A DNA stretch of 64,000 nt, taken from the NCBI RefSeq assembly GCF_008729015.1, contig NZ_RKSM01000001.1:620001-684000 (forward strand). Reading direction: 5' to 3'. Made by a program: the position numbers and the translations under genes. The notes under the pieces were generated by a model. That model was not told where the DNA came from. It did not search any database and worked only from the letters and a program-made list of their open reading frames with translations. The stretch comes from Haloarcula sp. CBA1129 (GTDB lineage: Archaea > Halobacteriota > Halobacteria > Halobacteriales > Haloarculaceae). The number at the start of each line of letters is the position of its first letter. The first letter of the stretch is position 1. Positions 1 to 64,000 of this stretch are shown piece by piece.

Positions 1-578
1 AAGATGACGCCGGACATCCCGACCGCAGCCCAGAAGGGCTGCTCAACGGGACGGCGGGCCGACCCCTTGTTCAGGAAGGGGACGATGGCGACGAAACCGA
101 CGACCACGACGTTTGCCAACACACCGTAGGTTCGATCAGCCATGAGCTTCGAACCGCCAAGGATACTCAGCTCGGGGTTCAGCGGGCCGAGCTTGAGCAG
201 GCCAAAGGACCAGTAGAGATACCAGTCCGGTAGGATAATCGCTGGTGTCACGCTGGAGTTGGCCGGGTTCGGCATCTCTGGTGGCAGTGTCGCCGAGACG
301 AACAGGATCATGCCCACGAAGAAGGACGTCAGCGCGATGTTGCGCATCATTTCGTGGGGCCAAGCCGGGAACGCGAGCACGTCACGCTCGACGTAGTCCG
401 ACTGCTGGCGAAGGTCTTGATCCTCGCGGCGCGCCCGCTCGAAGTACTCGTAAGTCAGCCGGGAGAGACCTTGGGTCCGCTCCTTGCGTTCGGACCATGC
501 GGGGGTCTCGTCGTCCGGCGAGACGATGCCGGTACCGGAACCGTCCGTGCGAACGTCGTCTGTGTCGTTGTCGCTCAT
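1..578 (-). CDS. Cytochrome b C-terminal subunit (subunit IV-like), partial
   Basis: Membrane subunit of a cytochrome bc/b6f-type quinol oxidising complex; the 3' end lies beyond the window edge. The protein opens with a long acidic cytoplasmic tail of about 75 residues, then hydrophobic helices. A PDWYLYW motif stands where the quinol-site PEWY of cytochrome b is expected, followed by FGLLKLGPLN. Its ATG lies 4 nt after the stop of the cytochrome b N-terminal gene, so the two are probably translated as a unit, split as in b6f complexes. Function is clear from motif and context; the C-terminus is not visible. Confidence 0.88.
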   Translation of the reverse strand, partial: MSDNDTDDVRTDGSGTGIVSPDDETPAWSERKERTQGLSRLTYEYFERARREDQDLRQQSDYVERDVLAFPAWPHEMMRNIALTSFFVGMILFVSATLPPEMPNPANSSVTPAIILPDWYLYWSFGLLKLGPLNPELSILGGSKLMADRTYGVLANVVVVGFVAIVPFLNKGSARRPVEQPFWAAVGMSGVI

Positions 579-582
579 AGTA

Positions 583-1386
583 TTAGTGTGGCTCAGCGAT
601 CCCCTGCATCCAGACGATGCCGATGTGGACCGCGATGATGGCAGTCGTGATGAACGGCAGGAAGAACACGTGCAGGATGTACATCCGTTGTAGCGTGGCC
701 TGCGAGAGCGTGAACCCGCCGAACATTAGCTGTGCAACCCACTCACCGATGAGCGGGATGGAGAGAGACATCTCGACGCCGATCTGGCCGGCCCAGAACG
801 ACAGCTGGCTCCACGGCAGCAGGTAGCCGGTGTATCCGAACACCAGCGTCAGCGAGATCAGGACGATGCCGATGAGCCAGTTCAGCTCGCGCGGTTCCTT
901 GTAGGCCCCGGTGAAGTACACGCGGAGCATGTGGAGGAACACGGCGGCGACCATGATCTGCGCGGCCCAGCGGTGGACTGAGCGCAGGAAGTAGCCGAGG
1001 TTGAGCTGACCCATGATGAGCATCACTGAGTCGTAGGCGACCGTCGGCGACCCGTCGGCAGCGGCGGCGGCCGGCGCGTAGTAGAAGCCCAGTAGCGCAC
1101 CGGATATCGCGGCGACGACGTATGCGACTGTCGAGAATGACCCGAGTGCGTACAGTGGGTACCAGTACCAGAACTTGTTGTCGAGGTTGTACTGTTCCGT
1201 GTGGCTCTTCGGCATCTGCATGTTGACCTTGTAGTAGAGATCTTCGAGGATCTCCAGATAGTCAACGACGCGCAGCCGCCTGTCGAGCCAGATGAGCACG
1301 GTCAGGTACACCGATTCTATCGGCGTCAGCTCGCGCGATTCCATCCAGCCTTTGTGATCGTGTTCGTCTTTGCGTTCGAGACTCAT
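583..1386 (-). CDS. Cytochrome b (b6-type, N-terminal heme-binding subunit)
   Basis: 267-residue di-heme membrane subunit of the quinol:halocyanin oxidoreductase. Heme ligand pairs are visible: H138/H152 in one helix (13 residues between) and H239/H254 in another (14 residues between). That 13/14 spacing is the b6-type pattern rather than the 13/13 pattern of mitochondrial cytochrome b. About four transmembrane segments follow an amphipathic N-terminus of about 75 residues. It sits 3 nt downstream of the Rieske gene and upstream of the subunit IV-like gene, in one operon. Confidence 0.95.
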   Translation of the reverse strand: MSLERKDEHDHKGWMESRELTPIESVYLTVLIWLDRRLRVVDYLEILEDLYYKVNMQMPKSHTEQYNLDNKFWYWYPLYALGSFSTVAYVVAAISGALLGFYYAPAAAAADGSPTVAYDSVMLIMGQLNLGYFLRSVHRWAAQIMVAAVFLHMLRVYFTGAYKEPRELNWLIGIVLISLTLVFGYTGYLLPWSQLSFWAGQIGVEMSLSIPLIGEWVAQLMFGGFTLSQATLQRMYILHVFFLPFITTAIIAVHIGIVWMQGIAEPH

Positions 1387-1389
1387 TGA

Positions 1390-2256
1390 TTACTCCGTCT
1401 GTGGTGGACGTGGCAGCGCCACGAACGTCGATTGCACCGGGCTGAACGGGTCATACACCGACTGGTGGCACTGACAGTAAATGTCGTTCGCCGCGTTGAA
1501 GCTCGCGCTCCCCGACTGCGTCTTGAATCCGGGCACACAGCAGAAGTGCGTGCACTTGTTCAGCCAGGCGATGAAGCCCTGATCGGTCGCCTCGGAGACG
1601 AACGACTGGACGTTTCCGGGGAGGTCAGCGTACTCTCCTTCGCCGTTGGCCATCTTCTCGACCTCGACCGATCTGATTATCTGGACCGGAGCGCCGTTCT
1701 TGCCGTCGCTGTTGGTCCGCCAGACGACGCTTGCGGGCTTCCCGACGCCGGGGTCGCCGATGCCGTTGCCCCAGTCCTCGTAGTCGTCGAACATATCGAC
1801 TGTGAGCGGTTTGCCGGACTCGTACTCTCCCTGCCAAGAGAACGTTCCAGTGTCGTTGAGGAACGTATTGTTCCGCTCGGACTGCGGGTAGATGGCTGCA
1901 GTGCTCTGGATACCGCAGTACTGGAACCACTGCGAAGAGTAGTCGATTCCGCTCCCGCCGAAGTCCGACGCGACTGCTGCACCGGCGTTCTCGTCGTACT
2001 CAGGCCAGAAACCGCTGATTTCGCCGCCATTAATCTCGATAGGGATGATCGGCATTCCCCGCGGAGCCGGTCCGTCAGTGTTCTCGACGGCGACGAACGG
2101 GGTCGTCCCGCCACCTTCGCCGGCGGCGTCTGTCGTCGCGTCGACGGCTGCGGCGCCACCGACACCGACGCTGGAGAGCGCTGCACTCCCGACGACGCCC
2201 TTTACGAAGCGACGACGGCCTGTCTCAGCCGGATATTTGTCTTCATCAAGTGGCAT
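1390..2256 (-). CDS. Rieske iron-sulfur protein of the bc complex
   Basis: 288-residue [2Fe-2S] protein carrying electrons from quinol to the downstream carrier. A twin-arginine signal (GRRRFVKG, residues 13-20) precedes a hydrophobic stretch, indicating folded export and membrane anchoring. Cluster ligands are in CTHFCC (C235, H237, C240 or its neighbour) and CQCHQS (C261/C263, H264). The usual glycines of CTHLGC and CPCHGS are replaced by Cys and Gln. The gene lies between a small membrane-protein gene (1-nt gap) and cytochrome b (3-nt gap). Confidence 0.94.
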   Translation of the reverse strand: MPLDEDKYPAETGRRRFVKGVVGSAALSSVGVGGAAAVDATTDAAGEGGGTTPFVAVENTDGPAPRGMPIIPIEINGGEISGFWPEYDENAGAAVASDFGGSGIDYSSQWFQYCGIQSTAAIYPQSERNNTFLNDTGTFSWQGEYESGKPLTVDMFDDYEDWGNGIGDPGVGKPASVVWRTNSDGKNGAPVQIIRSVEVEKMANGEGEYADLPGNVQSFVSEATDQGFIAWLNKCTHFCCVPGFKTQSGSASFNAANDIYCQCHQSVYDPFSPVQSTFVALPRPPQTE

Positions 2257-2257
2257 A

Positions 2258-2677
2258 TTATTTCTTGTAGTATGGGTACACTGCGCGTTTGAATGTCTCT
2301 GCGAACTCCTCGCCGTCCGCCACCGTCTCGCCGTCGACGTCTTCCTGACGGATGTAGAGGTCTTCCCACTTGCGACGGCGCTTCTTGACGATCATCACGT
2401 CGGGGAGGAACTCCTTGCGGTACAGCAGCATGATGAACGCCAAGTCGATGAAGATAGCCGTCAGGACGCCGCCCATGAACATGTTAGCCTCGATGAGGCG
2501 GACGGTCAACGTCGTCCCGATACCCGATGCCCACCCAGCAATCATACCGTAGGTGAACAGGCCGACGAGGCCGACCTGAATAACCGTCAGGAGTACGATG
2601 CCGACAGCTGCTGCTGTACTCTCGCGCGGCGGTTCGTACCGGTGGATATCACCGTAGGTGGAGCCTTCGGAGGCCAT
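2258..2677 (-). CDS. Small membrane protein of the bc-complex operon
   Basis: 139 residues with two central transmembrane segments (VGIVLLTVIQVGLVGLF... and MFMGGVLTAIFIDLAFIMLL) and a basic C-terminal region (VKKRRRKW) likely on the cytoplasmic side. Its ATG overlaps the halocyanin stop codon by one base (TAATG), implying translational coupling, and it ends 1 nt before the Rieske gene. Position inside the operon suggests an accessory or assembly subunit of the complex; no catalytic motif is visible. Related genes occupy this place in other haloarchaea, as far as I recall. Confidence 0.85.
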   Translation of the reverse strand: MASEGSTYGDIHRYEPPRESTAAAVGIVLLTVIQVGLVGLFTYGMIAGWASGIGTTLTVRLIEANMFMGGVLTAIFIDLAFIMLLYRKEFLPDVMIVKKRRRKWEDLYIRQEDVDGETVADGEEFAETFKRAVYPYYKK

Positions 2678-3333
2678 TAGTTGTTCCCTCCGCTAGTGTG
2701 GGGCGATTCGCCGTACTTCAGCTGGAAGAACGTGAATATCAGCGGGATGATGACTGCGAGCCCAGCGCCGAACCCGACAAAGTGGGGCTGGATGGGGACA
2801 CCGGCGTAGTGAGGGTCGACCTCGACCGGGCCGCCGCCACCGATCGTTTGGGTCGGGTACTCCTCGCCGACGACGACAGCGCCCTTCATGTTGAGCCCTT
2901 CGTGGGGGACACAGAGGTACGGGTAAATGCCGTCCTCCTCGAAGGTGTGCTCGTAGTTGACGCCGGCACTGGAAGCCGTACTACCGGAGTCCAGCGGCCC
3001 GTCGCCGTCCGAGACGACGTTGTGGCCGCCGCCGTTGCCCGTCCATTCGAACTGGACGGTCGCGCCGTTGTCCACGTGAACGGCTGGCGGACCGAACCCG
3101 TACGCGCCGCCGTTGGCCTGCACGCCGACCTCGACAGTTACTGTGTCCTGCCCGGTCGCGTCGACGGTCGATCCGTCGAAATTCCCGACCGAATCCAGGA
3201 AACCGCCGTAGTCCGGGACGGTTTTGCCACCGTCACCGCCTTCCTCCTGTGCGGCGGCTGCGCCGGTGGCGCTGAGGGTCGCCGCAGCACCGGCGGCCCC
3301 CCCTGCTGTCCGGACGAACTCCCGTCTGTTCAT
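2677..3333 (-). CDS. Halocyanin (membrane-anchored blue copper protein)
   Basis: 218 residues. A twin-arginine signal (MNRREFVRTAGG) opens the protein, then a plastocyanin-like domain with the type 1 copper ligands H104, C141, H144 and M149 (CVPHEGLNM). A single C-terminal transmembrane helix around residues 178-205 anchors it. It probably accepts electrons from the Rieske protein encoded next to it and passes them to a terminal oxidase. The ATG at 3333 is chosen because the signal peptide begins there; an upstream extension would add basic, non-haloarchaeal sequence. Confidence 0.95.
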   Translation of the reverse strand: MNRREFVRTAGGAAGAAATLSATGAAAAQEEGGDGGKTVPDYGGFLDSVGNFDGSTVDATGQDTVTVEVGVQANGGAYGFGPPAVHVDNGATVQFEWTGNGGGHNVVSDGDGPLDSGSTASSAGVNYEHTFEEDGIYPYLCVPHEGLNMKGAVVVGEEYPTQTIGGGGPVEVDPHYAGVPIQPHFVGFGAGLAVIIPLIFTFFQLKYGESPHTSGGNN

Positions 3334-3397
3334 ATACACTCTGGAATCAGGACTGAGTTTGTATAAACCCACCGAATACCACCCGCAGGAACCGTCA

Positions 3398-4303
3398 TTA
3401 CCCGGCTTCGTCAGTCTCGCTGCCCCCGTCGGGAGACCCCGAATTCTCCGGGTCGAGCTCTGGGACGAACTCCGGTCGTTCGCCGTCCTCGAGTCCGATA
3501 GCCCGCAGTCTGTCTCTGTACTCCTCGGAGCGGAACGTATCCGAGAGTCGTGCGTTTGCGACGGTGAAAAAGAGGACGAGCGACACACCGAGGAAGGCAA
3601 CGCCGGCCACGACTAGCAGCGCGATGCTGGTCCCTCTGTTGCCGATGACGCCAGCGGTCGCAAGTACTGCGCCCCCCAGCAGTGCAATCCCGGCTAAAAA
3701 CTGTGCCCCGGCAATCGCCTGCAGCATCCAGTTCCCGAGTTCACCGCCTCCTTCGGGCACCTCTTCCGGCTGGGGAAGGGGCCTGTCGGGGACGTTTTCG
3801 GGCACGTCGTAGGAATCCATGGAACACAGCGCGACCGTGGGCTTTACGTCACGCATGACGGTCCCCTCGCCTTCGAGGCTGCCATCGGGATAGACGACAG
3901 CGTATCCCTCGTCGGAGTACGCAAGCACCCGCGGCGGGTCCCGGTGGCGCTCGATACGGGCGAACACGTCGCGGTTTGCGACGCGGTTTCGGAGGTCTCG
4001 CGTGACTCGGTCAAGCAGGTCGTCGCCGGTAATCCAAGACTCCTCGTCGAAGGCGACGTCCCACTCCTCGGCGGTCATCTCGGCCATGTCCGCCGGGCCG
4101 AAGTTGTCGAAGTCGTACTTCTCTTCGACCTGCTTTCGGAGCGCTTCGGTATCGAGTTCCTCGCCTGACTCGCCGCCATCGTCCGCCACAGTGCTGTCGT
4201 CCTCAGCTCCGTGTTTGCCGGGCTCGGTTTCGGCAGTTACCGCGTCCGCAGAGGTGTTCCCGCGCTCGTCCTCCGTGGGAGACGTCGAGTCCGGGTCGGC
4301 CAT
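3398..4303 (-). CDS. Acidic two-helix membrane protein, unknown
   Basis: 301 residues. The first 80 or so are very acidic and low-complexity (TSPTEDERG..., EDDSTVADDGGESGEELD). A folded middle region follows (residues 80-175), then two adjacent transmembrane helices (MLQAIAGAQFLAGIALLGGAVLATAGVIG and IALLVVAGVAFLGVSLVLFF) and an acidic tail. It lies 64 nt upstream of the halocyanin gene on the same strand and is probably part of the same transcription unit. I recognise no catalytic motif; a role in assembly of the respiratory complex is inference from position. Confidence 0.8.
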   Translation of the reverse strand: MADPDSTSPTEDERGNTSADAVTAETEPGKHGAEDDSTVADDGGESGEELDTEALRKQVEEKYDFDNFGPADMAEMTAEEWDVAFDEESWITGDDLLDRVTRDLRNRVANRDVFARIERHRDPPRVLAYSDEGYAVVYPDGSLEGEGTVMRDVKPTVALCSMDSYDVPENVPDRPLPQPEEVPEGGGELGNWMLQAIAGAQFLAGIALLGGAVLATAGVIGNRGTSIALLVVAGVAFLGVSLVLFFTVANARLSDTFRSEEYRDRLRAIGLEDGERPEFVPELDPENSGSPDGGSETDEAG

Positions 4304-4390
4304 TGCCCGACTGTACGGACCGCGACGGCTTACAAGTTCTGACCTGCTGCATCCGGCAGTCTTTAGCGAGCACTGTCCCTAGGTCGGCCC

Positions 4391-4873
4391 ATGGTGTCGG
4401 ACGGCCTCGTGGCCACAGTCGTGTTGCTGTCGGTGACGCTTAGCCTCCCCTGTTTCCTGTACGGCGCGTACTACATCATCGAGACAGAGCCGGTCACTTG
4501 GGACGTGCTCGTACATCATCTGAAGTTCGTCACAACAGGGCTCGTGTTGACGACTGTCCCGATGGTGTTCTGGATGATCCCGCGCCTGCCGGACCAACTC
4601 GGCGGCCTGTCCGCTGTCCACGCGATGCTCGGCCTGCAGGCCTACGCGCTGCTCGCCTTCGGCGGGACAGGGATCGTTCGTATCTTCCGTGCAAAACGGG
4701 AGCACGACCTCTACAACGAGTACGACGAAGACCTGTTGCTAGACGAAATCGGCGATGAGACGTTCAGCCACTGGCGGTCTCGACTCCGTATCGGCGTGTT
4801 CGGATACGTCATCTTCTGGCTGCTGGCGTATCTGGTCGGTATCGCCCGGTATGCACTCCGGTACGTGGCGTAA
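4391..4873 (+). CDS. Four-helix membrane protein, unknown, next to bc operon
   Basis: 160 residues with about four transmembrane helices. Histidines occur at helix ends (DVLVHHLKF, LSAVHAMLGLQ), which would suit heme ligation but cannot be proven from sequence. It is divergent from the bc-complex operon with 87 bp between start codons. The conserved-looking loop FRAKREHDLYNEYDEDLLLDEIGDETFSHW precedes the last helix. A role tied to the respiratory complex is inference from the neighbourhood. Confidence 0.8.
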   Translation: MVSDGLVATVVLLSVTLSLPCFLYGAYYIIETEPVTWDVLVHHLKFVTTGLVLTTVPMVFWMIPRLPDQLGGLSAVHAMLGLQAYALLAFGGTGIVRIFRAKREHDLYNEYDEDLLLDEIGDETFSHWRSRLRIGVFGYVIFWLLAYLVGIARYALRYVA

Positions 4874-4963
4874 GCGCCGCTGACAGCGGGTCTGATTCTC
4901 GGAATCTGCGAACAGCCTCTATGTTTCATTAGTCTTGCATGTCTATCGCTAGCTGTGGTTCCA

Positions 4964-5470
4964 ATGTACGAACGCATCCTCTTTCCAACGGACGGTAGCG
5001 ACGGAGCAGCAGCCGCACTGGCACACGCACGGGGTCTTGCCGAGACGCACAACGCGGCGTTACACATTATGACTGTCCTCGATACGTCGTCACCGCATAT
5101 CGGGATGACCAGCGCAGGCCCGGAAGGAGCGACGACCGGCATGATTGCGGAGGAGCACGACGAATCAGAGCCGGGTATGGTCGGCGAGGAACACGATATC
5201 GACTCGTCGCTGCAGAAGCGGTCACAGGCTATCGTCGACGCGGCGGCAGACGAGATCGACACAGTCGACACTGTCACTGCTGTTGAACGCGGCCCACCAC
5301 ACAGCGCAATCCTCGACTACAGCGACGAAAACGACATCGACCTCGTCGTCATGGGGACCCACGGTCGAACGGGGGTCGAACGGTATCTACTCGGCAGCGT
5401 CGCCGAAAAAGTCGTTAGAACGTCTGATGTGCCTGTTCTCACTGTTCGCCTCGGTGAGGACGACAACTGA
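4964..5470 (+). CDS. Universal stress protein (UspA), ATP-binding type
   Basis: 168-residue UspA-fold protein starting MYERILFPTDGSDGA. The nucleotide-binding signature G-x2-G-x9-G-S is intact (GTHGRTGVERYLLGSV), so it should bind ATP. Between strand 2 and the following helix is an insertion of about 30 residues rich in Gly, Met, Glu and His (GMTSAGPEG...GEEHD), unusual for the family. A GTG three codons upstream is possible, but ATG at 4964 gives the canonical family N-terminus. It is monocistronic and convergent with nth. Confidence 0.9.
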   Translation: MYERILFPTDGSDGAAAALAHARGLAETHNAALHIMTVLDTSSPHIGMTSAGPEGATTGMIAEEHDESEPGMVGEEHDIDSSLQKRSQAIVDAAADEIDTVDTVTAVERGPPHSAILDYSDENDIDLVVMGTHGRTGVERYLLGSVAEKVVRTSDVPVLTVRLGEDDN

Positions 5471-5481
5471 AGTGCGCGGGG

Positions 5482-6165
5482 CTACCACGCCTCGCCGCTG
5501 GCGAGGTCGACGTCGCTGTCCCCTTTCTCGGAGGGACAGATGTCTGCGAGCACGCACGCCTCGCAGTCCGCGGATCGTGCGCCACACACCGCTCGTCCGT
5601 GGTCGATGAGCAGATGCGTGAACTGTTGCCACTCATCGCTGGGAACCACGTCGAGCAGGTCCTGCTCGATAGCCTCCGGCCGCTCTTCCTCAGTGAGTCC
5701 CAGTCGCCGCGACAGGCGCTGGACGTGTGTATCGACGACGATGCCTTCGACGATGTCATGGCCGTGCTGAAGGACGACGTTTGCCGTCTTGCGACCGACG
5801 CCCGGCAGGTCGGTTAGCGCCGACATCGTGTCAGGTACCTCGCCGTCGTGTTCCTCGGCCAGAATCTCACCGATTCCCTGCAGATAGCCGCCCTTGTTGT
5901 TGTGGAACGTGATCCCGTAGATATCCTCGGCGAGTTGCTCCTCGGTGGCCGCGGCGTAGTCCTCGGCACTCTGGTACTTCTCGAACAGGTCTGCCGTGAC
6001 CTCGTTGACTCGCTCGTCGGTACATTGTGCGGAGAGGACGACGGCAATCAGCAGTTCCAGACGATTACTGTAGGTCAGTGAAATAGTCGAATCGGGGTAT
6101 TCCTCGTGCAGTCGGTCGACGACTTCCGTTGCCTGTTCCTCACGTGACTCCAACGGCGTTCCCAT
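5482..6165 (-). CDS. nth: Endonuclease III (base-excision DNA glycosylase/AP lyase)
   Basis: 227 residues, full length for the family. It removes oxidised pyrimidines and nicks abasic sites. The helix-hairpin-helix LPGVGRKTA carries the catalytic Lys (K126) and D145 lies in VVDTHVQRL. The C-terminal [4Fe-4S] loop is complete: C194-x6-C201-x2-C204-x5-C210. It is convergent with the uspA gene, 11 nt apart. Assignment is secure. Confidence 0.96.
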   Translation of the reverse strand: MGTPLESREEQATEVVDRLHEEYPDSTISLTYSNRLELLIAVVLSAQCTDERVNEVTADLFEKYQSAEDYAAATEEQLAEDIYGITFHNNKGGYLQGIGEILAEEHDGEVPDTMSALTDLPGVGRKTANVVLQHGHDIVEGIVVDTHVQRLSRRLGLTEEERPEAIEQDLLDVVPSDEWQQFTHLLIDHGRAVCGARSADCEACVLADICPSEKGDSDVDLASGEAW

Positions 6166-6269
6166 ACCCCAGAGCAGTGCTGGGTTCCCTTTGACGTGTC
6201 GTTCTGCACTGTCTGGTACTCTGTGCTACCGTCACTCATACTACAACAACACCCTTGTATCAACTGTGA

Positions 6270-6800
6270 ATGGGTTCAGGCGTGTCAGGACCAGTGTTCA
6301 GCCACGGCGAGCGGGTGACGCTCCACCCGCAGCAAGCAGCCGATAGCGACCTGCTACAGCGGTTATTAAACGACCCGCAGGTCCGGCATAATATCGGCTT
6401 CAACGAGCCACTCTCCGAGTCTGCCGCCGAAGACCTCGACAGTCGCGACGCCGACACGCACTTCGTCGTCTGTGTGGACGATGAGCCGGTGGGGACGTGT
6501 CTGCTTCACGAAGACCACCACCCGTGGGGATTTGGTGTGCTCGGGTACTCGATCTGTCCGGATCACTGGGGCAACGGCTACGCGACCGATGCTGTGGACT
6601 GTCTCGCACAGTATGCGTTTCAGGAACTGCGACTGAACAAACTCGGTGCGGACTGCTACGCCACCAACCCGGCTTCCGCGCGTGTGCTCGAAAAAGTGGG
6701 ATTCCAACAGGAGGGACGACGCCGCGACCACGCCTTCGTCAACGGCGAATACGTCGACCTGCTGGAGTATGGCCTCCTCGCTACTGAGTGGACTCCCTGA
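6270..6800 (+). CDS. GNAT acetyltransferase, RimJ/RimL type
   Basis: 176-residue N-acetyltransferase with the acetyl-CoA-binding region LGYSICPDHWGNGYATDAV (Q/R-x-x-G-x-A-type loop) and the C-terminal motif NPASARVLEKVGFQQEGRRRDHAF typical of RimJ/RimL enzymes. An alternative start is GTG at 6282, which would give MSGPVF and align with the MPGPAF start of the gene just downstream. The substrate is unknown; ribosomal-protein or small-amine acetylation is known for the family. It forms a tandem paralogous pair with the next gene (55 bp gap). Confidence 0.9.
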   Translation: MGSGVSGPVFSHGERVTLHPQQAADSDLLQRLLNDPQVRHNIGFNEPLSESAAEDLDSRDADTHFVVCVDDEPVGTCLLHEDHHPWGFGVLGYSICPDHWGNGYATDAVDCLAQYAFQELRLNKLGADCYATNPASARVLEKVGFQQEGRRRDHAFVNGEYVDLLEYGLLATEWTP

Positions 6801-6855
6801 AAGGGTTTCACACACTTCCCGAAGCTTCTTTCAGTATCCCCTCGTCGGCTTGTGT

Positions 6856-7395
6856 ATGCCCGGACCAGCGTTCCTCCGGGGCGAGACAATAACGCTCCGA
6901 ACGGTCGAAGACGAAGACGTGTCGTTCCTGCAAGAGACGGTCAACAACCCGGAAGTCAGACACGGCCTCTCAGCCACGGAGCCGATTTCCGAACGGGCTG
7001 AACGTGAGTGGGTCGAGTCCGTCACCAGCGGTGAGACCGATGATGTCCACCTGCTCGTCTGTGTCGACGGCGAGGCGGTCGGCATCATCGGGCTGAACGA
7101 CGTCACAGACCGGATCGGAATGGCCGAGCTCGGCTACTGGCTCGCGCCGGACGCGTGGGACAACGGCTACGCGACCGACGCCGCTCGGACGCTCACCGAG
7201 TACGCCTTTCAAGAGCGACGGTTCCACCGGGTGTACGCGAAAGTCTTCGCCGGCAACGAGGGCTCTCAACGCGTGCTCGAAAAGGCGGGGTTCCAGCGGG
7301 AGGGGACGATGCGGGACCACTGGTTCCGCGATGGCCGCTACGAGGACGTGTACATCTACGGGCTGCTAGAGAGCGAACTGGACCGCGGTGAGTAG
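6856..7395 (+). CDS. GNAT acetyltransferase, RimJ/RimL type (tandem paralogue)
   Basis: 179 residues starting MPGPAFLRGETITLR. It is clearly related to the preceding gene: LGYWLAPDAWDNGYATDAA and GNEGSQRVLEKAGFQREGTMRDHWF match its acetyl-CoA and C-terminal motifs. ATG 6856 is chosen because the MPGPxFL start recurs in a third GNAT at 46 kb. The stop codon abuts the stop of the convergent redoxin gene with no bases between. Local duplication followed by divergence is the simplest origin. Confidence 0.92.
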   Translation: MPGPAFLRGETITLRTVEDEDVSFLQETVNNPEVRHGLSATEPISERAEREWVESVTSGETDDVHLLVCVDGEAVGIIGLNDVTDRIGMAELGYWLAPDAWDNGYATDAARTLTEYAFQERRFHRVYAKVFAGNEGSQRVLEKAGFQREGTMRDHWFRDGRYEDVYIYGLLESELDRGE

Positions 7396-7851
7396 CTACA
7401 ACTCGGCAAGGCCGCGCAGAACCGTGTCGAGGCCCGGCACGGTCCCGTCGATGTCGTCGAACGCTGTCGCCACCCGAACACGACAGCGCTGGTCAACGAC
7501 AAACGCCGCTCGCTGCACGGTCCTGCCCTGTTTTCGGACGCCGAACTGGGTAGCGACGCCGTGGGTGTCGGCCAGCAGCGGGTAGGGAAGCGACAACGCC
7601 GCCGCGAGCGACCGACAGTCGTCGATACCCGCCGGGAGAACGCCAAAGACTGCGACAGCGTCCGATACGCTCGCCCAGTCCGTCTGGGCTAACTCCGTGA
7701 GAAGGGTCCGCGAATCGGGATCCTCGCCGGGGAGGAAGGCCACGACTGCCGGCGCACGGTTCGTTGCGGCCGACAGCCGATAGGCACCAACACCGCCGTC
7801 CGTGGTCCCCTGCAGGTCGAAGTCCGGGGCGGGGTCGCCGGGACTGAGCAT
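7396..7851 (-). CDS. Redoxin/AhpC-TSA-like protein lacking the peroxidatic cysteine
   Basis: 151 residues with the thioredoxin-like peroxiredoxin start (LSPGDPAPDFDLQGTTDG) and later features (YPLLADTHGVATQFGV, FVVDQRCRVR). Where active enzymes have P-x3-T-x2-C, this has FLPGEDPDSRTLL with no Cys, so peroxidase activity by the usual route is not expected. Remaining cysteines (DDCRSL, DQRCRV) are at other positions. It may be a structural or regulatory derivative. Start ATG at 7851. Confidence 0.8.
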   Translation of the reverse strand: MLSPGDPAPDFDLQGTTDGGVGAYRLSAATNRAPAVVAFLPGEDPDSRTLLTELAQTDWASVSDAVAVFGVLPAGIDDCRSLAAALSLPYPLLADTHGVATQFGVRKQGRTVQRAAFVVDQRCRVRVATAFDDIDGTVPGLDTVLRGLAEL

Positions 7852-8018
7852 ACCGAGCGAACGGGGAAGCGGAACAAAAGTCCCGCGACCCAGACAGGCG
7901 ACTGCTATTTACGCGGAGATACCGATAGCGGTGTCGGCATGAGCCCAGCGGTCCTTGGCCGGGAGTGCCACGTGGCATTTATTCTACCGAATTGGAGACG
8001 TTTCAGTCGCAAAGAAGC

Positions 8019-8026
8019 TTTATAAG
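8019..8026 (+). promoter_or_regulatory. TATA box of the PRC-barrel gene
   Basis: TTTATAAG centred about 27 nt before the ATG at 8049, the spacing expected for a leaderless haloarchaeal transcript. It supports 8049 over upstream in-frame starts. Confidence 0.7.
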
Positions 8027-8048
8027 CCGTCCGACCAACCACCGTCGT

Positions 8049-8354
8049 ATGGGAATGGAGAATCTGCCACAGGAGATTACAGCCCTCGTTGGTCGCGAGG
8101 TGTATTCGAAAAACGGTGTGTTCGTCGGTGAAGTCGAGGACCTTCGGCTGGAACTCGACCGCAAGGAAGTGACAGGGTTGGCACTCCACCAGCTCAACAC
8201 GGAGCTGTTCGACGAGGAAGTGAACGCAGCACGGGGCGTCATCATTCCGTACCGGTGGGTGCAGGCTGTCGGCGATGTCGTCATCGTCAGCGATATCGTC
8301 GAGCGGCTCCGCCAGCCCGAGGCCAGCGACGAAGAAGAAGAAGTCCCCGCCTAG
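8049..8354 (+). CDS. PRC-barrel domain protein
   Basis: 101 residues. A single PRC-barrel domain spans most of the protein (ALVGREVYSKNGVFVGEVEDLRLELDRKEVTGL...VIIPYRWVQAVGDVVIVSD), followed by an acidic tail (ASDEEEEVPA). Such stand-alone archaeal PRC-barrels are thought to act in RNA or protein binding, and one subgroup is tied to RNA maturation; the exact role here is unknown. A strong TATA box gives a leaderless start at 8049. Its 3' end overlaps the convergent DHH gene by 4 nt. Confidence 0.9.
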   Translation: MGMENLPQEITALVGREVYSKNGVFVGEVEDLRLELDRKEVTGLALHQLNTELFDEEVNAARGVIIPYRWVQAVGDVVIVSDIVERLRQPEASDEEEEVPA

Positions 8355-9817
8355 TTCCCGTTCGAACTCTCGCTACTGGAGCTGTCGACGCCCATTGCCT
8401 CGAACAGTTTCCGTTTGACCGCTTCTTCAGTGAGTTCAAGCAGTGTATCTCTGTTGTCGTCGCTCGTATCCAGTCCGGTGAAGATGCCGAGCGGTATCTC
8501 CACACTGGCGTCGGTGGAGTGGCCCGCCGTCTCGCCCATCCCCCCGAACGCGTCCGATAGTACCTTGCCGATGTTCATCCGGATGTCCTTCGAGCGTGCA
8601 GCGAGGTAGATAGTGTCGTCGGCGATGGCGAACACTGCCGTCGTGGTGATTCCCTCCAGATTGAGGAGATGCTGGGCTGCCTGCGCCAGCGCGTCGCGGT
8701 CCCGGATGAACCCGGCGTTGGAGACGAGATGGCTTCCCTGCACCTCGCGGTTTCGGATTGCCTCGGCGAGCACGTCAAGCGTTTCCGGACTCATCGACGG
8801 CGATTCGACCTGTTCGAGCGTGTCGTGGTCGGCAAAGGGGTACAGGTACGCCGCGGCGGTCAGGTCCGCCGGCGTCGTGTCCCGCTTGAAATCCAGCGTC
8901 TCGGCGCGGATGCCGTACAGCAGTGCCGTAGCGACGCTCTGGTCGAGGTTGAGGTCCAACTCCTGAATGTACTTCGTCAGAATCGTCGACGTGGCCGAGA
9001 TATTCGGCCGGATATCGGAGAAGGCAGCGTCGTGTTCGAGTTCGTGTTCGTGCTCGTAGTGGTCGATGACGATGTCTACCGTGTCGATAGCCGGTTCGCC
9101 GCCCTTGGCAACGTCTACGAGCGCGAACGTGTCGTACTCTTTGAGGTCGACATCCTCGTTCGAGGTCAGTTCGATACCGAGGAGGTTGACGAACGCGCGG
9201 TTCTCCTGATGGCCGATTTCGCCCTCGTAGATGATATCGGCCTCTACGTCGCGGCTCGCGGCGATGGACCGTAGCGCGGCCGCCGATGCGATGGAATCGG
9301 GGTCCGGCGACCGGTGGATGAGTATCGCCATGCGTTCCTCGGTCCCGTCGATGACATCCCCGAGCTGTGAGGCCTTGTACTCCAGTTCGCCGGTTTCTAG
9401 CGCTCGAAGCGCCGAGTCCGCGATGACCGCGGAGGGGTTGATGACCACGTCCGCGCCGAGTTCGGTCAGGTCGTCGGCCGACACCGGGTCGTCGGCGCGT
9501 GCGACGATGAACTGCTCGCCGCCGGACTCGCGGATGTTCTGGACTGCCTCGGCGTTGGCGTTTACGTCCGGGGACATGATGAGGACCACATCACGGTCGG
9601 CAACCGTCTGGGCGACGTTAGTCTCGCAGATATCGGCTTGCTGTGCGTTGAGGTCCTGATCACGGAGCGCCTCGACCCGTCCCTCGTCCGCGTCGAGGAT
9701 GAGTACGTCTTTCCCCTCCTCGACGAGTTCTTCCGCCACGGCGTGGCCAACACTCCCACACCCGAGGATGGCGTAGGTCGACATAGAGGCCATCGTGATG
9801 CCGCTGGCTGTACTCAT
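8351..9817 (-). CDS. TrkA-N / DHH phosphoesterase fusion protein
   Basis: 488 residues. An N-terminal Rossmann domain (YAILGCGSVGHAVAEELVEEGKDVLILDAD, residues 14-45) of RCK/TrkA-N type is followed by a DHH/DHHA1 phosphoesterase. Metal-site motifs are HRSPDPDS (motif I), VDVA (motif II), DHYEH in place of DHH (motif III) and GETAGHSTDAS in the DHHA1 part. Related archaeal proteins exist and are presumed to hydrolyse small nucleotides or cyclic dinucleotides under control of the nucleotide-binding domain. An internal ATG (MSTYAILG) about 11 codons later could be the real start. Confidence 0.9.
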   Translation of the reverse strand: MSTASGITMASMSTYAILGCGSVGHAVAEELVEEGKDVLILDADEGRVEALRDQDLNAQQADICETNVAQTVADRDVVLIMSPDVNANAEAVQNIRESGGEQFIVARADDPVSADDLTELGADVVINPSAVIADSALRALETGELEYKASQLGDVIDGTEERMAILIHRSPDPDSIASAAALRSIAASRDVEADIIYEGEIGHQENRAFVNLLGIELTSNEDVDLKEYDTFALVDVAKGGEPAIDTVDIVIDHYEHEHELEHDAAFSDIRPNISATSTILTKYIQELDLNLDQSVATALLYGIRAETLDFKRDTTPADLTAAAYLYPFADHDTLEQVESPSMSPETLDVLAEAIRNREVQGSHLVSNAGFIRDRDALAQAAQHLLNLEGITTTAVFAIADDTIYLAARSKDIRMNIGKVLSDAFGGMGETAGHSTDASVEIPLGIFTGLDTSDDNRDTLLELTEEAVKRKLFEAMGVDSSSSESSNGN

Positions 9818-10036
9818 TAGTGTCTGTATCGCTTGGCGTCAAGCCTCTTTAATGCCAGCTATTTCTCCACCAACTGGGAACGGCCTCCTGTGAGAGCGAC
9901 TCGAGAGGCGGTCAAACGTCGCCCAAGACGGTAATCGTCGCGCCTCGCACGGTTCTTATGCCAGTCCATCGCTGCTAGCCGACTGTGTGTGCAAGAGTCG
10001 TGAGACCGACCGACACGAGGCGTCCGAATGAAAACC

Positions 10037-10043
10037 TATTTTA
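10037..10043 (+). promoter_or_regulatory. TATA-like box of tRNA-Lys
   Basis: TATTTTA about 32 nt upstream of the first tRNA nucleotide, in an otherwise GC-rich intergenic stretch. Confidence 0.5.
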
Positions 10044-10071
10044 CCGGGCCGTCCAGAGAAATGAGTGCACT

Positions 10072-10145
10072 GGGCCGGTAGCTCAGTCTGGCAGAGCGAC
10101 GGCCTCTTAAGCCGTCGGTCGAGGGTTCAAATCCCTTCCGGCCCG
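10072..10145 (+). tRNA. tRNA-Lys (anticodon CUU)
   Basis: Complete cloverleaf without intron: acceptor stem GGGCCGG pairs with CCGGCCC, discriminator G. D arm GCTC...GAGC; anticodon stem ACGGC/GCCGT with loop CTCTTAA, giving anticodon CUU; T arm GAGGG-TTCAAAT-CCCTT. CCA is not encoded. An exact copy of the last 22 nt recurs 111 nt downstream. Open reading frames antisense to this region are artefacts of the tRNA sequence. Confidence 0.96.
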
Positions 10146-10234
10146 TTTTCCGGCGAACGAACGTGAGCAGTGAAAACGCTCGAAGGGTTTGAGCTAGGGA
10201 GGTCGCGCACAGCGGAACGAGCACGTCCGACCGT

Positions 10235-10256
10235 GGTTCAAATCCCTTCCGGCCCG
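10235..10256 (+). repeat. Duplicated 3' tail of tRNA-Lys
   Basis: Exact 22-nt copy of tRNA positions 10124-10145 (T arm and acceptor 3' strand), offset by 111 nt. A degenerate inverted T-arm copy (GAAGGGTTTGAGCT, 10182-10195) lies between the two. The copy has no functional 5' half and is not a tRNA gene. It could be an attachment-site remnant, a decayed tandem tRNA or a tRNA-derived repeat. Confidence 0.85.
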
Positions 10257-10354
10257 CTTTTGCGCTGACTCATCCGTGAGGAGCGAAGCGGATATCGAGC
10301 GAAAGTGAACTGCGAAGGCCGACCGCTTGGCTCGTTGATCGACGTACAGTCAGC

Positions 10355-10795
10355 TCAGCCGTTCAGTTGCTTCCGCATCTCGACGTGTGGGATACCGGCC
10401 TCCTCGAACTCGTCGCTGACCGTCTCATAGCCGAGCTGCTGATAAAACGGCTCGACATGGGTCTGTGCGTGGAGTTTGAGCTTCGTCGCGCCGTCGTCAC
10501 GCGCGGCGTCTTCGGCGGCTCGCATCAGCGCTGCGCCGACGCCATCCCCCCGATGAGGTTCCCTGACTGCGACCCGCTCGACCTTGCCGACCGTGGACTC
10601 GGGGAACCGGAGTCGAGCCGTGCCGACGGGCTGTTCGCCGTCACTGGCCAGAAACTGGACGGCATCCGAGTCGTTCCCGTCGAGTTCTTCGTCCTCGGAA
10701 ACGCCCTGTTCCTCGACAAACACCGCTGTTCGGACGGCTGTTGCCGCCTCTTCGAACTCCTCCCACGTCCCAACTTCGACAGTGTAGTCGCTCAT
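10355..10795 (-). CDS. GNAT acetyltransferase, ElaA-like
   Basis: 146 residues. The acetyl-CoA loop REPHRGDGVGAALMRAAEDAAR and the HAQTHVEPFYQQLGYETVSDEFEEAGIPHVEMRK ending match the ElaA/GNAT group, in which the start VRTAVFVEEQGV is also typical. The substrate is unknown. It is monocistronic and divergent from the small CPEC protein gene, with 87 bp between. Confidence 0.92.
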   Translation of the reverse strand: MSDYTVEVGTWEEFEEAATAVRTAVFVEEQGVSEDEELDGNDSDAVQFLASDGEQPVGTARLRFPESTVGKVERVAVREPHRGDGVGAALMRAAEDAARDDGATKLKLHAQTHVEPFYQQLGYETVSDEFEEAGIPHVEMRKQLNG

Positions 10796-10882
10796 GCCAG
10801 TCGCTTTGGGTGGGCCCCCTGTATGTGCTGTTACTGAGAATCGCCGAAAGCATCAACACAACTGGGAGTGTAGCGGGCACGT

Positions 10883-11107
10883 ATGACGTACGACTACGCT
10901 CGCAACCACGAGCACGAACTGTCGGCGGAGTATCTGTACGCCTCTGACGCGGAGGTTCTGGGAATCTACGACTCCGGTGACTCTCTACAGGTTGACGTGG
11001 CGGCCATCTGCCCCGAATGCAGCGAGACACTCCGTCTGGAGGCGACCGTCGACAAAGTCACGTCGTCCGGGACAGAACTGCCGCTGGACGAAGACTACTA
11101 CGACTGA
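10883..11107 (+). CDS. Small acidic protein with one CPEC knuckle
   Basis: 74 residues, strongly acidic, with a single CPEC pair (residues 43-46) that could bind zinc as a dimer or with other ligands. Strand-rich composition (LQVDVAAICPECSETLRLEATVDKV) suggests a small beta fold. The next gene, 50 bp on, is also a tiny cysteine-pair protein. Function is not recognised. Confidence 0.75.
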   Translation: MTYDYARNHEHELSAEYLYASDAEVLGIYDSGDSLQVDVAAICPECSETLRLEATVDKVTSSGTELPLDEDYYD

Positions 11108-11157
11108 ACGACAATCCCGAAATAATTTTTTCCGCGGCGCGAGTATGGTAGTCCGCT

Positions 11158-11274
11158 ATGTCCGACTTCGACACGTTCGAGTGTTCGAGCTGTGGTGAGT
11201 CGTTCAAAGCGTATCCCGACGCGAACGCAGCGGAGAAAGAAGCGTGTAGTCCGGCCTGCGAAACCGCGTTATAA
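11158..11274 (+). CDS. Tiny zinc-ribbon-like protein (38 aa)
   Basis: Short reading frame starting MSDFDTFECSSCGESF and ending CETAL. Two cysteine pairs, C-x2-C (residues 9-12) and C-x3-C (residues 30-34), form a plausible zinc site. An AT-rich box (AATAATTTTTT, about 11120-11130) lies roughly 30 nt upstream of the ATG, fitting a leaderless transcript. The acidic composition suits a haloarchaeal protein. Function unknown; small zinc-finger proteins of this size are common in haloarchaea. Confidence 0.7.
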   Translation: MSDFDTFECSSCGESFKAYPDANAAEKEACSPACETAL

Positions 11275-11313
11275 TCGGTTTCGGCTCTTTTCGTCCCTGC
11301 CAGTCGTCAGCGT

Positions 11314-12798
11314 TTAGCTGTCGGGGCTGTAGTTGGGTGCTTCGTCCGTAATCATCACGTCGTGTGGGTGGCTCTCCTGCTGTCCCGCGGCAGAGACCCG
11401 CACGAACTCTGCACGTTGCTTGAACTCGGGAATCGTCTCGGCCCCGACATAGCCCATGCCGGACTGCATCCCACCGACAAGCTGGTGGAGTTCGGAGGCC
11501 AGCGAGCCCTTGTACGGCGTCGCGGCTTCGACGCCCTCGGGGACGAACTCCTCGCCCTCCTCGTCGTCTTTGAGGTATCGCTCGCCGCCGCCCTCGTTCA
11601 TCGCGCCGACGCTGCCCATCCCGCGGTACTGCTTGTACTTCTTGCCGTTCATCGTGATGACACGGCCCGGAGCCTCGTCAGTCCCAGCGAAGTACGAGCC
11701 CAGCATCACCGCGTCCGCACCGGCAGCGATGGCCTTGATGGCGTCGCCGGAGTACCGGATGCCGCCGTCGGCGATGACCGGCACATCGTGCTGGCTCGCC
11801 ACGTCGGCGACCTGCGCGACGGCGGTGATCTGGGGCATTCCTGCACCGGTGACCACGCGGGTCGTACAGATGGAGCCGGGACCGATACCGACCTTGACGC
11901 CGTCGGCGAAGTCGATGACAGCCTCGGCGGCTTCACGGGTCCCGATGTTGCCGACAACCACGTCGGCATCGACTTCGGACTTAATCTCGCGAGCGCTCTC
12001 GATGACGTTCGCGTTGTGGGCGTGTGCGCAGTCGATGAACAGGATGTCGACGCCGGCCTCGTCGGCGACCTGCGCGCGGTCCATCTCGAAGGGACCGACG
12101 GCGGCACCACAGCGAAGCGAGCCGTCGTCTGCGCGAGCGGCCTGATCGTACTCACGGCGCTGGAGGATGCCCTGCATCGTGACCAGCCCGACAAGCCGGT
12201 TCTCCTCGTCGATGATGGGCACACGCTCGATCTTGTGGTCGTACATCAGTTCCAGCGCTTCCCGCGGTGTCACGTCCTCGGGAGCGGTGACGACTTCGTC
12301 CGTCATCGCATCCGTGACGGCGTCGTCCTCGCCGACCTCCAGATACGGCCTGATGTCCGTCCCGGAGATGATGCCCAGCACTTCGCCGGTATCGTCGTCG
12401 ACGACCGGCGCGCCGGAAACGCCCTCGCGTTCCATCATCTCATCAACCTCGCGGACCGTCTGGTTCGGGCTGGCCGTTACGACATCGCGGATAATGAGTT
12501 CGTCGGCGCGTTTGACCCGCTCGATCTCGGTCGCCATCTCGTCAGCGTTCATGTTGCGGTGGAGAACGCCGATACCACCCTGTCGCGCCATCGCAATCGC
12601 CATGTCGCTCTCGGTGACGGTGTCCATCGCCGCGGAGATGACGGGGACAGTCAGCTCGACCGACTTCGAGACTTGGGTCTTCGTGTCTGCCTCGTCCGGT
12701 TCGACGCGGGACTCCTTGGGTCTGAGGAGTACGTCGTCGAACGTCAGCGCCTCCGGCACTCGGAGCTTCTCTGAGAAAGGCTCGGAATCGTTCGCCAT
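11314..12798 (-). CDS. guaB: Inosine-5'-monophosphate dehydrogenase
   Basis: 494 residues, usual length. It oxidises IMP to XMP with NAD+, the committed step to GMP. TIM-barrel sequence (FDDVLLRPKES, PVISAAMDTVTE) is interrupted by two CBS domains (about residues 100-210). The catalytic Cys loop GIGPGSICTTRVVTGAG and the flap YRGMGSVGAM are present. ATG 12798 is chosen because the conserved N-terminus (EKLRVPEALTFDDVLL) starts just after it. Confidence 0.97.
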   Translation of the reverse strand: MANDSEPFSEKLRVPEALTFDDVLLRPKESRVEPDEADTKTQVSKSVELTVPVISAAMDTVTESDMAIAMARQGGIGVLHRNMNADEMATEIERVKRADELIIRDVVTASPNQTVREVDEMMEREGVSGAPVVDDDTGEVLGIISGTDIRPYLEVGEDDAVTDAMTDEVVTAPEDVTPREALELMYDHKIERVPIIDEENRLVGLVTMQGILQRREYDQAARADDGSLRCGAAVGPFEMDRAQVADEAGVDILFIDCAHAHNANVIESAREIKSEVDADVVVGNIGTREAAEAVIDFADGVKVGIGPGSICTTRVVTGAGMPQITAVAQVADVASQHDVPVIADGGIRYSGDAIKAIAAGADAVMLGSYFAGTDEAPGRVITMNGKKYKQYRGMGSVGAMNEGGGERYLKDDEEGEEFVPEGVEAATPYKGSLASELHQLVGGMQSGMGYVGAETIPEFKQRAEFVRVSAAGQQESHPHDVMITDEAPNYSPDS

Positions 12799-13211
12799 GT
12801 AAATCGTCCGCCACGGCCCGGCAAAAACGTTGCGAGACTCGGCGCTACGTGGGGTTCGATGCCACACCTGACTCAAGAGGTGCCTTCCAGAAATACGCCC
12901 CTGACACGTCACTTGTCATACCTTGCTCCCGAATGTGAGACATTCGTCCACAAACGACGGACGATTCCGGAGAAACGGTGGCGTATGTGCGCAGTTCTCA
13001 CGCAACGGTTATGTGGGAATGAAGGATAATTAAAAACATGCGACTCACCGAACCCGCACGGAACGGTATTGCCCGTCAGATGACGCCTACAGCGTCGGGC
13101 AACACAGCGTTCGCGTGGTTCGGCCCCAAGTTCTGGCAGTTCTGTCGTGTTCGTCAGGACCGAGTGAGAACCTCCCGACGGGAGTTGGGTTACGCTCGAC
13201 TGTAACACGAC
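12799..13211. other. Intergenic region between guaB and the DUF5794-like gene
   Basis: 413 bp between divergent genes. It must hold both promoters; an AT-rich stretch GGATAATTAAAAAC (13022-13035) is the clearest candidate. A 57-codon frame on the plus strand (13038-13208, MRLTEPARNGIARQMTP...) ends just before the next start, but it is basic and Arg-rich, unlike its neighbours. Small hairpins (GACGC-CTACA-GCGTC; CTCCCG-A-CGGGAG) lie within it, so the stretch may instead be a structured leader. Confidence 0.4.
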
Positions 13212-14099
13212 ATGAGTATCTCCAGACACCCGATTGCACTCGACATCGAGCAGCAGGTCGGCCGCGGTGGCCGATTGCTGGCAACTGTGATGGGCCTCCC
13301 GCTCGTCGACGGCATCTTCCCGGTGCTCGTCCTCGCGGGGGCACTTTCGACATGGATGGGCGTCCTCGAAGTAGGCTTGCTCGTCTTCGGCGGGTCGGCC
13401 ACCGTCGCCGTTGTGCTGGCCGAACTCGAAGGCGGCCCCCGGCAGCAGGCCCGGGCCGTCTTGCTCATCGGAGCCGTCCTGATGCCGATTGCGCTCATCG
13501 AAGCAGCACTCGCCCCGACGATTGCGGGGATCGTCAAACTGGGGACGCTCGAACGCTTCGCCGGCCTCGTCATCCTCGCTATCGCAGCACAGACCGCGAG
13601 CGCCCGAATCGGCGAGTACCTGCCGCGGCCAGCCGTCATCGTCGGACTCGGCCTGCTGGCCAGCCTTGACCCCGCCGGCGCGAAGCTTGTCACTGCCATC
13701 GAACCCGGCGTCTTGCTCCGGGCGGCCGCCACCACCGGCGTCGGTATCGGCTTCGCCCTCGCCGTTGCACTGGCGAGTCCGTGGCTCCGCAACGCCGTCG
13801 ACATCGACCGCTTCCGCTTCGGGAGCGCTGTCGCGCTTGGCGTCCTCGCCCTCTCTGTCCTCGGCGTGATGCCGACCGACGCCCCGGTTGCACTGGCCGT
13901 GCTCGCCGTCACTGCGCTGCTGTCGTTCGACCCGGAGAACGCCCGCACGCGCCACACGGAATACCGACCCGACGCCGTGGACCTCACCGCTGCCTTCGCC
14001 GACGGCGGCGCGTCCCAAGGCGTCGCCGCCGACGAACAGACCGACGAAGGGGCCGCGGTCGAGTACGAACCCGAGCAGGAACGCGCCCCGTGGCTGTGA
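13212..14099 (+). CDS. Haloarchaeal polytopic membrane protein (DUF5794-like)
   Basis: 295 residues with about eight predicted transmembrane helices between residues 20 and 240, then an acidic hydrophilic C-terminal tail (about 55 residues, ending EQERAPWL). Gly/Ala-rich helices without obvious transport signature. I recall this family as DUF5794, usually followed by the small zinc protein seen next; that name is from memory. Function unknown. Confidence 0.85.
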   Translation: MSISRHPIALDIEQQVGRGGRLLATVMGLPLVDGIFPVLVLAGALSTWMGVLEVGLLVFGGSATVAVVLAELEGGPRQQARAVLLIGAVLMPIALIEAALAPTIAGIVKLGTLERFAGLVILAIAAQTASARIGEYLPRPAVIVGLGLLASLDPAGAKLVTAIEPGVLLRAAATTGVGIGFALAVALASPWLRNAVDIDRFRFGSAVALGVLALSVLGVMPTDAPVALAVLAVTALLSFDPENARTRHTEYRPDAVDLTAAFADGGASQGVAADEQTDEGAAVEYEPEQERAPWL

Positions 14100-14140
14100 C
14101 GAGGGAGAACTTTTAGGCCCATCAGGCCCGCCTGTCCGGT

Positions 14141-14368
14141 ATGAGCGACAATCGCGTGGTCCAAGGCCGGATGCAGACCCCCGAAAGCCTGGCCGAACTC
14201 ATCGAAGGCGAGAACGTCATGGACGCAGAGCCTATCGAAGACGCTGACGACGACTGCCCTGAATGTGGCGAAAACGTCATTTCTGTCGGCTATATGCCCT
14301 CTGCACTGGAATTTGTTACTGGCTATAAATGCCAAGAGTGTAGCTGGTCGGACACCGACCGCGACTGA
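14141..14368 (+). CDS. Small zinc-ribbon protein (DUF5795-like)
   Basis: 75 residues starting MSDNRVVQGRMQTPESLAELIEGENVM. The second half holds two C-x2-C knuckles (CPECGE and CQECSW) about 25 residues apart, typical of a zinc ribbon. It follows the membrane protein gene by 41 bp and is likely cotranscribed. Function unknown. Confidence 0.85.
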   Translation: MSDNRVVQGRMQTPESLAELIEGENVMDAEPIEDADDDCPECGENVISVGYMPSALEFVTGYKCQECSWSDTDRD

Positions 14369-14392
14369 GCGCCGTCTGGCAATCGAAATCCC

Positions 14393-14398
14393 TTTAAT
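14393..14398 (+). promoter_or_regulatory. TATA box of tRNA-Trp
   Basis: TTTAAT lies about 28 nt upstream of the first nucleotide of the tRNA-Trp gene at 14423. Confidence 0.6.
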
Positions 14399-14422
14399 GC
14401 GAGTCGGCTTACGCCGGAGTGC

Positions 14423-14603
14423 GGGGTCGTGGCCTAGTCCGGGAAGGCGGCTGACTCCAGAGGCCACGCGCCTGGGACGACACTTCGAGGGCTGATATAC
14501 TGAGCGGCCGGCTGATCACCGGTTCGCGACGATGACCCTCTGGAGTTCCGAGGCGCAGGACGGAGATATCAGCCGATCGGGGGTTCAAATCCCTCCGACC
14601 CCA
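14423..14603 (+). tRNA. tRNA-Trp (anticodon CCA) with a 107-nt intron
   Basis: Exon 1 is 14423-14460 and exon 2 is 14568-14603; the intron interrupts the anticodon loop after position 37. Acceptor stem GGGGTCG/CGACCCC with discriminator A; anticodon stem GCTGA/TCAGC, loop CTCCAGA after splicing. The intron should form a bulge-helix-bulge cut by the splicing endonuclease and be sealed by RtcB. Haloarchaeal tRNA-Trp is the classical example of such an intron. A degenerate copy of the 3' tail follows 111 nt downstream. Confidence 0.95.
14461..14567 (+). ncRNA. Box C/D guide sRNA in the tRNA-Trp intron
   Basis: Two antisense elements can be read directly. GGCTGATAT (14490-14498), one base before box D' CTGA (14500-14503), pairs with the exon 2 junction; the fifth base upstream of D' faces U39. 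CTGGAGT (14540-14546), one base before a box D-like CCGA (14548-14551), pairs with ACTCCAG of exon 1; the fifth base upstream faces C34. A C'-like CGATGAC lies at about 14530-14536. This matches the known haloarchaeal guide for 2'-O-methylation of C34 and U39. Confidence 0.88.
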
Positions 14604-14916
14604 TTTCCTGCCGCGAGCTACAACGCGAGCGGCAGAACTGTTGAGAGGCGGATTTGAGCCACGCGAGACGAACGAAGTGAGTCTCGCAGTCGGGTGAAAA
14701 CCCCTCCGACCCCATACTGTTACTCTTTCAGGTCTAGCTGCCTGTTTGCTTTCACCGTGTAGCACGTCTAGTCTCTTCCAGATATAGTCTCACAACCCTC
14801 TCTCAGGTCAGTCAGAGCGGTCTGAAAGCCCAGACGCTGGCAGTCGGCGTCGAGGTGGGCAAACCAACACTGCCCAAGCCCAATGAGTTTACTTCGTGGC
14901 GGCTATCTGCCCACGC
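14604..14916. other. Intergenic region after tRNA-Trp
   Basis: 313 bp without a gene. It contains hairpins TGCCGC...GCGGCA (about 14609-14635) and GCGAGAC...GTCTCGC (about 14663-14687), an inverted T-arm-like sequence GGATTTGAGCC (14650-14660) and the duplicated tRNA tail at 14702. The rest, up to the carbonic anhydrase start, is lower in GC and presumably holds that gene's promoter. Confidence 0.5.
14702..14715 (+). repeat. Duplicated 3' tail of tRNA-Trp
   Basis: Exact 14-nt copy of 14591-14604 (CCCTCCGACCCCAT), with weaker similarity extending about 8 nt upstream (GTGAAAAC versus GTTCAAAT). The offset is 111 nt, identical to the tRNA-Lys case. Confidence 0.75.
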
Positions 14917-15597
14917 ATGAGCCAGTTATTACGCGATTTACTTGCCGGAAACGCCGACCACGCGGCGGCGTTCCGGGATCGGTTCGACAGCGTCCAGAAC
15001 GCACAGACGCCGGACGCTGTTACGGTCTGTTGCTCGGACTCGCGGGTCCTTCAGGATCATATGTGGGGCAACAGCGAACCGGGGCATCTCTTCACATGCA
15101 GTAACATCGGGAACCGGGTCATCCAGCGGACCGCGTCCGGCGAGGCGGTCTCGGGTGACGTGTTGTACCCCATCGAGCACACGATGACCGAGACTGCCGT
15201 CGTCGTCGGCCACACTGGCTGTGGGGCGGTGACAGCGACGTACGACGACCTGACGGACGGCCTTGATGAACCGGCCGGTATCGAGCACTGTCTCGGCGTT
15301 CTCAAGCCACATCTCGAGCCTGCGCTGGAACGCCTCCCCGAGGACGTCGAGCGGGCGGCGGCGATCAACCGACTCGTCGAGTACAACGTCGACAGGCAAG
15401 TCGAGTTTCTCTGCAGTAGCGACGACGTTCCCGACGCTGTCGACGTGTTCGGCGTCGTCTACGATTTTCAGGACGTGTACGGCGGCCGACGGGGCGAAGT
15501 CCACGTCATCAACATCGACGGCGAAACCGATGTCGACGCGCTCCGGTCGGCGAATCCCGACATCGACTCACGGATCAACCGCCTCTGGGAGTACTAA
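14917..15597 (+). CDS. Beta-type carbonic anhydrase
   Basis: 226 residues. It interconverts CO2 and bicarbonate. Zinc ligands are C39, D41, H99 and C102, in CCSDSR and GHTGCGA, the beta-class pattern in which Asp is paired with Arg43. Length and the conserved SEPGHLFTCSNIGNRV segment fit the family. ATG 14917 is preferred over GTG 14896 because it gives the usual N-terminus. Monocistronic. Confidence 0.94.
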   Translation: MSQLLRDLLAGNADHAAAFRDRFDSVQNAQTPDAVTVCCSDSRVLQDHMWGNSEPGHLFTCSNIGNRVIQRTASGEAVSGDVLYPIEHTMTETAVVVGHTGCGAVTATYDDLTDGLDEPAGIEHCLGVLKPHLEPALERLPEDVERAAAINRLVEYNVDRQVEFLCSSDDVPDAVDVFGVVYDFQDVYGGRRGEVHVINIDGETDVDALRSANPDIDSRINRLWEY

Positions 15598-15602
15598 TCC
15601 GG

Positions 15603-15896
15603 CTACCGACTCTCTCTTTGTTCGACCTTGTTCAGCTCGATCAAGAGCCGGAAGATCGCTTTCACGAGGTTCTCGTCGACGTCGAACTGCTCCGCGTTGT
15701 CGCCAGCGCGGTCCATGACAGCCTGCTCCTGTTGCTCGTCGGTCGTCGGCAGGCCTTTCTCGTCTTTGACCTGTGCGATGGTGTCGGCCACGTAGGTTCG
15801 TTGTGCGATCTTCTCGACGATCTCCCGGTCGATAGTCCGGATTTCGTCGCGCAGTTCGTCCAGCGACATGTCCTCTGGGTTCGGATTCGTGCTCAT
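15603..15896 (-). CDS. Chorismate mutase (AroQ type)
   Basis: 97-residue all-helical protein that converts chorismate to prephenate. The pattern LDELRDEIRTIDREIVEKIAQRTYVADTIAQVKDEKG carries the catalytic Arg and Lys expected for AroQ mutases (R16, R32-like and K43-like positions), and Q83-like residues sit in the last helix. Its ATG overlaps the stop of the shikimate kinase gene (ATGA), so the two aromatic pathway genes are coupled. Confidence 0.93.
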   Translation of the reverse strand: MSTNPNPEDMSLDELRDEIRTIDREIVEKIAQRTYVADTIAQVKDEKGLPTTDEQQEQAVMDRAGDNAEQFDVDENLVKAIFRLLIELNKVEQRESR

Positions 15897-16771
15897 ACTG
15901 TGTGTGTTCCCTCGGTCTGTGTCGTCGTCAGCCAAGTTTCTCCGGGTCGTTCGTCCCAAGCAGTCTGTACCGCTTCGAGTGCCGCTCGCTCGCCGACAGC
16001 GGTAAACGACGGCCCTGTTCCGGACAGCGAGACGCCCTCGACGTGCTGGAGCGCGTCGAGCACCGGGTCCGTCTCGAAGTCCAGCGCGGCCGAGAACGCG
16101 AGACCGTTGACCGTCATTGCTCGCTGGTAGTCGCTGTCAAGCGCGAGGTCCTCGACGAGGCGGGCCATCGGAGCGATCTGACGGCATCGCTCGACATCCG
16201 CATCAGCACTGAACGACTGTTCGGGCGGTGTCCAGACCAGCACGTCCCAGTCGATTTCTTCGCGGGTCAGGAGCGTGTCGTCCTCGTTGTCGGTGACGGT
16301 AACGCCGCCAAGCATCGACGCCGACGCGTCGTCGAAGGCTCCGGTGACGGTGACGCCCACGTCGCGAGCGGCCATGACGCCGAGGCGGGCCATGTCCTCG
16401 CGGCTCATCCGCTCGGTCGCGTCGAGCGCGTCGAGCGTCGCCATGACGGTCGCGTTTGCGGCCGCGCTGGAGCTTTTGAGTCCCGAGGCCATCGGGACCT
16501 CGCTCTCAGTGCGGACGGTTCCGCCAGAAACCGCCGGGACACCGACGTTTTGCGGGCCACCGTGGGCGTCGATGACGTACTCGACACAGCGTTCGATGAG
16601 CCGTGTGTCGGCGTCCGGAGCGCTGGCGACCTCGCCGGTGACGCCGTCGGTCTCAGTCGAGAGCGTGACGGTCGCTGTCGTGTACTCGTCGATAGCAAAC
16701 GCCGCGCCGCGGCCGGTCGCGAGCGCGTTGAGGACCGTCCCTGCTGCGGGCGCTGCTGCCTTCCCTTCCAT
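15893..16771 (-). CDS. aroK: Archaeal shikimate kinase (GHMP family)
   Basis: 292 residues. It phosphorylates shikimate using ATP; archaea use a GHMP-fold enzyme unrelated to bacterial AroK. The GHMP phosphate loop is EVPMASGLKSSSAAANA, and the C-terminal GHMP motif is EGVSLSGTGPSFTAVGE. The ATG at 16771 (MEGKAAAPAAGTVLNALATGRGAAFAID) gives the family N-terminus. It is translationally coupled to chorismate mutase downstream. Confidence 0.94.
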   Translation of the reverse strand: MEGKAAAPAAGTVLNALATGRGAAFAIDEYTTATVTLSTETDGVTGEVASAPDADTRLIERCVEYVIDAHGGPQNVGVPAVSGGTVRTESEVPMASGLKSSSAAANATVMATLDALDATERMSREDMARLGVMAARDVGVTVTGAFDDASASMLGGVTVTDNEDDTLLTREEIDWDVLVWTPPEQSFSADADVERCRQIAPMARLVEDLALDSDYQRAMTVNGLAFSAALDFETDPVLDALQHVEGVSLSGTGPSFTAVGERAALEAVQTAWDERPGETWLTTTQTEGTHTV

Positions 16772-16912
16772 CGCCCTGTACTCCCTCGTGGACCTATTTA
16801 CTAACTGCGATACCCCTGTAAGGGTCACGTCGACCGTAGCAACGCGGTGATCGTGTCGAAGTAAGACGGACAACACTATACCGACAAGTTCGAAGGGAGA
16901 CGACAACAGGAA

Positions 16913-17350
16913 ATGAGCATCGCGAACGCATTCCGGGGACTCACAGCAGGCATCGCGGTTCTGGGCTATGTCTCCCTGTTTCTGTTGTTGCAGGTCCGTG
17001 GGACCCCAGTGGCGGCGCTGGTGGGAATTGCGACGCTCGCTACTGCTGCGCTCGTCGTCGCCGGCGGCCGGCCCGCAGTTCGCCAGCTTCTGGGTCGTGC
17101 GTCGTCATCCCAAGCGGACATGCCCGGATGGTGGCTCGCTCGTCTCGAACCCGCTCTCGAGGACGTCTGGAACACGTATGCGGACCTCGTGTTAACGGTC
17201 GGGCTGTGGGCCATCAGTATCGGTTCTTTTGTCGGACTCGTAACGTACCCCGGCGACGACCCGCCGTTCAGCCTTGCTATCATGGGGTTCCTGTCGATGG
17301 TCTGTGGACTCATCTCGCTCGGATTTCTTATCGATTCGAGATACGAATAG
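16913..17350 (+). CDS. Four-helix membrane protein, unknown
   Basis: 145 residues with two N-terminal transmembrane helices (residues 8-50), a cytoplasmic or external loop with SQADMPGWWLARLEPALEDVWNTYADL, and two C-terminal helices. No motif is recognised. It is divergent from shikimate kinase (141 bp) and convergent with the 44-residue membrane peptide gene. Confidence 0.75.
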   Translation: MSIANAFRGLTAGIAVLGYVSLFLLLQVRGTPVAALVGIATLATAALVVAGGRPAVRQLLGRASSSQADMPGWWLARLEPALEDVWNTYADLVLTVGLWAISIGSFVGLVTYPGDDPPFSLAIMGFLSMVCGLISLGFLIDSRYE

Positions 17351-17450
17351 CGGCCGGCGGGGCGACTTCGGCGCATATGGACCATTGGAGCGACGTACTG
17401 GGAGGTCCGATTCCGGGGTACTCTCCGGAAATCATCTAGAACAATCCGTC

Positions 17451-17585
17451 TCAGGCTGGGAACAAGAAGTACGGAACGACGAACAGTAGCAGGAACATGA
17501 ACAGGAGGACGAGGCCGTAGCCGGCGAGCGTCCCGGCCGCTGTCAGCCACGCCGGATGGTCGAACTGCTCGGTGAGGTGTGCCAT
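17451..17585 (-). CDS. 44-residue single-helix membrane protein
   Basis: MAHLTEQFDHPAWLTAAG followed by one long hydrophobic helix (GYGLVLLFMFLLLFVVPYFLF). The ATG at 17585 is chosen because the upstream extension is not haloarchaeal in composition. Small one-helix proteins like this are often missed; function unknown. It is the gene downstream of trkH on no shared strand boundary: trkH ends at 17749 in the opposite position of the same strand, 163 bp upstream. Confidence 0.65.
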   Translation of the reverse strand: MAHLTEQFDHPAWLTAAGTLAGYGLVLLFMFLLLFVVPYFLFPA

Positions 17586-17748
17586 GCCGGACGATTCAAT
17601 GGGGGACAGTATAGTGGTTTGGGAGCGTGCCGAGCACTGGCAGGTCGGCTGGCCCGGTATTGCGCTTGTGATCGATAGGGGGTAGCCTTTCAACTATCAG
17701 TTCAGTACGCTGGGAAGGGAGACGTTCCGAGGGAAACGAACCCCGTTG

Positions 17749-19284
17749 TCACTCGTTCCAGAACGCCCCGGTGAATATCACCAGCACCGGAATGATCTCC
17801 AGTCGGCCGAGCCACATCAGGAATATCATCAGTAGCTTGCTGGTGTCCGGGAAGTCGAGGTAGCTCCCGAACGGCCCTAGGAACCCGAACCCGGGACCGA
17901 TATTTCCGATGGTCGCCAGACTCGCGCTCATCGCCTCGAACACAGTCAGTTCGAGCCCGACACGGCCCGCATCAAGGAGGAGAAGCACCGTGGCGACACC
18001 GAGCGTGAGCAGGTACACCAGCGTGAATCCGTATATGGCGTTCACAGCGTTTTCGTCGATGACCTGCCCGCCGAGGCGGACCGGCTTGACAGCGCTTGGA
18101 TGGGCTGTCGTGAACAGTTGCCGTCGGATACCCTTGAGCACGACGAGCCACCGGACGATTTTGATGCCACCGCCTGTCGATCCCGCGGAGCCGCCGATGA
18201 ACATCGCAAACAGCAGGACGCCCTTTGCCGTGTCGCTCCACTGTGCGAAGTTACTCGTCGCGTACCCGGTCGAGTTCAGCAGCGACGCGATCTGGAACGT
18301 CGCCTGTCGAAGCGAGTTCTCCAGCGCTCCCTGAGTAACACCGCCGATTTCCAGCGCCGGAGCGGACCCGGTAAAGAGAAGCCCCCAGAGGATGACAGCG
18401 ACGCCAGCGTTCGCACCGAGATACACTTGGAGTTCCCGGTCCTGAAGGAAGGCCGCGTAATCGTTCTGCAAGAGGAGGTAAAACAGCGCGAAGTTCGTCC
18501 CGGCGACGAGCATGAACGGGATGATGACCCACTGGACAGCCGGTGAGAACGCCGCGATGCTCTCGGCCTGCGGGGAGAACCCGCCGGTCGGTAACGTGGA
18601 AAATCCGTGGGCGATGGCGTTGTATGCGTCCATGTTCGGGGCCATCTGCGTCTGGCCAAGGACCAGCAGAATGAGGACGAGCAGGACGGTAAATCCGAGA
18701 TAGAACAGCCAGAGCAGCCGTGCAGTCTCGGCTATCTTCGGGGTGAGTTTCTGGAGTTCAGGACCGGGCGCTTCCGATTCGATCAACTGCGCCCCGTTGA
18801 CGGCTGCTTCCGGGAGGATAGCGACCATCAGGACGATAATCCCCATCCCGCCGAGCCACTGGGTGAGCTGTCGCCACATCAACAGCGCGTGGGAGTGACG
18901 GGCAAACGATATCTCCTCGGTAGCAGTCGCCCCAGTCGTCGTGAATCCGGACATCGACTCGAACAGCGCGTTCACGGGCTCACCGAGCGCTGATTCGGTC
19001 CCGTACCCGGCGATAATATAGGGGATAGCGCCGATAATTGCGACGGCCCCCCATGAGAGGCCGACAAACAGCAGCGCTTCACGGGGGCCGAGTTCGTGAC
19101 TATCGCTGACTTGCTCCAGCGCTACGCCCACCGTGACGGCGGTCGCGATAGAAATCAGGAAGACAACGGTATCTTCGCTGTATAGCAATCCAATCCCAAG
19201 CGGGACCAGCATTGCGACGGCGAGATACTTGATTACAGTGCCGGTCAGAGCCACGCTCTGTCGCCAGTCGACGCGAACCGACAT
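17749..19284 (-). CDS. trkH: TrkH-family potassium uptake channel subunit
   Basis: 511 residues, about ten transmembrane helices with pore-loop glycines (FTTTGATA, TLPTGGFS, NSTGYATS, TIGNIGPGFG), which are the four selectivity-filter repeats of SKT transporters. It imports K+, crucial for the salt-in strategy of haloarchaea; a TrkA regulatory partner is not adjacent. ATG 19284 is used; a GTG one codon earlier is possible. A TATA-like TTTTTCATATC on the minus strand lies about 44 nt upstream. Confidence 0.95.
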   Translation of the reverse strand: MSVRVDWRQSVALTGTVIKYLAVAMLVPLGIGLLYSEDTVVFLISIATAVTVGVALEQVSDSHELGPREALLFVGLSWGAVAIIGAIPYIIAGYGTESALGEPVNALFESMSGFTTTGATATEEISFARHSHALLMWRQLTQWLGGMGIIVLMVAILPEAAVNGAQLIESEAPGPELQKLTPKIAETARLLWLFYLGFTVLLVLILLVLGQTQMAPNMDAYNAIAHGFSTLPTGGFSPQAESIAAFSPAVQWVIIPFMLVAGTNFALFYLLLQNDYAAFLQDRELQVYLGANAGVAVILWGLLFTGSAPALEIGGVTQGALENSLRQATFQIASLLNSTGYATSNFAQWSDTAKGVLLFAMFIGGSAGSTGGGIKIVRWLVVLKGIRRQLFTTAHPSAVKPVRLGGQVIDENAVNAIYGFTLVYLLTLGVATVLLLLDAGRVGLELTVFEAMSASLATIGNIGPGFGFLGPFGSYLDFPDTSKLLMIFLMWLGRLEIIPVLVIFTGAFWNE

Positions 19285-19596
19285 CACTGATCACCGACCA
19301 TTAACTGACGCTCACACTCCCGATATGAAAAAGTCCCACGTTCCAACAGCGCGGATTCCGACGGAGATACCCGGAACGGCGTCGGTTCGTTGCGTTTCGT
19401 CTCCCGACCTAACAGCACGTAGACTGTGCTTGCGCGGTCGCAGCGGCCGATACGGTCTGGCCCGACGGGAACCGCTGGAGACAATCCAAGAGTAGTCCAT
19501 GCGAGTCGTAGTTTTGCCCTATTTTAGAGCTGCTGAGGCGTCTGAGGTGAGAGCTGATCGGTCTGTACTCTCCGTTCGGTGTTGAGAGCGGTGGGT
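19285..19596. other. Intergenic region upstream of trkH
   Basis: 312 bp with the trkH promoter at its left side and the 3' end of the PhoX operon at its right. A 66-codon frame on the minus strand (19284-19484) ends in a TGATG overlap with the trkH start, but its basic composition argues against a real haloarchaeal protein. A T-rich stretch (GTAGTTTTGCCCTATTTTAG, near 19510) is the only other notable element. Confidence 0.4.
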
Positions 19597-20019
19597 TCAG
19601 GTGTAGCCCTGTTCTTTCGCCCCTTCGCGGATCTTTTTCGACCGCTTGCGGACACGTGAGACGTACCGCTCGATTTTTTCCGGCTTCTCGCCGTAGAACG
19701 AGGCGGCCCAGTGGACATCGACGCCGTCCTGCGTGAGGAAGTAAGCGACCAGCGTATCACGGCCTGCCTGTATGACCTCGGGCGGCACGCCGCGTTCGCC
19801 GGTTCCGGCCTCCTGAAAACCGTTCACGTCGAAGTACACGTCGGCGTACAGCGTCGCTATCTCGGGGGCATCGAATTCGATGCCCTCGTGCTCTGGGGCC
19901 TCGAATCGGTAGCGTGTGTCGCCGTCACCTGTCGGTCGTTCGACGATGCGCACGTTGTGGATGTACTCGCGGTAAGTCAAGCTGTCCGTCGGTCCAGCAG
20001 CAGTGTCTGGTTGTGGCAT
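19597..20019 (-). CDS. Unknown protein, third gene of the PhoX operon
   Basis: 140 residues without signal peptide or membrane helix. A strand-rich N-terminal half (YREYIHNVRIVERPTGDGDTRYRFEAPEHEGIEFDAPEIATLYADVYFDV) precedes a helical, basic C-terminal end (EKIERYVSRVRKRSKKIREGAKEQGYT), unusual in an acidic proteome and possibly nucleic-acid binding. It starts 18 nt after the cohesin gene and is likely cotranscribed. I do not recognise the family. Confidence 0.8.
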   Translation of the reverse strand: MPQPDTAAGPTDSLTYREYIHNVRIVERPTGDGDTRYRFEAPEHEGIEFDAPEIATLYADVYFDVNGFQEAGTGERGVPPEVIQAGRDTLVAYFLTQDGVDVHWAASFYGEKPEKIERYVSRVRKRSKKIREGAKEQGYT

Positions 20020-20037
20020 AGATCGGTTGGTCTGGTG

Positions 20038-20781
20038 CTACGGTTGTCGGCTGGTGCTAGCTGCGAGCGCCGCCACCGCGGCGAGTGCGGCGAGTGCGGC
20101 GACGGTCAGCGCTATCGGGAGTGAACCGTCTGCCCCGGTCGTCGACTGGTCGCCGTCGCCCGCGGCATCGCCCTCTGTGGTACCCGCTGGCTCGGCTGTG
20201 GCCTCGCTGGCGGGTGACGGGGCTTCGGTCACGGCGGCCCCTGCCTCAGTCGGTTCGCTCGGAGAGACTGCGAGCACTGCCGGCTCGGTCGTCGGCTCGA
20301 CTGCGCCGCCGCCGTCGGCGTCGACCTGACTCGATGCGACAGTGACCCGCGCCTCGCCGCCGTCGACGCCGGTGAGCGCGACTGTCGCGAGCGTCACATC
20401 GGTAGCTCCGGGTTCGACTTGCCCGTCGAGGTCAGCTGCCTCCAGCGTGACTGTCCCACCGTCTGAGGCAATAACTGGGTCGGTCGTGAGCCCGAGGCGG
20501 CTGGGGTAACTCGCGCCTTCGAACCGGGCAACCGAGGGGTCGTCGACCGAGAGTTCGAGCTGATAGCCGGCCAGTCCGTCCGGCGCGCTCGTCAGGACCA
20601 CTGGAACAGTCGTCGTCTCGCCGGCGGCGATGGAACCGGTGTCGATGCTAATTGTCGGCGTGGTCTGCCCTGCAGCGAGCGCGGGGGCCGTCCCTGTGAG
20701 GAGGACGAGCGCGACGAGCGCAAGGGGGCGGCTGGCGGTTCGGACGCGACCGCGTACGGAACAGGTGGTATCGTCGGTCAT
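20038..20781 (-). CDS. Membrane-anchored cohesin-domain protein
   Basis: 247 residues. A Sec-type signal (ALVALVLLTGTAPALA) is followed by one cohesin-like beta domain (about residues 42-170: TISIDTGSIAAGETTTVPVVL...DPSVARFEGASYPSRLGL...GATDVTLATVAL). A Pro/Thr/Glu/Ala-rich linker then leads to a C-terminal hydrophobic helix (SLPIALTVAALAALAAVAALAA), making it a cell-surface protein. The domain is visibly homologous to the cohesin-like module in the adjacent PhoX protein, which also carries a dockerin. It probably displays or tethers dockerin-bearing proteins. Confidence 0.85.
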   Translation of the reverse strand: MTDDTTCSVRGRVRTASRPLALVALVLLTGTAPALAAGQTTPTISIDTGSIAAGETTTVPVVLTSAPDGLAGYQLELSVDDPSVARFEGASYPSRLGLTTDPVIASDGGTVTLEAADLDGQVEPGATDVTLATVALTGVDGGEARVTVASSQVDADGGGAVEPTTEPAVLAVSPSEPTEAGAAVTEAPSPASEATAEPAGTTEGDAAGDGDQSTTGADGSLPIALTVAALAALAAVAALAASTSRQP

Positions 20782-20825
20782 TGTGTTGCTGTATCGAAAG
20801 ATGAGAGAGGACTCGGTCGCTGTCG

Positions 20826-23492
20826 TCAGTTGACCTCTTCGTAGAGCGCGGTCACGTCCGCGAAGTCGATCTTGCCGTTCTCGTTGAAGTCGTATGCACC
20901 GGTGTTTAGCTGGATACTGTCGGAATCCATGTTCGAGAACAGGACCTGCACGTCCTCGTAGTCGAGACGGCCGTTGCCGTTGAGGTCCTCGAAGTGGCCG
21001 TCGCCGTCGGGGTCGGTCGGCGCGGCGTCGCCGACGACTGTCTGTGGGCCGCCAACGACGATGCCGTTTCGCGTCTCTGCTTGGATGTCGGTCCCGCTCT
21101 CGTCGTCCATTTGCTCGACAGAGACGGTCAGGTCTGCCGTGCCACCGCCGTTGGCGCGCACGTCGAGCGTTGCGAGTGACACGTCCATCGCGCCGGACTG
21201 GACGTTCGTGTTGACATCGGCAACACGGATCGTCGCCGACGAGCCGTCGTCGCTGATGGTGCTTTCGGTGAGTCCGAGCGCATCCGGGAAGGAGACACCA
21301 GTGATAGATGCGATTTCGGGGTTCGAGACGCTGACGGTGAGCCGAGCGCCGGAGAAGCCAGCGGGGAGCGACGAGGCGGTCAGCGGGACGCTGCCCGTCG
21401 ACCCGCTCCCGACCGCGACGGAGTTGGCGCTGACGACGACGTTCGGTTGGTAGACGTAGAGGCCGTCGTTCGGGTAGGAGCGGGCGGGGCCGCCGAAGCC
21501 GTCCTCGCAGCAGAGCACGCGGCCGTCGCGCATCGTGTAGACGTTGTCGATGTTCCGGAGCGCATCGTTCGCGTCTTCCGGGGAATCAGTGAAGTCCGGG
21601 CCGGTGATGACCGGTTCGAGCGTCGAGACGTTGTAGTCTGACTCCAGCACGCCACGGTAGACGACGCCGCCGTCGACGCGGTCCATCTGGATGTCGCCGG
21701 TGTTGTCCACGAGCGCGTCGTTGAACTCCGAGATGCCGAAGTAGATGAAGTCGCCGGGCTGGGAGTCGTCGACGCTGTCGACACCCTCGGCCTTGTTGAA
21801 CTCGATGGATGCACCGATTTCCTTGGCGGCCGCGCGGGTCTCCAGAAACGGGACGCGCCGGAGGTCTTCGTCGACGCCGTCGGGGCCGTTCGCCTCGTAC
21901 TGCTCGGCCCACTCGACGATTTCCTCGTTCGTGATGTAGTTTCGGTTCCCGTTCTCGATGACAGATAGGTCGGCCTGCTTGATTATCTCCTCGGTCACCT
22001 CGTCGCCCGCTTCCCAGTCGGCGTGGGCGCTGAGGTAGTCGGCCTGTGTCACGTCGTCGTACTCGGCGACCCAAGACTCGACCTCGCCGTTGGTGGCGTG
22101 GCCGAGTTCGATCCACTCGATGTCGAGCGGGGTCTGTGCGGGGGAGTTCCGGTCGCCGGCTTCGGCGACGTTGGCCGCGTCGTTCGTGATCTTCGGCGCG
22201 TACAGCGTCCCGGCGACGTCCATCGGGTCGTCGTACTCCGGAATCGGCTCGTCGGCGACGAACTTGTAGATGCCCTTGCTATCGCCGTCCGAGCAGCCGT
22301 AGACGGTCCGCTGGTCGCCTTCGATGTCGGGTGCCTCCCACGAGGCCCGCCCCATCACGTAGTACTTGACCGCCTCGGGTTCGTCAGCGGTCGGCTCCCG
22401 GAAGTCGACGAAGTAGCCGTAGCGGTACGGGTTCGGGTACACGTCGTCGATAAGCGTCGTGTCGAGGTTCTCGTCGTTCCCCTGATCGTCGCGCTCCGCA
22501 CCGAGGTAGTACGCGAGGAATTCGACACCGGTCAGCGCCCAGTAGCCCTGCGGGCCGAAGTTCGCGTCGAGGTCGCCGCGCTCGGCGTAGGACTCGATTG
22601 CGCCCGAGATCTCGCTCGGGTTCGGCCGGTTCCAGAACTGACAGCCGCCGATGAGCCCCTCGCCCGACCCCGCCTCAACGATGTCGCTTACCGTCGCTGT
22701 CAGGCTGACGCGGGGGTGTGCGTAGTTCTCTTCGGCGGAGATCATCGTCTCCCACGGACTGAGATCGCCGTAGCAGTTGATCCGCGTCCCGCCGTGTTCA
22801 CGGAGCGACTCGGTGTTGGTCAGGTTCATCGCGTTCTCGGTATCCGCGCTCCACTCGCCGTTCTCGTCCTGACTGAGCGGGACTCGCGAGACGCAGCCGG
22901 GGCTGTTCTCCCAGTTCGTGAACAGGTAGCCCTCGGTCCCCGCGTCGTTGGTCGAGACGAACTGGTTACAGTCGGGGTTCGTCGCCGCGCCGCCGTACTG
23001 GGTGCCGGCGAAGTTTTCCTGTGTGATCTCCGTCCCGTCTGGCGTCTGGACCACACCGAGCCGCTCTTCCCCGCCGTTGATCGGTTCGCGCCCCTGCACG
23101 AGGATTTCGTAGTCACCGGCCGCGGACCGAACCCGACGCTGTTTCTCCTCAGTGTCCGGAATCCCCACCTCCGGGAAGTCGTCGTTACTCCCGTCGAACT
23201 CGAACTGGAAGCCGCTGAAATAGCCCACTGCGGCCCGTTCGAACGGCTCGGGGTTCTCTCCTTCCGGGTGCTGGAGACTGTACAGAAGTGACCCGTCCTC
23301 GAAGACGAACGGCCCGGTCACTTCAGCGCCGAACGCCGTTGTCGAGAAGCGCTTGAGACTCCCGGCGACGCTCGGTGCGCCGGGTGTGTCTGATTCGTCG
23401 ACCTCTTCGCCACTTGCCACGCCGATGACGCTGGCCCCAAGCGCAGCAGCCACCGACTGTGAAAGCACCTGCCGTCGAGTGAAATCGACCAT
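20826..23492 (-). CDS. phoX: PhoX-type secreted phosphatase with cohesin and dockerin modules
   Basis: 888 residues. A twin-arginine signal (FTRRQVLSQSVAAALG) exports the folded enzyme. Residues of about 50-680 form a PhoX/DUF839 propeller, a Ca/Fe-dependent alkaline phosphatase family. A cohesin-like module follows at about 686-815, then a C-terminal dockerin (about 827-888) with two F-hand calcium repeats, DLNGNGRLDYED and DFNENGKIDFAD, each with ligands at positions 1, 3, 5, 9 and 12. It leads a three-gene operon; the next gene encodes a membrane-anchored cohesin. The enzyme probably scavenges phosphate from organic esters outside the cell. Confidence 0.92.
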   Translation of the reverse strand: MVDFTRRQVLSQSVAAALGASVIGVASGEEVDESDTPGAPSVAGSLKRFSTTAFGAEVTGPFVFEDGSLLYSLQHPEGENPEPFERAAVGYFSGFQFEFDGSNDDFPEVGIPDTEEKQRRVRSAAGDYEILVQGREPINGGEERLGVVQTPDGTEITQENFAGTQYGGAATNPDCNQFVSTNDAGTEGYLFTNWENSPGCVSRVPLSQDENGEWSADTENAMNLTNTESLREHGGTRINCYGDLSPWETMISAEENYAHPRVSLTATVSDIVEAGSGEGLIGGCQFWNRPNPSEISGAIESYAERGDLDANFGPQGYWALTGVEFLAYYLGAERDDQGNDENLDTTLIDDVYPNPYRYGYFVDFREPTADEPEAVKYYVMGRASWEAPDIEGDQRTVYGCSDGDSKGIYKFVADEPIPEYDDPMDVAGTLYAPKITNDAANVAEAGDRNSPAQTPLDIEWIELGHATNGEVESWVAEYDDVTQADYLSAHADWEAGDEVTEEIIKQADLSVIENGNRNYITNEEIVEWAEQYEANGPDGVDEDLRRVPFLETRAAAKEIGASIEFNKAEGVDSVDDSQPGDFIYFGISEFNDALVDNTGDIQMDRVDGGVVYRGVLESDYNVSTLEPVITGPDFTDSPEDANDALRNIDNVYTMRDGRVLCCEDGFGGPARSYPNDGLYVYQPNVVVSANSVAVGSGSTGSVPLTASSLPAGFSGARLTVSVSNPEIASITGVSFPDALGLTESTISDDGSSATIRVADVNTNVQSGAMDVSLATLDVRANGGGTADLTVSVEQMDDESGTDIQAETRNGIVVGGPQTVVGDAAPTDPDGDGHFEDLNGNGRLDYEDVQVLFSNMDSDSIQLNTGAYDFNENGKIDFADVTALYEEVN

Positions 23493-23526
23493 GCGAGTGA
23501 GGGGTAGCAGTGATTATTAAAGCAAG

Positions 23527-23536
23527 TTTATAATAG
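23527..23536 (-). promoter_or_regulatory. TATA box of the phoX operon
   Basis: On the minus strand CTATTATAAA lies about 39 nt before the phoX ATG. It would give a short leader of about 12-15 nt. An imperfect palindrome (TGAAATAG-TGC-TATTTTTTCA, about 23606-23627) further upstream could be an operator; no phosphate-control site can be proven by eye. Confidence 0.55.
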
Positions 23537-23782
23537 CCGTATGATGTATTTAGAGCGGTCCTGTTGCCTCGGTTCTATACGTACTGCTACTGTATCAGAC
23601 ATATCTGAAATAGTGCTATTTTTTCAGGATACGTGCTGAATACCTCTGGTGACAGTCGCTCACGAACCGATTCGTACTCACCTACGTACCAGCACCACGT
23701 TCAGTGGTCGACACAGTATCATACCGCTGCCTACCGAGTCACGAGTCAAACAAGTAGTCGCTGTGGAGGGCGAGACGGGCGC

Positions 23783-24070
23783 TTACATCCCCATGTCGGC
23801 AGCCGGCTCGGGGACCGGAAGCGCGTTCGGGGACACACCGAGCAGTTCCGCTGCGTGGTCGAGCGCCATGTCGAAGCCGTAGTATCGTTCCAGTTCGTCG
23901 CCGTCAGCGGTCGGTCGGACCTTCAGCATCGCGTAGCCCTCGATATTCTGTGCGACCGCGGCGCTCCCGCCGTCGCTCTCAAAGGTCAACAGCCGTTCCT
24001 CGTCTGTCTCCCGATAGGTCGCCGTGATACCGTCAGCCGACGCCTCGACGGGGAGTTCGGAGTCGGTCAT
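23783..24070 (-). CDS. Small acidic protein, unknown
   Basis: 95 residues, strand-rich: ITATYRETDEERLLTFESDGGSAAVAQNIEGYAMLKVRPTADGDELERYYGFDMALDHAAELLGVSP. No cysteines or known motif. It is divergent from the PadR regulator (87 bp). Conserved-hypothetical appearance; function unknown. Confidence 0.75.
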   Translation of the reverse strand: MTDSELPVEASADGITATYRETDEERLLTFESDGGSAAVAQNIEGYAMLKVRPTADGDELERYYGFDMALDHAAELLGVSPNALPVPEPAADMGM

Positions 24071-24157
24071 CGACGGCTCTAGGGACCGGGGGTATGCGAA
24101 CTTGGCGGTCCGCTCGGAACCGCAAACGCGAAACCGGGCGGCTGTGACCGGACACCC

Positions 24158-24448
24158 ATGGCGAAGTGGCTCCAGAGCGGCCGCCGACGCGACATGTGTG
24201 TCCTATTGGCCGCCGCTGAGGACGGTGAACTTTCCGGCCAGCGACTGAAGACGCGGCTCGAACGCCGCTATGACACGCGAATCGAACCGAAGAGCTTCTA
24301 CGGCGCGCTCGACGCGCTGGAATCGGCGGGGTTCGTCGCCCATCGCGAGGACGGTATCGCCGATAAGTACTCGCTGACCGAGGCCGGTGAGCAACGGCTT
24401 CGAGAGCAGTTCGAGTGGATGCGGGAGGCGCTCGGCGAGACAGCTTGA
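24158..24448 (+). CDS. PadR-family winged-helix transcriptional regulator
   Basis: 96 residues. The wing-helix core LSGQRLKTRLERRYDTRIEPKSFYGALDALESAGFVAHREDGIADKYSLTEAGEQRLREQFEWM matches PadR repressors (YP-x-L-xx-L-equivalent FYGALDALESAGFV). It lacks the long C-terminal dimerisation helix of large PadR proteins, so it is a minimal type. Likely regulates a neighbour; the divergent small acidic protein gene and the downstream membrane protein are candidates. Confidence 0.88.
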   Translation: MAKWLQSGRRRDMCVLLAAAEDGELSGQRLKTRLERRYDTRIEPKSFYGALDALESAGFVAHREDGIADKYSLTEAGEQRLREQFEWMREALGETA

Positions 24449-24533
24449 CGCCCCTGTTTGCCGCCCGTCCGAATCTTGCTGTGCCGCTACTGATGGGGTA
24501 TCCTTTTGCCGAGCGCTGTCACAGAATACAGGT

Positions 24534-24788
24534 ATGTCCCTGTCTCGGTCACTCCTCTTGGCAGGTCTGGACGCCCTCCCGTTCGCGGCGCTTGCAAGCA
24601 TTGCGACGTACGTGTTCGCACGCACAACAATCAAGCCGCCCGAAATTGTCGGGATGCTCGCCGGGATTGTCGGCGTGGCGGTGCTCCTCGCGCTGGGGAC
24701 TATCAGTGCGAACCGCCATCGCGCAAACGGCAAACCGTTCTACTTCACGCGCGCGGTGGTCGTCGAAGGGCTTCTCTCGATCCCCTAA
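24534..24788 (+). CDS. Two-helix membrane protein, unknown
   Basis: 84 residues with two transmembrane segments (LLLAGLDALPFAALASIATYVFA and IVGMLAGIVGVAVLLALGTI) and a short basic loop (SANRHRANGKPFYF). ATG 24534 is chosen because the upstream frame is not coding-like. Its stop overlaps the convergent acyl-CoA dehydrogenase gene by 4 nt. Confidence 0.7.
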   Translation: MSLSRSLLLAGLDALPFAALASIATYVFARTTIKPPEIVGMLAGIVGVAVLLALGTISANRHRANGKPFYFTRAVVVEGLLSIP

Positions 24789-25933
24789 TCGAGAAGCTCA
24801 CTCGCGATAGTGTTGCGCAGCACCTCGCTGGTCCCTTCGTAGATCTCGTTGAGTTTGGCGTCACGGTAGAACCGCTCTGCCGGGAAATCCTTCGTGTAGC
24901 CGTAGCCACCGTGGACTTGGATTCCCTCGTTCGCCACTTCGCGAGACACTTCAGAGGCGTACAGCTTGGCCTGTGCGGCCTCCTTGACGAACGACTCGCC
25001 GGCCATCTTCTTATCGGCTGCCTGATGCATCAGCAGGCGGGCGGCCTGCGTCTTCGTGTCCATGTCAGCGAGTTTGTGCTGGATGGCCTGAAAGTCGCTG
25101 ATGGGCTGGTCGAACTGCTCGCGGTCCTGTGCGTATTGCAGCGCCTCGTCCAGCGCGGCCTGAGCGATACCGACGCCGCGGGCCGCGATAGTGATACGCC
25201 CGCCGTTGAGCGTCTTGAGCGCGTGGACGAACCCGCGGCCTTCCTCACCGAGCATACGGTCTGCCGGAATACGCATCTCGTCGAACCGCAGTTCGGCGGT
25301 CGGACAGCCCTTGTCACCGAGCTTGTGCTCGGTCCCTTCGACGATGAAGCCGTCGTCCTCCTCGGGGCGGACAATGAACGACGAGATGCCCTTGTTACCT
25401 GCCTCGGGGTCGGTCTTGGCGAACAGGACGACGGTGTCGGCGACGGAGCCGTTGGAAATCCAGAGCTTGCCACCGTTGACCAGATAGGCGTCTCCGCCGT
25501 CGACCGACTCGGCGGTGGTGTCCATTGCCGGCACGTCACTGCCCGCGCCCGCTTCGGAGAGGGCGAACGCACCGATCTCCTCGCCCTCGGCCAGCGGCGT
25601 GAGGTAGGTCTCTTTCTGGGACTCGTCGCCGAACTCGTAGATCATGTTGCAGGCCAGCGAGATGTGCGCGGCCACGATTGTGCCGAGCCCGCCGCTGCCC
25701 CGTGAAATCTCCTCCAGCGCCATCGCATAACTGTGGTAGTCCAGTTCGGCCCCGCCGTATTGCTCCGGGATCGGCATTCCCATCAGGCCGAGGTCGGCCA
25801 TCTCGTCGACGAGATCCCACGGGAACTCGTCGGTCTCGTCGATTTCCGCCGCCCGTGGCTTGACCTCGTCATCGACGAACTCCGAGACCATTTCCTGTAT
25901 CTGGCGTTGTTCCTGTGTGGGGCTAAAGTCCAT
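24785..25933 (-). CDS. Acyl-CoA dehydrogenase
   Basis: 382 residues, canonical length. FAD-dependent first step of beta-oxidation. Motifs: AFALSEAGAGSD and KLWISNGSVAD (signatures 1), QFDQPISDFQAIQHKLADM (signature 2 region), and IYEGTSEVLRNTIA with the catalytic-base Glu of short-chain or isovaleryl-type enzymes. Together with the 3-hydroxyacyl-CoA dehydrogenase gene 93 bp upstream on the same strand it suggests a fatty-acid or branched-chain acyl-CoA degradation operon. Confidence 0.95.
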   Translation of the reverse strand: MDFSPTQEQRQIQEMVSEFVDDEVKPRAAEIDETDEFPWDLVDEMADLGLMGMPIPEQYGGAELDYHSYAMALEEISRGSGGLGTIVAAHISLACNMIYEFGDESQKETYLTPLAEGEEIGAFALSEAGAGSDVPAMDTTAESVDGGDAYLVNGGKLWISNGSVADTVVLFAKTDPEAGNKGISSFIVRPEEDDGFIVEGTEHKLGDKGCPTAELRFDEMRIPADRMLGEEGRGFVHALKTLNGGRITIAARGVGIAQAALDEALQYAQDREQFDQPISDFQAIQHKLADMDTKTQAARLLMHQAADKKMAGESFVKEAAQAKLYASEVSREVANEGIQVHGGYGYTKDFPAERFYRDAKLNEIYEGTSEVLRNTIASELLD

Positions 25934-26026
25934 GAGAGATTCTAACGCGGGTTGGGTCTTTACTGTTGGCCAACGCCCGGCCCGTTGCTGGGTCTCGTAC
26001 TCGACCTGCCGCTGTCTGTCGCCGAG

Positions 26027-26884
26027 TCAGTCGTAGTCGTAAAAGCCCCGTCCGGATTTTTTCCCGAGGTCGCCGGCCGCGACTTTCCGTTTGAGCAGGT
26101 ATGCGGGCTTGTAGCGGTCACCCAACTCTTCATGAAGCGTTTCAGAGGCGTCGAGTACCACATCGAGGCCGATGTGGTCAGCCAGTTCAAGCGGCCCCAT
26201 TGGGACGTTCGTCCCGAGGGTTAGCCCGCGGTCGATGTCGGCCTTGTCGGCGACGCCCTCGTCGTACGCCCGGATACCCTCGTTGATCCAAGGCATCAAC
26301 ACGCGGTTCACCACGAACCCGGGCTTGTCGTCGGCCTCCCAAGTCTCCTTGCCGATGTCGTGGGAGAACTCCCGGCCCAGCGTCACTGTCTCGTCGCTGG
26401 TTTTCTCGCCGACGACGAGCTCGACGCCTTTCATCACCGGCACGGGATTCATGAAGTGCAGTCCGAGGACCTGCTCGGGCCGTTCGGTGACACTGGCGAT
26501 AGTCGTAATCGAGAGGGTGCTCGTGTTGCTGGCCAGCACCGTGTCCGGCCCGCAGACGGCGTCGAGGGCCTCGAACACAGACTGCTTGAGATCCATGTCT
26601 TCTGTTACGGCCTCGACGACGAGGTCAGCATCTGCGAGGTCGTCCATCTCGGTGGTGCCCGTAATACGGGCTGTTGCCGCCTCCGCCTCCTGTTCTGTCA
26701 CTGTGTCGCGTGCAACGAGCGTCTCGAAGCTCGACTGGATCTCCTCGAACCCGGCGGCAACTAACTCTTCTGAGACATCGCGCATGACGACATCGTAGCC
26801 GGCTGTCGCCGCGACCTGTGCGATGCCGTTGCCCATCGTTCCTGCTCCGACGACGCCGACGGTGTCGACTGTTTCGAGATGCAT
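26027..26884 (-). CDS. hbd: 3-Hydroxyacyl-CoA dehydrogenase
   Basis: 285 residues. NAD-binding Rossmann start TVGVVGAGTMGNGIAQVAATAGYDVVMRD; catalytic His in LGLHFMNPVPVMKGVELV; C-terminal half with PGFVVNRVLMPWINEGIR and GPLELADHIGLDV. It oxidises (S)-3-hydroxyacyl-CoA to the 3-keto form. Single-function short enzyme of the PaaH/Hbd group, without a fused enoyl-CoA hydratase. It is the upstream gene of the acyl-CoA dehydrogenase pair. Confidence 0.95.
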   Translation of the reverse strand: MHLETVDTVGVVGAGTMGNGIAQVAATAGYDVVMRDVSEELVAAGFEEIQSSFETLVARDTVTEQEAEAATARITGTTEMDDLADADLVVEAVTEDMDLKQSVFEALDAVCGPDTVLASNTSTLSITTIASVTERPEQVLGLHFMNPVPVMKGVELVVGEKTSDETVTLGREFSHDIGKETWEADDKPGFVVNRVLMPWINEGIRAYDEGVADKADIDRGLTLGTNVPMGPLELADHIGLDVVLDASETLHEELGDRYKPAYLLKRKVAAGDLGKKSGRGFYDYD

Positions 26885-27039
26885 GCCCGCGTCTTCGTCC
26901 GGTGGTCGTGTAAGTCTGCCGACGGTAGCGGATCATCCCGGGACGGAACTACCTTCGAGGTAATCTGTCACAGGCTTAGCGGCAAGCACTGCCCCGCGGC
27001 TGAATATTCACTCGAAATGTAGTAAATGTCAGCAAAAAG

Positions 27040-27152
27040 ATACTTATGGTGTGGCGGAGAACGAACTGATGATGAGAGACCCTGCGGGCAGCAGGCTCGG
27101 AGAAAAATTCGACTGGTCACCAGCGCCAGTCTCTGCCCCCTACATCTGACAA
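27040..27152 (+). promoter_or_regulatory. Leader region of fbp with mini-ORF and alternative helices
   Basis: A TATA-like TACTTAT (27041-27047) lies about 27 nt before an ATG at 27069 that opens a 26-codon frame (MMRDPAGSRLGEKF...) ending TGA at 27149, 3 nt before the fbp ATG. Helices CCTGC/GCAGG (27081-27085/27091-27095) and GACTGG/CCAGTC (27111-27116/27126-27131) can form; AGAGAC/GTCTCT (27075-27080/27129-27134) would compete with the latter. No Shine-Dalgarno precedes fbp, so coupling to the mini-ORF is plausible. Confidence 0.45.
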
Positions 27153-28028
27153 ATGAGTAAGTCACTCGACATCTCGACCACCGAAGCCGAGCAGACAGTC
27201 ACGGAAGTCATCGACACCATCGTCGCGACGACACCGGACGTCCGCCGCGCTGTTGCCGACTATCGTGGCCAGAGCAACTCCGTCAACCCCACCGGCGACG
27301 ACCAGCTCGCGGCTGACCTGCGCGCTGATGAGCTGTTCGAGGAGCGGATGCTTGACATCGACGGCGTTGCCACCTACGCCAGCGAAGAACGCGCGGACGT
27401 GAAAACGACGGACGGTCGCCTCCACGTCGCGATGGACCCCCTCGACGGGTCGAGCAACCTCGAACCCAACAGTGGGATGGGGACCATCTTCGGCGTCTAC
27501 AGTGAACAGCCGCCGACTGTCGGGACCAATCTCCTCGCCGCCGGGTTCGTCATCTACGGCCCGATCACCTCGATGATCGTCGCTCGGAACGGCAGCGTCC
27601 GCGAGTACATCCTCGAAGACGGCGACAAGCGGGTCGTCGACGATGACGTGTCGGTCCCTGAAGACCCCACAGTGTTCGGGTTCGGCGGCGGTGTCGACTC
27701 TTGGACGGATGAGTTCGAATCCTACGCCGAAGAGGTCCGCCACGAGCTGAAACTCCGCTACGGTGGGGCGATGGTCGCGGACATCAATCAGGTGCTCACC
27801 TATGGCGGTATCTTCTCGTACCCCGAACTGGAGTCACGCCCCGAAGGAAAGCTCCGGGTCCAGTTCGAGGGACAGCCGATGGCTTACATTCTCGAATCCG
27901 CCGGCGGCCGGTCCTCCGACGGCGAGCAGTCGCTGCTTGAAATCGACCCTGACGGGCTACACGAGCGGACGCCACTGTATCTCGGGAACGACGACCTGAT
28001 CGACCGGCTTGAAGCCTCCCTCGACTGA
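27153..28028 (+). CDS. fbp: Fructose-1,6-bisphosphatase (class I)
   Basis: 291 residues. It hydrolyses fructose-1,6-bisphosphate in gluconeogenesis. Metal- and phosphate-site motifs: YASEERADV (E79/E80), VAMDPLDGSSNLEPNSGMGTIFGVY (D95, D98), and ADINQVLTYGGIFSYP with LESAGGRSSDG late in the protein, the class I order in haloarchaea. The leader shows a mini-ORF and possible alternative folding, suggesting control at the RNA level. Confidence 0.94.
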   Translation: MSKSLDISTTEAEQTVTEVIDTIVATTPDVRRAVADYRGQSNSVNPTGDDQLAADLRADELFEERMLDIDGVATYASEERADVKTTDGRLHVAMDPLDGSSNLEPNSGMGTIFGVYSEQPPTVGTNLLAAGFVIYGPITSMIVARNGSVREYILEDGDKRVVDDDVSVPEDPTVFGFGGGVDSWTDEFESYAEEVRHELKLRYGGAMVADINQVLTYGGIFSYPELESRPEGKLRVQFEGQPMAYILESAGGRSSDGEQSLLEIDPDGLHERTPLYLGNDDLIDRLEASLD

Positions 28029-28044
28029 GGTCTGATTCTACGGT

Positions 28045-30051
28045 TCAGTAGCCGAGATAGATTGCGAGCGCTTTGAGGACACCGTACAACCCGATAGCGA
28101 CGCCCAGTAGCCCACCGAGCGCGGTTCCAATGATGCCATCGGGCCACAGCGAGAGCGGGTTCGGAACCCCGATTGACGGGAGCGCTGGAATCGGGAGGCC
28201 ACCGCTGTCACCCGTCACGTTCCCGACGCGTTGCCCGTCAACGGTCAGACCTCCAGTCCTGTTTTCGGGCACTGAGCGGGCAAACTCCGTAGTTCGCGTT
28301 TCACCAGCAGGGACAGTAACCGTCCGCGTTGTCAGTACGGAGGTGTTGAGCGAGACGATCACGTTATGATCGCCGCTCGCTGTCCCCCGGTTTTCCAGTT
28401 CGACGGTGATGACTGTCCGGTCGCCGGGGCCAAGTGTCGATGGAACGGCCGTGGCGTTTGTAACCACGATGTCCGGCTTCCCGGTATCTTCTGTTGGCGT
28501 CTCAGTCGTTTCAGGTGTAGGCGTCGGCGTTTCCGAGCCGTTTGCTTCCGTCTCCGGATCTGTATCCGCCGTTGTTGGCCGCTCAACACCCACAACGAAC
28601 GTCGAGAAGCCCGGCGACACAGCGCGGTAGACGATGTGTGACTCGCTTTGGGTGACAATCTCAGTTGCTAGTGGTGTCCACCCATCGCCGTTCCGAAACA
28701 GCGTCACAGCACTCGGTTCCGAAGCGACTGCCGCAAGCGTGTCACGGTCCACAGTAAAGGTGAACGTCACGTCCTCGGCACGAACCGAGCCGTGGTCGAT
28801 ATCGAACTGACTGACGCCGGTGTGGTTGTTTGCAGCCACGAACGACGGCGTAGGCTGACGTGAGCGGATGGTGAGTGTCGCGGACTCATTGCGAGGGAAC
28901 GTTGCTGTGAGCCGCTCCAGTGTTCCGTTCGGGCCGCTGGTGAGTGCCCCCACTCGTGGCTCGATCAGTTGTGCCTGCCCGGTCCCATTCACTGAGACAG
29001 TTGCAACGGTCGCATTCGGTTGCTGTACGGTCACATTTCCGGCGGTACCATTCCCCGTCACAGACACAGTTCTGGTCACTGTCTCCGTGTTCCCAAATGG
29101 ATCGGTAGCCGTCACTGCTACCTCGTGATTGCCCGGCGAGGCGAAGGCGACGGTGATGTTCTCGCCAGTTAGAATCGTGTCATCCCCCACCTGCCACTGG
29201 ATAGATGCAACGCCTTGGTCGTCTGTCGTTTCTGCCGCGGAGAACGTCACCGATTCGCCGACTGTCGCGTTTTCCGGACCGGCAACGGTGACGTTCGGTC
29301 CAGTGCCATCATAGAGGAACGTCCGCTGCCGACTGAAGGAGTTGTTGTTCCCATGCCGATCCCGCACGGACATCAGCAACAGTGAGTACTCCCCTTCTTC
29401 AGGGAAGGTGTACTCCCGGGTGTAGACGGCCGAGTTACCGGTACGTTCGGTGAACCCTGAGATGTTGAGCGTGTCAAGTGCTGCCCCACCGACGGAGATT
29501 CGTAGTTGATCTAGTCGTTCATGTGTCTCAACAGTGATTTCGGCGGTCGAACTGTTGACCCGCGTGACATTGAAATCCCGGTATTTCGGTACGACAGCAT
29601 CCATCCCGGTTGCGGTAACTGTCCCATCTGGGAGTTTGTTGCCCGCAGTGTCTGTGATGTTTGCAGTGTTCCGGAGACCGACTGAGACATTGTTTTTGTC
29701 TACCTTGTCCGCAAGAAGTAGCGACACCCGGGCCCCGCTTTTGTTCCCTTCCGCTGCGCTGATCGACGTGACAGAGACGTTCTCGACATCACCTGCGGTC
29801 AGGGTGAAATCGCTTGCCTGAATCGTATTTGTGTCTATTGACTCATCGTCATAGATGGTGACCTCGATAGTCGTGTCGTCGCCCCGCGTCGCGTTGCCCC
29901 ACACTGGCGGTTCAGTGTCTTCGGCTACAACGGTGCTTGTCGCAATCGGCATGAGAAGCGGGACCGCGAGAAGCAAAGCTAGAAGCGGGAGCCACCGGCG
30001 CGGACTCCCGAGTATCATTGGCGTCACCCGGGAGTAACCGTTGGCACTCAT
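28045..30051 (-). CDS. Secreted surface protein with Ig-like, PGF-pre-PGF and CARDB-like domains
   Basis: 668 residues from the ATG at 30051; a GTG at 30072, about 26 nt from a TATA box, is an alternative start. A signal peptide (WLPLLALLLAVPLLMPIATSTVVA) is followed by an Ig-like domain, a PKD-like domain (GPNVTVAGPENATVGESVTFSAAE...), a segment resembling the PGF-pre-PGF domain (TPSFVAANNHTG...VSPGFSTFVVG), a Thr/Pro/Glu-rich linker, a CARDB-like adhesion domain and a C-terminal helix. Many N-x-S/T sequons suggest N-glycosylation. It is probably an adhesive or S-layer-associated protein, convergent with fbp. Confidence 0.88.
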   Translation of the reverse strand: MSANGYSRVTPMILGSPRRWLPLLALLLAVPLLMPIATSTVVAEDTEPPVWGNATRGDDTTIEVTIYDDESIDTNTIQASDFTLTAGDVENVSVTSISAAEGNKSGARVSLLLADKVDKNNVSVGLRNTANITDTAGNKLPDGTVTATGMDAVVPKYRDFNVTRVNSSTAEITVETHERLDQLRISVGGAALDTLNISGFTERTGNSAVYTREYTFPEEGEYSLLLMSVRDRHGNNNSFSRQRTFLYDGTGPNVTVAGPENATVGESVTFSAAETTDDQGVASIQWQVGDDTILTGENITVAFASPGNHEVAVTATDPFGNTETVTRTVSVTGNGTAGNVTVQQPNATVATVSVNGTGQAQLIEPRVGALTSGPNGTLERLTATFPRNESATLTIRSRQPTPSFVAANNHTGVSQFDIDHGSVRAEDVTFTFTVDRDTLAAVASEPSAVTLFRNGDGWTPLATEIVTQSESHIVYRAVSPGFSTFVVGVERPTTADTDPETEANGSETPTPTPETTETPTEDTGKPDIVVTNATAVPSTLGPGDRTVITVELENRGTASGDHNVIVSLNTSVLTTRTVTVPAGETRTTEFARSVPENRTGGLTVDGQRVGNVTGDSGGLPIPALPSIGVPNPLSLWPDGIIGTALGGLLGVAIGLYGVLKALAIYLGY

Positions 30052-30337
30052 ACTATGTCGGTACTCGGGCACCCGATATCAATGGTGTGCCACGATTATA
30101 CGAGGTGATAATCGCACATGGAATAACTGCTCTGAGCTTTGTGACCGTTGCTGTGAGATGAAAGTCAATATCGCAATCGACTCGTGAAGAAACACGGGAC
30201 GAGTCTCGGACTGCAACCGCGGCGGCTCATGCATTGTGTTTCCCGGGAGTATACAGCCCCTACTCCCTCCGTTTCAGTAGTAAACACTGTGTATTTAATA
30301 CAACGGGTGAAAACAAGCTAACAGACCACGTGGGGGC

Positions 30338-30721
30338 GTGGTTGCGGAGGGTGACGTGTTTACAACGGACCGAACGGTCCTGATAGGGACCATCGACGGG
30401 TGGTGTAGCGCCCTGCTCGACGAACTTGCAGCCGTCGAGCGAGAACTGTGGCTGGTCGTCGCCGTGACGCTCATCATCGACGTGTGGCTGACACACATCG
30501 GTCTCCAGCACGGGCTTCACGAGGGGAATCCGGTAATGCGAGCCGCGATAGAGACGTTCGGAATCGCGGTCCTCGGACTGACGAAGATCGGCGTGCTGGG
30601 GCTGGCTGGGGCGACACGCCGGTTGTTGAGCGATCAGCGCGGCGTCGTGGTACCGCTCGGACTGGCGCTCCCGTGGATGGCGGCCGTCGTGATCAACGCG
30701 GCCCTCCTGATTAGCCTGTAG
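30338..30721 (+). CDS. Membrane protein, DUF5658-like
   Basis: 127 residues with about three helices. The segment LTHIGLQHGLHEGNPVMR resembles the D/T-x-x-G-x-x-G-x-x-E-x-NP pattern of DUF5658 membrane proteins. The start is GTG at 30338; a second in-frame GTG lies at 30356. A TATA-like TATTTAATA (about 30292-30300) is upstream. Function unknown. Confidence 0.75.
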   Translation: MVAEGDVFTTDRTVLIGTIDGWCSALLDELAAVERELWLVVAVTLIIDVWLTHIGLQHGLHEGNPVMRAAIETFGIAVLGLTKIGVLGLAGATRRLLSDQRGVVVPLGLALPWMAAVVINAALLISL

Positions 30722-31034
30722 CCATCCCGAGATCGCTCCGTCCCCCGGTTTTAGTTGTTCGCTCGCTGGAACCAACACCGTCCGTTCGAACGCACAGACG
30801 AGCGTGTTGCCCTTGCTGTGGGCGTCGACCCGTATCGTAACGCTATCACGGTCCTCATCTTTGGTCAGTTGCCTGTCCGGAACTCTCGACCCCGTACGTA
30901 TCGTGTGGCCGGGGATGACTGGCGCTCAATCACAGACAATCGGTCTGCCAATCGATTCCGTTGTGGGTATCTTTCGCCTGATGAATCCCATGGACGGCGG
31001 TACCCTTTTGCCCACAGTCTGAGTCAATACCCGT
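30722..31034. other. Intergenic region upstream of glutamate dehydrogenase
   Basis: 313 bp. A TATA-like TACCCTTTTG (31001-31010) lies about 30 nt before the gdh ATG. Inverted segments TGTGGG/CCCACA (30962-30967/31011-31016) and GGGTA/TACCC (30965-30969/31001-31005) bracket it and overlap each other, so they may be operator half-sites. A 35-codon frame (30915-31022, MTGAQSQTIGLPID...) ends 12 nt before gdh; its status is uncertain. Confidence 0.4.
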
Positions 31035-32291
31035 ATGTCGCCTGAGGTAAACCCGTTTGAGAGCTTACAGGAACAGATCGACGACGCGGCGGACTACCTC
31101 GAATATTCGACCGACGTACTCGAACGGCTGAAACACCCCGAACGAGTGCTAGAGACGAATCTCTCCGTCGAGATGGACGACGGCTCCGTCGAGGTGTTTC
31201 GTGCCTATCGGTCACAGTTCAACGGTGATCGGGGACCGTACAAGGGCGGGATCCGCTATCACCCGCAGGTCACACGCGATGAAGTCAAGGCGCTGTCTGG
31301 CTGGATGGTGTACAAGTGCGCTGCGGTAAACATTCCCTACGGCGGCGGGAAAGGCGGTATCGAGATCGACCCGCGCCAGTACTCGGCCGACGAAATCGAG
31401 CGGATAACGCGGTCGTTCGCGGAGGAACTCCGACCGATCATCGGCGAGGACCGGGACATCCCAGCGCCCGATGTCAACACCGGCCAGCGGGAGATGAACT
31501 GGATCAAAGACACCTACGAGACGCTGGAAAACACGACCGAACCCGGCGTCATCACCGGGAAGGCACCGGAGTCAGGCGGCAGCGCAGGCCGCGTGGAAGC
31601 CACCGGCCGCTCCGTGATGCTCACCGCACGCGAAGCGTTCGATTATCTCGGCAAAGACATCGAAGACGCGACGGTGGCTGTGCAGGGCTACGGGAACGCC
31701 GGCTCCGTCGCGGCGAAACTCATCGAAGATCTGGGCGCGAACATCGTCGCAGCATCGGACTCGTCCGGTGCCGTCTACAACCCCGACGGGTTCGACGCGC
31801 GCGACGCGAAGGCGTTCAAAAGCGAGACCGGGTCACTGGCCGGCTACGAGGGCGCGACAGAGGAACTGACGAATGAAGAGCTGTTGACGATGGACGTAGA
31901 CCTGCTCGTTCCGGCGGCGCTCGAAAACGCTATCAATGGCGACCTCGCACGGGACGTTCAGGCCGACATCGTCGTGGAGGCGGCAAACGGCCCGCTGACG
32001 CCGAACGCGGACGACGTGCTCGCGGAGCGCGACGTGGCTGTGTTCCCCGACATCCTCGCCAACGCCGGCGGCGTCACGGTGTCGTACTTCGAGTGGGTCC
32101 AGAACCGCCAGCGGTTCTACTGGTCCGAAGAGCGGGTCAACAGCGAACTGGAGACCATCATCACGAACGCGTTCGACGACCTCGTCGATACCTACGAGGA
32201 GACCGGCGCGCCGAACTTCCGGACGGCGATGTACGTCGTCGCAATCAAGCGCGTCGTCGCTGCCGCGGAGGAAGGCGGCATCTGGCCCTGA
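31035..32291 (+). CDS. gdhB: Glutamate dehydrogenase
   Basis: 418 residues, hexameric GDH family. Reversible oxidative deamination of glutamate. Substrate-site Lys in [17 protein letters not shown], catalytic Lys in [23 protein letters not shown](P)-binding [15 protein letters not shown], and [20 protein letters not shown] are all present. The coenzyme cannot be read with certainty. The gene symbol follows haloarchaeal usage and is a guess among paralogues. Monocistronic, followed by an SRPBCC gene. Confidence 0.95.
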
Positions 32292-32354
32292 CCCCGTTCC
32301 GGCATCGGTCGCGCCTATCGCGGGTGTTTTGCCAGCGCCGTCCCTACTGTGTGT

Positions 32355-32840
32355 ATGGACATTTACGAGCGGCAGGTTCGTGTCGAAGCCCCGCTGTCGG
32401 AGGTCTGGAAGTTCCACGCGACAGGCGATGGCTTGGTCGCACTGACGCCCGACTGGATGAACATCCGCATCGAGGCAGAGCGGGGACCCGATGGCGAACC
32501 GAATCCCGAGGAACTGACCGCTGGATCGGTCGTCGAATCCTCGATCAAGCCCTTCGGCGTGCCGCCGCGCCAGCGCTGGGTCTCGAACATCGTCGCGCGG
32601 GAAGAGAGCGACGACGAGGCCATGTTCCGCGACGCGATGGAAGAGGGGCCGTTCCCCCACTGGGAGCACACGCACACGTTCAAGGCTCTGAGCGACAGGG
32701 AAACACTCGTCCACGACCACGTCGAGTTCGAACTGCCCGGCGGACCGCTTGGTCAGGCGCTTGGCCCCTTCGGCTGTCTCGGGATGGAGCCGATGTTCCG
32801 GTATCGCCATCAGCAGACGAAAGAACTACTGGAAGGGTAA
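32355..32840 (+). CDS. SRPBCC (START-like) ligand-binding protein
   Basis: 161 residues. The START/polyketide-cyclase fold is recognised by the opening YERQVRVEAPLSEVWKFHATGDGLVALTP and the ending DHVEFELPGGPLGQALGPFGCLGMEPMFRYRHQQTKELLEG. The family binds hydrophobic ligands; the substrate is unknown. ATG 32355 is preferred to GTG 32349 because MDIYERQV fits the fold start. Confidence 0.88.
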   Translation: MDIYERQVRVEAPLSEVWKFHATGDGLVALTPDWMNIRIEAERGPDGEPNPEELTAGSVVESSIKPFGVPPRQRWVSNIVAREESDDEAMFRDAMEEGPFPHWEHTHTFKALSDRETLVHDHVEFELPGGPLGQALGPFGCLGMEPMFRYRHQQTKELLEG

Positions 32841-32887
32841 CTCGGCCCTGCCCGGGGACAGCACGGCCCCGACTATGGTCTCCGGTG

Positions 32888-32985
32888 TTTCTTTATTCCC
32901 GTGTCGGATACTGCCACAGGATGAGTGGACGCGCTGTCACGGTACCTGATTGGGCCGTGACGGCTCCGTGCTCTAACGGAGCGAG
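32888..32985 (+). promoter_or_regulatory. Structured 5' leader of the EamA transporter gene
   Basis: A TATA-like TTTCTTTATTCC (32888-32899) predicts transcription from about 32921. The 65-nt leader folds into two adjacent helices: GTCACGG/CCGTGAC (32936-32942/32955-32961) and GCTCCGT/ACGGAGC (32963-32969/32976-32982). The right arm of the second contains GGAG (32978-32981), the only Shine-Dalgarno-like site before the ATG at 32986. A 24-codon frame from 32921 (MSGRAVTVPDW...) overlaps the gene start. Confidence 0.5.
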
Positions 32986-33894
32986 ATGGTCGTGACCGAG
33001 CCACGAATCGACCCGCGAATCGCGCTCGCTGTTGCCGTGCTTGCAGTCAGTACGAGCGCGATTCTCGTCCGCTGGAGCGCGGCCGCGGCATCAGTCGCGG
33101 CCTTTTATCGGGTCTTCCTGACGACGGCGCTGCTGGCTCCGCTGGCGCTGGGACGGCACCGGTCGGCGTTCGCACGCCTTGCAGGGCGGGACGTGCTGGC
33201 GGCTGCGGCGACCGGTGTCGCACTCGCGGTTCACTTCGCCGCGTGGTTCGAGAGTCTGGCGTGGACGAGCGTCGCGGCGTCAGTCACGCTGGTCCAGTGC
33301 CAGCCGCTGTTCGTCGCCGTCGGCGCGTGGGCGCTGCTGGACGAGCGCGTCACGCGCGGCACGACGGCGGGCATACTCGTCGCCATCGGCGGCATTGTTG
33401 TGATGTCAATCGGCGAACTGCTCGGCGGCGGTGCCATCGGCGCGCGTCCGCTGTACGGCAATACGCTGGCGCTCGTCGGCGGCGTCATGGCCGCCGGCTA
33501 CGTGCTCGCCGGACGCTCGCTCCGCCAGCGATTCCCCCTCATTCCCTACGTAACCGTCGTCTACGGCGTGGCCGCAATATGCCTCCTCGTCTTCGTCATC
33601 GCGTCGGGCCACCCCGTTACCGGCTACCCGCCACGGGAGTGGGCGCTGTTTCTCGCGATGGCTGTCGGTCCCGGCGTGTTCGGACACACCGTTCTCAACT
33701 GGGCGCTGGCACACGTCGAATCAAGTATGGTTAGCGTCTCGCTGCTGGGCGAACCGGTCGGCAGCGCGCTGCTGGCGCTGCTGTTGCTCGCAGAGATACC
33801 CGGTCCAGCGACCATCGCCGGCGGAGCCGTCGTGCTTGTCGGTATCGGTGTCGTCGCCAGAAGTCGGGCAGTCGGAGCGACACCAGCGGATTGA
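32986..33894 (+). CDS. EamA/DMT-superfamily transporter
   Basis: 302 residues with ten predicted transmembrane helices in two EamA repeats (about 10-140 and 155-295), e.g. ALVGGVMAAGYVLAGRSLRQR opening the second. Drug/metabolite exporters of this group carry amino acids, nucleotide derivatives or other metabolites; specificity cannot be read. An in-frame TAA 12 nt upstream fixes the start at 32986. The leader has a hairpin that would hide the ribosome binding site. Confidence 0.92.
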   Translation: MVVTEPRIDPRIALAVAVLAVSTSAILVRWSAAAASVAAFYRVFLTTALLAPLALGRHRSAFARLAGRDVLAAAATGVALAVHFAAWFESLAWTSVAASVTLVQCQPLFVAVGAWALLDERVTRGTTAGILVAIGGIVVMSIGELLGGGAIGARPLYGNTLALVGGVMAAGYVLAGRSLRQRFPLIPYVTVVYGVAAICLLVFVIASGHPVTGYPPREWALFLAMAVGPGVFGHTVLNWALAHVESSMVSVSLLGEPVGSALLALLLLAEIPGPATIAGGAVVLVGIGVVARSRAVGATPAD

Positions 33895-33911
33895 GAGCAG
33901 TCCGACCCGCC

Positions 33912-34706
33912 CTATGCGCGTTTTTCCACAGCCCCGCGTATCTCGGCGGCGGCGAAGTCGTGGTCCGGGCGAATGTTGACGAAATCGAGGAACTCCTCCG
34001 CGGCCAGCAGATCGGACGTGTCATAGTGCCGCGTGGCGGCTGAGACGGCGGCCGGCGCACCGATAAGCGGCTCCAACGCGCCCAGCGCACAGGCCAGATC
34101 GTAGGCGCGGGCGTCCCTGATTGCCGCTTCCCGGACGCTCGTCGCATCGATGAAGTAGAGGTCGTCGTGGGCCACGAGCACGTTCTCACAGCGGAAGTCA
34201 CCGTGGGCGAGGCCGTCATCGTGCATCCGGTGGAGGAAGTCAAACACCGCCGGGCTGTGTCGCTTGACCGTTTCGGGTGAAAGGTTGTCCAGCGGCTCGA
34301 AGTCCGGGATGTATTCCAGTACGAGGATACCCATTCCCTCGTACTCGAAGGCCTCGATGGGTTCAGGGGCGTTGACACCGATCTCCCGCATCCGACGGGT
34401 CGCCGCCAGTTCGTGTTCCGCCATCTCGTAGGGCGTCCCGAAGTGCTCGAAAAAGCCCTCTGTCCCCGAGGAAAACGCGCCGATGTTGCGGCCGGCGGTA
34501 AGCAGGGTATGGACAAGCGAGTTCTGTTCCGTGATGACTTTGACGAACCACTGGTCGTTGACGACCAGCGGCGTCGAGAGCCAGTTGTCCGCCTCCAGAA
34601 ACGCCACGTGGGCCGCGGGCTCGTCGTACCGGTCTATCACCGCCCGTACCACGCCTTCGAGTTGCTCCCAAGGGACCGTTCCACGGAGGAGTCGCCGGAA
34701 CGCCAT
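33912..34706 (-). CDS. RIO/Bud32-like protein kinase
   Basis: 264 residues. Kinase features: WFVKVITE (ATP Lys), HELAATRRM (C-helix Glu region), hinge ILVLEYIPDFEPL, catalytic loop LAHGDFRCENVLV (D and N as in RIO kinases) and metal-binding FIDATSV in place of DFG. The glycine loop is short or degenerate. Haloarchaeal proteins of this type are annotated as RIO1-like regulatory kinases or ATPases. Convergent with the EamA gene. Confidence 0.85.
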   Translation of the reverse strand: MAFRRLLRGTVPWEQLEGVVRAVIDRYDEPAAHVAFLEADNWLSTPLVVNDQWFVKVITEQNSLVHTLLTAGRNIGAFSSGTEGFFEHFGTPYEMAEHELAATRRMREIGVNAPEPIEAFEYEGMGILVLEYIPDFEPLDNLSPETVKRHSPAVFDFLHRMHDDGLAHGDFRCENVLVAHDDLYFIDATSVREAAIRDARAYDLACALGALEPLIGAPAAVSAATRHYDTSDLLAAEEFLDFVNIRPDHDFAAAEIRGAVEKRA

Positions 34707-34864
34707 TCCCTCTAGGGGAGGCCGCCGAGGGGCAAATGGCTTGTGTCTGCCCTCGCATGGTATTTGTGAACACAGGTCATGAAGTCAGTATGGAGTTCGA
34801 CGTGCCGGGCGAACACCGGATGGTACTCAGCCGGGAGCTGGGCCTGTAACAATTCTATTGACTC

Positions 34865-35281
34865 TCACACATCGGGAGAGGCTTCGGGGACAATAGTAAC
34901 CGGCACATCGGCGGCGTCGATGACGGCGACTGCGGCGTCGCCCTCCCGAATGCGGCCGGTCAGCCCCTTCGGCTCGTGGCCCATGACGATGTGACGAACG
35001 TCCACATCGGCCGCGAGTTCGAGCAGTTCGTTGCCCACCCTCGTGCCCGACCGCATCGCGGACCGACCCACGTGTTCGATGGCCACCGTGGCCACGATGG
35101 TGGCATCACGGAACCGGTCGCGCATCTCGTCCCGAAGCTGTTTGGCCGTCCCGTCGGCAGTGTCTCCGTCGACGAGATGGACAACGTACAGTTCCTCGTC
35201 CAGCCCATCGGCGAGCCGAACCGCCGTGTCGATGACCGCCTGAGAGACGGAATCGTTGGCGATAGCCACGAGAATGGTCAT
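34865..35281 (-). CDS. UspA-domain protein, degenerate nucleotide site
   Basis: 138 residues starting MTILVAIANDSVSQAVIDTAVRLADGLDEELYVVHLV. The UspA fold is clear, but the phosphate-binding end reads GHEPKGLTGRIREGDAAVAVI; the Ser/Thr after the last glycine is Asp, so ATP binding is doubtful. It belongs then to the non-ATP-binding class. It lies downstream of rtcB on the same strand, 55 bp apart. Confidence 0.87.
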   Translation of the reverse strand: MTILVAIANDSVSQAVIDTAVRLADGLDEELYVVHLVDGDTADGTAKQLRDEMRDRFRDATIVATVAIEHVGRSAMRSGTRVGNELLELAADVDVRHIVMGHEPKGLTGRIREGDAAVAVIDAADVPVTIVPEASPDV

Positions 35282-35336
35282 ACAGAACACAGGGCCTTCG
35301 CATCCAAATCACTTTCTGCCGATCTAACAGGTTCGC

Positions 35337-36800
35337 TCACTCCGTCGCTTTCAGATTGTGGACGGCATCGATGGACTCGACGACTGCTGCAGTGGGCTGG
35401 ATAGCAGAGAGAATCGCGTCAGCGTCCTTGTACGCCATCGGCGCTTCGTCGCGGACGCCTTCGATGACGGACTCGGAGTAAATCCCGTCCATCGCCGCGG
35501 CGAACTCGTCCATGTCGACCTCGCTGTGGGCCTGCCGACGGCTCATCACGCGACCCGCACCGTGTGGCGCGGTCTGGTGGTACTCCTCGTTGCCCTTCCC
35601 GCGTGCGATAATCGACCCGTCAGCCATGTTGAACGGGACCAGCAGCCGCTGGCCGTCGCGGGCCGGGGTCGCCCCCTTGCGGATGGTTAGATCGCGGAAA
35701 TCGATGTAGTTGTGAATCGACTGGAAGCGGTCGACGGGCTCGACTCCGATGGCGTCACAGATTGCGTTGCTCATCAGTTCGCGGTTCCAGCGGGCGTACT
35801 GCTGGGCGAACAGCATATCGACCAGATAGCCGTGGGCCTCCCGGCCCTCAAGCCAGTCGAGGTCCGTGTTGCGGTCCTCGTCGTCGCTGCTGTGGATGGC
35901 GTCTTGGACCTGTCCCAGCGCGTCGAAGGCGTCCTCGATGTCGGAGCCGTCGAGTTCGCGGCGCAGTCGCTCCTTCCGGATGTAGGACTCGCCCATGCCG
36001 CCGGTGACCCACGCGTAGAGGTCCCGTGATTCGACCGTATCGGGGTCGAACTTCAGGTACTCGACGTACTCCTCTGGGATCTGCTCGCGGATTTCGCCGA
36101 TTGTCCGGCGATCCGTCGCTGTCGACTGCCAGTATTCGGCGACGGACTTGCCGAGGTACCGGGAGCCGCTGTGGATGACCAGCCAGTAGTCGCCCGATTC
36201 CCGCGCTCGGCCGAACTCGACGAAGTGGTTCCCGCCGCCCAGCGTCCCCGCGCTCTTGATTATGTACCCCATTCCTTGCCGCTGGTCTGCCAGCACGCGG
36301 TCACACAGGGCCTCGAAGTAGTCCCCGTCGTAGCCGTCGAAGTCGAACTCGACGGGGTCGATGTGCTCGCCGAAGCGGTCGGCGTAGGCCGCGTCGAACT
36401 GCTCGAAGACGCGGTTGGCCCGCTCGAACGGGAACTCCTCGACCAGATGGGGGGCGTCGTCGTAGTCGTGAACCGACCGGCCCATCGGGACTGCCTCGCG
36501 CACGCGGCGCTCGCGTTCGGCGTCTTCGAGCGGGAGTTCCGGTCCGAGGTTCGTCGCAGCCATGCCACAGCCCACGTCGACGCCGACGATGTTCGGGACG
36601 ACGCGCTCGCCCAGCGGCATCGTGAAGCCAATCGGTGCACCGGCTCCCCAGTGCGTGTCCGGCATGATTCGGACCGGTTCGGTGAACGCAGGGTGATCGA
36701 TGAGCGTCTCGATCTGTTCCCGACACCCGGCCTCGACGAGCGATTCGTCGTCGACCATCACCCGCGCCGTGGTGTGTTCGCCCGTCAGTTCGAGTACCAT
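35337..36800 (-). CDS. rtcB: RtcB-family RNA ligase
   Basis: 487 residues. GTP/Mn-dependent ligase joining 2',3'-cyclic phosphate and 5'-OH ends in tRNA splicing or RNA repair. Motifs: MPDTHWGAGAPIGF, VGVDVGCGMAA (metal Cys), GTLGGGNHFVEF, HSGSRYLG, RKGATPA, and TAPHGAGRVMSR with the guanylylated His. The segment VPFNMADGSIIARGKGN differs from the IPGSMG form common in RtcB, pointing to a divergent subfamily. An intron-containing tRNA-Trp gene lies 21 kb away, a natural substrate class. Confidence 0.93.
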   Translation of the reverse strand: MVLELTGEHTTARVMVDDESLVEAGCREQIETLIDHPAFTEPVRIMPDTHWGAGAPIGFTMPLGERVVPNIVGVDVGCGMAATNLGPELPLEDAERERRVREAVPMGRSVHDYDDAPHLVEEFPFERANRVFEQFDAAYADRFGEHIDPVEFDFDGYDGDYFEALCDRVLADQRQGMGYIIKSAGTLGGGNHFVEFGRARESGDYWLVIHSGSRYLGKSVAEYWQSTATDRRTIGEIREQIPEEYVEYLKFDPDTVESRDLYAWVTGGMGESYIRKERLRRELDGSDIEDAFDALGQVQDAIHSSDDEDRNTDLDWLEGREAHGYLVDMLFAQQYARWNRELMSNAICDAIGVEPVDRFQSIHNYIDFRDLTIRKGATPARDGQRLLVPFNMADGSIIARGKGNEEYHQTAPHGAGRVMSRRQAHSEVDMDEFAAAMDGIYSESVIEGVRDEAPMAYKDADAILSAIQPTAAVVESIDAVHNLKATE

Positions 36801-36977
36801 TGGTGTCGTATCGTAGTTGCATGGAGGGTTTGAACCTCACGGTGGCCTGTGAGTGGCTGCCTCCCCTCCGGACCAAATAAAAACCCTCAGCCGAACGAAT
36901 GGTGATACGCTAAATCGCTGATATTTCTCTTCTCAGGCGCTGAGATGGGTTTTCACTCGGTAGGAACACTCGCTCCT

Positions 36978-37018
36978 TTATATATCATTGTAGTGCGAAA
37001 CTCCATCTGTGAGGTGAC
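36978..37018 (+). promoter_or_regulatory. TATA box and Shine-Dalgarno of the DoxX operon
   Basis: TTTATATATC (36978-36987) and GAGGTGAC (37011-37018), 4-5 nt before the ATG at 37023. The same GAGGTGACC precedes the second gene of the operon, so unlike many neighbours these genes use leadered initiation. Confidence 0.7.
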
Positions 37019-37022
37019 ACAG

Positions 37023-37547
37023 ATGTCCTATCAAGCGGCGAACCCCTTGGCAGACGAGTTCGAATTAGAGCTCGGCGGGGCGTGGACCGCGTGCTGGCTG
37101 GCGTTCCTGCGTGTCGTAACCGGCTGGTGGTTCTTCCACGCAGGCGTAACGAAGCTCATCGAGGACGGGCTGGCCTACACCTACGGGCCGGCGTATCTCA
37201 GGCAGATGACTGGCACGGCACTCGGGCCGATCCCCGTGCTGATGGGCGAACACTTGGGCTGGCTCATTCAGGCGATGGTCCCGCTGGGCGAGACACTCAT
37301 CGGGCTCGGACTGATGGTCGGCGCGCTGGTCAGGCTCGCATCCGTGTTCGGGGTCTTCTTCATGGCCCTGTTCTGGATCGGCAACGCGGGCTTCGGCCAC
37401 GGGCTGGTCAACAGCGACTTCATGGGCCTGCTGCTGTTCATGACGATGATCGTGCTGGCCACCGGCCGCTACTACGGCCTCGACGCCATCATCGAGAAGA
37501 CCAAACTGGTCGAACGACACCCGAAACTGCGGTACCTGCTCGGGTAA
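37023..37547 (+). CDS. DoxX-family membrane protein
   Basis: 174 residues with four transmembrane helices. DoxX signatures include RVVTGWWFFHAGVTKLIEDG and the second-half GETLIGLGLMVGALVRLASVFGVFFMALFWIGN. In some archaea DoxX relatives are thiosulfate:quinone oxidoreductase parts; in haloarchaea the role is not settled. ATG 37023 is fixed by a Shine-Dalgarno site 5 nt upstream. The next gene follows after 14 nt with its own ribosome site. Confidence 0.9.
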   Translation: MSYQAANPLADEFELELGGAWTACWLAFLRVVTGWWFFHAGVTKLIEDGLAYTYGPAYLRQMTGTALGPIPVLMGEHLGWLIQAMVPLGETLIGLGLMVGALVRLASVFGVFFMALFWIGNAGFGHGLVNSDFMGLLLFMTMIVLATGRYYGLDAIIEKTKLVERHPKLRYLLG

Positions 37548-37561
37548 CGAGGTGACCACCA

Positions 37562-37858
37562 ATGCAACAACACACCACCGTCATCGACAAAGCGGCGATG
37601 GCACTCAGCGGCGGACTGATGCTGCTGGGCGTCGTCGTCCTCGGCATCGTGGAGATACTGGCTGGGAAGCCCTACAGCGCGGCACCACTGACGAACGACG
37701 CCGGCGAGATCATCGCGACTCCGATGGTCGATCCAACGCTCCGGACCGGGCTAGTCCTCGCCGGTATCCTAGTCCTTGCGCTGTACGGGGGCTACAGGCT
37801 CGTCGCCCCAGTGAAGAACGAGGCGGGCGCGGCACAGCACGAAATAACGGCTGACTGA
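37562..37858 (+). CDS. Small membrane protein partner of DoxX
   Basis: 98 residues with two transmembrane helices (MALSGGLMLLGVVVLGIVEILAG and LVLAGILVLALYGGYRLV) separated by a polar loop of about 28 residues. Preceded by GAGGTGACC and coupled closely to the DoxX gene. It may form a complex with DoxX, as two-subunit DoxAD enzymes do in other archaea; that parallel is inference. Confidence 0.8.
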   Translation: MQQHTTVIDKAAMALSGGLMLLGVVVLGIVEILAGKPYSAAPLTNDAGEIIATPMVDPTLRTGLVLAGILVLALYGGYRLVAPVKNEAGAAQHEITAD

Positions 37859-38049
37859 GCAGTTCTCGTTTTCGCTGTTTTGACTCGGCGTGTCGATTCC
37901 ATTAGCAGAAGTGATAATGGGTGCCGTTCCACCCCACCGGCTCCCCACTAACAACGTATTTACTGTGGTCTTATTAATCAAGTGGGGTAGTTTCTAATTC
38001 TGATAGAGCCCACCACAACGCTCATTTCTGTGGTGGTATTGATATCTAT

Positions 38050-38742
38050 ATGCCATCGCTGGTGGTTCACTACGCCTTTGTTGGGTTACTCGCTGCAACA
38101 CTGCTGGGTGCTGCGTTCGATAAGCGGTCGCTTCTCCTGTCGATACTCGTCGTCACGTTCCCCGATGTCGACGCGTTCATCGGCCTCTACTGGCAGGCCG
38201 GCCACCGGGCCGCGACGACGAACCTCGTCATCCCGGCAGTGCTGGCGCTCCTTATCGCGATGGACCTGTACGTACGCGAGGACTCGTATATCAAGGGCCG
38301 CTGGGGGGCCTACGGTGTTCGAGTCAGTTGGTTCTGTGTCGTGGTGTATGCGGTGGGCCACGTTCTTCTGGACCTGATTACAGGCGGTGCGAACCTCTTC
38401 TGGCCGCTGTACGACCAGTTCTACCAGCTCAGCGGCCACCTCGAACTTTCGAGCCAGCGCGGGATCGTCCAGACGTTCGTCGAACTGCCTGAGCCGACCA
38501 CTCAGGGCGCTGCCGGCGGTGGGAGCGGCGGAAGCGGCGGGTCGACCACACAGTCGATGGGCAACTCCAGCGAGGTACAGATGAGTACGGGTATCGACCC
38601 CAATCCCGGGGAGTCCGAGCCAGAGAACGTCGACCGCGTGTTCCCCATCGCCCGGAGCGGCTGGGAACTGGTCGTTCTCGTCGTTGGGACGCTTGCCACT
38701 GCCGCTCGCCTCGTCATCGGCCACGACCTCCCGGAGGAGTGA
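38050..38742 (+). CDS. YdjM-like membrane-bound metal-dependent hydrolase
   Basis: 230 residues. N-terminal part with PSLVVHYAFVG, VVTFPDVDAFIGLYWQAGHRAATTN and VGHVLLDLITGGANLFWP gives the H...D-x-D...H...H-x3-D pattern of DUF457/YdjM proteins. Four or so helices, a Gly/Ser linker (GGGSGGSGGS) and a final helix follow. The enzyme group is presumed membrane hydrolase; substrate unknown. Confidence 0.87.
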   Translation: MPSLVVHYAFVGLLAATLLGAAFDKRSLLLSILVVTFPDVDAFIGLYWQAGHRAATTNLVIPAVLALLIAMDLYVREDSYIKGRWGAYGVRVSWFCVVVYAVGHVLLDLITGGANLFWPLYDQFYQLSGHLELSSQRGIVQTFVELPEPTTQGAAGGGSGGSGGSTTQSMGNSSEVQMSTGIDPNPGESEPENVDRVFPIARSGWELVVLVVGTLATAARLVIGHDLPEE

Positions 38743-38786
38743 CGGTCGACCGGGCGACACTGCGGGGCGTTCGCTTTCGAGTCCTT

Positions 38787-38794
38787 CATATATA
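38787..38794 (+). promoter_or_regulatory. TATA box of the phosphatidyltransferase gene
   Basis: CATATATA centred about 26 nt before the ATG at 38815; supports a leaderless start there rather than the GTG at 38797. Confidence 0.65.
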
Positions 38795-38814
38795 CCGTGG
38801 CCAACCGGGGAACC

Positions 38815-39501
38815 ATGGGCTTCGAGGTACGCCGACGACTCAGTGTCGCCGACACGGTGACGTTGTGCAACGCCGTCGTCGGGTTCGTCGCCGGAGCCAT
38901 CGCCTTCACCGACCTACACATGGCCGCTCGGCTCATTCTGCTGGCGGTCATCGCCGACGCAATCGACGGCATCGTCGCCCGGAACGGCGACAGTTCAGCG
39001 GTCGGCCCGCTGCTTGACTCCGTGACCGACGTGGTTTCGTTCGGTGCGACACCGAGTCTCTTTCTGTACGTACTGTTGACGGATGCCTACGGCGGTATCG
39101 AATCGGCCCATCCGGCCGTGTTCGTCGGTATAACGTTGCTCGCCTCCGCATACGTCGTCTGTTCCATCGTCCGGACGGCCTTTTACTCGACGTATTTCGA
39201 TTCCCCCGACGAGCGGCCGGGGATGCCGAACACGCTGGGCAGTATCATCATCGCGACGGCCTATCTGAGCGGTATCACGGACCCGCTCGTGCTGAGCGTC
39301 GGCGCGCTCGGCCTCTCGCTGGCGATGATTGCGCCCTTCGACTACCCCAAGCCGGGGCCGAAAACCGCGGTTCCGATGGGTGTCGTGCAGGCGGTCGCCG
39401 TCGTCGCGCCAACGGCGTTGTTCAAGGCTGGGCCGCGGGCGATGCTCGCCATCGCGCTACTGTTCTTTGCGCTCGGACCGTGGGTCTACCCCGGAGAATA
39501 G
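38815..39501 (+). CDS. pssA: CDP-alcohol phosphatidyltransferase (phosphatidylserine synthase-like)
   Basis: 228 residues with the class I CDP-alcohol motif D-G-x2-A-R-x8-G-x3-D-x3-D (DGIVARNGDSSAVGPLLDSVTD) after a first helix. The membrane enzyme transfers a phosphatidyl (here archaetidyl) group from CDP-archaeol to an alcohol, most likely serine given the PssA-like length and the position of the motif. Substrate is inference. About seven helices; leaderless promoter upstream. Confidence 0.9.
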   Translation: MGFEVRRRLSVADTVTLCNAVVGFVAGAIAFTDLHMAARLILLAVIADAIDGIVARNGDSSAVGPLLDSVTDVVSFGATPSLFLYVLLTDAYGGIESAHPAVFVGITLLASAYVVCSIVRTAFYSTYFDSPDERPGMPNTLGSIIIATAYLSGITDPLVLSVGALGLSLAMIAPFDYPKPGPKTAVPMGVVQAVAVVAPTALFKAGPRAMLAIALLFFALGPWVYPGE

Positions 39502-39522
39502 CCCTCTAGCACTCGGAGCCGA

Positions 39523-40299
39523 TCAGATCGCGCCCTCGATGAACGACGCCATGATGTCGTTGAACGTCTCGGCCTGTTCGACCATCGCAAGGTGGGCAGC
39601 GTCAGGGACGAACGAGACCTCCCCGTCTGGAATCTCGCTTGCCAGCGTCTCGTGATACGCACGCGGAGTCAGTTTGTCGTGCTCGCCACAGACAGCTAGC
39701 ACGGGCACGTCAATCTCGCTGAGTCGGTCGCTGACGTCGAAAGTATGGCAGGTCATGAAATCGCGGCGGGTCACCGCTTGCCCGACCACAGCCATCTGCT
39801 CGCGAGAGCGGGCAAGGGCCTCGTGGTCGATGTCGTGGAACAGGCGGTCCCGCTCGTGCAGAAACTCGACGGCGCGGTCCCAGTCGTCGGCGAGCCATTC
39901 CTGTAGCCCGTCGAACACTGGGAGTTCGGGGCCGGTTCCGAGCAAAACCATCGCCTCGGGCGACCAGTCCCGTTCCAGCGCGACCCACTGGGCGACGGCC
40001 CCGCCCAGCGAATTGCCGACCAGAACATCCGCACCCGTCTCCCGCCCCACAGCGACCACATCGTCTGCGTAGGCGTCGAGCGTCGCGGTCCCAGCCCCAG
40101 TCTCGATATCATCTGAGCCCCCGTGACCTGACAGGTCCAGCGCGACGGCTGGCTGGGTCGGCCCGGACGGTTCGTACTGGCGGCCCCAGACGCGGTGCGT
40201 CGCGCCGCTGCCATGGATATACAACGCTGTCGGGCCCGAAGCTGCAGCCTGCGTCTGTCTGTACGCTGTGACTCGCCCACCGTGGCTGACCTGTTTCAT
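39523..40299 (-). CDS. Alpha/beta-hydrolase
   Basis: 258 residues starting MKQVSHGGRVTAY. Oxyanion region LYIHGSGATHRVWGRQ; nucleophile elbow VLVGNSLGGAVAQ (Ser); acid in CGEHDKLTP (Asp); catalytic His in PDAAHLAMVEQ. Substrate unknown. ATG 40299 is used because the upstream extension lacks fold homology. Divergent from the Hsp20-like/CDC48 operon (147 bp). Confidence 0.9.
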   Translation of the reverse strand: MKQVSHGGRVTAYRQTQAAASGPTALYIHGSGATHRVWGRQYEPSGPTQPAVALDLSGHGGSDDIETGAGTATLDAYADDVVAVGRETGADVLVGNSLGGAVAQWVALERDWSPEAMVLLGTGPELPVFDGLQEWLADDWDRAVEFLHERDRLFHDIDHEALARSREQMAVVGQAVTRRDFMTCHTFDVSDRLSEIDVPVLAVCGEHDKLTPRAYHETLASEIPDGEVSFVPDAAHLAMVEQAETFNDIMASFIEGAI

Positions 40300-40413
40300 G
40301 TGACACCGTTCGGAAGCGGTGTGGATAAAAGGTTGGCGCGCCCAATTGCAGTGTGAACCGCATTCAAGCAACTTCCTGTATTTTCCTGCCGTACGGCGTA
40401 TTTCGGCGATAGG

Positions 40414-40421
40414 TTTATATA
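40414..40421 (+). promoter_or_regulatory. TATA box of the Hsp20-like/CDC48 operon
   Basis: TTTATATA about 29 nt before the ATG at 40447, one of the clearest promoters in the window; implies a very short or absent leader. Confidence 0.75.
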
Positions 40422-40446
40422 CTTATCACGCTTACTTTGAGTTAGC

Positions 40447-40692
40447 ATGACTTCAGAACAGCAGTTGTTCGACGAGACGCCCCTCCGCCGATTCGAGTAC
40501 GCCGACAGCGTCGTGCTCGCGGCGGACGTGGGACCTGCCGCCGATGCGAGTGTCGATGTGGTCGACGGGACCGTCATCGTCGTCGCTGACGGTCACCAGT
40601 ACGAACAGGAGGTGCCCGCTGGAGACGCACGAGCGTTTATCAATCACGGGGTTCTCACTATCGAACTGTCAGAGAGCGAGGGAGATTACTGA
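40447..40692 (+). CDS. Small Hsp20-like protein coupled to CDC48
   Basis: 81 residues. The ending [12 protein letters not shown] resembles the alpha-crystallin strand NGVLTV/I-x-L, and the middle ([27 protein letters not shown]) fits a truncated beta sandwich. It lacks the long N-terminal arm of Hsp20. The stop overlaps the CDC48 ATG by one base (TGATG), so the two are translated together. I infer an adaptor or chaperone role for CDC48. Confidence 0.82.
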
Positions 40693-42965
40693 TGAGACTT
40701 ACTGTCAAACCACTCAAACAGAAAGACGCCGGCCGTGGCCTCGCGGCAATCGACCGAGCCGCGATGGACGAACTCGAACTCGAGAACGGTGACTACATCG
40801 TTCTCGAGGGGCAACAGGACAGCCGCGCAGTCGCCCGGGTCTGGCCCGGCTACCCCGAGGACGAGGGGAAGGGCATCGTCCGTATCGACGGCCAGCTCCG
40901 ACAGGAGGCCAACGTCGGTATCGACGACCACGCCGACATCGAGAAGGCCGACGTGAACCCCGCGACCTCGGTCACCGTTGCGCTGCCCCAGAATCTCCGG
41001 GTTCGGGGCAACGTCGGCCCGATGATTCGTAACAACCTCAGCGGGCAGGCCGTCACGCAAGGCCAGACCGTTCCGGTGAGCTTCGGGCTCGGACCGCTCT
41101 CCTCGATGTCCGGCCAGAAGATCCCGCTGAAGATAGCGGAGACCGAACCCTCCGGAACGGTCGTCGTGACCGACTCCACGGACATTCAGGTCAGCGAGAT
41201 GCCCGCCGAGCAGGTCCACAGCGGTGAGGGCGCGCCCGAAGCGAGCGACACGCCCGACGTGACCTACGAGGACATCGGCGGCCTCGACCGCGAGCTCGAA
41301 CAGGTCCGCGAGATGATCGAGCTGCCGATGCGCCACCCCGAACTGTTCCAGCAGCTCGGGATCGAACCGCCAAAGGGCGTCCTCCTGCACGGCCCGCCCG
41401 GCACCGGGAAGACGCTGATGGCGAAAGCCGTCGCAAACGAGATTGACGCGTACTTCACGACCATCTCCGGGCCGGAGATCATGTCGAAGTACTACGGCGA
41501 GAGCGAGGAGCAACTCCGTGAGGTCTTCGACGAAGCCTCGGAGAACTCTCCAGCCATCGTCTTCATCGACGAGATCGACTCCATCGCGCCCAAACGTGGC
41601 GAGACTCAAGGCGACGTGGAGCGCCGCGTCGTCGCCCAGCTACTCAGCCTGATGGACGGGCTCGAAGAGCGCGGGCAGGTCATCGTCATCGGCGCGACGA
41701 ACCGCGTCGACGCCATCGATCCGGCACTGCGCCGCGGTGGCCGCTTCGACCGCGAAATCGAGATCGGTGTCCCGGACAAGGAGGGCCGCAAGGAAATCCT
41801 GCAGGTCCACACCCGCGGGATGCCTCTCTCCGAAGAGATCAACATCGAGAACTACGCCGAGAACACCCACGGCTTCGTCGGTGCGGACCTCGCGACCCTC
41901 ACGAAAGAGAGCGCGATGAACGCGCTCCGACGCATCCGTCCCGAACTCGACCTCGAATCCGATGAGATCGACGCCGAGGTGCTGGAACGGCTGGAGATCA
42001 GCGACACGGACTTCCGCGAGGCGATGAAGGGCATCGAGCCCTCCGCGCTGCGGGAAGTCTTCGTCGAGGTCCCGGACGTTACTTGGGACTCCGTCGGTGG
42101 GCTCGAAGACACCAAGGAACGGCTCCGGGAGACCATCCAGTGGCCGCTGGAGTACGAGGACGTCTTCGAGTCGATGGACCTCGAAGCCGCGAAGGGCGTA
42201 CTGATGTACGGCCCGCCCGGCACGGGGAAGACGCTGCTGGCGAAGGCCGTCGCCAACGAGGCCCAGTCCAACTTCATCTCCGTGAAGGGACCGGAGCTGC
42301 TGAACAAGTTCGTCGGTGAGTCCGAAAAGGGCGTCCGCGAAGTGTTCAGCAAGGCCCGCGAGAACGCCCCGACCGTGGTGTTCTTCGACGAGATCGACTC
42401 CATCGCCGGCGAACGTGGTGGTGGCACGACCGACTCCGGCGTCGGCGAACGCGTCGTCTCCCAGCTCCTGACGGAGCTTGACGGCATCGAGGACATGGAA
42501 AACGTCGTGGTCGTTGCGACCACGAACCGGCCGGACCTCATCGACGACGCGCTCCTGCGCCCCGGTCGCCTTGACAGGCACGTCCACGTGCCCGTCCCGG
42601 ACGAGGAAGCTCGGCGCGCCATCTTCCAAGTCCACACCCGCGACAAGCCACTGGCCGACGGGGTCGACCTCGACGACTTGGCCAGCCGCACGGACGGCTA
42701 CGTCGGCGCGGACATCGAAGCGGTCGCCCGCGAGGCGTCGATGGCCGCGACCCGGGAGTTCATCAACAGCGTGGACCCCGAAGAGATCGGCGACAGCGTC
42801 AGCAACGTCCGCGTGACGATGGACCACTTCGAGCACGCGCTCAAGGAAGTCGGTCCCAGCGTCACCGAGGAGACCCGCGAGCGGTACGACGAAATCGAAC
42901 AGCGCTTCGACCGGGCCGAACCCGGCGTCACCGACGAGAGCACGGCCAGCCGCACCTTCCAGTAG
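40692..42965 (+). CDS. cdc48a: CDC48/VCP-family AAA+ ATPase
   Basis: 757 residues: N domain (1-185, double-psi barrel [31 protein letters not shown]), D1 with Walker A GPPGTGKT near 233 and Walker B FIDEID near 292, D2 with Walker A near 506 and Walker B FFDEID near 563, and arginine-finger regions in each. It unfolds or segregates proteins using ATP. The C-terminus ends SRTFQ, not a canonical HbYX proteasome-docking tail. A small Hsp20-like gene is coupled upstream. Confidence 0.97.
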
Positions 42966-43022
42966 CGACGGTCACCACACCGACGCTGATTTTTGCGTAG
43001 TACGGGCGCGTTGCCCGCCGAG

Positions 43023-43775
43023 TCACTCGTTGTCAGCGCTGTCCAGCGTGATTTCGAGACACTCGTAGGCTTCCTTCGTGGCCCCGGCCCCACCGACAGT
43101 GACCGGTCCGTCATCGGTCTCGATGGTGAGTGACCGCTCGGCCGGGTTCTTGCTCGATGCAGGGTAGACGAGGCTCTGCCGAGCGTTTATCACTGGTCCA
43201 GATATCGTCGTCTCTGTCCGGTCTGCAGTCGAGATTACCCGCGCACGAGCAGTGATCGGCGTCCCTGCGCGCAACGCCAGCGCCGCCATGAGTACTGCGA
43301 ACTGGAACGCGGAGAACGTCCGCGGGAACGCACACACGGGAGCGACGTAGCGTTCCGTCCCCATCAGCCAGTGGGTGCCGAGGAACATCGTGAATTCGTC
43401 GTGTGCGAGGTTCTCGTTATCGAACTCGGTCGCCTGATAGTCCGCACCCGAGTCAGTCAGCAGTCCGGCATGCCCCGTGAGTCCGCGCTGGATATCAGCG
43501 GTCACGAGTAGTGGGGTGATGCCGCTCTCGATTGTTCTGACCGCTGTTGCGATTTTCTCGTACGCCGGAGTCGGCGCTGAGGCGTCGCCATGGACCAGTA
43601 ACAACACCAGTGTCTCCCGCTCGATAGCGGCGCTGAGCTGTGGCACAAACACAGGGAGGGCTGATTTTGGGACCCCAATCGTGAGGCTCTCTTCGGCACT
43701 ATCAATGAGTGATTGTATCGCCTCGATGACTGCCGACTGGGTCCGATGGGTTTCCAGCCCGGGTTGTGCCATCAT
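43023..43775 (-). CDS. TrmB-like regulatory domain protein without DNA-binding domain
   Basis: 250 residues. It resembles the C-terminal effector domain of TrmB regulators: a PLD-like part (IQSLIDSAEESLTIGVPKSALPVFVPQLSAAIER) and the end GPVINARQSLVYPASSKNPAERSLTIETDDGPVTVGGAGATKEAYECLEITL. The N-terminal winged helix of TrmB is missing; the protein starts directly at the helix before the domain. ATGATG start (43775 or 43772). It could be a ligand sensor working with another protein. Confidence 0.75.
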   Translation of the reverse strand: MMAQPGLETHRTQSAVIEAIQSLIDSAEESLTIGVPKSALPVFVPQLSAAIERETLVLLLVHGDASAPTPAYEKIATAVRTIESGITPLLVTADIQRGLTGHAGLLTDSGADYQATEFDNENLAHDEFTMFLGTHWLMGTERYVAPVCAFPRTFSAFQFAVLMAALALRAGTPITARARVISTADRTETTISGPVINARQSLVYPASSKNPAERSLTIETDDGPVTVGGAGATKEAYECLEITLDSADNE

Positions 43776-43876
43776 CAGAGAATACGTTGCTGTGTGTATA
43801 AATCGTCCCCTGAAATAGGCCGTAGCGTCGCTGAGACGGCCAAAGTGTCACCTGTAGAGAAGGACAGGGTGTAACT

Positions 43877-43885
43877 TCTTTATGC
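43877..43885 (+). promoter_or_regulatory. TATA-like box of the histidine kinase gene
   Basis: TTCTTTATG lies about 26 nt before the ATG at 43907, giving a leaderless transcript and supporting that start over the GTG at 43886. Confidence 0.55.
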
Positions 43886-43906
43886 GTGTGTCTCCTCGGA
43901 ATAGTG

Positions 43907-45442
43907 ATGAAGCCACAGCCCACCGTCCTGTTCGTGCGCAGTCCGAGTCAGGACAGGGCTGCGATTTCGATGCTCCGGGACAGTGGTCTGACCGTCCACG
44001 AGTTCGACGGTGTTCGTGGTCTGGAGTGTGCGCTCGGCGACTACGACACCGACTGTGTCGTCACGAACTGCGAAGTGGAGAACCCGGACGGAACACAGTA
44101 CCTCGGTGGGTTGACCCTTCTCGATCGACTGCGACGAAGTCACCCCGAACTCCCGGTCGTCCTCTTTGCGGAGGTGACGAACGGTGACATCGCCCGCGAG
44201 GCCTACAGCCGCGACGTGTTCGGCTACGTTCCGAGTACAGTGAACGACGCTCACCAGCGCCTACTGGCGCAGGTTGACGCGGCCGTCGCTTCCAGCCCGG
44301 CCCGTCAGCGGGCGAACAAGCGAAAACAGCTCAACGAGGCTGTCAGACTGGTCAATCAGGCCCTCGTTCGCTCACAGTCACGGATGGACATCGAGCGCGA
44401 TGTCACGGCCGTTCTGGCGGGCACAGACAGATACAGCGATGCCTGTACGGTGACCTGTCAGCACGACAGGCCGGTCGTTCGAGCGCTGGGCTCACAGCGC
44501 GACAGCGTTACCATTACCGCGCCGGAGCCGTTGCGCCGCGCCGAATCGGAGGACCGACTTGTCGTTGCAGACCTCGACCCAGCAGCGCTCGGGGACGACA
44601 CAGACGCACTGGAGACGGACTGTGTCCGCGTTCTCGCTGTCCCACTGGTGTACGATGGGACTTCCTACGGCGTCCTCGGAGTGTACGCCGACCGTGTCGA
44701 TATCTTCGACACAGAAGAACAGGACACGTTCAGGGAGGTCGGTCACAATATCGCGCTGGCTATCGACGCGAGCCAGACGAAAGACGCGCTCCGGCAGCGG
44801 ACGACGGAACTGGAGCAACAAAAAGAGCGACTCCGAGAGCTCGCACAGATAATCTCACACGAGCTCCGGAATCCGCTCCAAGCCGCGATGGGTCGGGTCG
44901 AGCTGTTAGCCACTGAGCATGCCGCCGAGGAGTTCGACGCCATCCAGCGCAGCCACACCCGTATGTCGTTTCTCATCGACAATCTCATGCAAATCGCAAG
45001 ACAGGGCGGCAGACAGTACACTGTCGAGCCAGTCGCGCTCTCCGACGTGATGGCGGACGCTTGGACGACGGTCGACACCGATAGGTCGACCATCGAAATC
45101 GACTGTACCGAGACAGTACTGGCCGATAGCAGCCGGCTGTGTCAGCTTGCGGAGAACTTCTTCCGGTTCGCCACGGAGCAGGGCAACACCGGAACAATAA
45201 CGATCACAGACACATCTGGCGGATTCGCCCTCGAACACGACGGTCCCCCGTTGGAGGTGGGAAACGAGGGGCCGTTTGAACTCTACTACGCGTCCACCGA
45301 CGAAGGCGTGGGGCTCCACCTCGCCGTCATTCGGGAAATCGCACACGGCCACGGATGGGAAATAACCCTCTCCAATGAATCGACGGGACGGGTCCGTCTG
45401 GACATAGCCGATGTCCAGCGCCCGTCAGCGAACGGCCGGTAG
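43907..45442 (+). CDS. Sensor histidine kinase with receiver-like and GAF-like domains
   Basis: 511 residues. Residues 1-125 resemble a receiver fold (PTVLFVRSPSQDRAAISMLRDSG...VVLFAEVTN...GYVPST), but the phosphoacceptor position reads CVVTNCEV, Asn for Asp. A GAF-like region (about 150-290) precedes a coiled linker (TTELEQQKERLRELAQ), a HisKA H-box ISHELRNPLQAAMGRVELL and an HATPase with ENFFRFA and DEGVGLHLAVIREIA. No transmembrane helix, so it senses a cytoplasmic signal. No response regulator is adjacent. Confidence 0.9.
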   Translation: MKPQPTVLFVRSPSQDRAAISMLRDSGLTVHEFDGVRGLECALGDYDTDCVVTNCEVENPDGTQYLGGLTLLDRLRRSHPELPVVLFAEVTNGDIAREAYSRDVFGYVPSTVNDAHQRLLAQVDAAVASSPARQRANKRKQLNEAVRLVNQALVRSQSRMDIERDVTAVLAGTDRYSDACTVTCQHDRPVVRALGSQRDSVTITAPEPLRRAESEDRLVVADLDPAALGDDTDALETDCVRVLAVPLVYDGTSYGVLGVYADRVDIFDTEEQDTFREVGHNIALAIDASQTKDALRQRTTELEQQKERLRELAQIISHELRNPLQAAMGRVELLATEHAAEEFDAIQRSHTRMSFLIDNLMQIARQGGRQYTVEPVALSDVMADAWTTVDTDRSTIEIDCTETVLADSSRLCQLAENFFRFATEQGNTGTITITDTSGGFALEHDGPPLEVGNEGPFELYYASTDEGVGLHLAVIREIAHGHGWEITLSNESTGRVRLDIADVQRPSANGR

Positions 45443-45502
45443 CGCCTTGGCTGGCCGTACGTGACTCGAAACCGTATTTTGCGTCCAGTCCGGAGCTGTG
45501 GT

Positions 45503-46063
45503 ATGGACCTTCAGGCTCGGTATCGCGTGCCAGCACTCACTGGCCTGTTGACGGTCGTGTCGCTCGCGCTCGTGTTCGGGGCCGTTCTCGGGGCGATTCC
45601 ACAGTCGGCTCTCCCCGCCGCTCCCGCGAGCGTTCTCGGGGCGATCCCACACGCCAACGCCGTGGTCAGCGCCCTCGCTATCGGAACAATCGTCGGCGGT
45701 ATCCGAGCGATCCGCCGCGGAGATGTCGCCCAGCACCGGAAACTGATGCTCTCTTCCTTTGGTCTGTTCGCCCTGTTTCTCGTGCTGTACCTCTACCGGA
45801 TAACGCTCGTCGGGCCGACGGACTTCACCGGCCCGTCGGTCGTCGAGACCTACTTCTACCTGCCGTTTCTCGCCGTGCATATCTTGCTTGCCATCATCGC
45901 CATCCCGGCGGTGTACTACGTCTTGCTACTGGCGTACACGTACCCGGTCTCGGAACTGCCGTCGACGAACCACCCGCGGGCCGGCAAGCTGGCCGCGGGA
46001 CTGTGGCTGATCTCCTTCTCGATGGGTATCGCCGTGTACACGATGCTGTATCTGGTGTGGTAA
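45503..46063 (+). CDS. DUF420 membrane protein
   Basis: 186 residues with five transmembrane helices and His residues near helix ends (GAIPHANAVVSA, VAQHRKLMLSSF, AVHILLAI). DUF420 relatives are linked to heme-copper oxidase assembly in bacteria, and the RRGDVAQHRKLM loop is typical. ATG 45503 gives the usual length. Here no oxidase genes are adjacent, so the role is unproven. Confidence 0.88.
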   Translation: MDLQARYRVPALTGLLTVVSLALVFGAVLGAIPQSALPAAPASVLGAIPHANAVVSALAIGTIVGGIRAIRRGDVAQHRKLMLSSFGLFALFLVLYLYRITLVGPTDFTGPSVVETYFYLPFLAVHILLAIIAIPAVYYVLLLAYTYPVSELPSTNHPRAGKLAAGLWLISFSMGIAVYTMLYLVW

Positions 46064-46066
46064 GCC

Positions 46067-46627
46067 TCAGTCACGCTCTGTTCGGAGCAGGCCGAACCAC
46101 AGCATATCGCGCCACCCGCCGTCGAGATACCACTCCTCCCGGTGGGTCCCTTCCTTCGTGAACCCCAGTCGTTCGACCACTGCGACGGAGCGATTGTTTC
46201 CGCCCACGATCTTTGCCGACCACTTCCGGAGCGCCCGCTGATCGAAGCCGTATCGGACCAGCCTGCCCGCCGCCTCAGTGGCGTACCCCTCGCCCCAAGC
46301 GTCCGGGTCGAGCCAGTAGGCCAGTTCGGCTGTGCCCCGCTCCGGGTCGTGGTCTGTCATGGCCACAAGTCCAACTGGCTCGGTTCGGTCCTCGACTGCG
46401 CCGGGACTTCCAGCCGGGTCGACACAGATCAGCAGATGGACCGAGTCCTCATCGGAGAGCGTCTCCTCGTAGAAGGTCTCCATCTGATCGCTGGTCGGGG
46501 GGCGGGCGTACGTGCCCAGTCCCCAGACCTTCTCGTCGTGAAAGACGCGCTGTATCCAGTCGAGATCGTCTCGCTCCGGGGACCGGAGGGCGGTTCGGTC
46601 GGTTGCGAGGAAGGACGGCCCTGGCAT
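46067..46627 (-). CDS. GNAT acetyltransferase, RimJ/RimL type
   Basis: 186 residues starting MPGPSFLATDRTALRSPERDDL. It shares with the two GNATs at 6.3-7.4 kb the M-P-G-P-x-F-L start, the ELAYWLDPDAWGEGYATEAAGRLVRYGFDQRAL segment and the NNRSVAVVERLGFTKEGTHREEW end. A TATA-like ATATATTT on the minus strand (about 46653-46660) is 27 nt before the ATG at 46627, supporting a leaderless start. Substrate unknown. Confidence 0.9.
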   Translation of the reverse strand: MPGPSFLATDRTALRSPERDDLDWIQRVFHDEKVWGLGTYARPPTSDQMETFYEETLSDEDSVHLLICVDPAGSPGAVEDRTEPVGLVAMTDHDPERGTAELAYWLDPDAWGEGYATEAAGRLVRYGFDQRALRKWSAKIVGGNNRSVAVVERLGFTKEGTHREEWYLDGGWRDMLWFGLLRTERD

Positions 46628-46683
46628 GGGCGGCTCCTCTCTCGGACTGCACAAATATATGATGACATCCCGCACCGACGACG

Positions 46684-48126
46684 CTAGTCGTCGGCCGGGC
46701 TCGACTGCGTGCCGATATCCGGCCGGGCGACGTCGCGGTCCGTCGCTTCGCCCTCGATATCGTAGGGATACTCCCCGGTGACACAGCCGAGACAGAGGTC
46801 TGTCTGGCTCGTGTCTAACGTCTCCGCGATGGCGTCGATAGAGAGATACGACAGCGAGTCCGCCTCGATTTCATCGCGGATTTCCTCGACAGACTGGTTC
46901 CCGGCGATGAGTTCATCGCGGGAGGCCATGTCGATGCCCATGTAGCACGGAGCGACGATAGGCGGCGCGCCGATTCGGACGTGGACCTCCTCGGCCCCGG
47001 CATCCTTCAGCAGCTGAATCAGCTGCGTCGAGGTGGTTCCGCGGACGATGGAGTCGTCGATGATGGTGACGCGCTTGCCCTCAATCGTCGACTTGATGGG
47101 GTTGAGTTTCAGTCGGACGGCCCGCTCGCGCTCGTCTTGGGTCGGCATAATGAACGTCCGGCCGACGTAGCGGTTTTTCATCAGCCCCTCGGCGAACTCG
47201 ATGTCCGAGCCGTCGTCCTGTGCGGCCTCGGCATAGCCGGAGGCGAACGCGCGCCCAGAGTCGGGCACCGGCAACACCACGTCCGACTCGACGCCGGACT
47301 CCGCCCAGAGTTTCCGTCCCAATTCGCGCCGGACCTCGTAGACGAGGTTCTCGTCGATGGTCGAGTCCGGCCGCGCGAAGTAGACGTGCTCGAAGAAGCA
47401 GTGGGCCGTGTTCTCCGGCTCGACGAGCTGATAGGTGTCGTAGCCGGTCCCGTCGGCGTGCAGGACGACGAGTTCGCCGGGCTTGACGTCCCGGATGAGC
47501 TCGCCGTCGAGCGTGTCGATGGCGGCCGACTCGGAGGCCAGCACGTAGCCGTCTTCGAGTTCGCCGATGCACAGCGGGCGGTTCCCTTGCGGGTCACGCA
47601 CGCCGAGGACCGTCTCGTCGTGCATAATCGTCAGCGAGTACGACCCGTGGATGCGGTTCATCGTCCGTTTGACTGCCCGAACCAGATCCTCCTCTAAGAG
47701 ATTGCGCGCGAGGTCGTGGGCGATGACCTCGGTGTCGCCGTCCGAGGTGAAGGCGTGGCCGAGGTCCGCCAGTTCGTCGCCGATCTCGTCCGCGTTGACG
47801 AGATTCCCGTTGTGGGACAGCCCCAGCGACCCCGATTTGAACGAGACGGAGAACGGCTGGGCACAGCAGGCGTTGACGCTCCCGGCGGTCGGGTATCGGA
47901 CGTGGCCGATGCCGTTCGAGCCGTTGAGCGATTGCAGGTCGCCGGGGTCGAAGGCGTCACCGACGAGTCCCATTTCGACGTGGCTGTACTGCTGGAACCC
48001 GTCGTGGGTGACGATACCGGCCGATTCCTGACCGCGGTGCTGGAGCGCGTATAAGGAGTAGTAAAGCGGTCGGGCGGCGTCACGGTCCTCCAAAGAGATG
48101 CCAACAACGCCGCACTTCTCGTGCAT
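46684..48126 (-). CDS. purF: Amidophosphoribosyltransferase
   Basis: 480 residues. First committed step of purine synthesis: PRPP plus glutamine to phosphoribosylamine. The start MHEKCGVVGI places the N-terminal nucleophile Cys behind a four-residue propeptide. The glutaminase shows RYPTAG and SHNGNLVN; the PRPP loop is VTIIDDSIVRGTTS. Cysteines in AHCFFEHVYFARPDS, APCYMGID and CLGC match the [4Fe-4S] ligands of the Bacillus-type enzyme. It lies 14 nt after rpl37e in an operon. Confidence 0.96.
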   Translation of the reverse strand: MHEKCGVVGISLEDRDAARPLYYSLYALQHRGQESAGIVTHDGFQQYSHVEMGLVGDAFDPGDLQSLNGSNGIGHVRYPTAGSVNACCAQPFSVSFKSGSLGLSHNGNLVNADEIGDELADLGHAFTSDGDTEVIAHDLARNLLEEDLVRAVKRTMNRIHGSYSLTIMHDETVLGVRDPQGNRPLCIGELEDGYVLASESAAIDTLDGELIRDVKPGELVVLHADGTGYDTYQLVEPENTAHCFFEHVYFARPDSTIDENLVYEVRRELGRKLWAESGVESDVVLPVPDSGRAFASGYAEAAQDDGSDIEFAEGLMKNRYVGRTFIMPTQDERERAVRLKLNPIKSTIEGKRVTIIDDSIVRGTTSTQLIQLLKDAGAEEVHVRIGAPPIVAPCYMGIDMASRDELIAGNQSVEEIRDEIEADSLSYLSIDAIAETLDTSQTDLCLGCVTGEYPYDIEGEATDRDVARPDIGTQSSPADD

Positions 48127-48140
48127 TTGTGTTGAGTGTG

Positions 48141-48314
48141 TTATTCGCCCGCTTTCGACTGCCACTCGTAGTCACGCCGCTTGGCCGACTTGCCGAAACC
48201 GCACGACGAGCAGACCTTCTTTTTCGTGTGATACGACTTTTCACCACAGCGACGGCACTTGGTGTGCGTCGTGGTGTTTTTCTTGCCCTGACTCGGAGTT
48301 CCTGCGCCAGTCAT
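48141..48314 (-). CDS. rpl37e: 50S ribosomal protein L37e
   Basis: 57 residues, very basic ([20 protein letters not shown]...), with two CxxC knuckles (CRRC and CSSC) forming the zinc site and the ending [16 protein letters not shown] typical of L37e. Its ATG overlaps the LSm stop codon (ATGA), and purF follows after 14 nt. The LSm-L37e pair is a conserved archaeal arrangement. Confidence 0.96.
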
Positions 48315-48493
48315 GGAGTAATTGAGACGACGTTATCGCCGCGTATAATCGTTGTGTCTTCATCCTCGACGACGAGGTTCATGTGTTGGTCGTAGCCGGT
48401 GAGTTCCCCCTCGAACAGTTCGCCACCCTTCAGCTGTACGGTGACTGTCTCACCGAGGGACGCTTCGAGTACATCCAGCGGTCGTCCACTCAT
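48311..48493 (-). CDS. LSm (Sm-like) RNA-binding protein
   Basis: 60 residues: [60 protein letters not shown]. Sm1 ([26 protein letters not shown]) and Sm2 ([10 protein letters not shown]) motifs are both present but the spacer between them is shortened, as in haloarchaeal Sm proteins, which are the shortest known. Forms an RNA-binding ring. Coupled to rpl37e. Confidence 0.95.
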
Positions 48494-48566
48494 GTACGGT
48501 TTGGATAGTGATGGCCGCTTAAACGTACCGTTTGCGTGGTGGGACAGAAACCACTGGCCCGCTGTC

Positions 48567-49625
48567 CTACACGTCGACGCTAAAGGGCGCTCGGTCGGCC
48601 GCTCGAACGGCGAAGCCGGCCAGCAGGTCCGCGAGCGCATCGAGGTCGTCAGGGTCGATGACCTCGACCGGCGTGTGCATGTAGCGGTTCGGCAGGCCGA
48701 CGTTGACCGACGGGATCCCACCGCGTGAGGTGTAGAAGGCGTCCGCGTCAGTCCCCGTGCGCGTCCCCGTCGCCTGCAACTGGATGTCGATGTCTTCGGC
48801 CTCGCTCGTCTCGCGGAGCGCGTCGACGCCGACCGGATGGTTTGCGCTCCCGCGGGCAACGACCGGCCCGTCGCCCAGTTCGACACCGGTGTCGGCCTTG
48901 CCGGGCGAACCCGGCGCGTCGGTCGCGTGGGTCACGTCAGCCGCAATGGCGACGTCGGGCGCAAGATCGAACCCGACCATCTTCGCTCCTTGCACGCCGA
49001 CTTCCTCCTGCACCGTGGAGACGGCGTACACCGTTGCGTCCGCACCGGTTTCTGCCGCACGGCGGAGTCCCTCCGCAGCAGCCCAGATGCCGATGCGGTT
49101 GTCCATCCCCCGTGCAGCGAGGCGGCCGTTTTCGAGTTCGCTCAGCGTCTGGACGAACGTCACTGGGTCGCCGCGGTCGACGAGCGATTCCACTTCGTCG
49201 CCGTCCTCGGCTCCCACGTCGACATGCTGTTCGGCGATCTCCGGCACGGAGTCGTCGTCCGAATCCCGGAGGTGAATCGCCGTCTGCCCCACGACGCCCG
49301 AGACAGGGCCGTCGGCCGTGTGAATGGTGACGTGTTGCCCGCGCGAGACGGTCTTGTCCGAGCCGCCGATGCGGCCCAGTTTCACGAACCCGTCGTCGGT
49401 GAAGTCCCGCACGATGAAGCCGATCTCGTCGCCGTGCCCCGCGAGTGCGACAGTCGTGTCGCCGCCCTCGACTTTCGCGACGGCGTTACCGTAGTCGTCC
49501 GTCCGGACCTCGTCGGCGAACTCGCTGACGTAGTCGAGCCACACCCGCTGGCTGTCGGCTTCGTACCCCGACGGGCCGGGCGTTGTCAGGAGCGATTCCA
49601 GAAAATCACGTCGTCGTGTGTCCAT
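48567..49625 (-). CDS. M42-family aminopeptidase (glutamyl aminopeptidase/TET-like)
   Basis: 352 residues. Dinuclear-metal sites: GHGDEIGF (His, Asp), ARGMDNRIG (Asp), STVQEEVGVQGA (Glu-Glu), AADVTH (Asp), and MHTPVEVIDPDD (His). TET-type peptidases trim peptides released by the proteasome. ATG 49625 gives MDTRRRDFLESLLTTPGPSGYE, the usual start. It follows the LSm gene in the same orientation but with a 73-bp gap. Confidence 0.94.
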   Translation of the reverse strand: MDTRRRDFLESLLTTPGPSGYEADSQRVWLDYVSEFADEVRTDDYGNAVAKVEGGDTTVALAGHGDEIGFIVRDFTDDGFVKLGRIGGSDKTVSRGQHVTIHTADGPVSGVVGQTAIHLRDSDDDSVPEIAEQHVDVGAEDGDEVESLVDRGDPVTFVQTLSELENGRLAARGMDNRIGIWAAAEGLRRAAETGADATVYAVSTVQEEVGVQGAKMVGFDLAPDVAIAADVTHATDAPGSPGKADTGVELGDGPVVARGSANHPVGVDALRETSEAEDIDIQLQATGTRTGTDADAFYTSRGGIPSVNVGLPNRYMHTPVEVIDPDDLDALADLLAGFAVRAADRAPFSVDV

Positions 49626-49739
49626 ACGCGGAATAGTTCCCCCATGGTCATGAAAACAGCGGACGGCGCACGGTCGGGGACCGTTCCAACGGTGCTCTGG
49701 TACCGCCACGGCTAAGAGCCGCGGCGTCGAACTGTCACT

Positions 49740-50024
49740 ATGGCAGAATTCACCTTCCTCGAACTGCATCTCGACGGCGCTGAGTTCACTGCGAACGCCC
49801 CGTTCAGCGCTCCCGACGATGCCGACGAATCGGAGCGAAAATCGCGGTGGTCGCGGTCCCGGACGGACGAATCGAGTGATGGGTCGGATGCTGTGGCCGA
49901 CGGTGGCCGTAGCGTCGGTCGCCTCGCGCTGGCAGTACTCGGTGCTGTCGCGCTCGTCGCGGTCGTCCTGCGCCTGTATCTCGGCGGGTCGGAGGACGCT
50001 GCCGACAGCGACGGAGATTTGTAA
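49740..50024 (+). CDS. Small single-helix membrane protein, unknown
   Basis: 94 residues. A structured N-terminus (MAEFTFLELHLDGAEFTANAPF), an acidic/basic spacer rich in Ser and Asp, and one C-terminal helix (LALAVLGAVALVAVVLRLYL). Divergent from the M42 peptidase gene (114 bp). Function unknown. Confidence 0.75.
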   Translation: MAEFTFLELHLDGAEFTANAPFSAPDDADESERKSRWSRSRTDESSDGSDAVADGGRSVGRLALAVLGAVALVAVVLRLYLGGSEDAADSDGDL

Positions 50025-50120
50025 GGGCCTCCGTCTCGCGCTTTCCTCGGCCGCGAACCGAACGCCGGTGGCCGTTTTCACAGGGAGAAGGCCTATTTTC
50101 TCCCGCCACATTTCAGACGT

Positions 50121-51071
50121 ATGGGATTATATCACAGCGTTCAGGCTGTCGCCGGTGCGACCGGTAATGGCCCCATCGACTGGGGCGCCGTCGCCGACGC
50201 CGCGAAGGGCGCGACAGACACAGGCGACCTCACCGTCGAGACGCCCGAACGCGACGGCTATGCCACCGACGTTCGGGACGCCAGAGACCGCGTCCGGGAG
50301 GTCGGCGAACTCGCCTTTGACCTGCCCGAAACCGTCGAGATCCAGAACCGCCACCACTGGATCGACGCTAACGTCGCTACGTTCAGCCGCGTGATGGAAC
50401 CAATCGAACAGCAGGCCGAGTACATCCCCGGCATCGCGCGCATGGTCAACACTGGGTCGATGGCCGTTGCGCTCTCGTTCCTCGGAAACAACGTTTTAGG
50501 CCAGTACGACCCCGTCTTGCTTGCGGACAACGACGCCCATGCGCTGTACTTCGTGCGCCCCAACATCCACCGAGTCGCCGACCAGTTGAACGTCGAGCGG
50601 GACCGCTTCCGCCGCTGGATCGCGTTCCACGAGGTCACCCACGCAGCGGAGTTCGGCGCGGCCCCGTGGCTCTCCGACCACCTCGAAACGGCGATGGAGG
50701 ACGCTATCGACAATCTCACCGACGGCAACATCGACCGCGCGACGCTGGGCGAACTCGACACGACGATGACCGCTGTCGAGGGGTACGCGGAACTGCTGAT
50801 GGACCGCGCTTTCGACGACGAGTACGACGACCTGCGGCGGAAAGTCGACGAGCGCCGACAGGGGCGTGGCCCCATCGCGTCGCTCATGCGCCGGCTGCTC
50901 GGCCTCGGGATGAAACGCCAGCAGTACGAACGCGGGAAGGCGTTCTTCGACACGGTCGCCGACGCTCGCGGCGTTGCTGCGGCTGGGCGCGTCTGGGACT
51001 CGCCGGACACCCTCCCCACCGAAGACGAGATAGAGACGCCGACGCTGTGGATCGACCGGGTCGACCCCTGA
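50121..51071 (+). CDS. Zinc-dependent metalloprotease (DUF2342-like)
   Basis: 316 residues with a zincin motif HEVTHAAEFGAAPWLSDHL; a downstream Glu of the family is in MTAVEGYAELLMD. Residues 1-150 are mostly helical with hydrophobic patches. Members of this group are annotated as zinc-dependent metalloproteases or coenzyme F420 biosynthesis-associated proteins in actinobacteria and haloarchaea; their substrate is unknown. Convergent with the regulator gene. Confidence 0.88.
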   Translation: MGLYHSVQAVAGATGNGPIDWGAVADAAKGATDTGDLTVETPERDGYATDVRDARDRVREVGELAFDLPETVEIQNRHHWIDANVATFSRVMEPIEQQAEYIPGIARMVNTGSMAVALSFLGNNVLGQYDPVLLADNDAHALYFVRPNIHRVADQLNVERDRFRRWIAFHEVTHAAEFGAAPWLSDHLETAMEDAIDNLTDGNIDRATLGELDTTMTAVEGYAELLMDRAFDDEYDDLRRKVDERRQGRGPIASLMRRLLGLGMKRQQYERGKAFFDTVADARGVAAAGRVWDSPDTLPTEDEIETPTLWIDRVDP

Positions 51072-51120
51072 ATCACGACTCCTGAGGCAACTGTCTCAGC
51101 CTGCCGGCTGTACGGATCGC

Positions 51121-51651
51121 CTACTTGTTCGGTTCTTCGACAGGGGCGTCGATTTTCGCGACATCAAGAAGGATTTCGCTGTTCGATTCGTCGACCGCGA
51201 CAACCGTCCCGGCGACGACGAGTTTTGAAATCGGCGTTGGTCCCAGAATGACGGCCTGTCCCTCGCTGAAGTCCTGCACCGAACTCTGGAGGTGGAACCG
51301 AGCGCGGCACTTCTCCGGGTCGTGGACGTTCGTGAAGTTGATTTCCTCGACGGTGACGTCGACGCGTTCGTAGTCGTGGGCGACGACGACGCTCTCGGCC
51401 TCGTCTAGCTGCTGGCGGTCGATTGCGTCGAAAGCCTCGGATGTGGGCTTGTATCCGCCTGTCGGCCCGGGAATCCCCTCGACAAGCCCCAGCGAGGTCA
51501 GACTCTGCATCTGGTTCCGCACCGTTCCGGGGTTCCGGTCGATCTCCTCCGCGATTGTCTCGCCGGTAACCGCCTCACCGGTCTGTTGATACCTGTTTAC
51601 CAGCGTCGTAAGCATCGTTCGCTGGCTGTTGTTCAGATCGATGCTAACCAT
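51121..51651 (-). CDS. Winged-helix regulator (Rrf2-like N-terminus)
   Basis: 176 residues. Winged helix in residues 8-70 (RTMLTTLVNRYQQTGEAVTGETIAEEIDRNPGTVRNQMQSLTSLGLVEGIPGPTGGYKPT), where the ending GxxGGYxPT is typical of Rrf2 domains. The C-terminal half is strand-rich (VTVEEINFTNVHDPEKCRARFHLQSSVQDFSEGQAVILGPTPISKLVVAGTVVAVDE) and may sense a ligand; one Cys only, so an iron-sulfur cluster is unlikely. Target unknown. Confidence 0.88.
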   Translation of the reverse strand: MVSIDLNNSQRTMLTTLVNRYQQTGEAVTGETIAEEIDRNPGTVRNQMQSLTSLGLVEGIPGPTGGYKPTSEAFDAIDRQQLDEAESVVVAHDYERVDVTVEEINFTNVHDPEKCRARFHLQSSVQDFSEGQAVILGPTPISKLVVAGTVVAVDESNSEILLDVAKIDAPVEEPNK

Positions 51652-51726
51652 ACCGGAGTGTATCGGGAGCGGCTACTTATCCCATTGGGTTCACTCATTC
51701 ACCGCCAGTCGCTCTCACGGAGATGG

Positions 51727-53271
51727 CTACTCCATGTATCCCAGTTGTTTCAGCCGGTCCTCGACGGCATCGCCGTCATCGCTTCCGAGGGCGTCCTCGA
51801 CACTAAGCGGGTCGCGCTCGCCGACGGCAGGGTCCTCATCGAACACCGGGAGGACCTCGCCGCGCATGTCAGTCGGGACGGCACAGCCGTGGGCGGCCAA
51901 CACCGTCGGCGCGATATCGAGGATGCTGATACGGTCGAGTTCGCCCTGTGGCTCGAAATCCGGGCCGCTGGCGACGAAGATTCCGTAGGGCGTGTTCTCT
52001 GCCGCCCAGCGGTCCGGACCGCTCTGGATAGTCCCGCCGCCGATGCCATCGTTGACGTGGACGCCCGGTCGCTGATCGACGACGACCTCGGGGCCGTCGT
52101 CGACGTACGGGCCGTTGTACACGTCCTCGCCCCTGTACACGTCAGTAAATAGCGGGCCGTGTTCGTCCTCGACTTCGCGGAGGTCAGCTATGAGCGACTC
52201 ACGGACCGATTCGACGTCGAATCGGGGATTGATGTACACTGGCCCTTGTCCGCTCGCGACGACTTTGGTCCGTTCTAGGTCAATCGCTTCCAGCTTACGA
52301 TCCCGTTTGACACCGTCTTTCTGTGGGACCAACTGCTGGATGGATTCGGGAACGATACGGGCGAGCGTGTCCACCAGTCCGGCCCGCTTCGCCACTGCAA
52401 GCAGGTTCTCGCGGTCGAGCCCGATTCGGGTGAGGAGGGCGTCGACGCTCGTATCCCGGACTTGATAGCCGTTTTCGGCCAGCCACTCGTTGATGTAGAA
52501 TTCCGTCTGGGTGGCGTCACAGCCGTGGTCTGACATCAGTACGAGGTTCAGGTCCTCGCGGTCCTCAAGCCGGCCGACCCACTCGTCGACGATCTGCCAC
52601 GCGCGCAGGCTCGGCTCGTCGTCCCAGAAGAAGTGATGGAGGACGTTGAGGTAGAACAGTGTCACGTGGACGAAATCGAGGTCCCGTTCGTCCATGAGCG
52701 TGGTCGCTACCTCGAAGCGCGTCTCCAGCAGGTCCAGAATGGCCTCGACCTCCGCGCCGCGCTCGTCGTTCGAGGACAGCAGCGGGTCCGGGTGGACGCT
52801 ATAATCGAACCGGCTTTCGAGTTCCTCCGCCAGTTCCGGCGGCGACGTGTAGCCGGAACTGATCGAGCGGTACTCGCCCTCGACTGCGTCCGGCCCACCG
52901 GCGACGACAAAGTCGTCGATGTCCCGCGGGGGGTACATCGTCGGCATGTTGACGACGCCGGCCGACTGCCCCTCGTCGTTGAGATAGTCCCACAGCTCGG
53001 CGGTGTCGTAGTCGCCGCCGTTCATCACGTTGATTTCACCCGCGGCGAGGTCGACGTTCTCGAACCAGAAGACGCCGAACCCTCCGGGGTCCTTGCCCGA
53101 GGAGTAGCACTTCCAGTTCGGGAAGGTCACGGGCGGCAGACAGCTCCGCGTCCCCGCCCATGTTCCGGCGTCCCGCAGCGCGGCCAGATTCGGGAGCGTG
53201 CCGGCCTCGATCCACGGGTCAAGCAGTTCCCAGCTCGCACCGTCGAGGCCGACGACGAGGGTCTTCGTCAT
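51727..53271 (-). CDS. Alkaline-phosphatase-superfamily phosphodiesterase/pyrophosphatase
   Basis: 514 residues. Metal-ligand motifs: VVGLDGASWE (Asp), SCLPPVTFPNWKCY (Thr nucleophile), MSDHGCD (Asp-His) and a late His region. No signal peptide, so it acts in the cytoplasm. It belongs to the type I phosphodiesterase/nucleotide pyrophosphatase group; substrate unknown. Divergent from the DUF5796-like gene. Confidence 0.9.
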   Translation of the reverse strand: MTKTLVVGLDGASWELLDPWIEAGTLPNLAALRDAGTWAGTRSCLPPVTFPNWKCYSSGKDPGGFGVFWFENVDLAAGEINVMNGGDYDTAELWDYLNDEGQSAGVVNMPTMYPPRDIDDFVVAGGPDAVEGEYRSISSGYTSPPELAEELESRFDYSVHPDPLLSSNDERGAEVEAILDLLETRFEVATTLMDERDLDFVHVTLFYLNVLHHFFWDDEPSLRAWQIVDEWVGRLEDREDLNLVLMSDHGCDATQTEFYINEWLAENGYQVRDTSVDALLTRIGLDRENLLAVAKRAGLVDTLARIVPESIQQLVPQKDGVKRDRKLEAIDLERTKVVASGQGPVYINPRFDVESVRESLIADLREVEDEHGPLFTDVYRGEDVYNGPYVDDGPEVVVDQRPGVHVNDGIGGGTIQSGPDRWAAENTPYGIFVASGPDFEPQGELDRISILDIAPTVLAAHGCAVPTDMRGEVLPVFDEDPAVGERDPLSVEDALGSDDGDAVEDRLKQLGYME

Positions 53272-53394
53272 GATGAGACGGAGACAGGCGAGTCACTAGT
53301 CCCTTTCGCACCCGTCGCCGACGCGGGCCGCCGGGCGACCGCTGGTCGAAACCAACAACGCGTCACTTTTGAGCGCGCCGCCGGAACTGGCAGT

Positions 53395-53820
53395 ATGAGC
53401 AACCGGTCGGACATCGCACCGGACACCGTCTCGGTCGAGCTGACCGAGGACGGCGTCGTCGTGGAGTACCTCGACGGTCGTCAGGCGTTCTATCACGGCG
53501 TCCCAACGACGGTCGAGGGGAGTATCCAGACAGCGCCGGGGAAAGACACACACGTCCTGATAACCGACGAGACGGAGACGTCTGGTATCCTCGTGTACGT
53601 CAACGACCTGCGCACGCACGATGACATCCTCGAAGAGACAGGTGTCGGACGGGTCATCCTTGATGACGGCGAAAAAGACGAACTGTTCCCGGGGGTCACG
53701 GTCCGGGACAATCAGATGCGAACGGAGGTCGAGGTGGACTACGACGTGACGAACGGCCGCGTGTTCGTCTTCGAGGAGGACGAACTCGGCGAGCGGAGCT
53801 TCGAAATCGTCGAGGCGTAA
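53395..53820 (+). CDS. Haloarchaeal protein of unknown function (DUF5796-like)
   Basis: 141 residues, highly acidic, strand-rich: TVSVELTEDGVVVEYLDGRQAFYHGVPTTVEGSIQTAPGKDTHVLITDETETSGILVYVNDLRTHDDILEETGVGRVILDDGEKDELFPGVTV. The ATG at 53395 is preferred because earlier in-frame sequence overlaps the divergent gene. I recall this as DUF5796, restricted to haloarchaea; the name is from memory. Function unknown. Confidence 0.82.
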   Translation: MSNRSDIAPDTVSVELTEDGVVVEYLDGRQAFYHGVPTTVEGSIQTAPGKDTHVLITDETETSGILVYVNDLRTHDDILEETGVGRVILDDGEKDELFPGVTVRDNQMRTEVEVDYDVTNGRVFVFEEDELGERSFEIVEA

Positions 53821-53859
53821 CTCTGTGGTGGGGCGGGCGTGACCGCGGGGCGAGGACCG

Positions 53860-53994
53860 TTACTGGATGTAGGACGGGTCTTCGTCGTCACAGTTCTCCT
53901 CGTGCTGGCGCGCGTCGCTCTGGTCGTCGAACATCAGGCCACAGGTCTCGCATTTGTACCACGTGACCTCGTCTCGCTCGGTCTGGACAACCAT
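53860..53994 (-). CDS. Small C2H2/C2HC zinc-finger protein (44 aa)
   Basis: MVVQTERDEVTWYKCETCGLMF... with C-x2-C (residues 15-18), H at 31 and C at 35 forming a classic zinc-finger spacing, and an acidic tail. The ATG at 53994 lies 27 nt from an AT box at 54019-54029 that probably also serves the divergent cdc48 paralogue. Could bind nucleic acid or CDC48 clients; function not established. Confidence 0.78.
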   Translation of the reverse strand: MVVQTERDEVTWYKCETCGLMFDDQSDARQHEENCDDEDPSYIQ

Positions 53995-54018
53995 ACCTGA
54001 AATTCCGACGGCCGCCCG

Positions 54019-54029
54019 TATATTATTTT
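54019..54029. promoter_or_regulatory. Shared AT-rich promoter box between zinc finger and cdc48b
   Basis: TATATTATTTT is the only AT-rich element in the 85-bp divergent region. It lies about 27 nt from the zinc-finger ATG on the minus strand and about 56 nt from the cdc48b ATG on the plus strand. A hairpin TTCCCG/CGGGAA follows in the cdc48b leader. Confidence 0.5.
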
Positions 54030-54079
54030 CCCGCAACACAACGGGAACCCTCAAGGGAGTCGGATTGCAAGAAGGCGGC

Positions 54080-56197
54080 ATGAGCGGAGCCGCTGACGCC
54101 GGTGTCGAACTCACGGTCGAGGGTGCGAACAAGCGCGACGCCGGGCGCGGTATCGCACGATTGCCGGAGTCCGCACGGACCGAACTCGGGGTGTTGAGCG
54201 GGTCGCCCGTCATCATCGAGGGCGACGGCAGGACCGTCGTGAAAGTCTGGCCGGCGGACGACGACGGCTCGTTCGTCCGCATCGACTCGGACACCCGGGC
54301 GAACGCCGGCGTCAATATCGGCGACACGGTCACAGTGACTAGCGGATCAGTCTCTGAGGCCACCGAGATTGCCGTCCAGCCGGTCGAACCGATGCCGGGC
54401 AGCGAGGACTACGAGAGTCTGGTCAGAAAGCGGCTGGTCGACCAGATCATCCAAGCCGACGAGCGGACGCACATCGAGGGGTTGGGAACGTTCCTCGTCC
54501 GCAAGACCTCGCCCTCGGGGCCCGTTCGGGTCACCGACGCGACTGCGGTCACGGTGCTGCCGGGCCTCGACGGCGGCAGTGACGGGGGCCAGTCGTCGTC
54601 CGGCGAGCCGACAGCGGCCAACACACCGACCGCCGAGACGGAGTCCGAGGTGAGCTACGAGGACATCGGCGGCCTCGACGAGGAACTGGACCGCATCCGC
54701 GAGATGATAGAGATGCCACTCTCCGAACCCGAGGAGTTCCGCCGTCTGGGTATCGACCCGCCAAGCGGCGTCCTCCTGCACGGTCCGCCCGGAACGGGGA
54801 AAACCCTCATCGCGCGGGCGGTGGCAAACGAGGTCGACGCCTACTTCGACACCATCTCCGGCCCCGAAATCGTCTCGAAGTACAAGGGCGAAAGCGAGGA
54901 GCGCCTGCGGGAGGCCTTCGAGAAAGCCGAGGCGAACGCACCGGCAATCCTCTTCGTCGACGAGATCGACTCCATCGCCGGCTCCCGCGACGAGGACGCC
55001 GACATGGAGAACCGCGTCGTCGCTCAGTTGCTCACGCTGATGGACGGCCTCGAAGACCGAGGCCGGGTCGTCGTCATCGGCGCGACGAACCGCGTCGACG
55101 CCATCGACCCGGCGCTGCGCCGCGGCGGCCGCTTCGACCGCGAGATCGAAATCGGCGTGCCCGGCGAGCACGGCCGCCGCGAGATTCTGGATGTCACCAC
55201 GCGGGACATGCCGCTGCACGAGGACGTGGACCTCGACCGCATCGCCGCACAAACCCACGGCTTCGTGGGGGCGGACCTCGCGTCGCTGACTACCGAGGCC
55301 GCGATGGCCGCGCTCCGGGCTGACCGCGACGACGGCGATGTCCACCGCGAGGACTTCGAGAGCGCACTCGCCACGGTCGACCCGAGCGCGATGCGGGAGT
55401 ACGTCGCCGAGTCGCCGAGCGCGACCTTCGACGACGTGGGCGGGCTGTCAGAGGTCAAACAGACGCTGACCGAGACCATCGAGTGGCCGCTGTCGTACGG
55501 CGAGCTGTTCACCGCGACTAACACCGATCCGCCGAGTGGCATCCTCCTGTATGGCCCGCCGGGGACCGGCAAGACGCTGCTCGCTCGGGCTGTCGCCGGC
55601 GAGAGCGACGTGAACTTCATCCACGTCGCCGGCCCCGAAATCATGGACCGCTACGTCGGGGAAAGCGAGGAAGCTGTGCGGGAACTGTTCGAGCGCGCCC
55701 GCCAGACCGCGCCGAGCATTATTTTCCTCGACGAGATCGACGCCATCGCCAGTCACCGCGGGCAGGGCAACGAGGTCACCGAGCGCGTCGTCTCACAGCT
55801 GCTGGCGGAACTGGATGGCATCACGGAGAACCCCAATCTGGTCGTGCTGGCCGCGACAAACCGCCGGGACATGATTGACGACGCGCTGTTGCGACCGGGC
55901 CGTCTCGAACAGCACGTCGAGGTCCCGAACCCCGACCGGGCAGCCCGCGAAGAGATTCTCGCCGTCCACACCGAGGGCAAACCACTCGCTGAGGCCGTGT
56001 CTCTCGAAGAGCTCGCGGCAGAGACAGGGGAGTTCTCCGGCGCACAGCTGGAGGCCGTCGTCCGCGAGGCGTCGATGTTAGCGATTCGGGAAGTCGCGTC
56101 CGCATACGGCCCTGAGGAGGCCACCGAGAACGCTGATGAAGTGGAGATTACGCCCGAACACTTCCGAGAAGCGCTGGACCGCGAGCGAGAGCGGTAG
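54080..56197 (+). CDS. cdc48b: CDC48-family AAA+ ATPase, second paralogue
   Basis: 705 residues: N domain (1-195), a Gly/Ser-rich linker ([22 protein letters not shown]), D1 with Walker A GPPGTGKT near 234 and FVDEID, D2 with Walker A near 491 and FLDEID. The D2 C-terminal part is shorter than in the 40.7 kb paralogue and ends EALDRERER, without a proteasome-docking tail. ATG 54080 is chosen by alignment with the paralogue's N domain start ([26 protein letters not shown]). Confidence 0.96.
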
Positions 56198-56226
56198 GCC
56201 CGAGGTCAGCGGGCGGTCGTCTCGTT

Positions 56227-57639
56227 TCAGGCGCATTCGTAGGTCCCCAGCGTCGTCCGTTCGACACGCTCAGACGCATTGAATCGCGTTCGTTCGGTCA
56301 TGAACGCAAGCGTGACGCGTTCCATTCTGTCGTCGTGAGTTCGGTTCCACCGCGTGCAGAAGTACGTCGCCAGTGCCCGCCTGAGTTGCGGCCTGTGGCG
56401 CGTGTCACCGAGGAATTTCTTCCATCGCATCCCCGGAAACCGGCTCGCCGCGTCGGCTGGTCGGGTGGTATCGACCGGGCCGCCGGTGAGCGCGTCTATC
56501 CGGGTCCCAGAGTCCAGCGTCGCAGGGGCGACGTACCACCACGTCTGTTCGCTCGGTGCCGGCGCGAACATATCCCAGCTCCGGTCTTCGACGCGGTCCG
56601 GGGTTCCAGCGGGTGCATCGACGAACCCCACCGCGACAGCGTTGATCGTGAGCAGGGTGATGACCGCGAGTACGGCAACCCCGGATACCACTGAACGAGC
56701 AGGAAGTGCAGTAGTGACGGAGCGCCGCGGCCGATGGAAGCGCAGCGAAGGGACTGTTTCAGGGACGGCTCGGGAGAGCGTCTCCCAGACATCAGGCGGG
56801 AGAAACAGGAGCAGCCCGCTGATACAGATCAGTGGAAACGGCCCCAAGCGAAGCACCGTGGCCATACAGAGATGCGCGCCAATGAACCCGACGGTCAGAA
56901 CCGTCCGGCGGCGTCCCGTCAGGAGAATCAACAACGGCGCACCGACGAGCATCGCGAGCCACGTCCAGTCCAATACGGTCAAGAGGAGCGGCCATCCCCC
57001 CAAGGCGTTCCCGAGTCCGATGGTGATGTGGTCGAGTTCGAACACGTACCGCACAGCGGTCCCATCGAGCCAACGGTCCCCGCGGAGCTTCACGAGCGCG
57101 TTCGTACTGTAAACGGCCACCACCTGTAGCAGTGTCCCCACCGTTGCGGCGGTCGCGATGGGTCCTGCCTCTGACTCTCCGACTGATGAGAATGAGGCGG
57201 TTCCCAGCGGGAGCAACAGGCTCCAGAACAGGAGCCGCCGAAGCAGGGTATCACCTGCGTTGAGAACGAACGGGTTTCGAATGTGAATGGACACCAGTAA
57301 CACGAGTGAGAGCAGCGCAGATAGGCGCGGTCGGTAGCCGAGCAGTAGCGCGACCCCTGCCAGTCCTGTCACGACGAACAGTCCGAACTGGACCCAAGCA
57401 GTCCCCGAGACTGTCAGTAGCGAATACGGTGTCACAGACGGGTATAGCTGCTGGAGGACCGGCCGTGGGAGCGCACCACTGGCCGTGTAAAATGCGGTCA
57501 GGTGCGTGAGTCGGGAGAATACATCGACGATGAGACACAGTCCGAGGACCATCCGAAACACGGCAAGCGCTCGCGGATCAACGGCGAACCGGCGACGAAG
57601 ACCGCCACGAATCTCCCATAATGACTGAGAGAGGTTCAT
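56227..57639 (-). CDS. HTTM-domain membrane protein (vitamin K-dependent carboxylase-like)
   Basis: 470 residues. The HTTM region (VDPRALAVFRMVLGLCLIVDVFSRL, residues about 20-300) has multiple helices and YSTNALVKLRGDRWLDGTAVRYVFELDHITIGLG, characteristic of the domain. A long extracytoplasmic C-terminal domain (about 350-470) follows. HTTM proteins in archaea have no defined substrate; true carboxylase activity is not assured. ATG 57639 is used because the upstream open frame is fortuitous. Confidence 0.88.
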   Translation of the reverse strand: MNLSQSLWEIRGGLRRRFAVDPRALAVFRMVLGLCLIVDVFSRLTHLTAFYTASGALPRPVLQQLYPSVTPYSLLTVSGTAWVQFGLFVVTGLAGVALLLGYRPRLSALLSLVLLVSIHIRNPFVLNAGDTLLRRLLFWSLLLPLGTASFSSVGESEAGPIATAATVGTLLQVVAVYSTNALVKLRGDRWLDGTAVRYVFELDHITIGLGNALGGWPLLLTVLDWTWLAMLVGAPLLILLTGRRRTVLTVGFIGAHLCMATVLRLGPFPLICISGLLLFLPPDVWETLSRAVPETVPSLRFHRPRRSVTTALPARSVVSGVAVLAVITLLTINAVAVGFVDAPAGTPDRVEDRSWDMFAPAPSEQTWWYVAPATLDSGTRIDALTGGPVDTTRPADAASRFPGMRWKKFLGDTRHRPQLRRALATYFCTRWNRTHDDRMERVTLAFMTERTRFNASERVERTTLGTYECA

Positions 57640-57957
57640 AGCAATCCGGCTAACCGGGTCCGGAATAAGTCTTATCACTCTACAGTAATATACTATCTGA
57701 CTAGCATCCCTATTGTCCGCGACAAATACGGAGTTAGTAGTAAGCGAGTGACTGGCGGGCGAGAAAGGCGAGGAGAGGCGAAAGGGTCGACTCCGGGAGA
57801 GGAGTAAAAGGCTGTCCGGACAGCCTTGGCGGACGAGCGACGCCGAGTGGCCGAGCAGCGAGACGGGCGTTAGCGCCGGCATCGACGTGAAAAGCGCCTT
57901 GCCGGCAGCTACTCGTAGCGAGTGCACACGCAAAAAAGGCCCGGTGTCGGGTTGCAG
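57640..57957. other. Structured intergenic region, possible RNA
   Basis: 318 bp. From about 57731 to 57925 there are consecutive hairpins: ACTCC/GGAGT (about 57790-57805), the perfect palindrome 57808-57827, GGCG-TTAG-CGCC (about 57865-57876) and ACTCG-TAG-CGAGT (57911-57923). A purine-rich GGCGAGAAAGGCGAGGAG precedes them. A TATA-like AGTAATATAC (about 57684-57693) on the plus strand would start transcription near 57717. No reading frame is convincing. Confidence 0.4.
57932..57951 (-). terminator. Hairpin plus U-run after the DUF4349 gene
   Basis: On the minus strand, CCCG-ACAC-CGGG is followed by six T residues, 7 nt after the stop of the lipoprotein gene. It looks like an intrinsic terminator. 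Confidence 0.6.
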
Positions 57958-58968
57958 CTACGCGTCGTCGTCCGGCGACTCCTCAGCCAGTTCCTCAGCG
58001 GGTCCCTGCTGTGGGCCGTCATCTCCGCCCACACTCTCTGTGGGAGACTCCGACTCATCACGTCGGCCAAGTAGCGGGAGTGACCGACTCCGAAGAAGTC
58101 GTCGACCACCGACGACTGGGACGGCGAGGACGACGAGCCACGGCGCGAGGCTCGCGGCAGTCACGAGCAAGCCGCGGGTGAACACGTACACGTCAGTCAC
58201 CGACGAGAGAAACGCCGAGACCAGCGACCGTTCGTGGTACGGCACTTGCTGAGCCGACGGCTCCGGCGCTGGCTCGTGAATCTCGACACGCAGCGTCGAG
58301 TAGGCCACCCGCTGTTCGAGCGAACGCTTCTTGGCCTCCAGTCGCTCGATGTCGCTCTGGACCGACGATAGCTCCTCCTCGATGCGGAGCAGTTCCTCCG
58401 TGCTGTTTGCCTGCTCATAGAAGGTCCGCAGTCGGTCACGGCGCTCCCGGAGGTTGGTCAGCCGCGCTTCGAGGTCGACCAGTTGGTCGGTGACATCCTT
58501 CGTCGTGGTCTCCTCGGAGCGGACCGTCCCCTGCTCGCGCACCATCGACTGCGTCGGTTCGTACTCCTCGCTTGGCACTCTGACGACGATGTAGCCGGTG
58601 TACCACGCCTTGCCGTCGCTGCGGTGGAGTTCGCGGTTGGAGTCGCTCACGTACCCGCCGGACGTCCGAGCGCGGGCGGCGACTGCATCGGCTGTCGTGG
58701 AGTAGTTCTTCACCTCGACGACCATCCGCCCGTTGCGAATGATGGCCCGGTCCGCCGCGGCGTCGCCGGCCTGAATATCCCCGCTCTCACCGGTGTTCGC
58801 CGTGGCATCTGCCTTGACGGGCTGGCTCGACCCGTCGCCGCCGCTCGACATCTGTGCGCCGTCACCGCCGCCCTGTGCCTCGCTTGCATCGCCGCTTCCG
58901 CCCAGACCGGCACAGCCGGCGAGGAGGAGGAGACCGACGACAGCGAGGACCCTGATTCGCGAAGCCAT
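57958..58968 (-). CDS. DUF4349 lipoprotein
   Basis: 336 residues. N-terminal lipobox LLLAGCAG gives a lipid anchor. A Gly/Asp-rich linker leads to the DUF4349 domain (AIIRNGRMVVEVKNYSTTADAVAARARTSGGYVSDSN), then a coiled coil (VDLEARLTNLRERRDRLRTFYEQANSTEELLRIEEELSSVQSDIERLEAKKRSLEQRV), one transmembrane helix and an acidic tail. Such proteins may sense or stabilise the envelope. ATG 58968 starts the signal peptide. Confidence 0.9.
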   Translation of the reverse strand: MASRIRVLAVVGLLLLAGCAGLGGSGDASEAQGGGDGAQMSSGGDGSSQPVKADATANTGESGDIQAGDAAADRAIIRNGRMVVEVKNYSTTADAVAARARTSGGYVSDSNRELHRSDGKAWYTGYIVVRVPSEEYEPTQSMVREQGTVRSEETTTKDVTDQLVDLEARLTNLRERRDRLRTFYEQANSTEELLRIEEELSSVQSDIERLEAKKRSLEQRVAYSTLRVEIHEPAPEPSAQQVPYHERSLVSAFLSSVTDVYVFTRGLLVTAASLAPWLVVLAVPVVGGRRLLRSRSLPLLGRRDESESPTESVGGDDGPQQGPAEELAEESPDDDA

Positions 58969-59046
58969 ACGGGGAGTACTCGTCCTGAGAGGGGTATAAT
59001 GACAGCGTACGCTCAAAGACCGCTTTTTGTAAAACGACGATTGCAG

Positions 59047-59865
59047 TTACGCCCAATCCGCCCGGCGGTCGGCAAGCGCTGGGAACTCCTCGCGAATCTG
59101 ATCGACGCGAGCGGGGTCGAGGGTGGCGGTCACCAATGCCGGGTCGTCGTCGGCACTGGCAAGCGTCGTTCCCCACGGGTCATACACCGTCGACCGGCCC
59201 AGCAGCTCCGCGTCCTCGAACTGCCCGACGCCGTTAGCGGCGGCGACGTACAGCTGGTTCTCGACGGCGCGAGCGCGACCGAACAGTTTCCAGTGTTCGA
59301 CGCGCGGATAGGGCCACGCGCTGGGAACGAGCGTCAGCGTCACCCCCTCGTCGACGAGATGGCGGTACAGCTCCGGGAATCGGAGGTCGTAACAGGTGGT
59401 AATGCCGACGGTAAATCCCTCGAAGTCGACAGTCGGAATTGTCCGGCCGGCTTCGAGCAACTGTGATTCGGCGGAATCGTAGCCGAACAGGTGATGCTTG
59501 CGGTACACCGCCCGGCGCTCCCCGTCACGGTCGAAGAACACGGCTGTGTTCGCCAGTCCTTCTGGGGTTGGTACGTCGAACCCGCTGTCGGCGCTGGCTT
59601 CGAGGTCCTCGACAATGCTGCCGGCCAGCACCGCAACGTCTTGCTCCGCGGCGACGCTGCGGACCCGGCTGAGTGTCTCGCCGTCCAGCCCTTCGGCCTC
59701 GCGGGCGTAGCGGTCGAACGCGAAGTAGCCGACGTTGAACAGTTCCGGGAGCACGACGAGGTCCGCGCCGTCCGCGGCCGCATCCCTGATCGCGGTCGTT
59801 GCGCGGCCGACGTTCTCGGCCACCGAGTCCGATGAGACGTCTATCTGGGCAAGCGTGAGTCTCAT
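59047..59865 (-). CDS. Carbon-nitrogen hydrolase (nitrilase family)
   Basis: 272 residues with the Glu-Lys-Cys triad: VVLPELFNVG (Glu), YRKHHLFGY (Lys), GITTCYDLRFPELYR (Cys). The YDLRFPE sequence is shared with omega-amidases and Nit2-like amidases, so deamination of a ketoacid amide is plausible but not proven. Its ATG overlaps the stop of the SRPBCC gene (ATGA), so both are translated together. Confidence 0.93.
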   Translation of the reverse strand: MRLTLAQIDVSSDSVAENVGRATTAIRDAAADGADLVVLPELFNVGYFAFDRYAREAEGLDGETLSRVRSVAAEQDVAVLAGSIVEDLEASADSGFDVPTPEGLANTAVFFDRDGERRAVYRKHHLFGYDSAESQLLEAGRTIPTVDFEGFTVGITTCYDLRFPELYRHLVDEGVTLTLVPSAWPYPRVEHWKLFGRARAVENQLYVAAANGVGQFEDAELLGRSTVYDPWGTTLASADDDPALVTATLDPARVDQIREEFPALADRRADWA

Positions 59866-60293
59866 GCTTCGACTTCGAGGTCGTCCCGCAGCGCCTGTTC
59901 GAGGTTCTGCATCTCGTCGTCGAGGTTCCGCTTGAAAAACCGCTCGACGCCGGGGAGTTTGCCGTCGACGATGAACCGGTTTGTCAGTTGCGTGCCGCCG
60001 TCATCCGTTTCCTCGAGTTCGTGTTCGCCTTGGACGGTCATCACTTTCGAGCGACCGATGAAGCGAGCGTACTCCGGGCGGCGCTGTTCGACGTCTTCGG
60101 TTTTCACCGTCATCGTCTGGCTGACCACCGGTATCGGGAGTTCGATCGACCAGTTCGCGTGCGTATCGTCGATTATCTCCCAGTCTGTGACAACACTAAT
60201 CGGCCGGGCTCGTTTATCAGGGTCGGTGATGAATTCCCAGACACGCTCCGGTGTGGCCGGCACAGTCATCGTTCGCTCGGCCCGGACAGTCAT
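59862..60293 (-). CDS. SRPBCC family protein (CoxG-like)
   Basis: 143 residues. The START-like fold opens MTVRAERTMTVPATPERVWEFITDPDKRARPI and ends with an amphipathic helix (FKRNLDDEMQNLEQALRDDL). The family binds hydrophobic ligands; members near oxidoreductases resemble CoxG. Start 60293 gives the family N-terminus. Coupled to the nitrilase-family gene. Confidence 0.88.
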   Translation of the reverse strand: MTVRAERTMTVPATPERVWEFITDPDKRARPISVVTDWEIIDDTHANWSIELPIPVVSQTMTVKTEDVEQRRPEYARFIGRSKVMTVQGEHELEETDDGGTQLTNRFIVDGKLPGVERFFKRNLDDEMQNLEQALRDDLEVEA

Positions 60294-60360
60294 GGGAAGT
60301 ACTGAGGACTGCTGGCCGATGAATCCACCGATTGTCGCAGTGCCGAAAACCCGGTGCCGG

Positions 60361-60588
60361 CTATCCAGTCGGCGTGACACGCCACGTCGTCGACCGTGCC
60401 CGCCCCCACTTCTCGATCTCGACCTCGTCGGCCTCTTCAGCTAAGCGGGGCAGCCGTGCTCCCACTTGCTTCGACGAGAGGCCGAGCTGCTCAGCGATGT
60501 TCTTCGCGCGGAAGTAGCTCTCCCCACGCGAGACGCTGTCCCGGAGATATTCGAGAATGCGTCGGTCTTCCTCGCTGTAATCGGCCAT
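60361..60588 (-). CDS. Small winged-helix protein (DUF7123-like)
   Basis: 75 residues: ILEYLRDSVSRGESYFRAKNIAEQLGLSSKQVGARLPRLAEEADEVEIEKWGRARSTTWRVT. One DNA-binding winged helix covers the whole protein, with no effector domain. Haloarchaea carry many such stand-alone domains. The family number is from memory. Confidence 0.85.
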   Translation of the reverse strand: MADYSEEDRRILEYLRDSVSRGESYFRAKNIAEQLGLSSKQVGARLPRLAEEADEVEIEKWGRARSTTWRVTPTG

Positions 60589-60658
60589 ACCAGAGATACG
60601 GTCTCAGCGTTTTTAACGGTTCCCTTCACAGTCTCTCGACTGATACTATGCGTCGCAA

Positions 60659-60889
60659 TCAGGCGTCGTAGGCGTGAATCGCCACGATAGCCACGGCCGC
60701 GGCCAGCATCGCGAGTCCGAACGCGCCGCCCGAAGTCACGAGGAGGTTCCCGGTCTCAAGTTCCTGTGCGTGACGGATCGCGTAATTGTAGCTGTTGGTT
60801 GCTGTGACCACGGCCGCACCGACCGAAACGAACCCGAACAGCAGGGCCAAGCCCGTTCCCATGTCGCTTTTGGACGCCTTGGAACTCAT
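60659..60889 (-). CDS. Two-helix membrane protein, unknown
   Basis: 76 residues with two transmembrane segments (GTGLALLFGFVSVGAAVVTAT and TSGGAFGLAMLAAAVAIVAIHAY) around a short polar loop (NSYNYAIRHAQELETGN). Divergent from the LEA-like gene. Function unknown. Confidence 0.75.
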   Translation of the reverse strand: MSSKASKSDMGTGLALLFGFVSVGAAVVTATNSYNYAIRHAQELETGNLLVTSGGAFGLAMLAAAVAIVAIHAYDA

Positions 60890-60976
60890 GTACGACGCTT
60901 TCGGTGTTGCCCACTTAGTTCATTCGGGCTGGGGCCACAGGACATATACCTCCCCGTAGCAGATGGACGTGCAACG

Positions 60977-62203
60977 ATGGGTCGGTTGAAAATAGTTGGC
61001 GTCCTAGTCGTCGTGGCTGCCACTGCCGTAGGCGGGAGCGTCGCGCTCGGCGTTCTGGGCACACCCAGCGTCGCGTCCGTCGATAACCACTTCGCGGGCG
61101 TCTCGAACCAGACGACCGCTGTGGCGACGAACCTGACCGTGAACAATCCCAACCCCGTTGGCGTGCAGTTGGGCGGCGTCGGAGTCAATTACACCGTTTC
61201 GATGAACGGTGTCGAGATGGCACAAGGGGCCAAGCAGGGCGTCGGACTCGGTACTGGAAACTCGACGCTGCAGTTCAGCACCGAGATGCAAAACGACCGC
61301 ATCCCGCCGTGGTGGGTCACCCACATCGACAACGGCGAGACGACGACGGTCGGTATCGACGCCACCGTCACGTTCTCGACGCTCGGCGGTCGGTCAGTGT
61401 CTTTCAGTCAGGAACGAACCATCCAGACAGACCTCTTGAGCCAGTTCAACTCCACCGAGACGCGCCCCGTTAAGGCTGACCAGCCGCTCGTATCGGACCC
61501 CGTACTCTACATCAACGAGACCCGCGGCGCGTGGGAGCAGGAGCACATCACTCAGTCCGAGACGCCGCTGGACCTCGCGTTCGACGTGTACAATCCCAAG
61601 CCGTACCCCTACACGATCACTAAGATCGGCTACACCATTCGGATGAACGACGTGACCGTCGGCGAGGGCGAAACGGACCGCAGCTACGTCCTCAGTCCCG
61701 GTGAAGAGACGACCCTCGAAGCGAACACCGCCATCCAGAACGAGAACTTGGACCGCTGGTGGGCGACCCATCTCCAGCGCAATCAGCGGACGGACCTCTA
61801 CATCGACTTCTATCTCGTGCTTGAGGGCGGCAACGAGCAGTTCCGAGTCGACCTCGATTCCATCGACTACCAGCAGGAAATCGAGACGGATATATTCGGC
61901 AACAAGGCACAGTATCCGACCGGCGACGAGGCCGCTAACAATTCCGGCGACGGGTCAGCTAGTTCGACGACAGACAGTGAATCGACGGCGACCCCGACAC
62001 CGAGCGACACGGAGACAGAGACAGACGACGGGCTACTGGGCGGCGAGGACACAGAAACGGACGACGGCCTACTGGACGGCAGCAAAACGGAGACTGCGAC
62101 TGACACAGCTACGCCAACTCCGACTGAGTCTGTAGCTACGACTGAAACTGATACTGCCACGCCGACTGAAACAGAAACCGACGATGGCGGGCTTCTCGGG
62201 TAG
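60977..62203 (+). CDS. LEA type 2-like surface protein with two WHy domains
   Basis: 408 residues. An N-terminal hydrophobic segment (IVGVLVVVAATAVGGSVALGVLG) anchors or exports it. Two related domains follow, each with NPxP-type strands and a WW-TH signature: NDRIPPWWVTHIDNGETTTVGID (about 110-132) and ENLDRWWATHLQRNQRTDLYID (about 255-276), typical of WHy/LEA2 desiccation proteins. The last 80 residues are Thr/Glu/Asp-rich with TDDGLLG-like repeats. ATG 60977 is chosen at the membrane segment. Confidence 0.9.
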   Translation: MGRLKIVGVLVVVAATAVGGSVALGVLGTPSVASVDNHFAGVSNQTTAVATNLTVNNPNPVGVQLGGVGVNYTVSMNGVEMAQGAKQGVGLGTGNSTLQFSTEMQNDRIPPWWVTHIDNGETTTVGIDATVTFSTLGGRSVSFSQERTIQTDLLSQFNSTETRPVKADQPLVSDPVLYINETRGAWEQEHITQSETPLDLAFDVYNPKPYPYTITKIGYTIRMNDVTVGEGETDRSYVLSPGEETTLEANTAIQNENLDRWWATHLQRNQRTDLYIDFYLVLEGGNEQFRVDLDSIDYQQEIETDIFGNKAQYPTGDEAANNSGDGSASSTTDSESTATPTPSDTETETDDGLLGGEDTETDDGLLDGSKTETATDTATPTPTESVATTETDTATPTETETDDGGLLG

Positions 62204-62241
62204 GAGGCCGTAGCCAGTCGGCCACGTCCGACAGTACCGAG

Positions 62242-63276
62242 CTATTCGATGGTCGTGTGTTCGGACTCCTCGTTGAGTGCGAGGTTCGTCGCGATCTCGG
62301 CGCTCCGGACCGCGAACTCGGCCGTCTGCTGGAGGCTGACCAGCACTTCACGGACTTCCAGCAGCGCCTCGTTGTCCATCTCCGGCAGGTCGTCGAGGAT
62401 TTCGTGTTCCTTGTCGCCGATGTCCTTGTACAGCTCTCGGACCTGAATCGCGGTGTCGTAGTTGCGGTCGACGGCCGCCTGAACCGCCAGTTCGGTGATG
62501 TCGTTGACTTGATCGGTGAATTCGCGGATGCGGCGCATCGTCGAGCTGTCGACGTTGAGCGAGTGGTCGTCGGTCTCCAGCGCAATCTCGGCGATGTCCT
62601 CGGCGTTGTCGGCGGTCAGTTCGAGGTTCTTCGCGATGGAGCGGTAGCCGATGAGCGGGAAGCCGTCGTTGAGGCCGATAGCCCGTGCGAGGTTCGGGTT
62701 CTGGTAGGCCGTGAAGATGAGCCGAAGCAAGAGGACGAATATCTTGTTGGCCTGTCGCTCGCGGTTGAGCGCCCGCTGGGCGAGGTCCGGGTTGCCGTGG
62801 GCGAGTGACTTCACCGCCTCGTTTCGCATTGTCGAGCCGGTCGATTCCAGCCGTTCGAGGAGGTTGTTGAGCGTGAAGTCCTCCGGGTCGACAGAACAGC
62901 GAATCGCGATCCGGTCGGGTGTCTCCTCGATGACGCCGAGGCCCATTAGCTGGGTTTCGGCGTTGTAGACGGCGTTGATGTGGGAGGATTCCAGCGTCTC
63001 GCCTTCAGGGGCTTCGACGTGGATGACGCGCCGGCCGAGGACGTACTGAGCGACGATGGCCCGCTCGACAGAAGCGGCATCGAGATTCTCCGCGTAGATG
63101 ATGGCCTCTGATTCCTCCGTCTGGACGGACTCCGGCATAACTGTCAGCGTGCCTTTACCGCCCATCCGTAGCGACACCTCGTCGCCCTTTTCGACATCGT
63201 GTTCACTAGCCCATTCCGCGGGCAACGTCATCGCGAGCGTCGACGGTCCCAATCGCTGGACTTTCCGGGTTTCCAT
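62242..63276 (-). CDS. AbrB-PhoU fusion, phosphate uptake regulator
   Basis: 344 residues. An N-terminal SpoVT/AbrB-like DNA-binding domain (VQRLGPSTLAMTLPAEWASEHDVEKGDEVSLRMGGKGTLTVMP, residues 5-48) is followed by two PhoU helical bundles (about 90-330). Archaeal fusions of this type regulate phosphate uptake genes. The secreted phosphatase operon at 20-23 kb is a plausible member of the same regulon, but no site was identified. Confidence 0.92.
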   Translation of the reverse strand: METRKVQRLGPSTLAMTLPAEWASEHDVEKGDEVSLRMGGKGTLTVMPESVQTEESEAIIYAENLDAASVERAIVAQYVLGRRVIHVEAPEGETLESSHINAVYNAETQLMGLGVIEETPDRIAIRCSVDPEDFTLNNLLERLESTGSTMRNEAVKSLAHGNPDLAQRALNRERQANKIFVLLLRLIFTAYQNPNLARAIGLNDGFPLIGYRSIAKNLELTADNAEDIAEIALETDDHSLNVDSSTMRRIREFTDQVNDITELAVQAAVDRNYDTAIQVRELYKDIGDKEHEILDDLPEMDNEALLEVREVLVSLQQTAEFAVRSAEIATNLALNEESEHTTIE

Positions 63277-63374
63277 ATGTCCTTTGTGGGGCGGGAGATA
63301 CCTTAATCTTGACTATACATGATAAAATACCGCAGCCGATATATCATGGGTAGTGTCTCCCGGCTATGGCGGTC

Positions 63375-64000
63375 TCACACGACTTCGACCAGCCTGCGCT
63401 CGTGGCGGCCGACGCGAACCCGTATCCAGCCACGCAGTTTCGCATCCAGTTCCGAGTCGCCGGTGTCGACGCGAAGCGTGCCGATGCCGTCCAGTTTCCG
63501 CCGCGAGGCGACGACTTCGAGGTCACACTGCCTGATGACCGCCGGCGATAGCTGCTGGTTTCCTCGGCCAAACACGAACCCCTGTCCGCCGATTGGCGAA
63601 ACCACGATGACGTTTCGGTCGCCAAGGGCATCGAGGATGTCCGACTCGGCGGCGTCGCGGACCAGCACCGCACCGTCGCGCCACACGTCCACGCCGAGCG
63701 TAGTTCCGTCGAAGCCCAGTTGTTGCTTGATAGCGCCCACCGTGCTCCCCGGACCGAGGACGTACGTGACGCCCGGTTCAACAGCGTCAGCGACGCTCTC
63801 GGCGAGTGACTCGATGCTGCCGCCCCCCAACTGCTTGGCCGACTGGCGCTGGTCAGCGACGGGGACCGCTGCCACAGCCCGAAGCTCCGTGACGACCTCC
63901 CCGCCCCTGAAGGCATCTTCGTCGATGTCGTTGACCTCCGCACGCTCCGTCTCGGAGAAGCGAGCCACGATGCGCCCGGCCGCCCGCGGCGATACACCAA
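63375..64000 (-). CDS. ATP-NAD kinase, partial (N-terminus beyond window)
   Basis: About 208 residues of a longer protein; the frame stays open to the window edge (GVSPRAAGRIVARFSE...). Features of the COG3199 type of NAD kinase: YVLGPGSTVGAIKQQLGFDGTTLGVDVWRDG, VVVSPIGGQGFVFGRGNQQLSPAVIRQ and a strand-rich C-terminus. It phosphorylates NAD to NADP. An internal ATG-like start would leave out part of the kinase fold, so it is not used. Confidence 0.88.
   Translation of the reverse strand, partial: GVSPRAAGRIVARFSETERAEVNDIDEDAFRGGEVVTELRAVAAVPVADQRQSAKQLGGGSIESLAESVADAVEPGVTYVLGPGSTVGAIKQQLGFDGTTLGVDVWRDGAVLVRDAAESDILDALGDRNVIVVSPIGGQGFVFGRGNQQLSPAVIRQCDLEVVASRRKLDGIGTLRVDTGDSELDAKLRGWIRVRVGRHERRLVEVV

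Follow-up and report, generated by a model that had tools for sequence, protein, structure and literature searches.

The dockerin at the C-terminus of a PhoX-family phosphatase of Haloarcula sp. CBA1129 is predicted to bind a cohesin borne by the membrane-protein product of the neighbouring gene, thereby holding the phosphatase at the cell surface. From the sequences and models described below, we give this reading a probability of about 0.7. The gene for the phosphatase with its cohesin-dockerin cassette (PhoX-CohDoc) and the gene for the anchor constitute a conserved unit, and their pairing does not result from chance.

The window, i.e., the whole 64,000-nucleotide stretch of DNA that was analysed, contains two minus-strand ORFs spaced by 44 bp, which the ORF list places exactly where a preliminary description of this DNA had put them: 20826-23492(-), encoding 888 aa, and 20038-20781(-), encoding 247 aa. 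The 888-aa protein comprises, in this order, a Tat signal (FTRRQVL motif; residues 1-28, 23409-23492), the PhoX-family phosphatase domain (residues 1-683, 21444..23492), a 130-aa beta module termed CohX (residues 684-816, 21045..21443) and a C-terminal double F-hand module (residues 826-888, 20829..21017). The 247-aa protein (20038..20781) comprises a signal peptide (20671..20781), a homologous beta module termed CohA (residues 41-174, 20260..20661), a Ser/Thr/Ala/Glu-rich linker, a C-terminal hydrophobic helix (residues 223-241, 20059..20115) and a short tail; all these features lie on the minus strand. The preliminary description had read the two proteins as a PhoX bearing a cohesin-like module and a C-terminal dockerin with two F-hand repeats, followed by a homologous, membrane-anchored cohesin, and these assignments were borne out by the following lines of evidence. 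The host genome measures 4.05 Mb, and its PhoX has its closest relatives, at ~95% identity, in Haloarcula amylolytica and H. sebkhae.

The family match and the conserved metal-site residues place the enzyme in the PhoX family. First, Pfam PF05787 matched the 888-aa protein with an E of 6.5e-17. Second, the family profile matched the PhoX structures 3zwu/4amf of Pseudomonas fluorescens in the PDB (E 1e-19). Third, the residues C240, E386 and D402 of the haloarchaeal PhoX, which do not vary among 18 haloarchaeal and bacterial homologues, align with C179, E273 and D292 of the P. fluorescens enzyme, the first two of which we take to be metal ligands, while the equivalents of R385, E387 and D479 were left unaligned by the profile alignment. 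D292 and R385 are active-site residues of P. fluorescens PhoX (PMC11098088). From these data, we infer that the haloarchaeal PhoX is an active phosphatase.

The C-terminal module has the make-up of a type I dockerin, i.e., two F-hand repeats with loops of the form D-x-N-x-(D/N)-G...D and a helix after each, which is visible in the AlphaFold model of the PhoX modules. Both loops, DLNGNGRLDYED (20952..20987, minus strand) and DFNENGKIDFAD (20856..20891, minus strand), retain D1, N3, N5 and D12, which in the second loop are invariant throughout a 33-row alignment. The Pfam family Dockerin_1 (PF00404; cut-off 22.9 bits) spans residues 835-886, with scores of 24.4 bits in the six-frame genome search and 19.7-21.9 on the protein or its fragment, and it matches 31/33 relatives. 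A profile including the PhoX dockerin matched solved dockerins such as 1daq, 2mte and 6kgc weakly (E 0.003-0.02). Together, these data confirm, at the level of sequence, that the module is a dockerin with two intact predicted calcium-binding loops.

Homology between the two beta modules, CohX and CohA, is clear (35% identity, E 2e-22). The Pfam family Cohesin (PF00963; cut-off 24.1 bits) scored 18-20 bits on the anchor (E 0.0007-0.003), did not match CohX, and among the relatives matched 8/24 anchors and 4/33 rows of CohX-dockerin proteins at E<0.1 (best 5e-6). Both modules thus fall below the PF00963 gathering score, which is an operational and not a structural criterion, and these low scores are probably due to the sensitivity limit of the HMM. 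In the Pfam check suggested in the preliminary description, the dockerin exceeded the cut-off in the genome search but not on the protein, and the cohesins were either below the cut-off or absent. Single-sequence searches of the PDB with both proteins gave nothing useful, and the anchor profile found no match there by sequence. As these Pfam and PDB sequence searches left the cohesin identity undecided, it was settled by fold comparison alone.

AlphaFold models of both modules, built from native alignments, reached pLDDT values of 94.3 (CohA) and 90.5 (CohX). When compared with the PDB using Foldseek, cohesins occupied all 50 of the 50 best matches for each model, with best E values of 2.8e-9 (CohA) and 4.5e-11 (CohX). 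The non-cellulosomal cohesin 2xdh of Archaeoglobus fulgidus ranked second for the CohA model (TM 0.78) and tenth for the CohX model, and 3ul4 and 4dh2 were also among the top matches of the CohA model. Both models are all-beta, with the jelly roll expected of cohesins, like the solved structures. The predicted folds thus confirm CohX and CohA as cohesins. It could be argued that the modules are Ig-like and EF-hand appendages serving stability or calcium binding, that the anchored protein is unrelated and that there is no mutual binding, in line with the weak Pfam cohesin scores and with the EF-hand families, which score on the PhoX dockerin about as well as Dockerin_1. We regard this as very improbable, owing to the best 50 fold matches, where only cohesins appeared and not the ordinary Ig-like folds that the preliminary description had named as evidence against itself, and to two findings presented below: the adjacency of the genes in 76/82 genomes together with joint absence, and the clear scaffoldin-anchor-dockerin set that Halovivax sp. 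KZCA124 has built from the same module families.

As regards the topology of the anchor protein, hydropathy indicates two hydrophobic segments, a signal segment spanning residues 20-38 and a C-terminal transmembrane helix spanning residues 223-241, in agreement with the membrane anchor already assigned to the second cohesin. The same layout, in which a cohesin and a linker lie between an N-terminal hydrophobic segment and a C-terminal transmembrane segment, recurs in 23/23 anchors examined, and the Halorientalis homologue has a PGF-CTERM. This predicted architecture is that of the surface-anchored cohesins of cellulosomes.

The pairing of the two genes was analysed in two partially overlapping sets of genomes. 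In the first set (70 loci obtained from a scan of genome contigs), the anchor adjoins 23/30 PhoX-CohDoc genes versus 0/32 PhoX genes without the full cassette (Fisher p 3.4e-11, kinship ignored). Along the PhoX tree, both traits change six times, concordantly in about four of the five independent pairs and oppositely in none; the sign test is non-significant, and on five independent pairs it cannot reach 0.05. The second set covers 394 Halobacteria genomes class-wide, 82 of which possess PhoX-CohDoc, as assigned by frame length. The anchor lies directly downstream on the same strand in 76 of these 82 genomes, with 101-379 bp between the modules, and none of the other six has an intact anchor. 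One of the six (G267) carries two tandem PhoX-CohDoc genes followed by a frameshifted anchor, and in the other five, searched to an E of 0.001, the only cohesin is the enzyme's own, as is also the case in six genomes without an anchor in the first set. Outside contig edges, no PhoX-type anchor was found away from a PhoX-CohDoc gene in the class-wide set. In Haloarcula pellucida (L059/L208), the PhoX cohesin has been kept, and both the dockerin and the anchor are absent.

The dockerin sequence itself also tracks the anchor. Position 10 of repeat 1 is a tyrosine (Y10) wherever the anchor is adjacent, in 3/3 PhoD rows and in only 1/7 anchorless rows, the other six having G, R, D or H in its place. 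By analogy with clostridial dockerins, where we take position 10 to be part of the recognition surface, Y10 is likely a specificity position. Furthermore, at similar PhoX distances, the dockerin/PhoX distance ratio is 2.41 in the anchorless clade versus 1.07 in anchored pairs (cohesin/PhoX ratio: 2.62 versus 1.97), i.e., relative to PhoX, the rate of change of the dockerin roughly doubles without the anchor. As a single clade accounts for six of the seven anchorless rows, this evidence of constraint amounts to one or two events, not seven. The dockerin must be tolerable alone, since several lineages retain it without any anchor.

Dockerin distances covary more with those of CohX (partial r 0.66) than with those of CohA (0.17, Mantel p 0.016), which may reflect the joint exchange of one cassette and leaves room for a binding of the dockerin to CohX. 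The main rival to tethering by the anchor is indeed that the PhoX dockerin binds the cohesin of its own or of another PhoX molecule, generating a closed clip or a homopolymer that CohA would cap or anchor secondarily. Such self-binding would be consistent with this covariation, with the presence of CohX and the dockerin on one chain, and with the retention of both in anchorless genomes that have no other cohesin. However, the faster drift of the dockerin and the loss of Y10 occur where the anchor, and not CohX, is missing; H. pellucida retains CohX without dockerin or anchor; and the strong partner reported in A. fulgidus is the neighbour's cohesin. We therefore consider self-binding unlikely as the main mode, and head-to-tail chains formed through PhoX's own cohesin as possible. 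The adjacency in 76/82 genomes, joint absence, and the dockerin constraint that follows the anchor support tethering by the neighbour's cohesin, as the preliminary description had suggested.

We propose the following mechanism. PhoX would be exported via the Tat pathway, and its calcium-loaded dockerin would bind CohA, in the membrane protein of the downstream gene. The anchor protein would stand on the membrane by its C-terminal helix, with its cohesin outside; its Halorientalis homologue would use an archaeosortase-type PGF-CTERM tail. PhoX being held at the surface, the freed phosphate would be released beside the importers. CohX would then offer a further docking site that would most likely accept dockerins from other phosphatases (another PhoX, a PhoD or a 5'-nucleotidase with the cassette), which we view as plausible, if tentative.

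The cassette is indeed not restricted to PhoX, and its recurrence on PhoD, 5'-nucleotidase and nuclease had escaped the preliminary description. A cassette profile built from PhoX and PhoD rows yielded 111 matches at E<=1e-45 in the class-wide set, not all of them scanned singly: 87 PhoX-like (by frame length), 10 PhoD, 2 5'-nucleotidase, 5 SNase, 5 choice-of-anchor-I and 2 others. PhoD phosphatases (Pfam 1e-108) bearing the PhoX-type cohesin-dockerin cassette are represented by the hits L100, L102 and L104. In the class-wide set, the PhoD, 5'-nucleotidase and choice-of-anchor-I cassette genes have no adjoining PhoX-type anchor, yet 11/12 genomes with such cassettes also hold the PhoX anchor, so that these other phosphatases may share it. 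The exception is a draft genome (G279) with PhoD-CohDoc and no anchor. The SNase forms of the cassette have their own adjacent anchor.

Halovivax sp. KZCA124 is informative in this respect, as it holds PhoX-CohDoc with its anchor (L095), PhoD-CohDoc (L199) and a glycosidase cluster comprising a 2096-aa GH5 protein with ten cohesins, a separate cohesin anchor and ~14 dockerin proteins. The cohesins of this scaffoldin share 70-96% identity with one another, 57-70% with their own anchor and 24-32% with the phosphatase cohesins. Loop positions 10-11 read T-T or V-T in most dockerins of the glycosidase cluster, versus Tyr in those of PhoX and PhoD. These sequence differences argue that the modules of this cell fall into two distinct plug-and-socket classes, PhoX and PhoD sharing one of them. 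Archaea were previously said to be without large scaffoldins.

As an extension of the tethering reading, and compatible with it, PhoX, PhoD, 5'-nucleotidase and choice-of-anchor-I proteins might assemble on the anchor and on each other's cohesins. The spread of the cassette over these enzymes and SNase, the PhoX anchor in 11/12 genomes where the other cassette genes lack an adjoining one, and the common class of the KZCA124 PhoX and PhoD dockerins, unlike the ~14 of the glycosidase cluster, bring this proposal to a little below an even chance. It is weakened by the possibility that co-occurrence follows kinship, by the anchorless PhoD-CohDoc of the G279 draft and by the fact that the SNase forms have an anchor of their own. 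A fully developed "phosphatasome", where phosphatases of unrelated folds (PhoX, PhoD and 5'-nucleotidase) would form mixed chains starting from the one anchored cohesin encoded behind PhoX, appears less likely than not. As each enzyme bears the same cassette, such an assembly would proceed without scaffoldin, enzyme socket to enzyme plug, the enzymes being their own scaffold.

The closest precedent for the PhoX-anchor pair, which the preliminary description had missed, is AF2375/AF2376 of A. fulgidus, likewise an archaeal dockerin protein with an adjacent cohesin gene and a cohesin of the same fold (2xdh). AF2375 also carries a cohesin besides its dockerin, and to our knowledge this pair has no enzyme attached and no assigned role. 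The haloarchaeal carrier differs in being a phosphatase with a predicted Tat export, and its partner in its C-terminal anchoring in the membrane, which is conserved in many genera. As related in PMC9705933, the ORF2375 dockerin and the cohesin of the neighbouring ORF2376 bind strongly and specifically in vitro (Voronov-Goldman 2011, as cited there).

The PhoX-anchor system also resembles the anchoring scaffoldins of the OlpA/OlpC type, where a single surface cohesin receives a dockerin enzyme, a binding that is predicted here. However, the haloarchaeal anchor uses a transmembrane helix or PGF-CTERM instead of SLH, and the enzyme is a phosphatase, not a glycosidase, and itself bears a cohesin. 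A multi-cohesin scaffoldin was not found in the Haloarcula genome, where only CohX and CohA clearly matched the cohesin query. With neither scaffoldin nor glycosidase, the system is thus not a cellulosome. A divergent cohesin-like protein adjoins the other dockerin of this genome. Bacterial PhoX (P. fluorescens 3zwu) and PhoD share the catalytic family and the aligned metal-site residues with the haloarchaeal enzymes; the solved bacterial enzymes are not known to us to carry a cohesin-dockerin cassette, and it was absent from the bacterial homologues retrieved.

Since 1999 (Bayer et al., cited in PMC9012536), cohesins and dockerins have been on record in archaea, with no clear biological role. 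The passages on ANME archaea in PMC9012536 describe dockerins on secreted proteins as well, together with scaffoldin-like proteins with up to five cohesins; the common carriers there are transporter binding proteins, and these passages report no rule of an enzyme with an adjacent anchor. A search limited to the openly accessible literature found no paper joining dockerins or cohesins with archaeal phosphatases, in agreement with the preliminary description, which had regarded the arrangement as undescribed. The novelty thus lies in an archaeal cohesin-dockerin pair with an enzyme and a membrane anchor attached, in a system conserved over dozens of genera. Archaeal cohesins and dockerins would thereby be linked to an enzyme, a partner gene, the cell surface as a location and a function amenable to testing, namely the capture of phosphate in brine. 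If true, cohesin-dockerin assembly would extend from carbohydrates to phosphorus and offer salt-tolerant binding pairs. As the pair is present in a culturable Haloarcula, it is open to direct testing.

Upstream of PhoX, the conserved element TATTATAAA (23527..23535, minus strand) lies ~40 bp 5' of the start. It is enriched 5' of PhoX (20/30) and PhoD (7/12) genes versus ~4-5% of control ORFs. A role as a Pho-regulon box is unsupported, since its seven genomic copies equal the number for the reversed control, and a gene starts ~40 bp away only in the case of PhoX; the element may be a TATA box.

The two-gene arrangement of the Tat-exported PhoX-family phosphatase ending in a cohesin and a dockerin (PhoX-CohDoc), and the adjoining membrane protein that carries a cohesin (the anchor), also occurs with another enzyme. 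Secreted SNase-domain proteins bearing the cohesin-dockerin cassette (1131-1157 aa; loci L210, L211 and L269-L271, with a longer start in L269) are encoded next to a cohesin anchor of their own. As judged from the predicted domains, this pair is the plan of PhoX-CohDoc and its anchor applied to a nuclease.

The PhoX-CohDoc loci themselves vary. In L272 (G267:C2:780500-789500), two PhoX-CohDoc genes stand in tandem, followed by a cohesin anchor in two overlapping frames, a split that reflects either a frameshift or a sequencing error; tandem genes are also present in the sampled genomes G317, G330, G410 and G457. In four Halorubrum loci (L040, L049, L050 and L054), the identity is 75-84% over the PhoX domain, but only about 37% over the cohesin, as if the cohesin of the cassette had been swapped.

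Upstream of the PhoX-CohDoc start in the window, by about 40 bp, lies the element ATTATAAA (23527-23535). It occurs at about this distance before 20/30 PhoX-CohDoc, 14/32 other PhoX and 7/12 PhoD genes, as compared with a frequency of about 4-5% in control ORFs, and it is probably a TATA box common to PhoX and PhoD genes.

A large Ca-repeat protein (L106:257-7290, C1:1128000-1142000) carries the other dockerin of the CBA1129 genome, close to its N-terminal end, and its reading frame seems to be broken by a transposase gene. Beside it, on the opposite strand, is encoded a divergent cohesin-like protein that has a hydrophobic helix at its C-terminus.

Halovivax sp. KZCA124 possesses a cellulosome-like haloarchaeal cluster (G171:C1:1618000-1668000; L196:5180-11470, L196:11730-12515, L197 and L198), comprising a GH5 protein of 2096 aa that bears ten cohesins, a cohesin anchor of 261 aa with a hydrophobic helix at its C-terminus, and about 14 dockerin proteins, GH5 and GH81 among them. 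Clusters of this kind are listed in the Natronoglomus paper, where the dockerins are assigned a participation in substrate binding and cohesins are unmentioned (PMC10963439). In the genome G045, from the family of the Haloarcula studied here (2.7 Mb, one contig), the Dockerin_1 matches number at least 40 (75 candidates) and the cohesin modules 13, some proteins harboring two or three cohesins (L200-L204); its dockerin enzymes include a GH10 enzyme and a GH39-like protein. By its predicted modules, this set is a further extensive assembly system. Finally, a cluster in the genome G064 (L205:3605-12093) encodes a GH5-dockerin protein, a GH5-Fn3-cohesin-dockerin protein, a Tat-signal protein with five cohesins and a dockerin, and a cohesin anchor.
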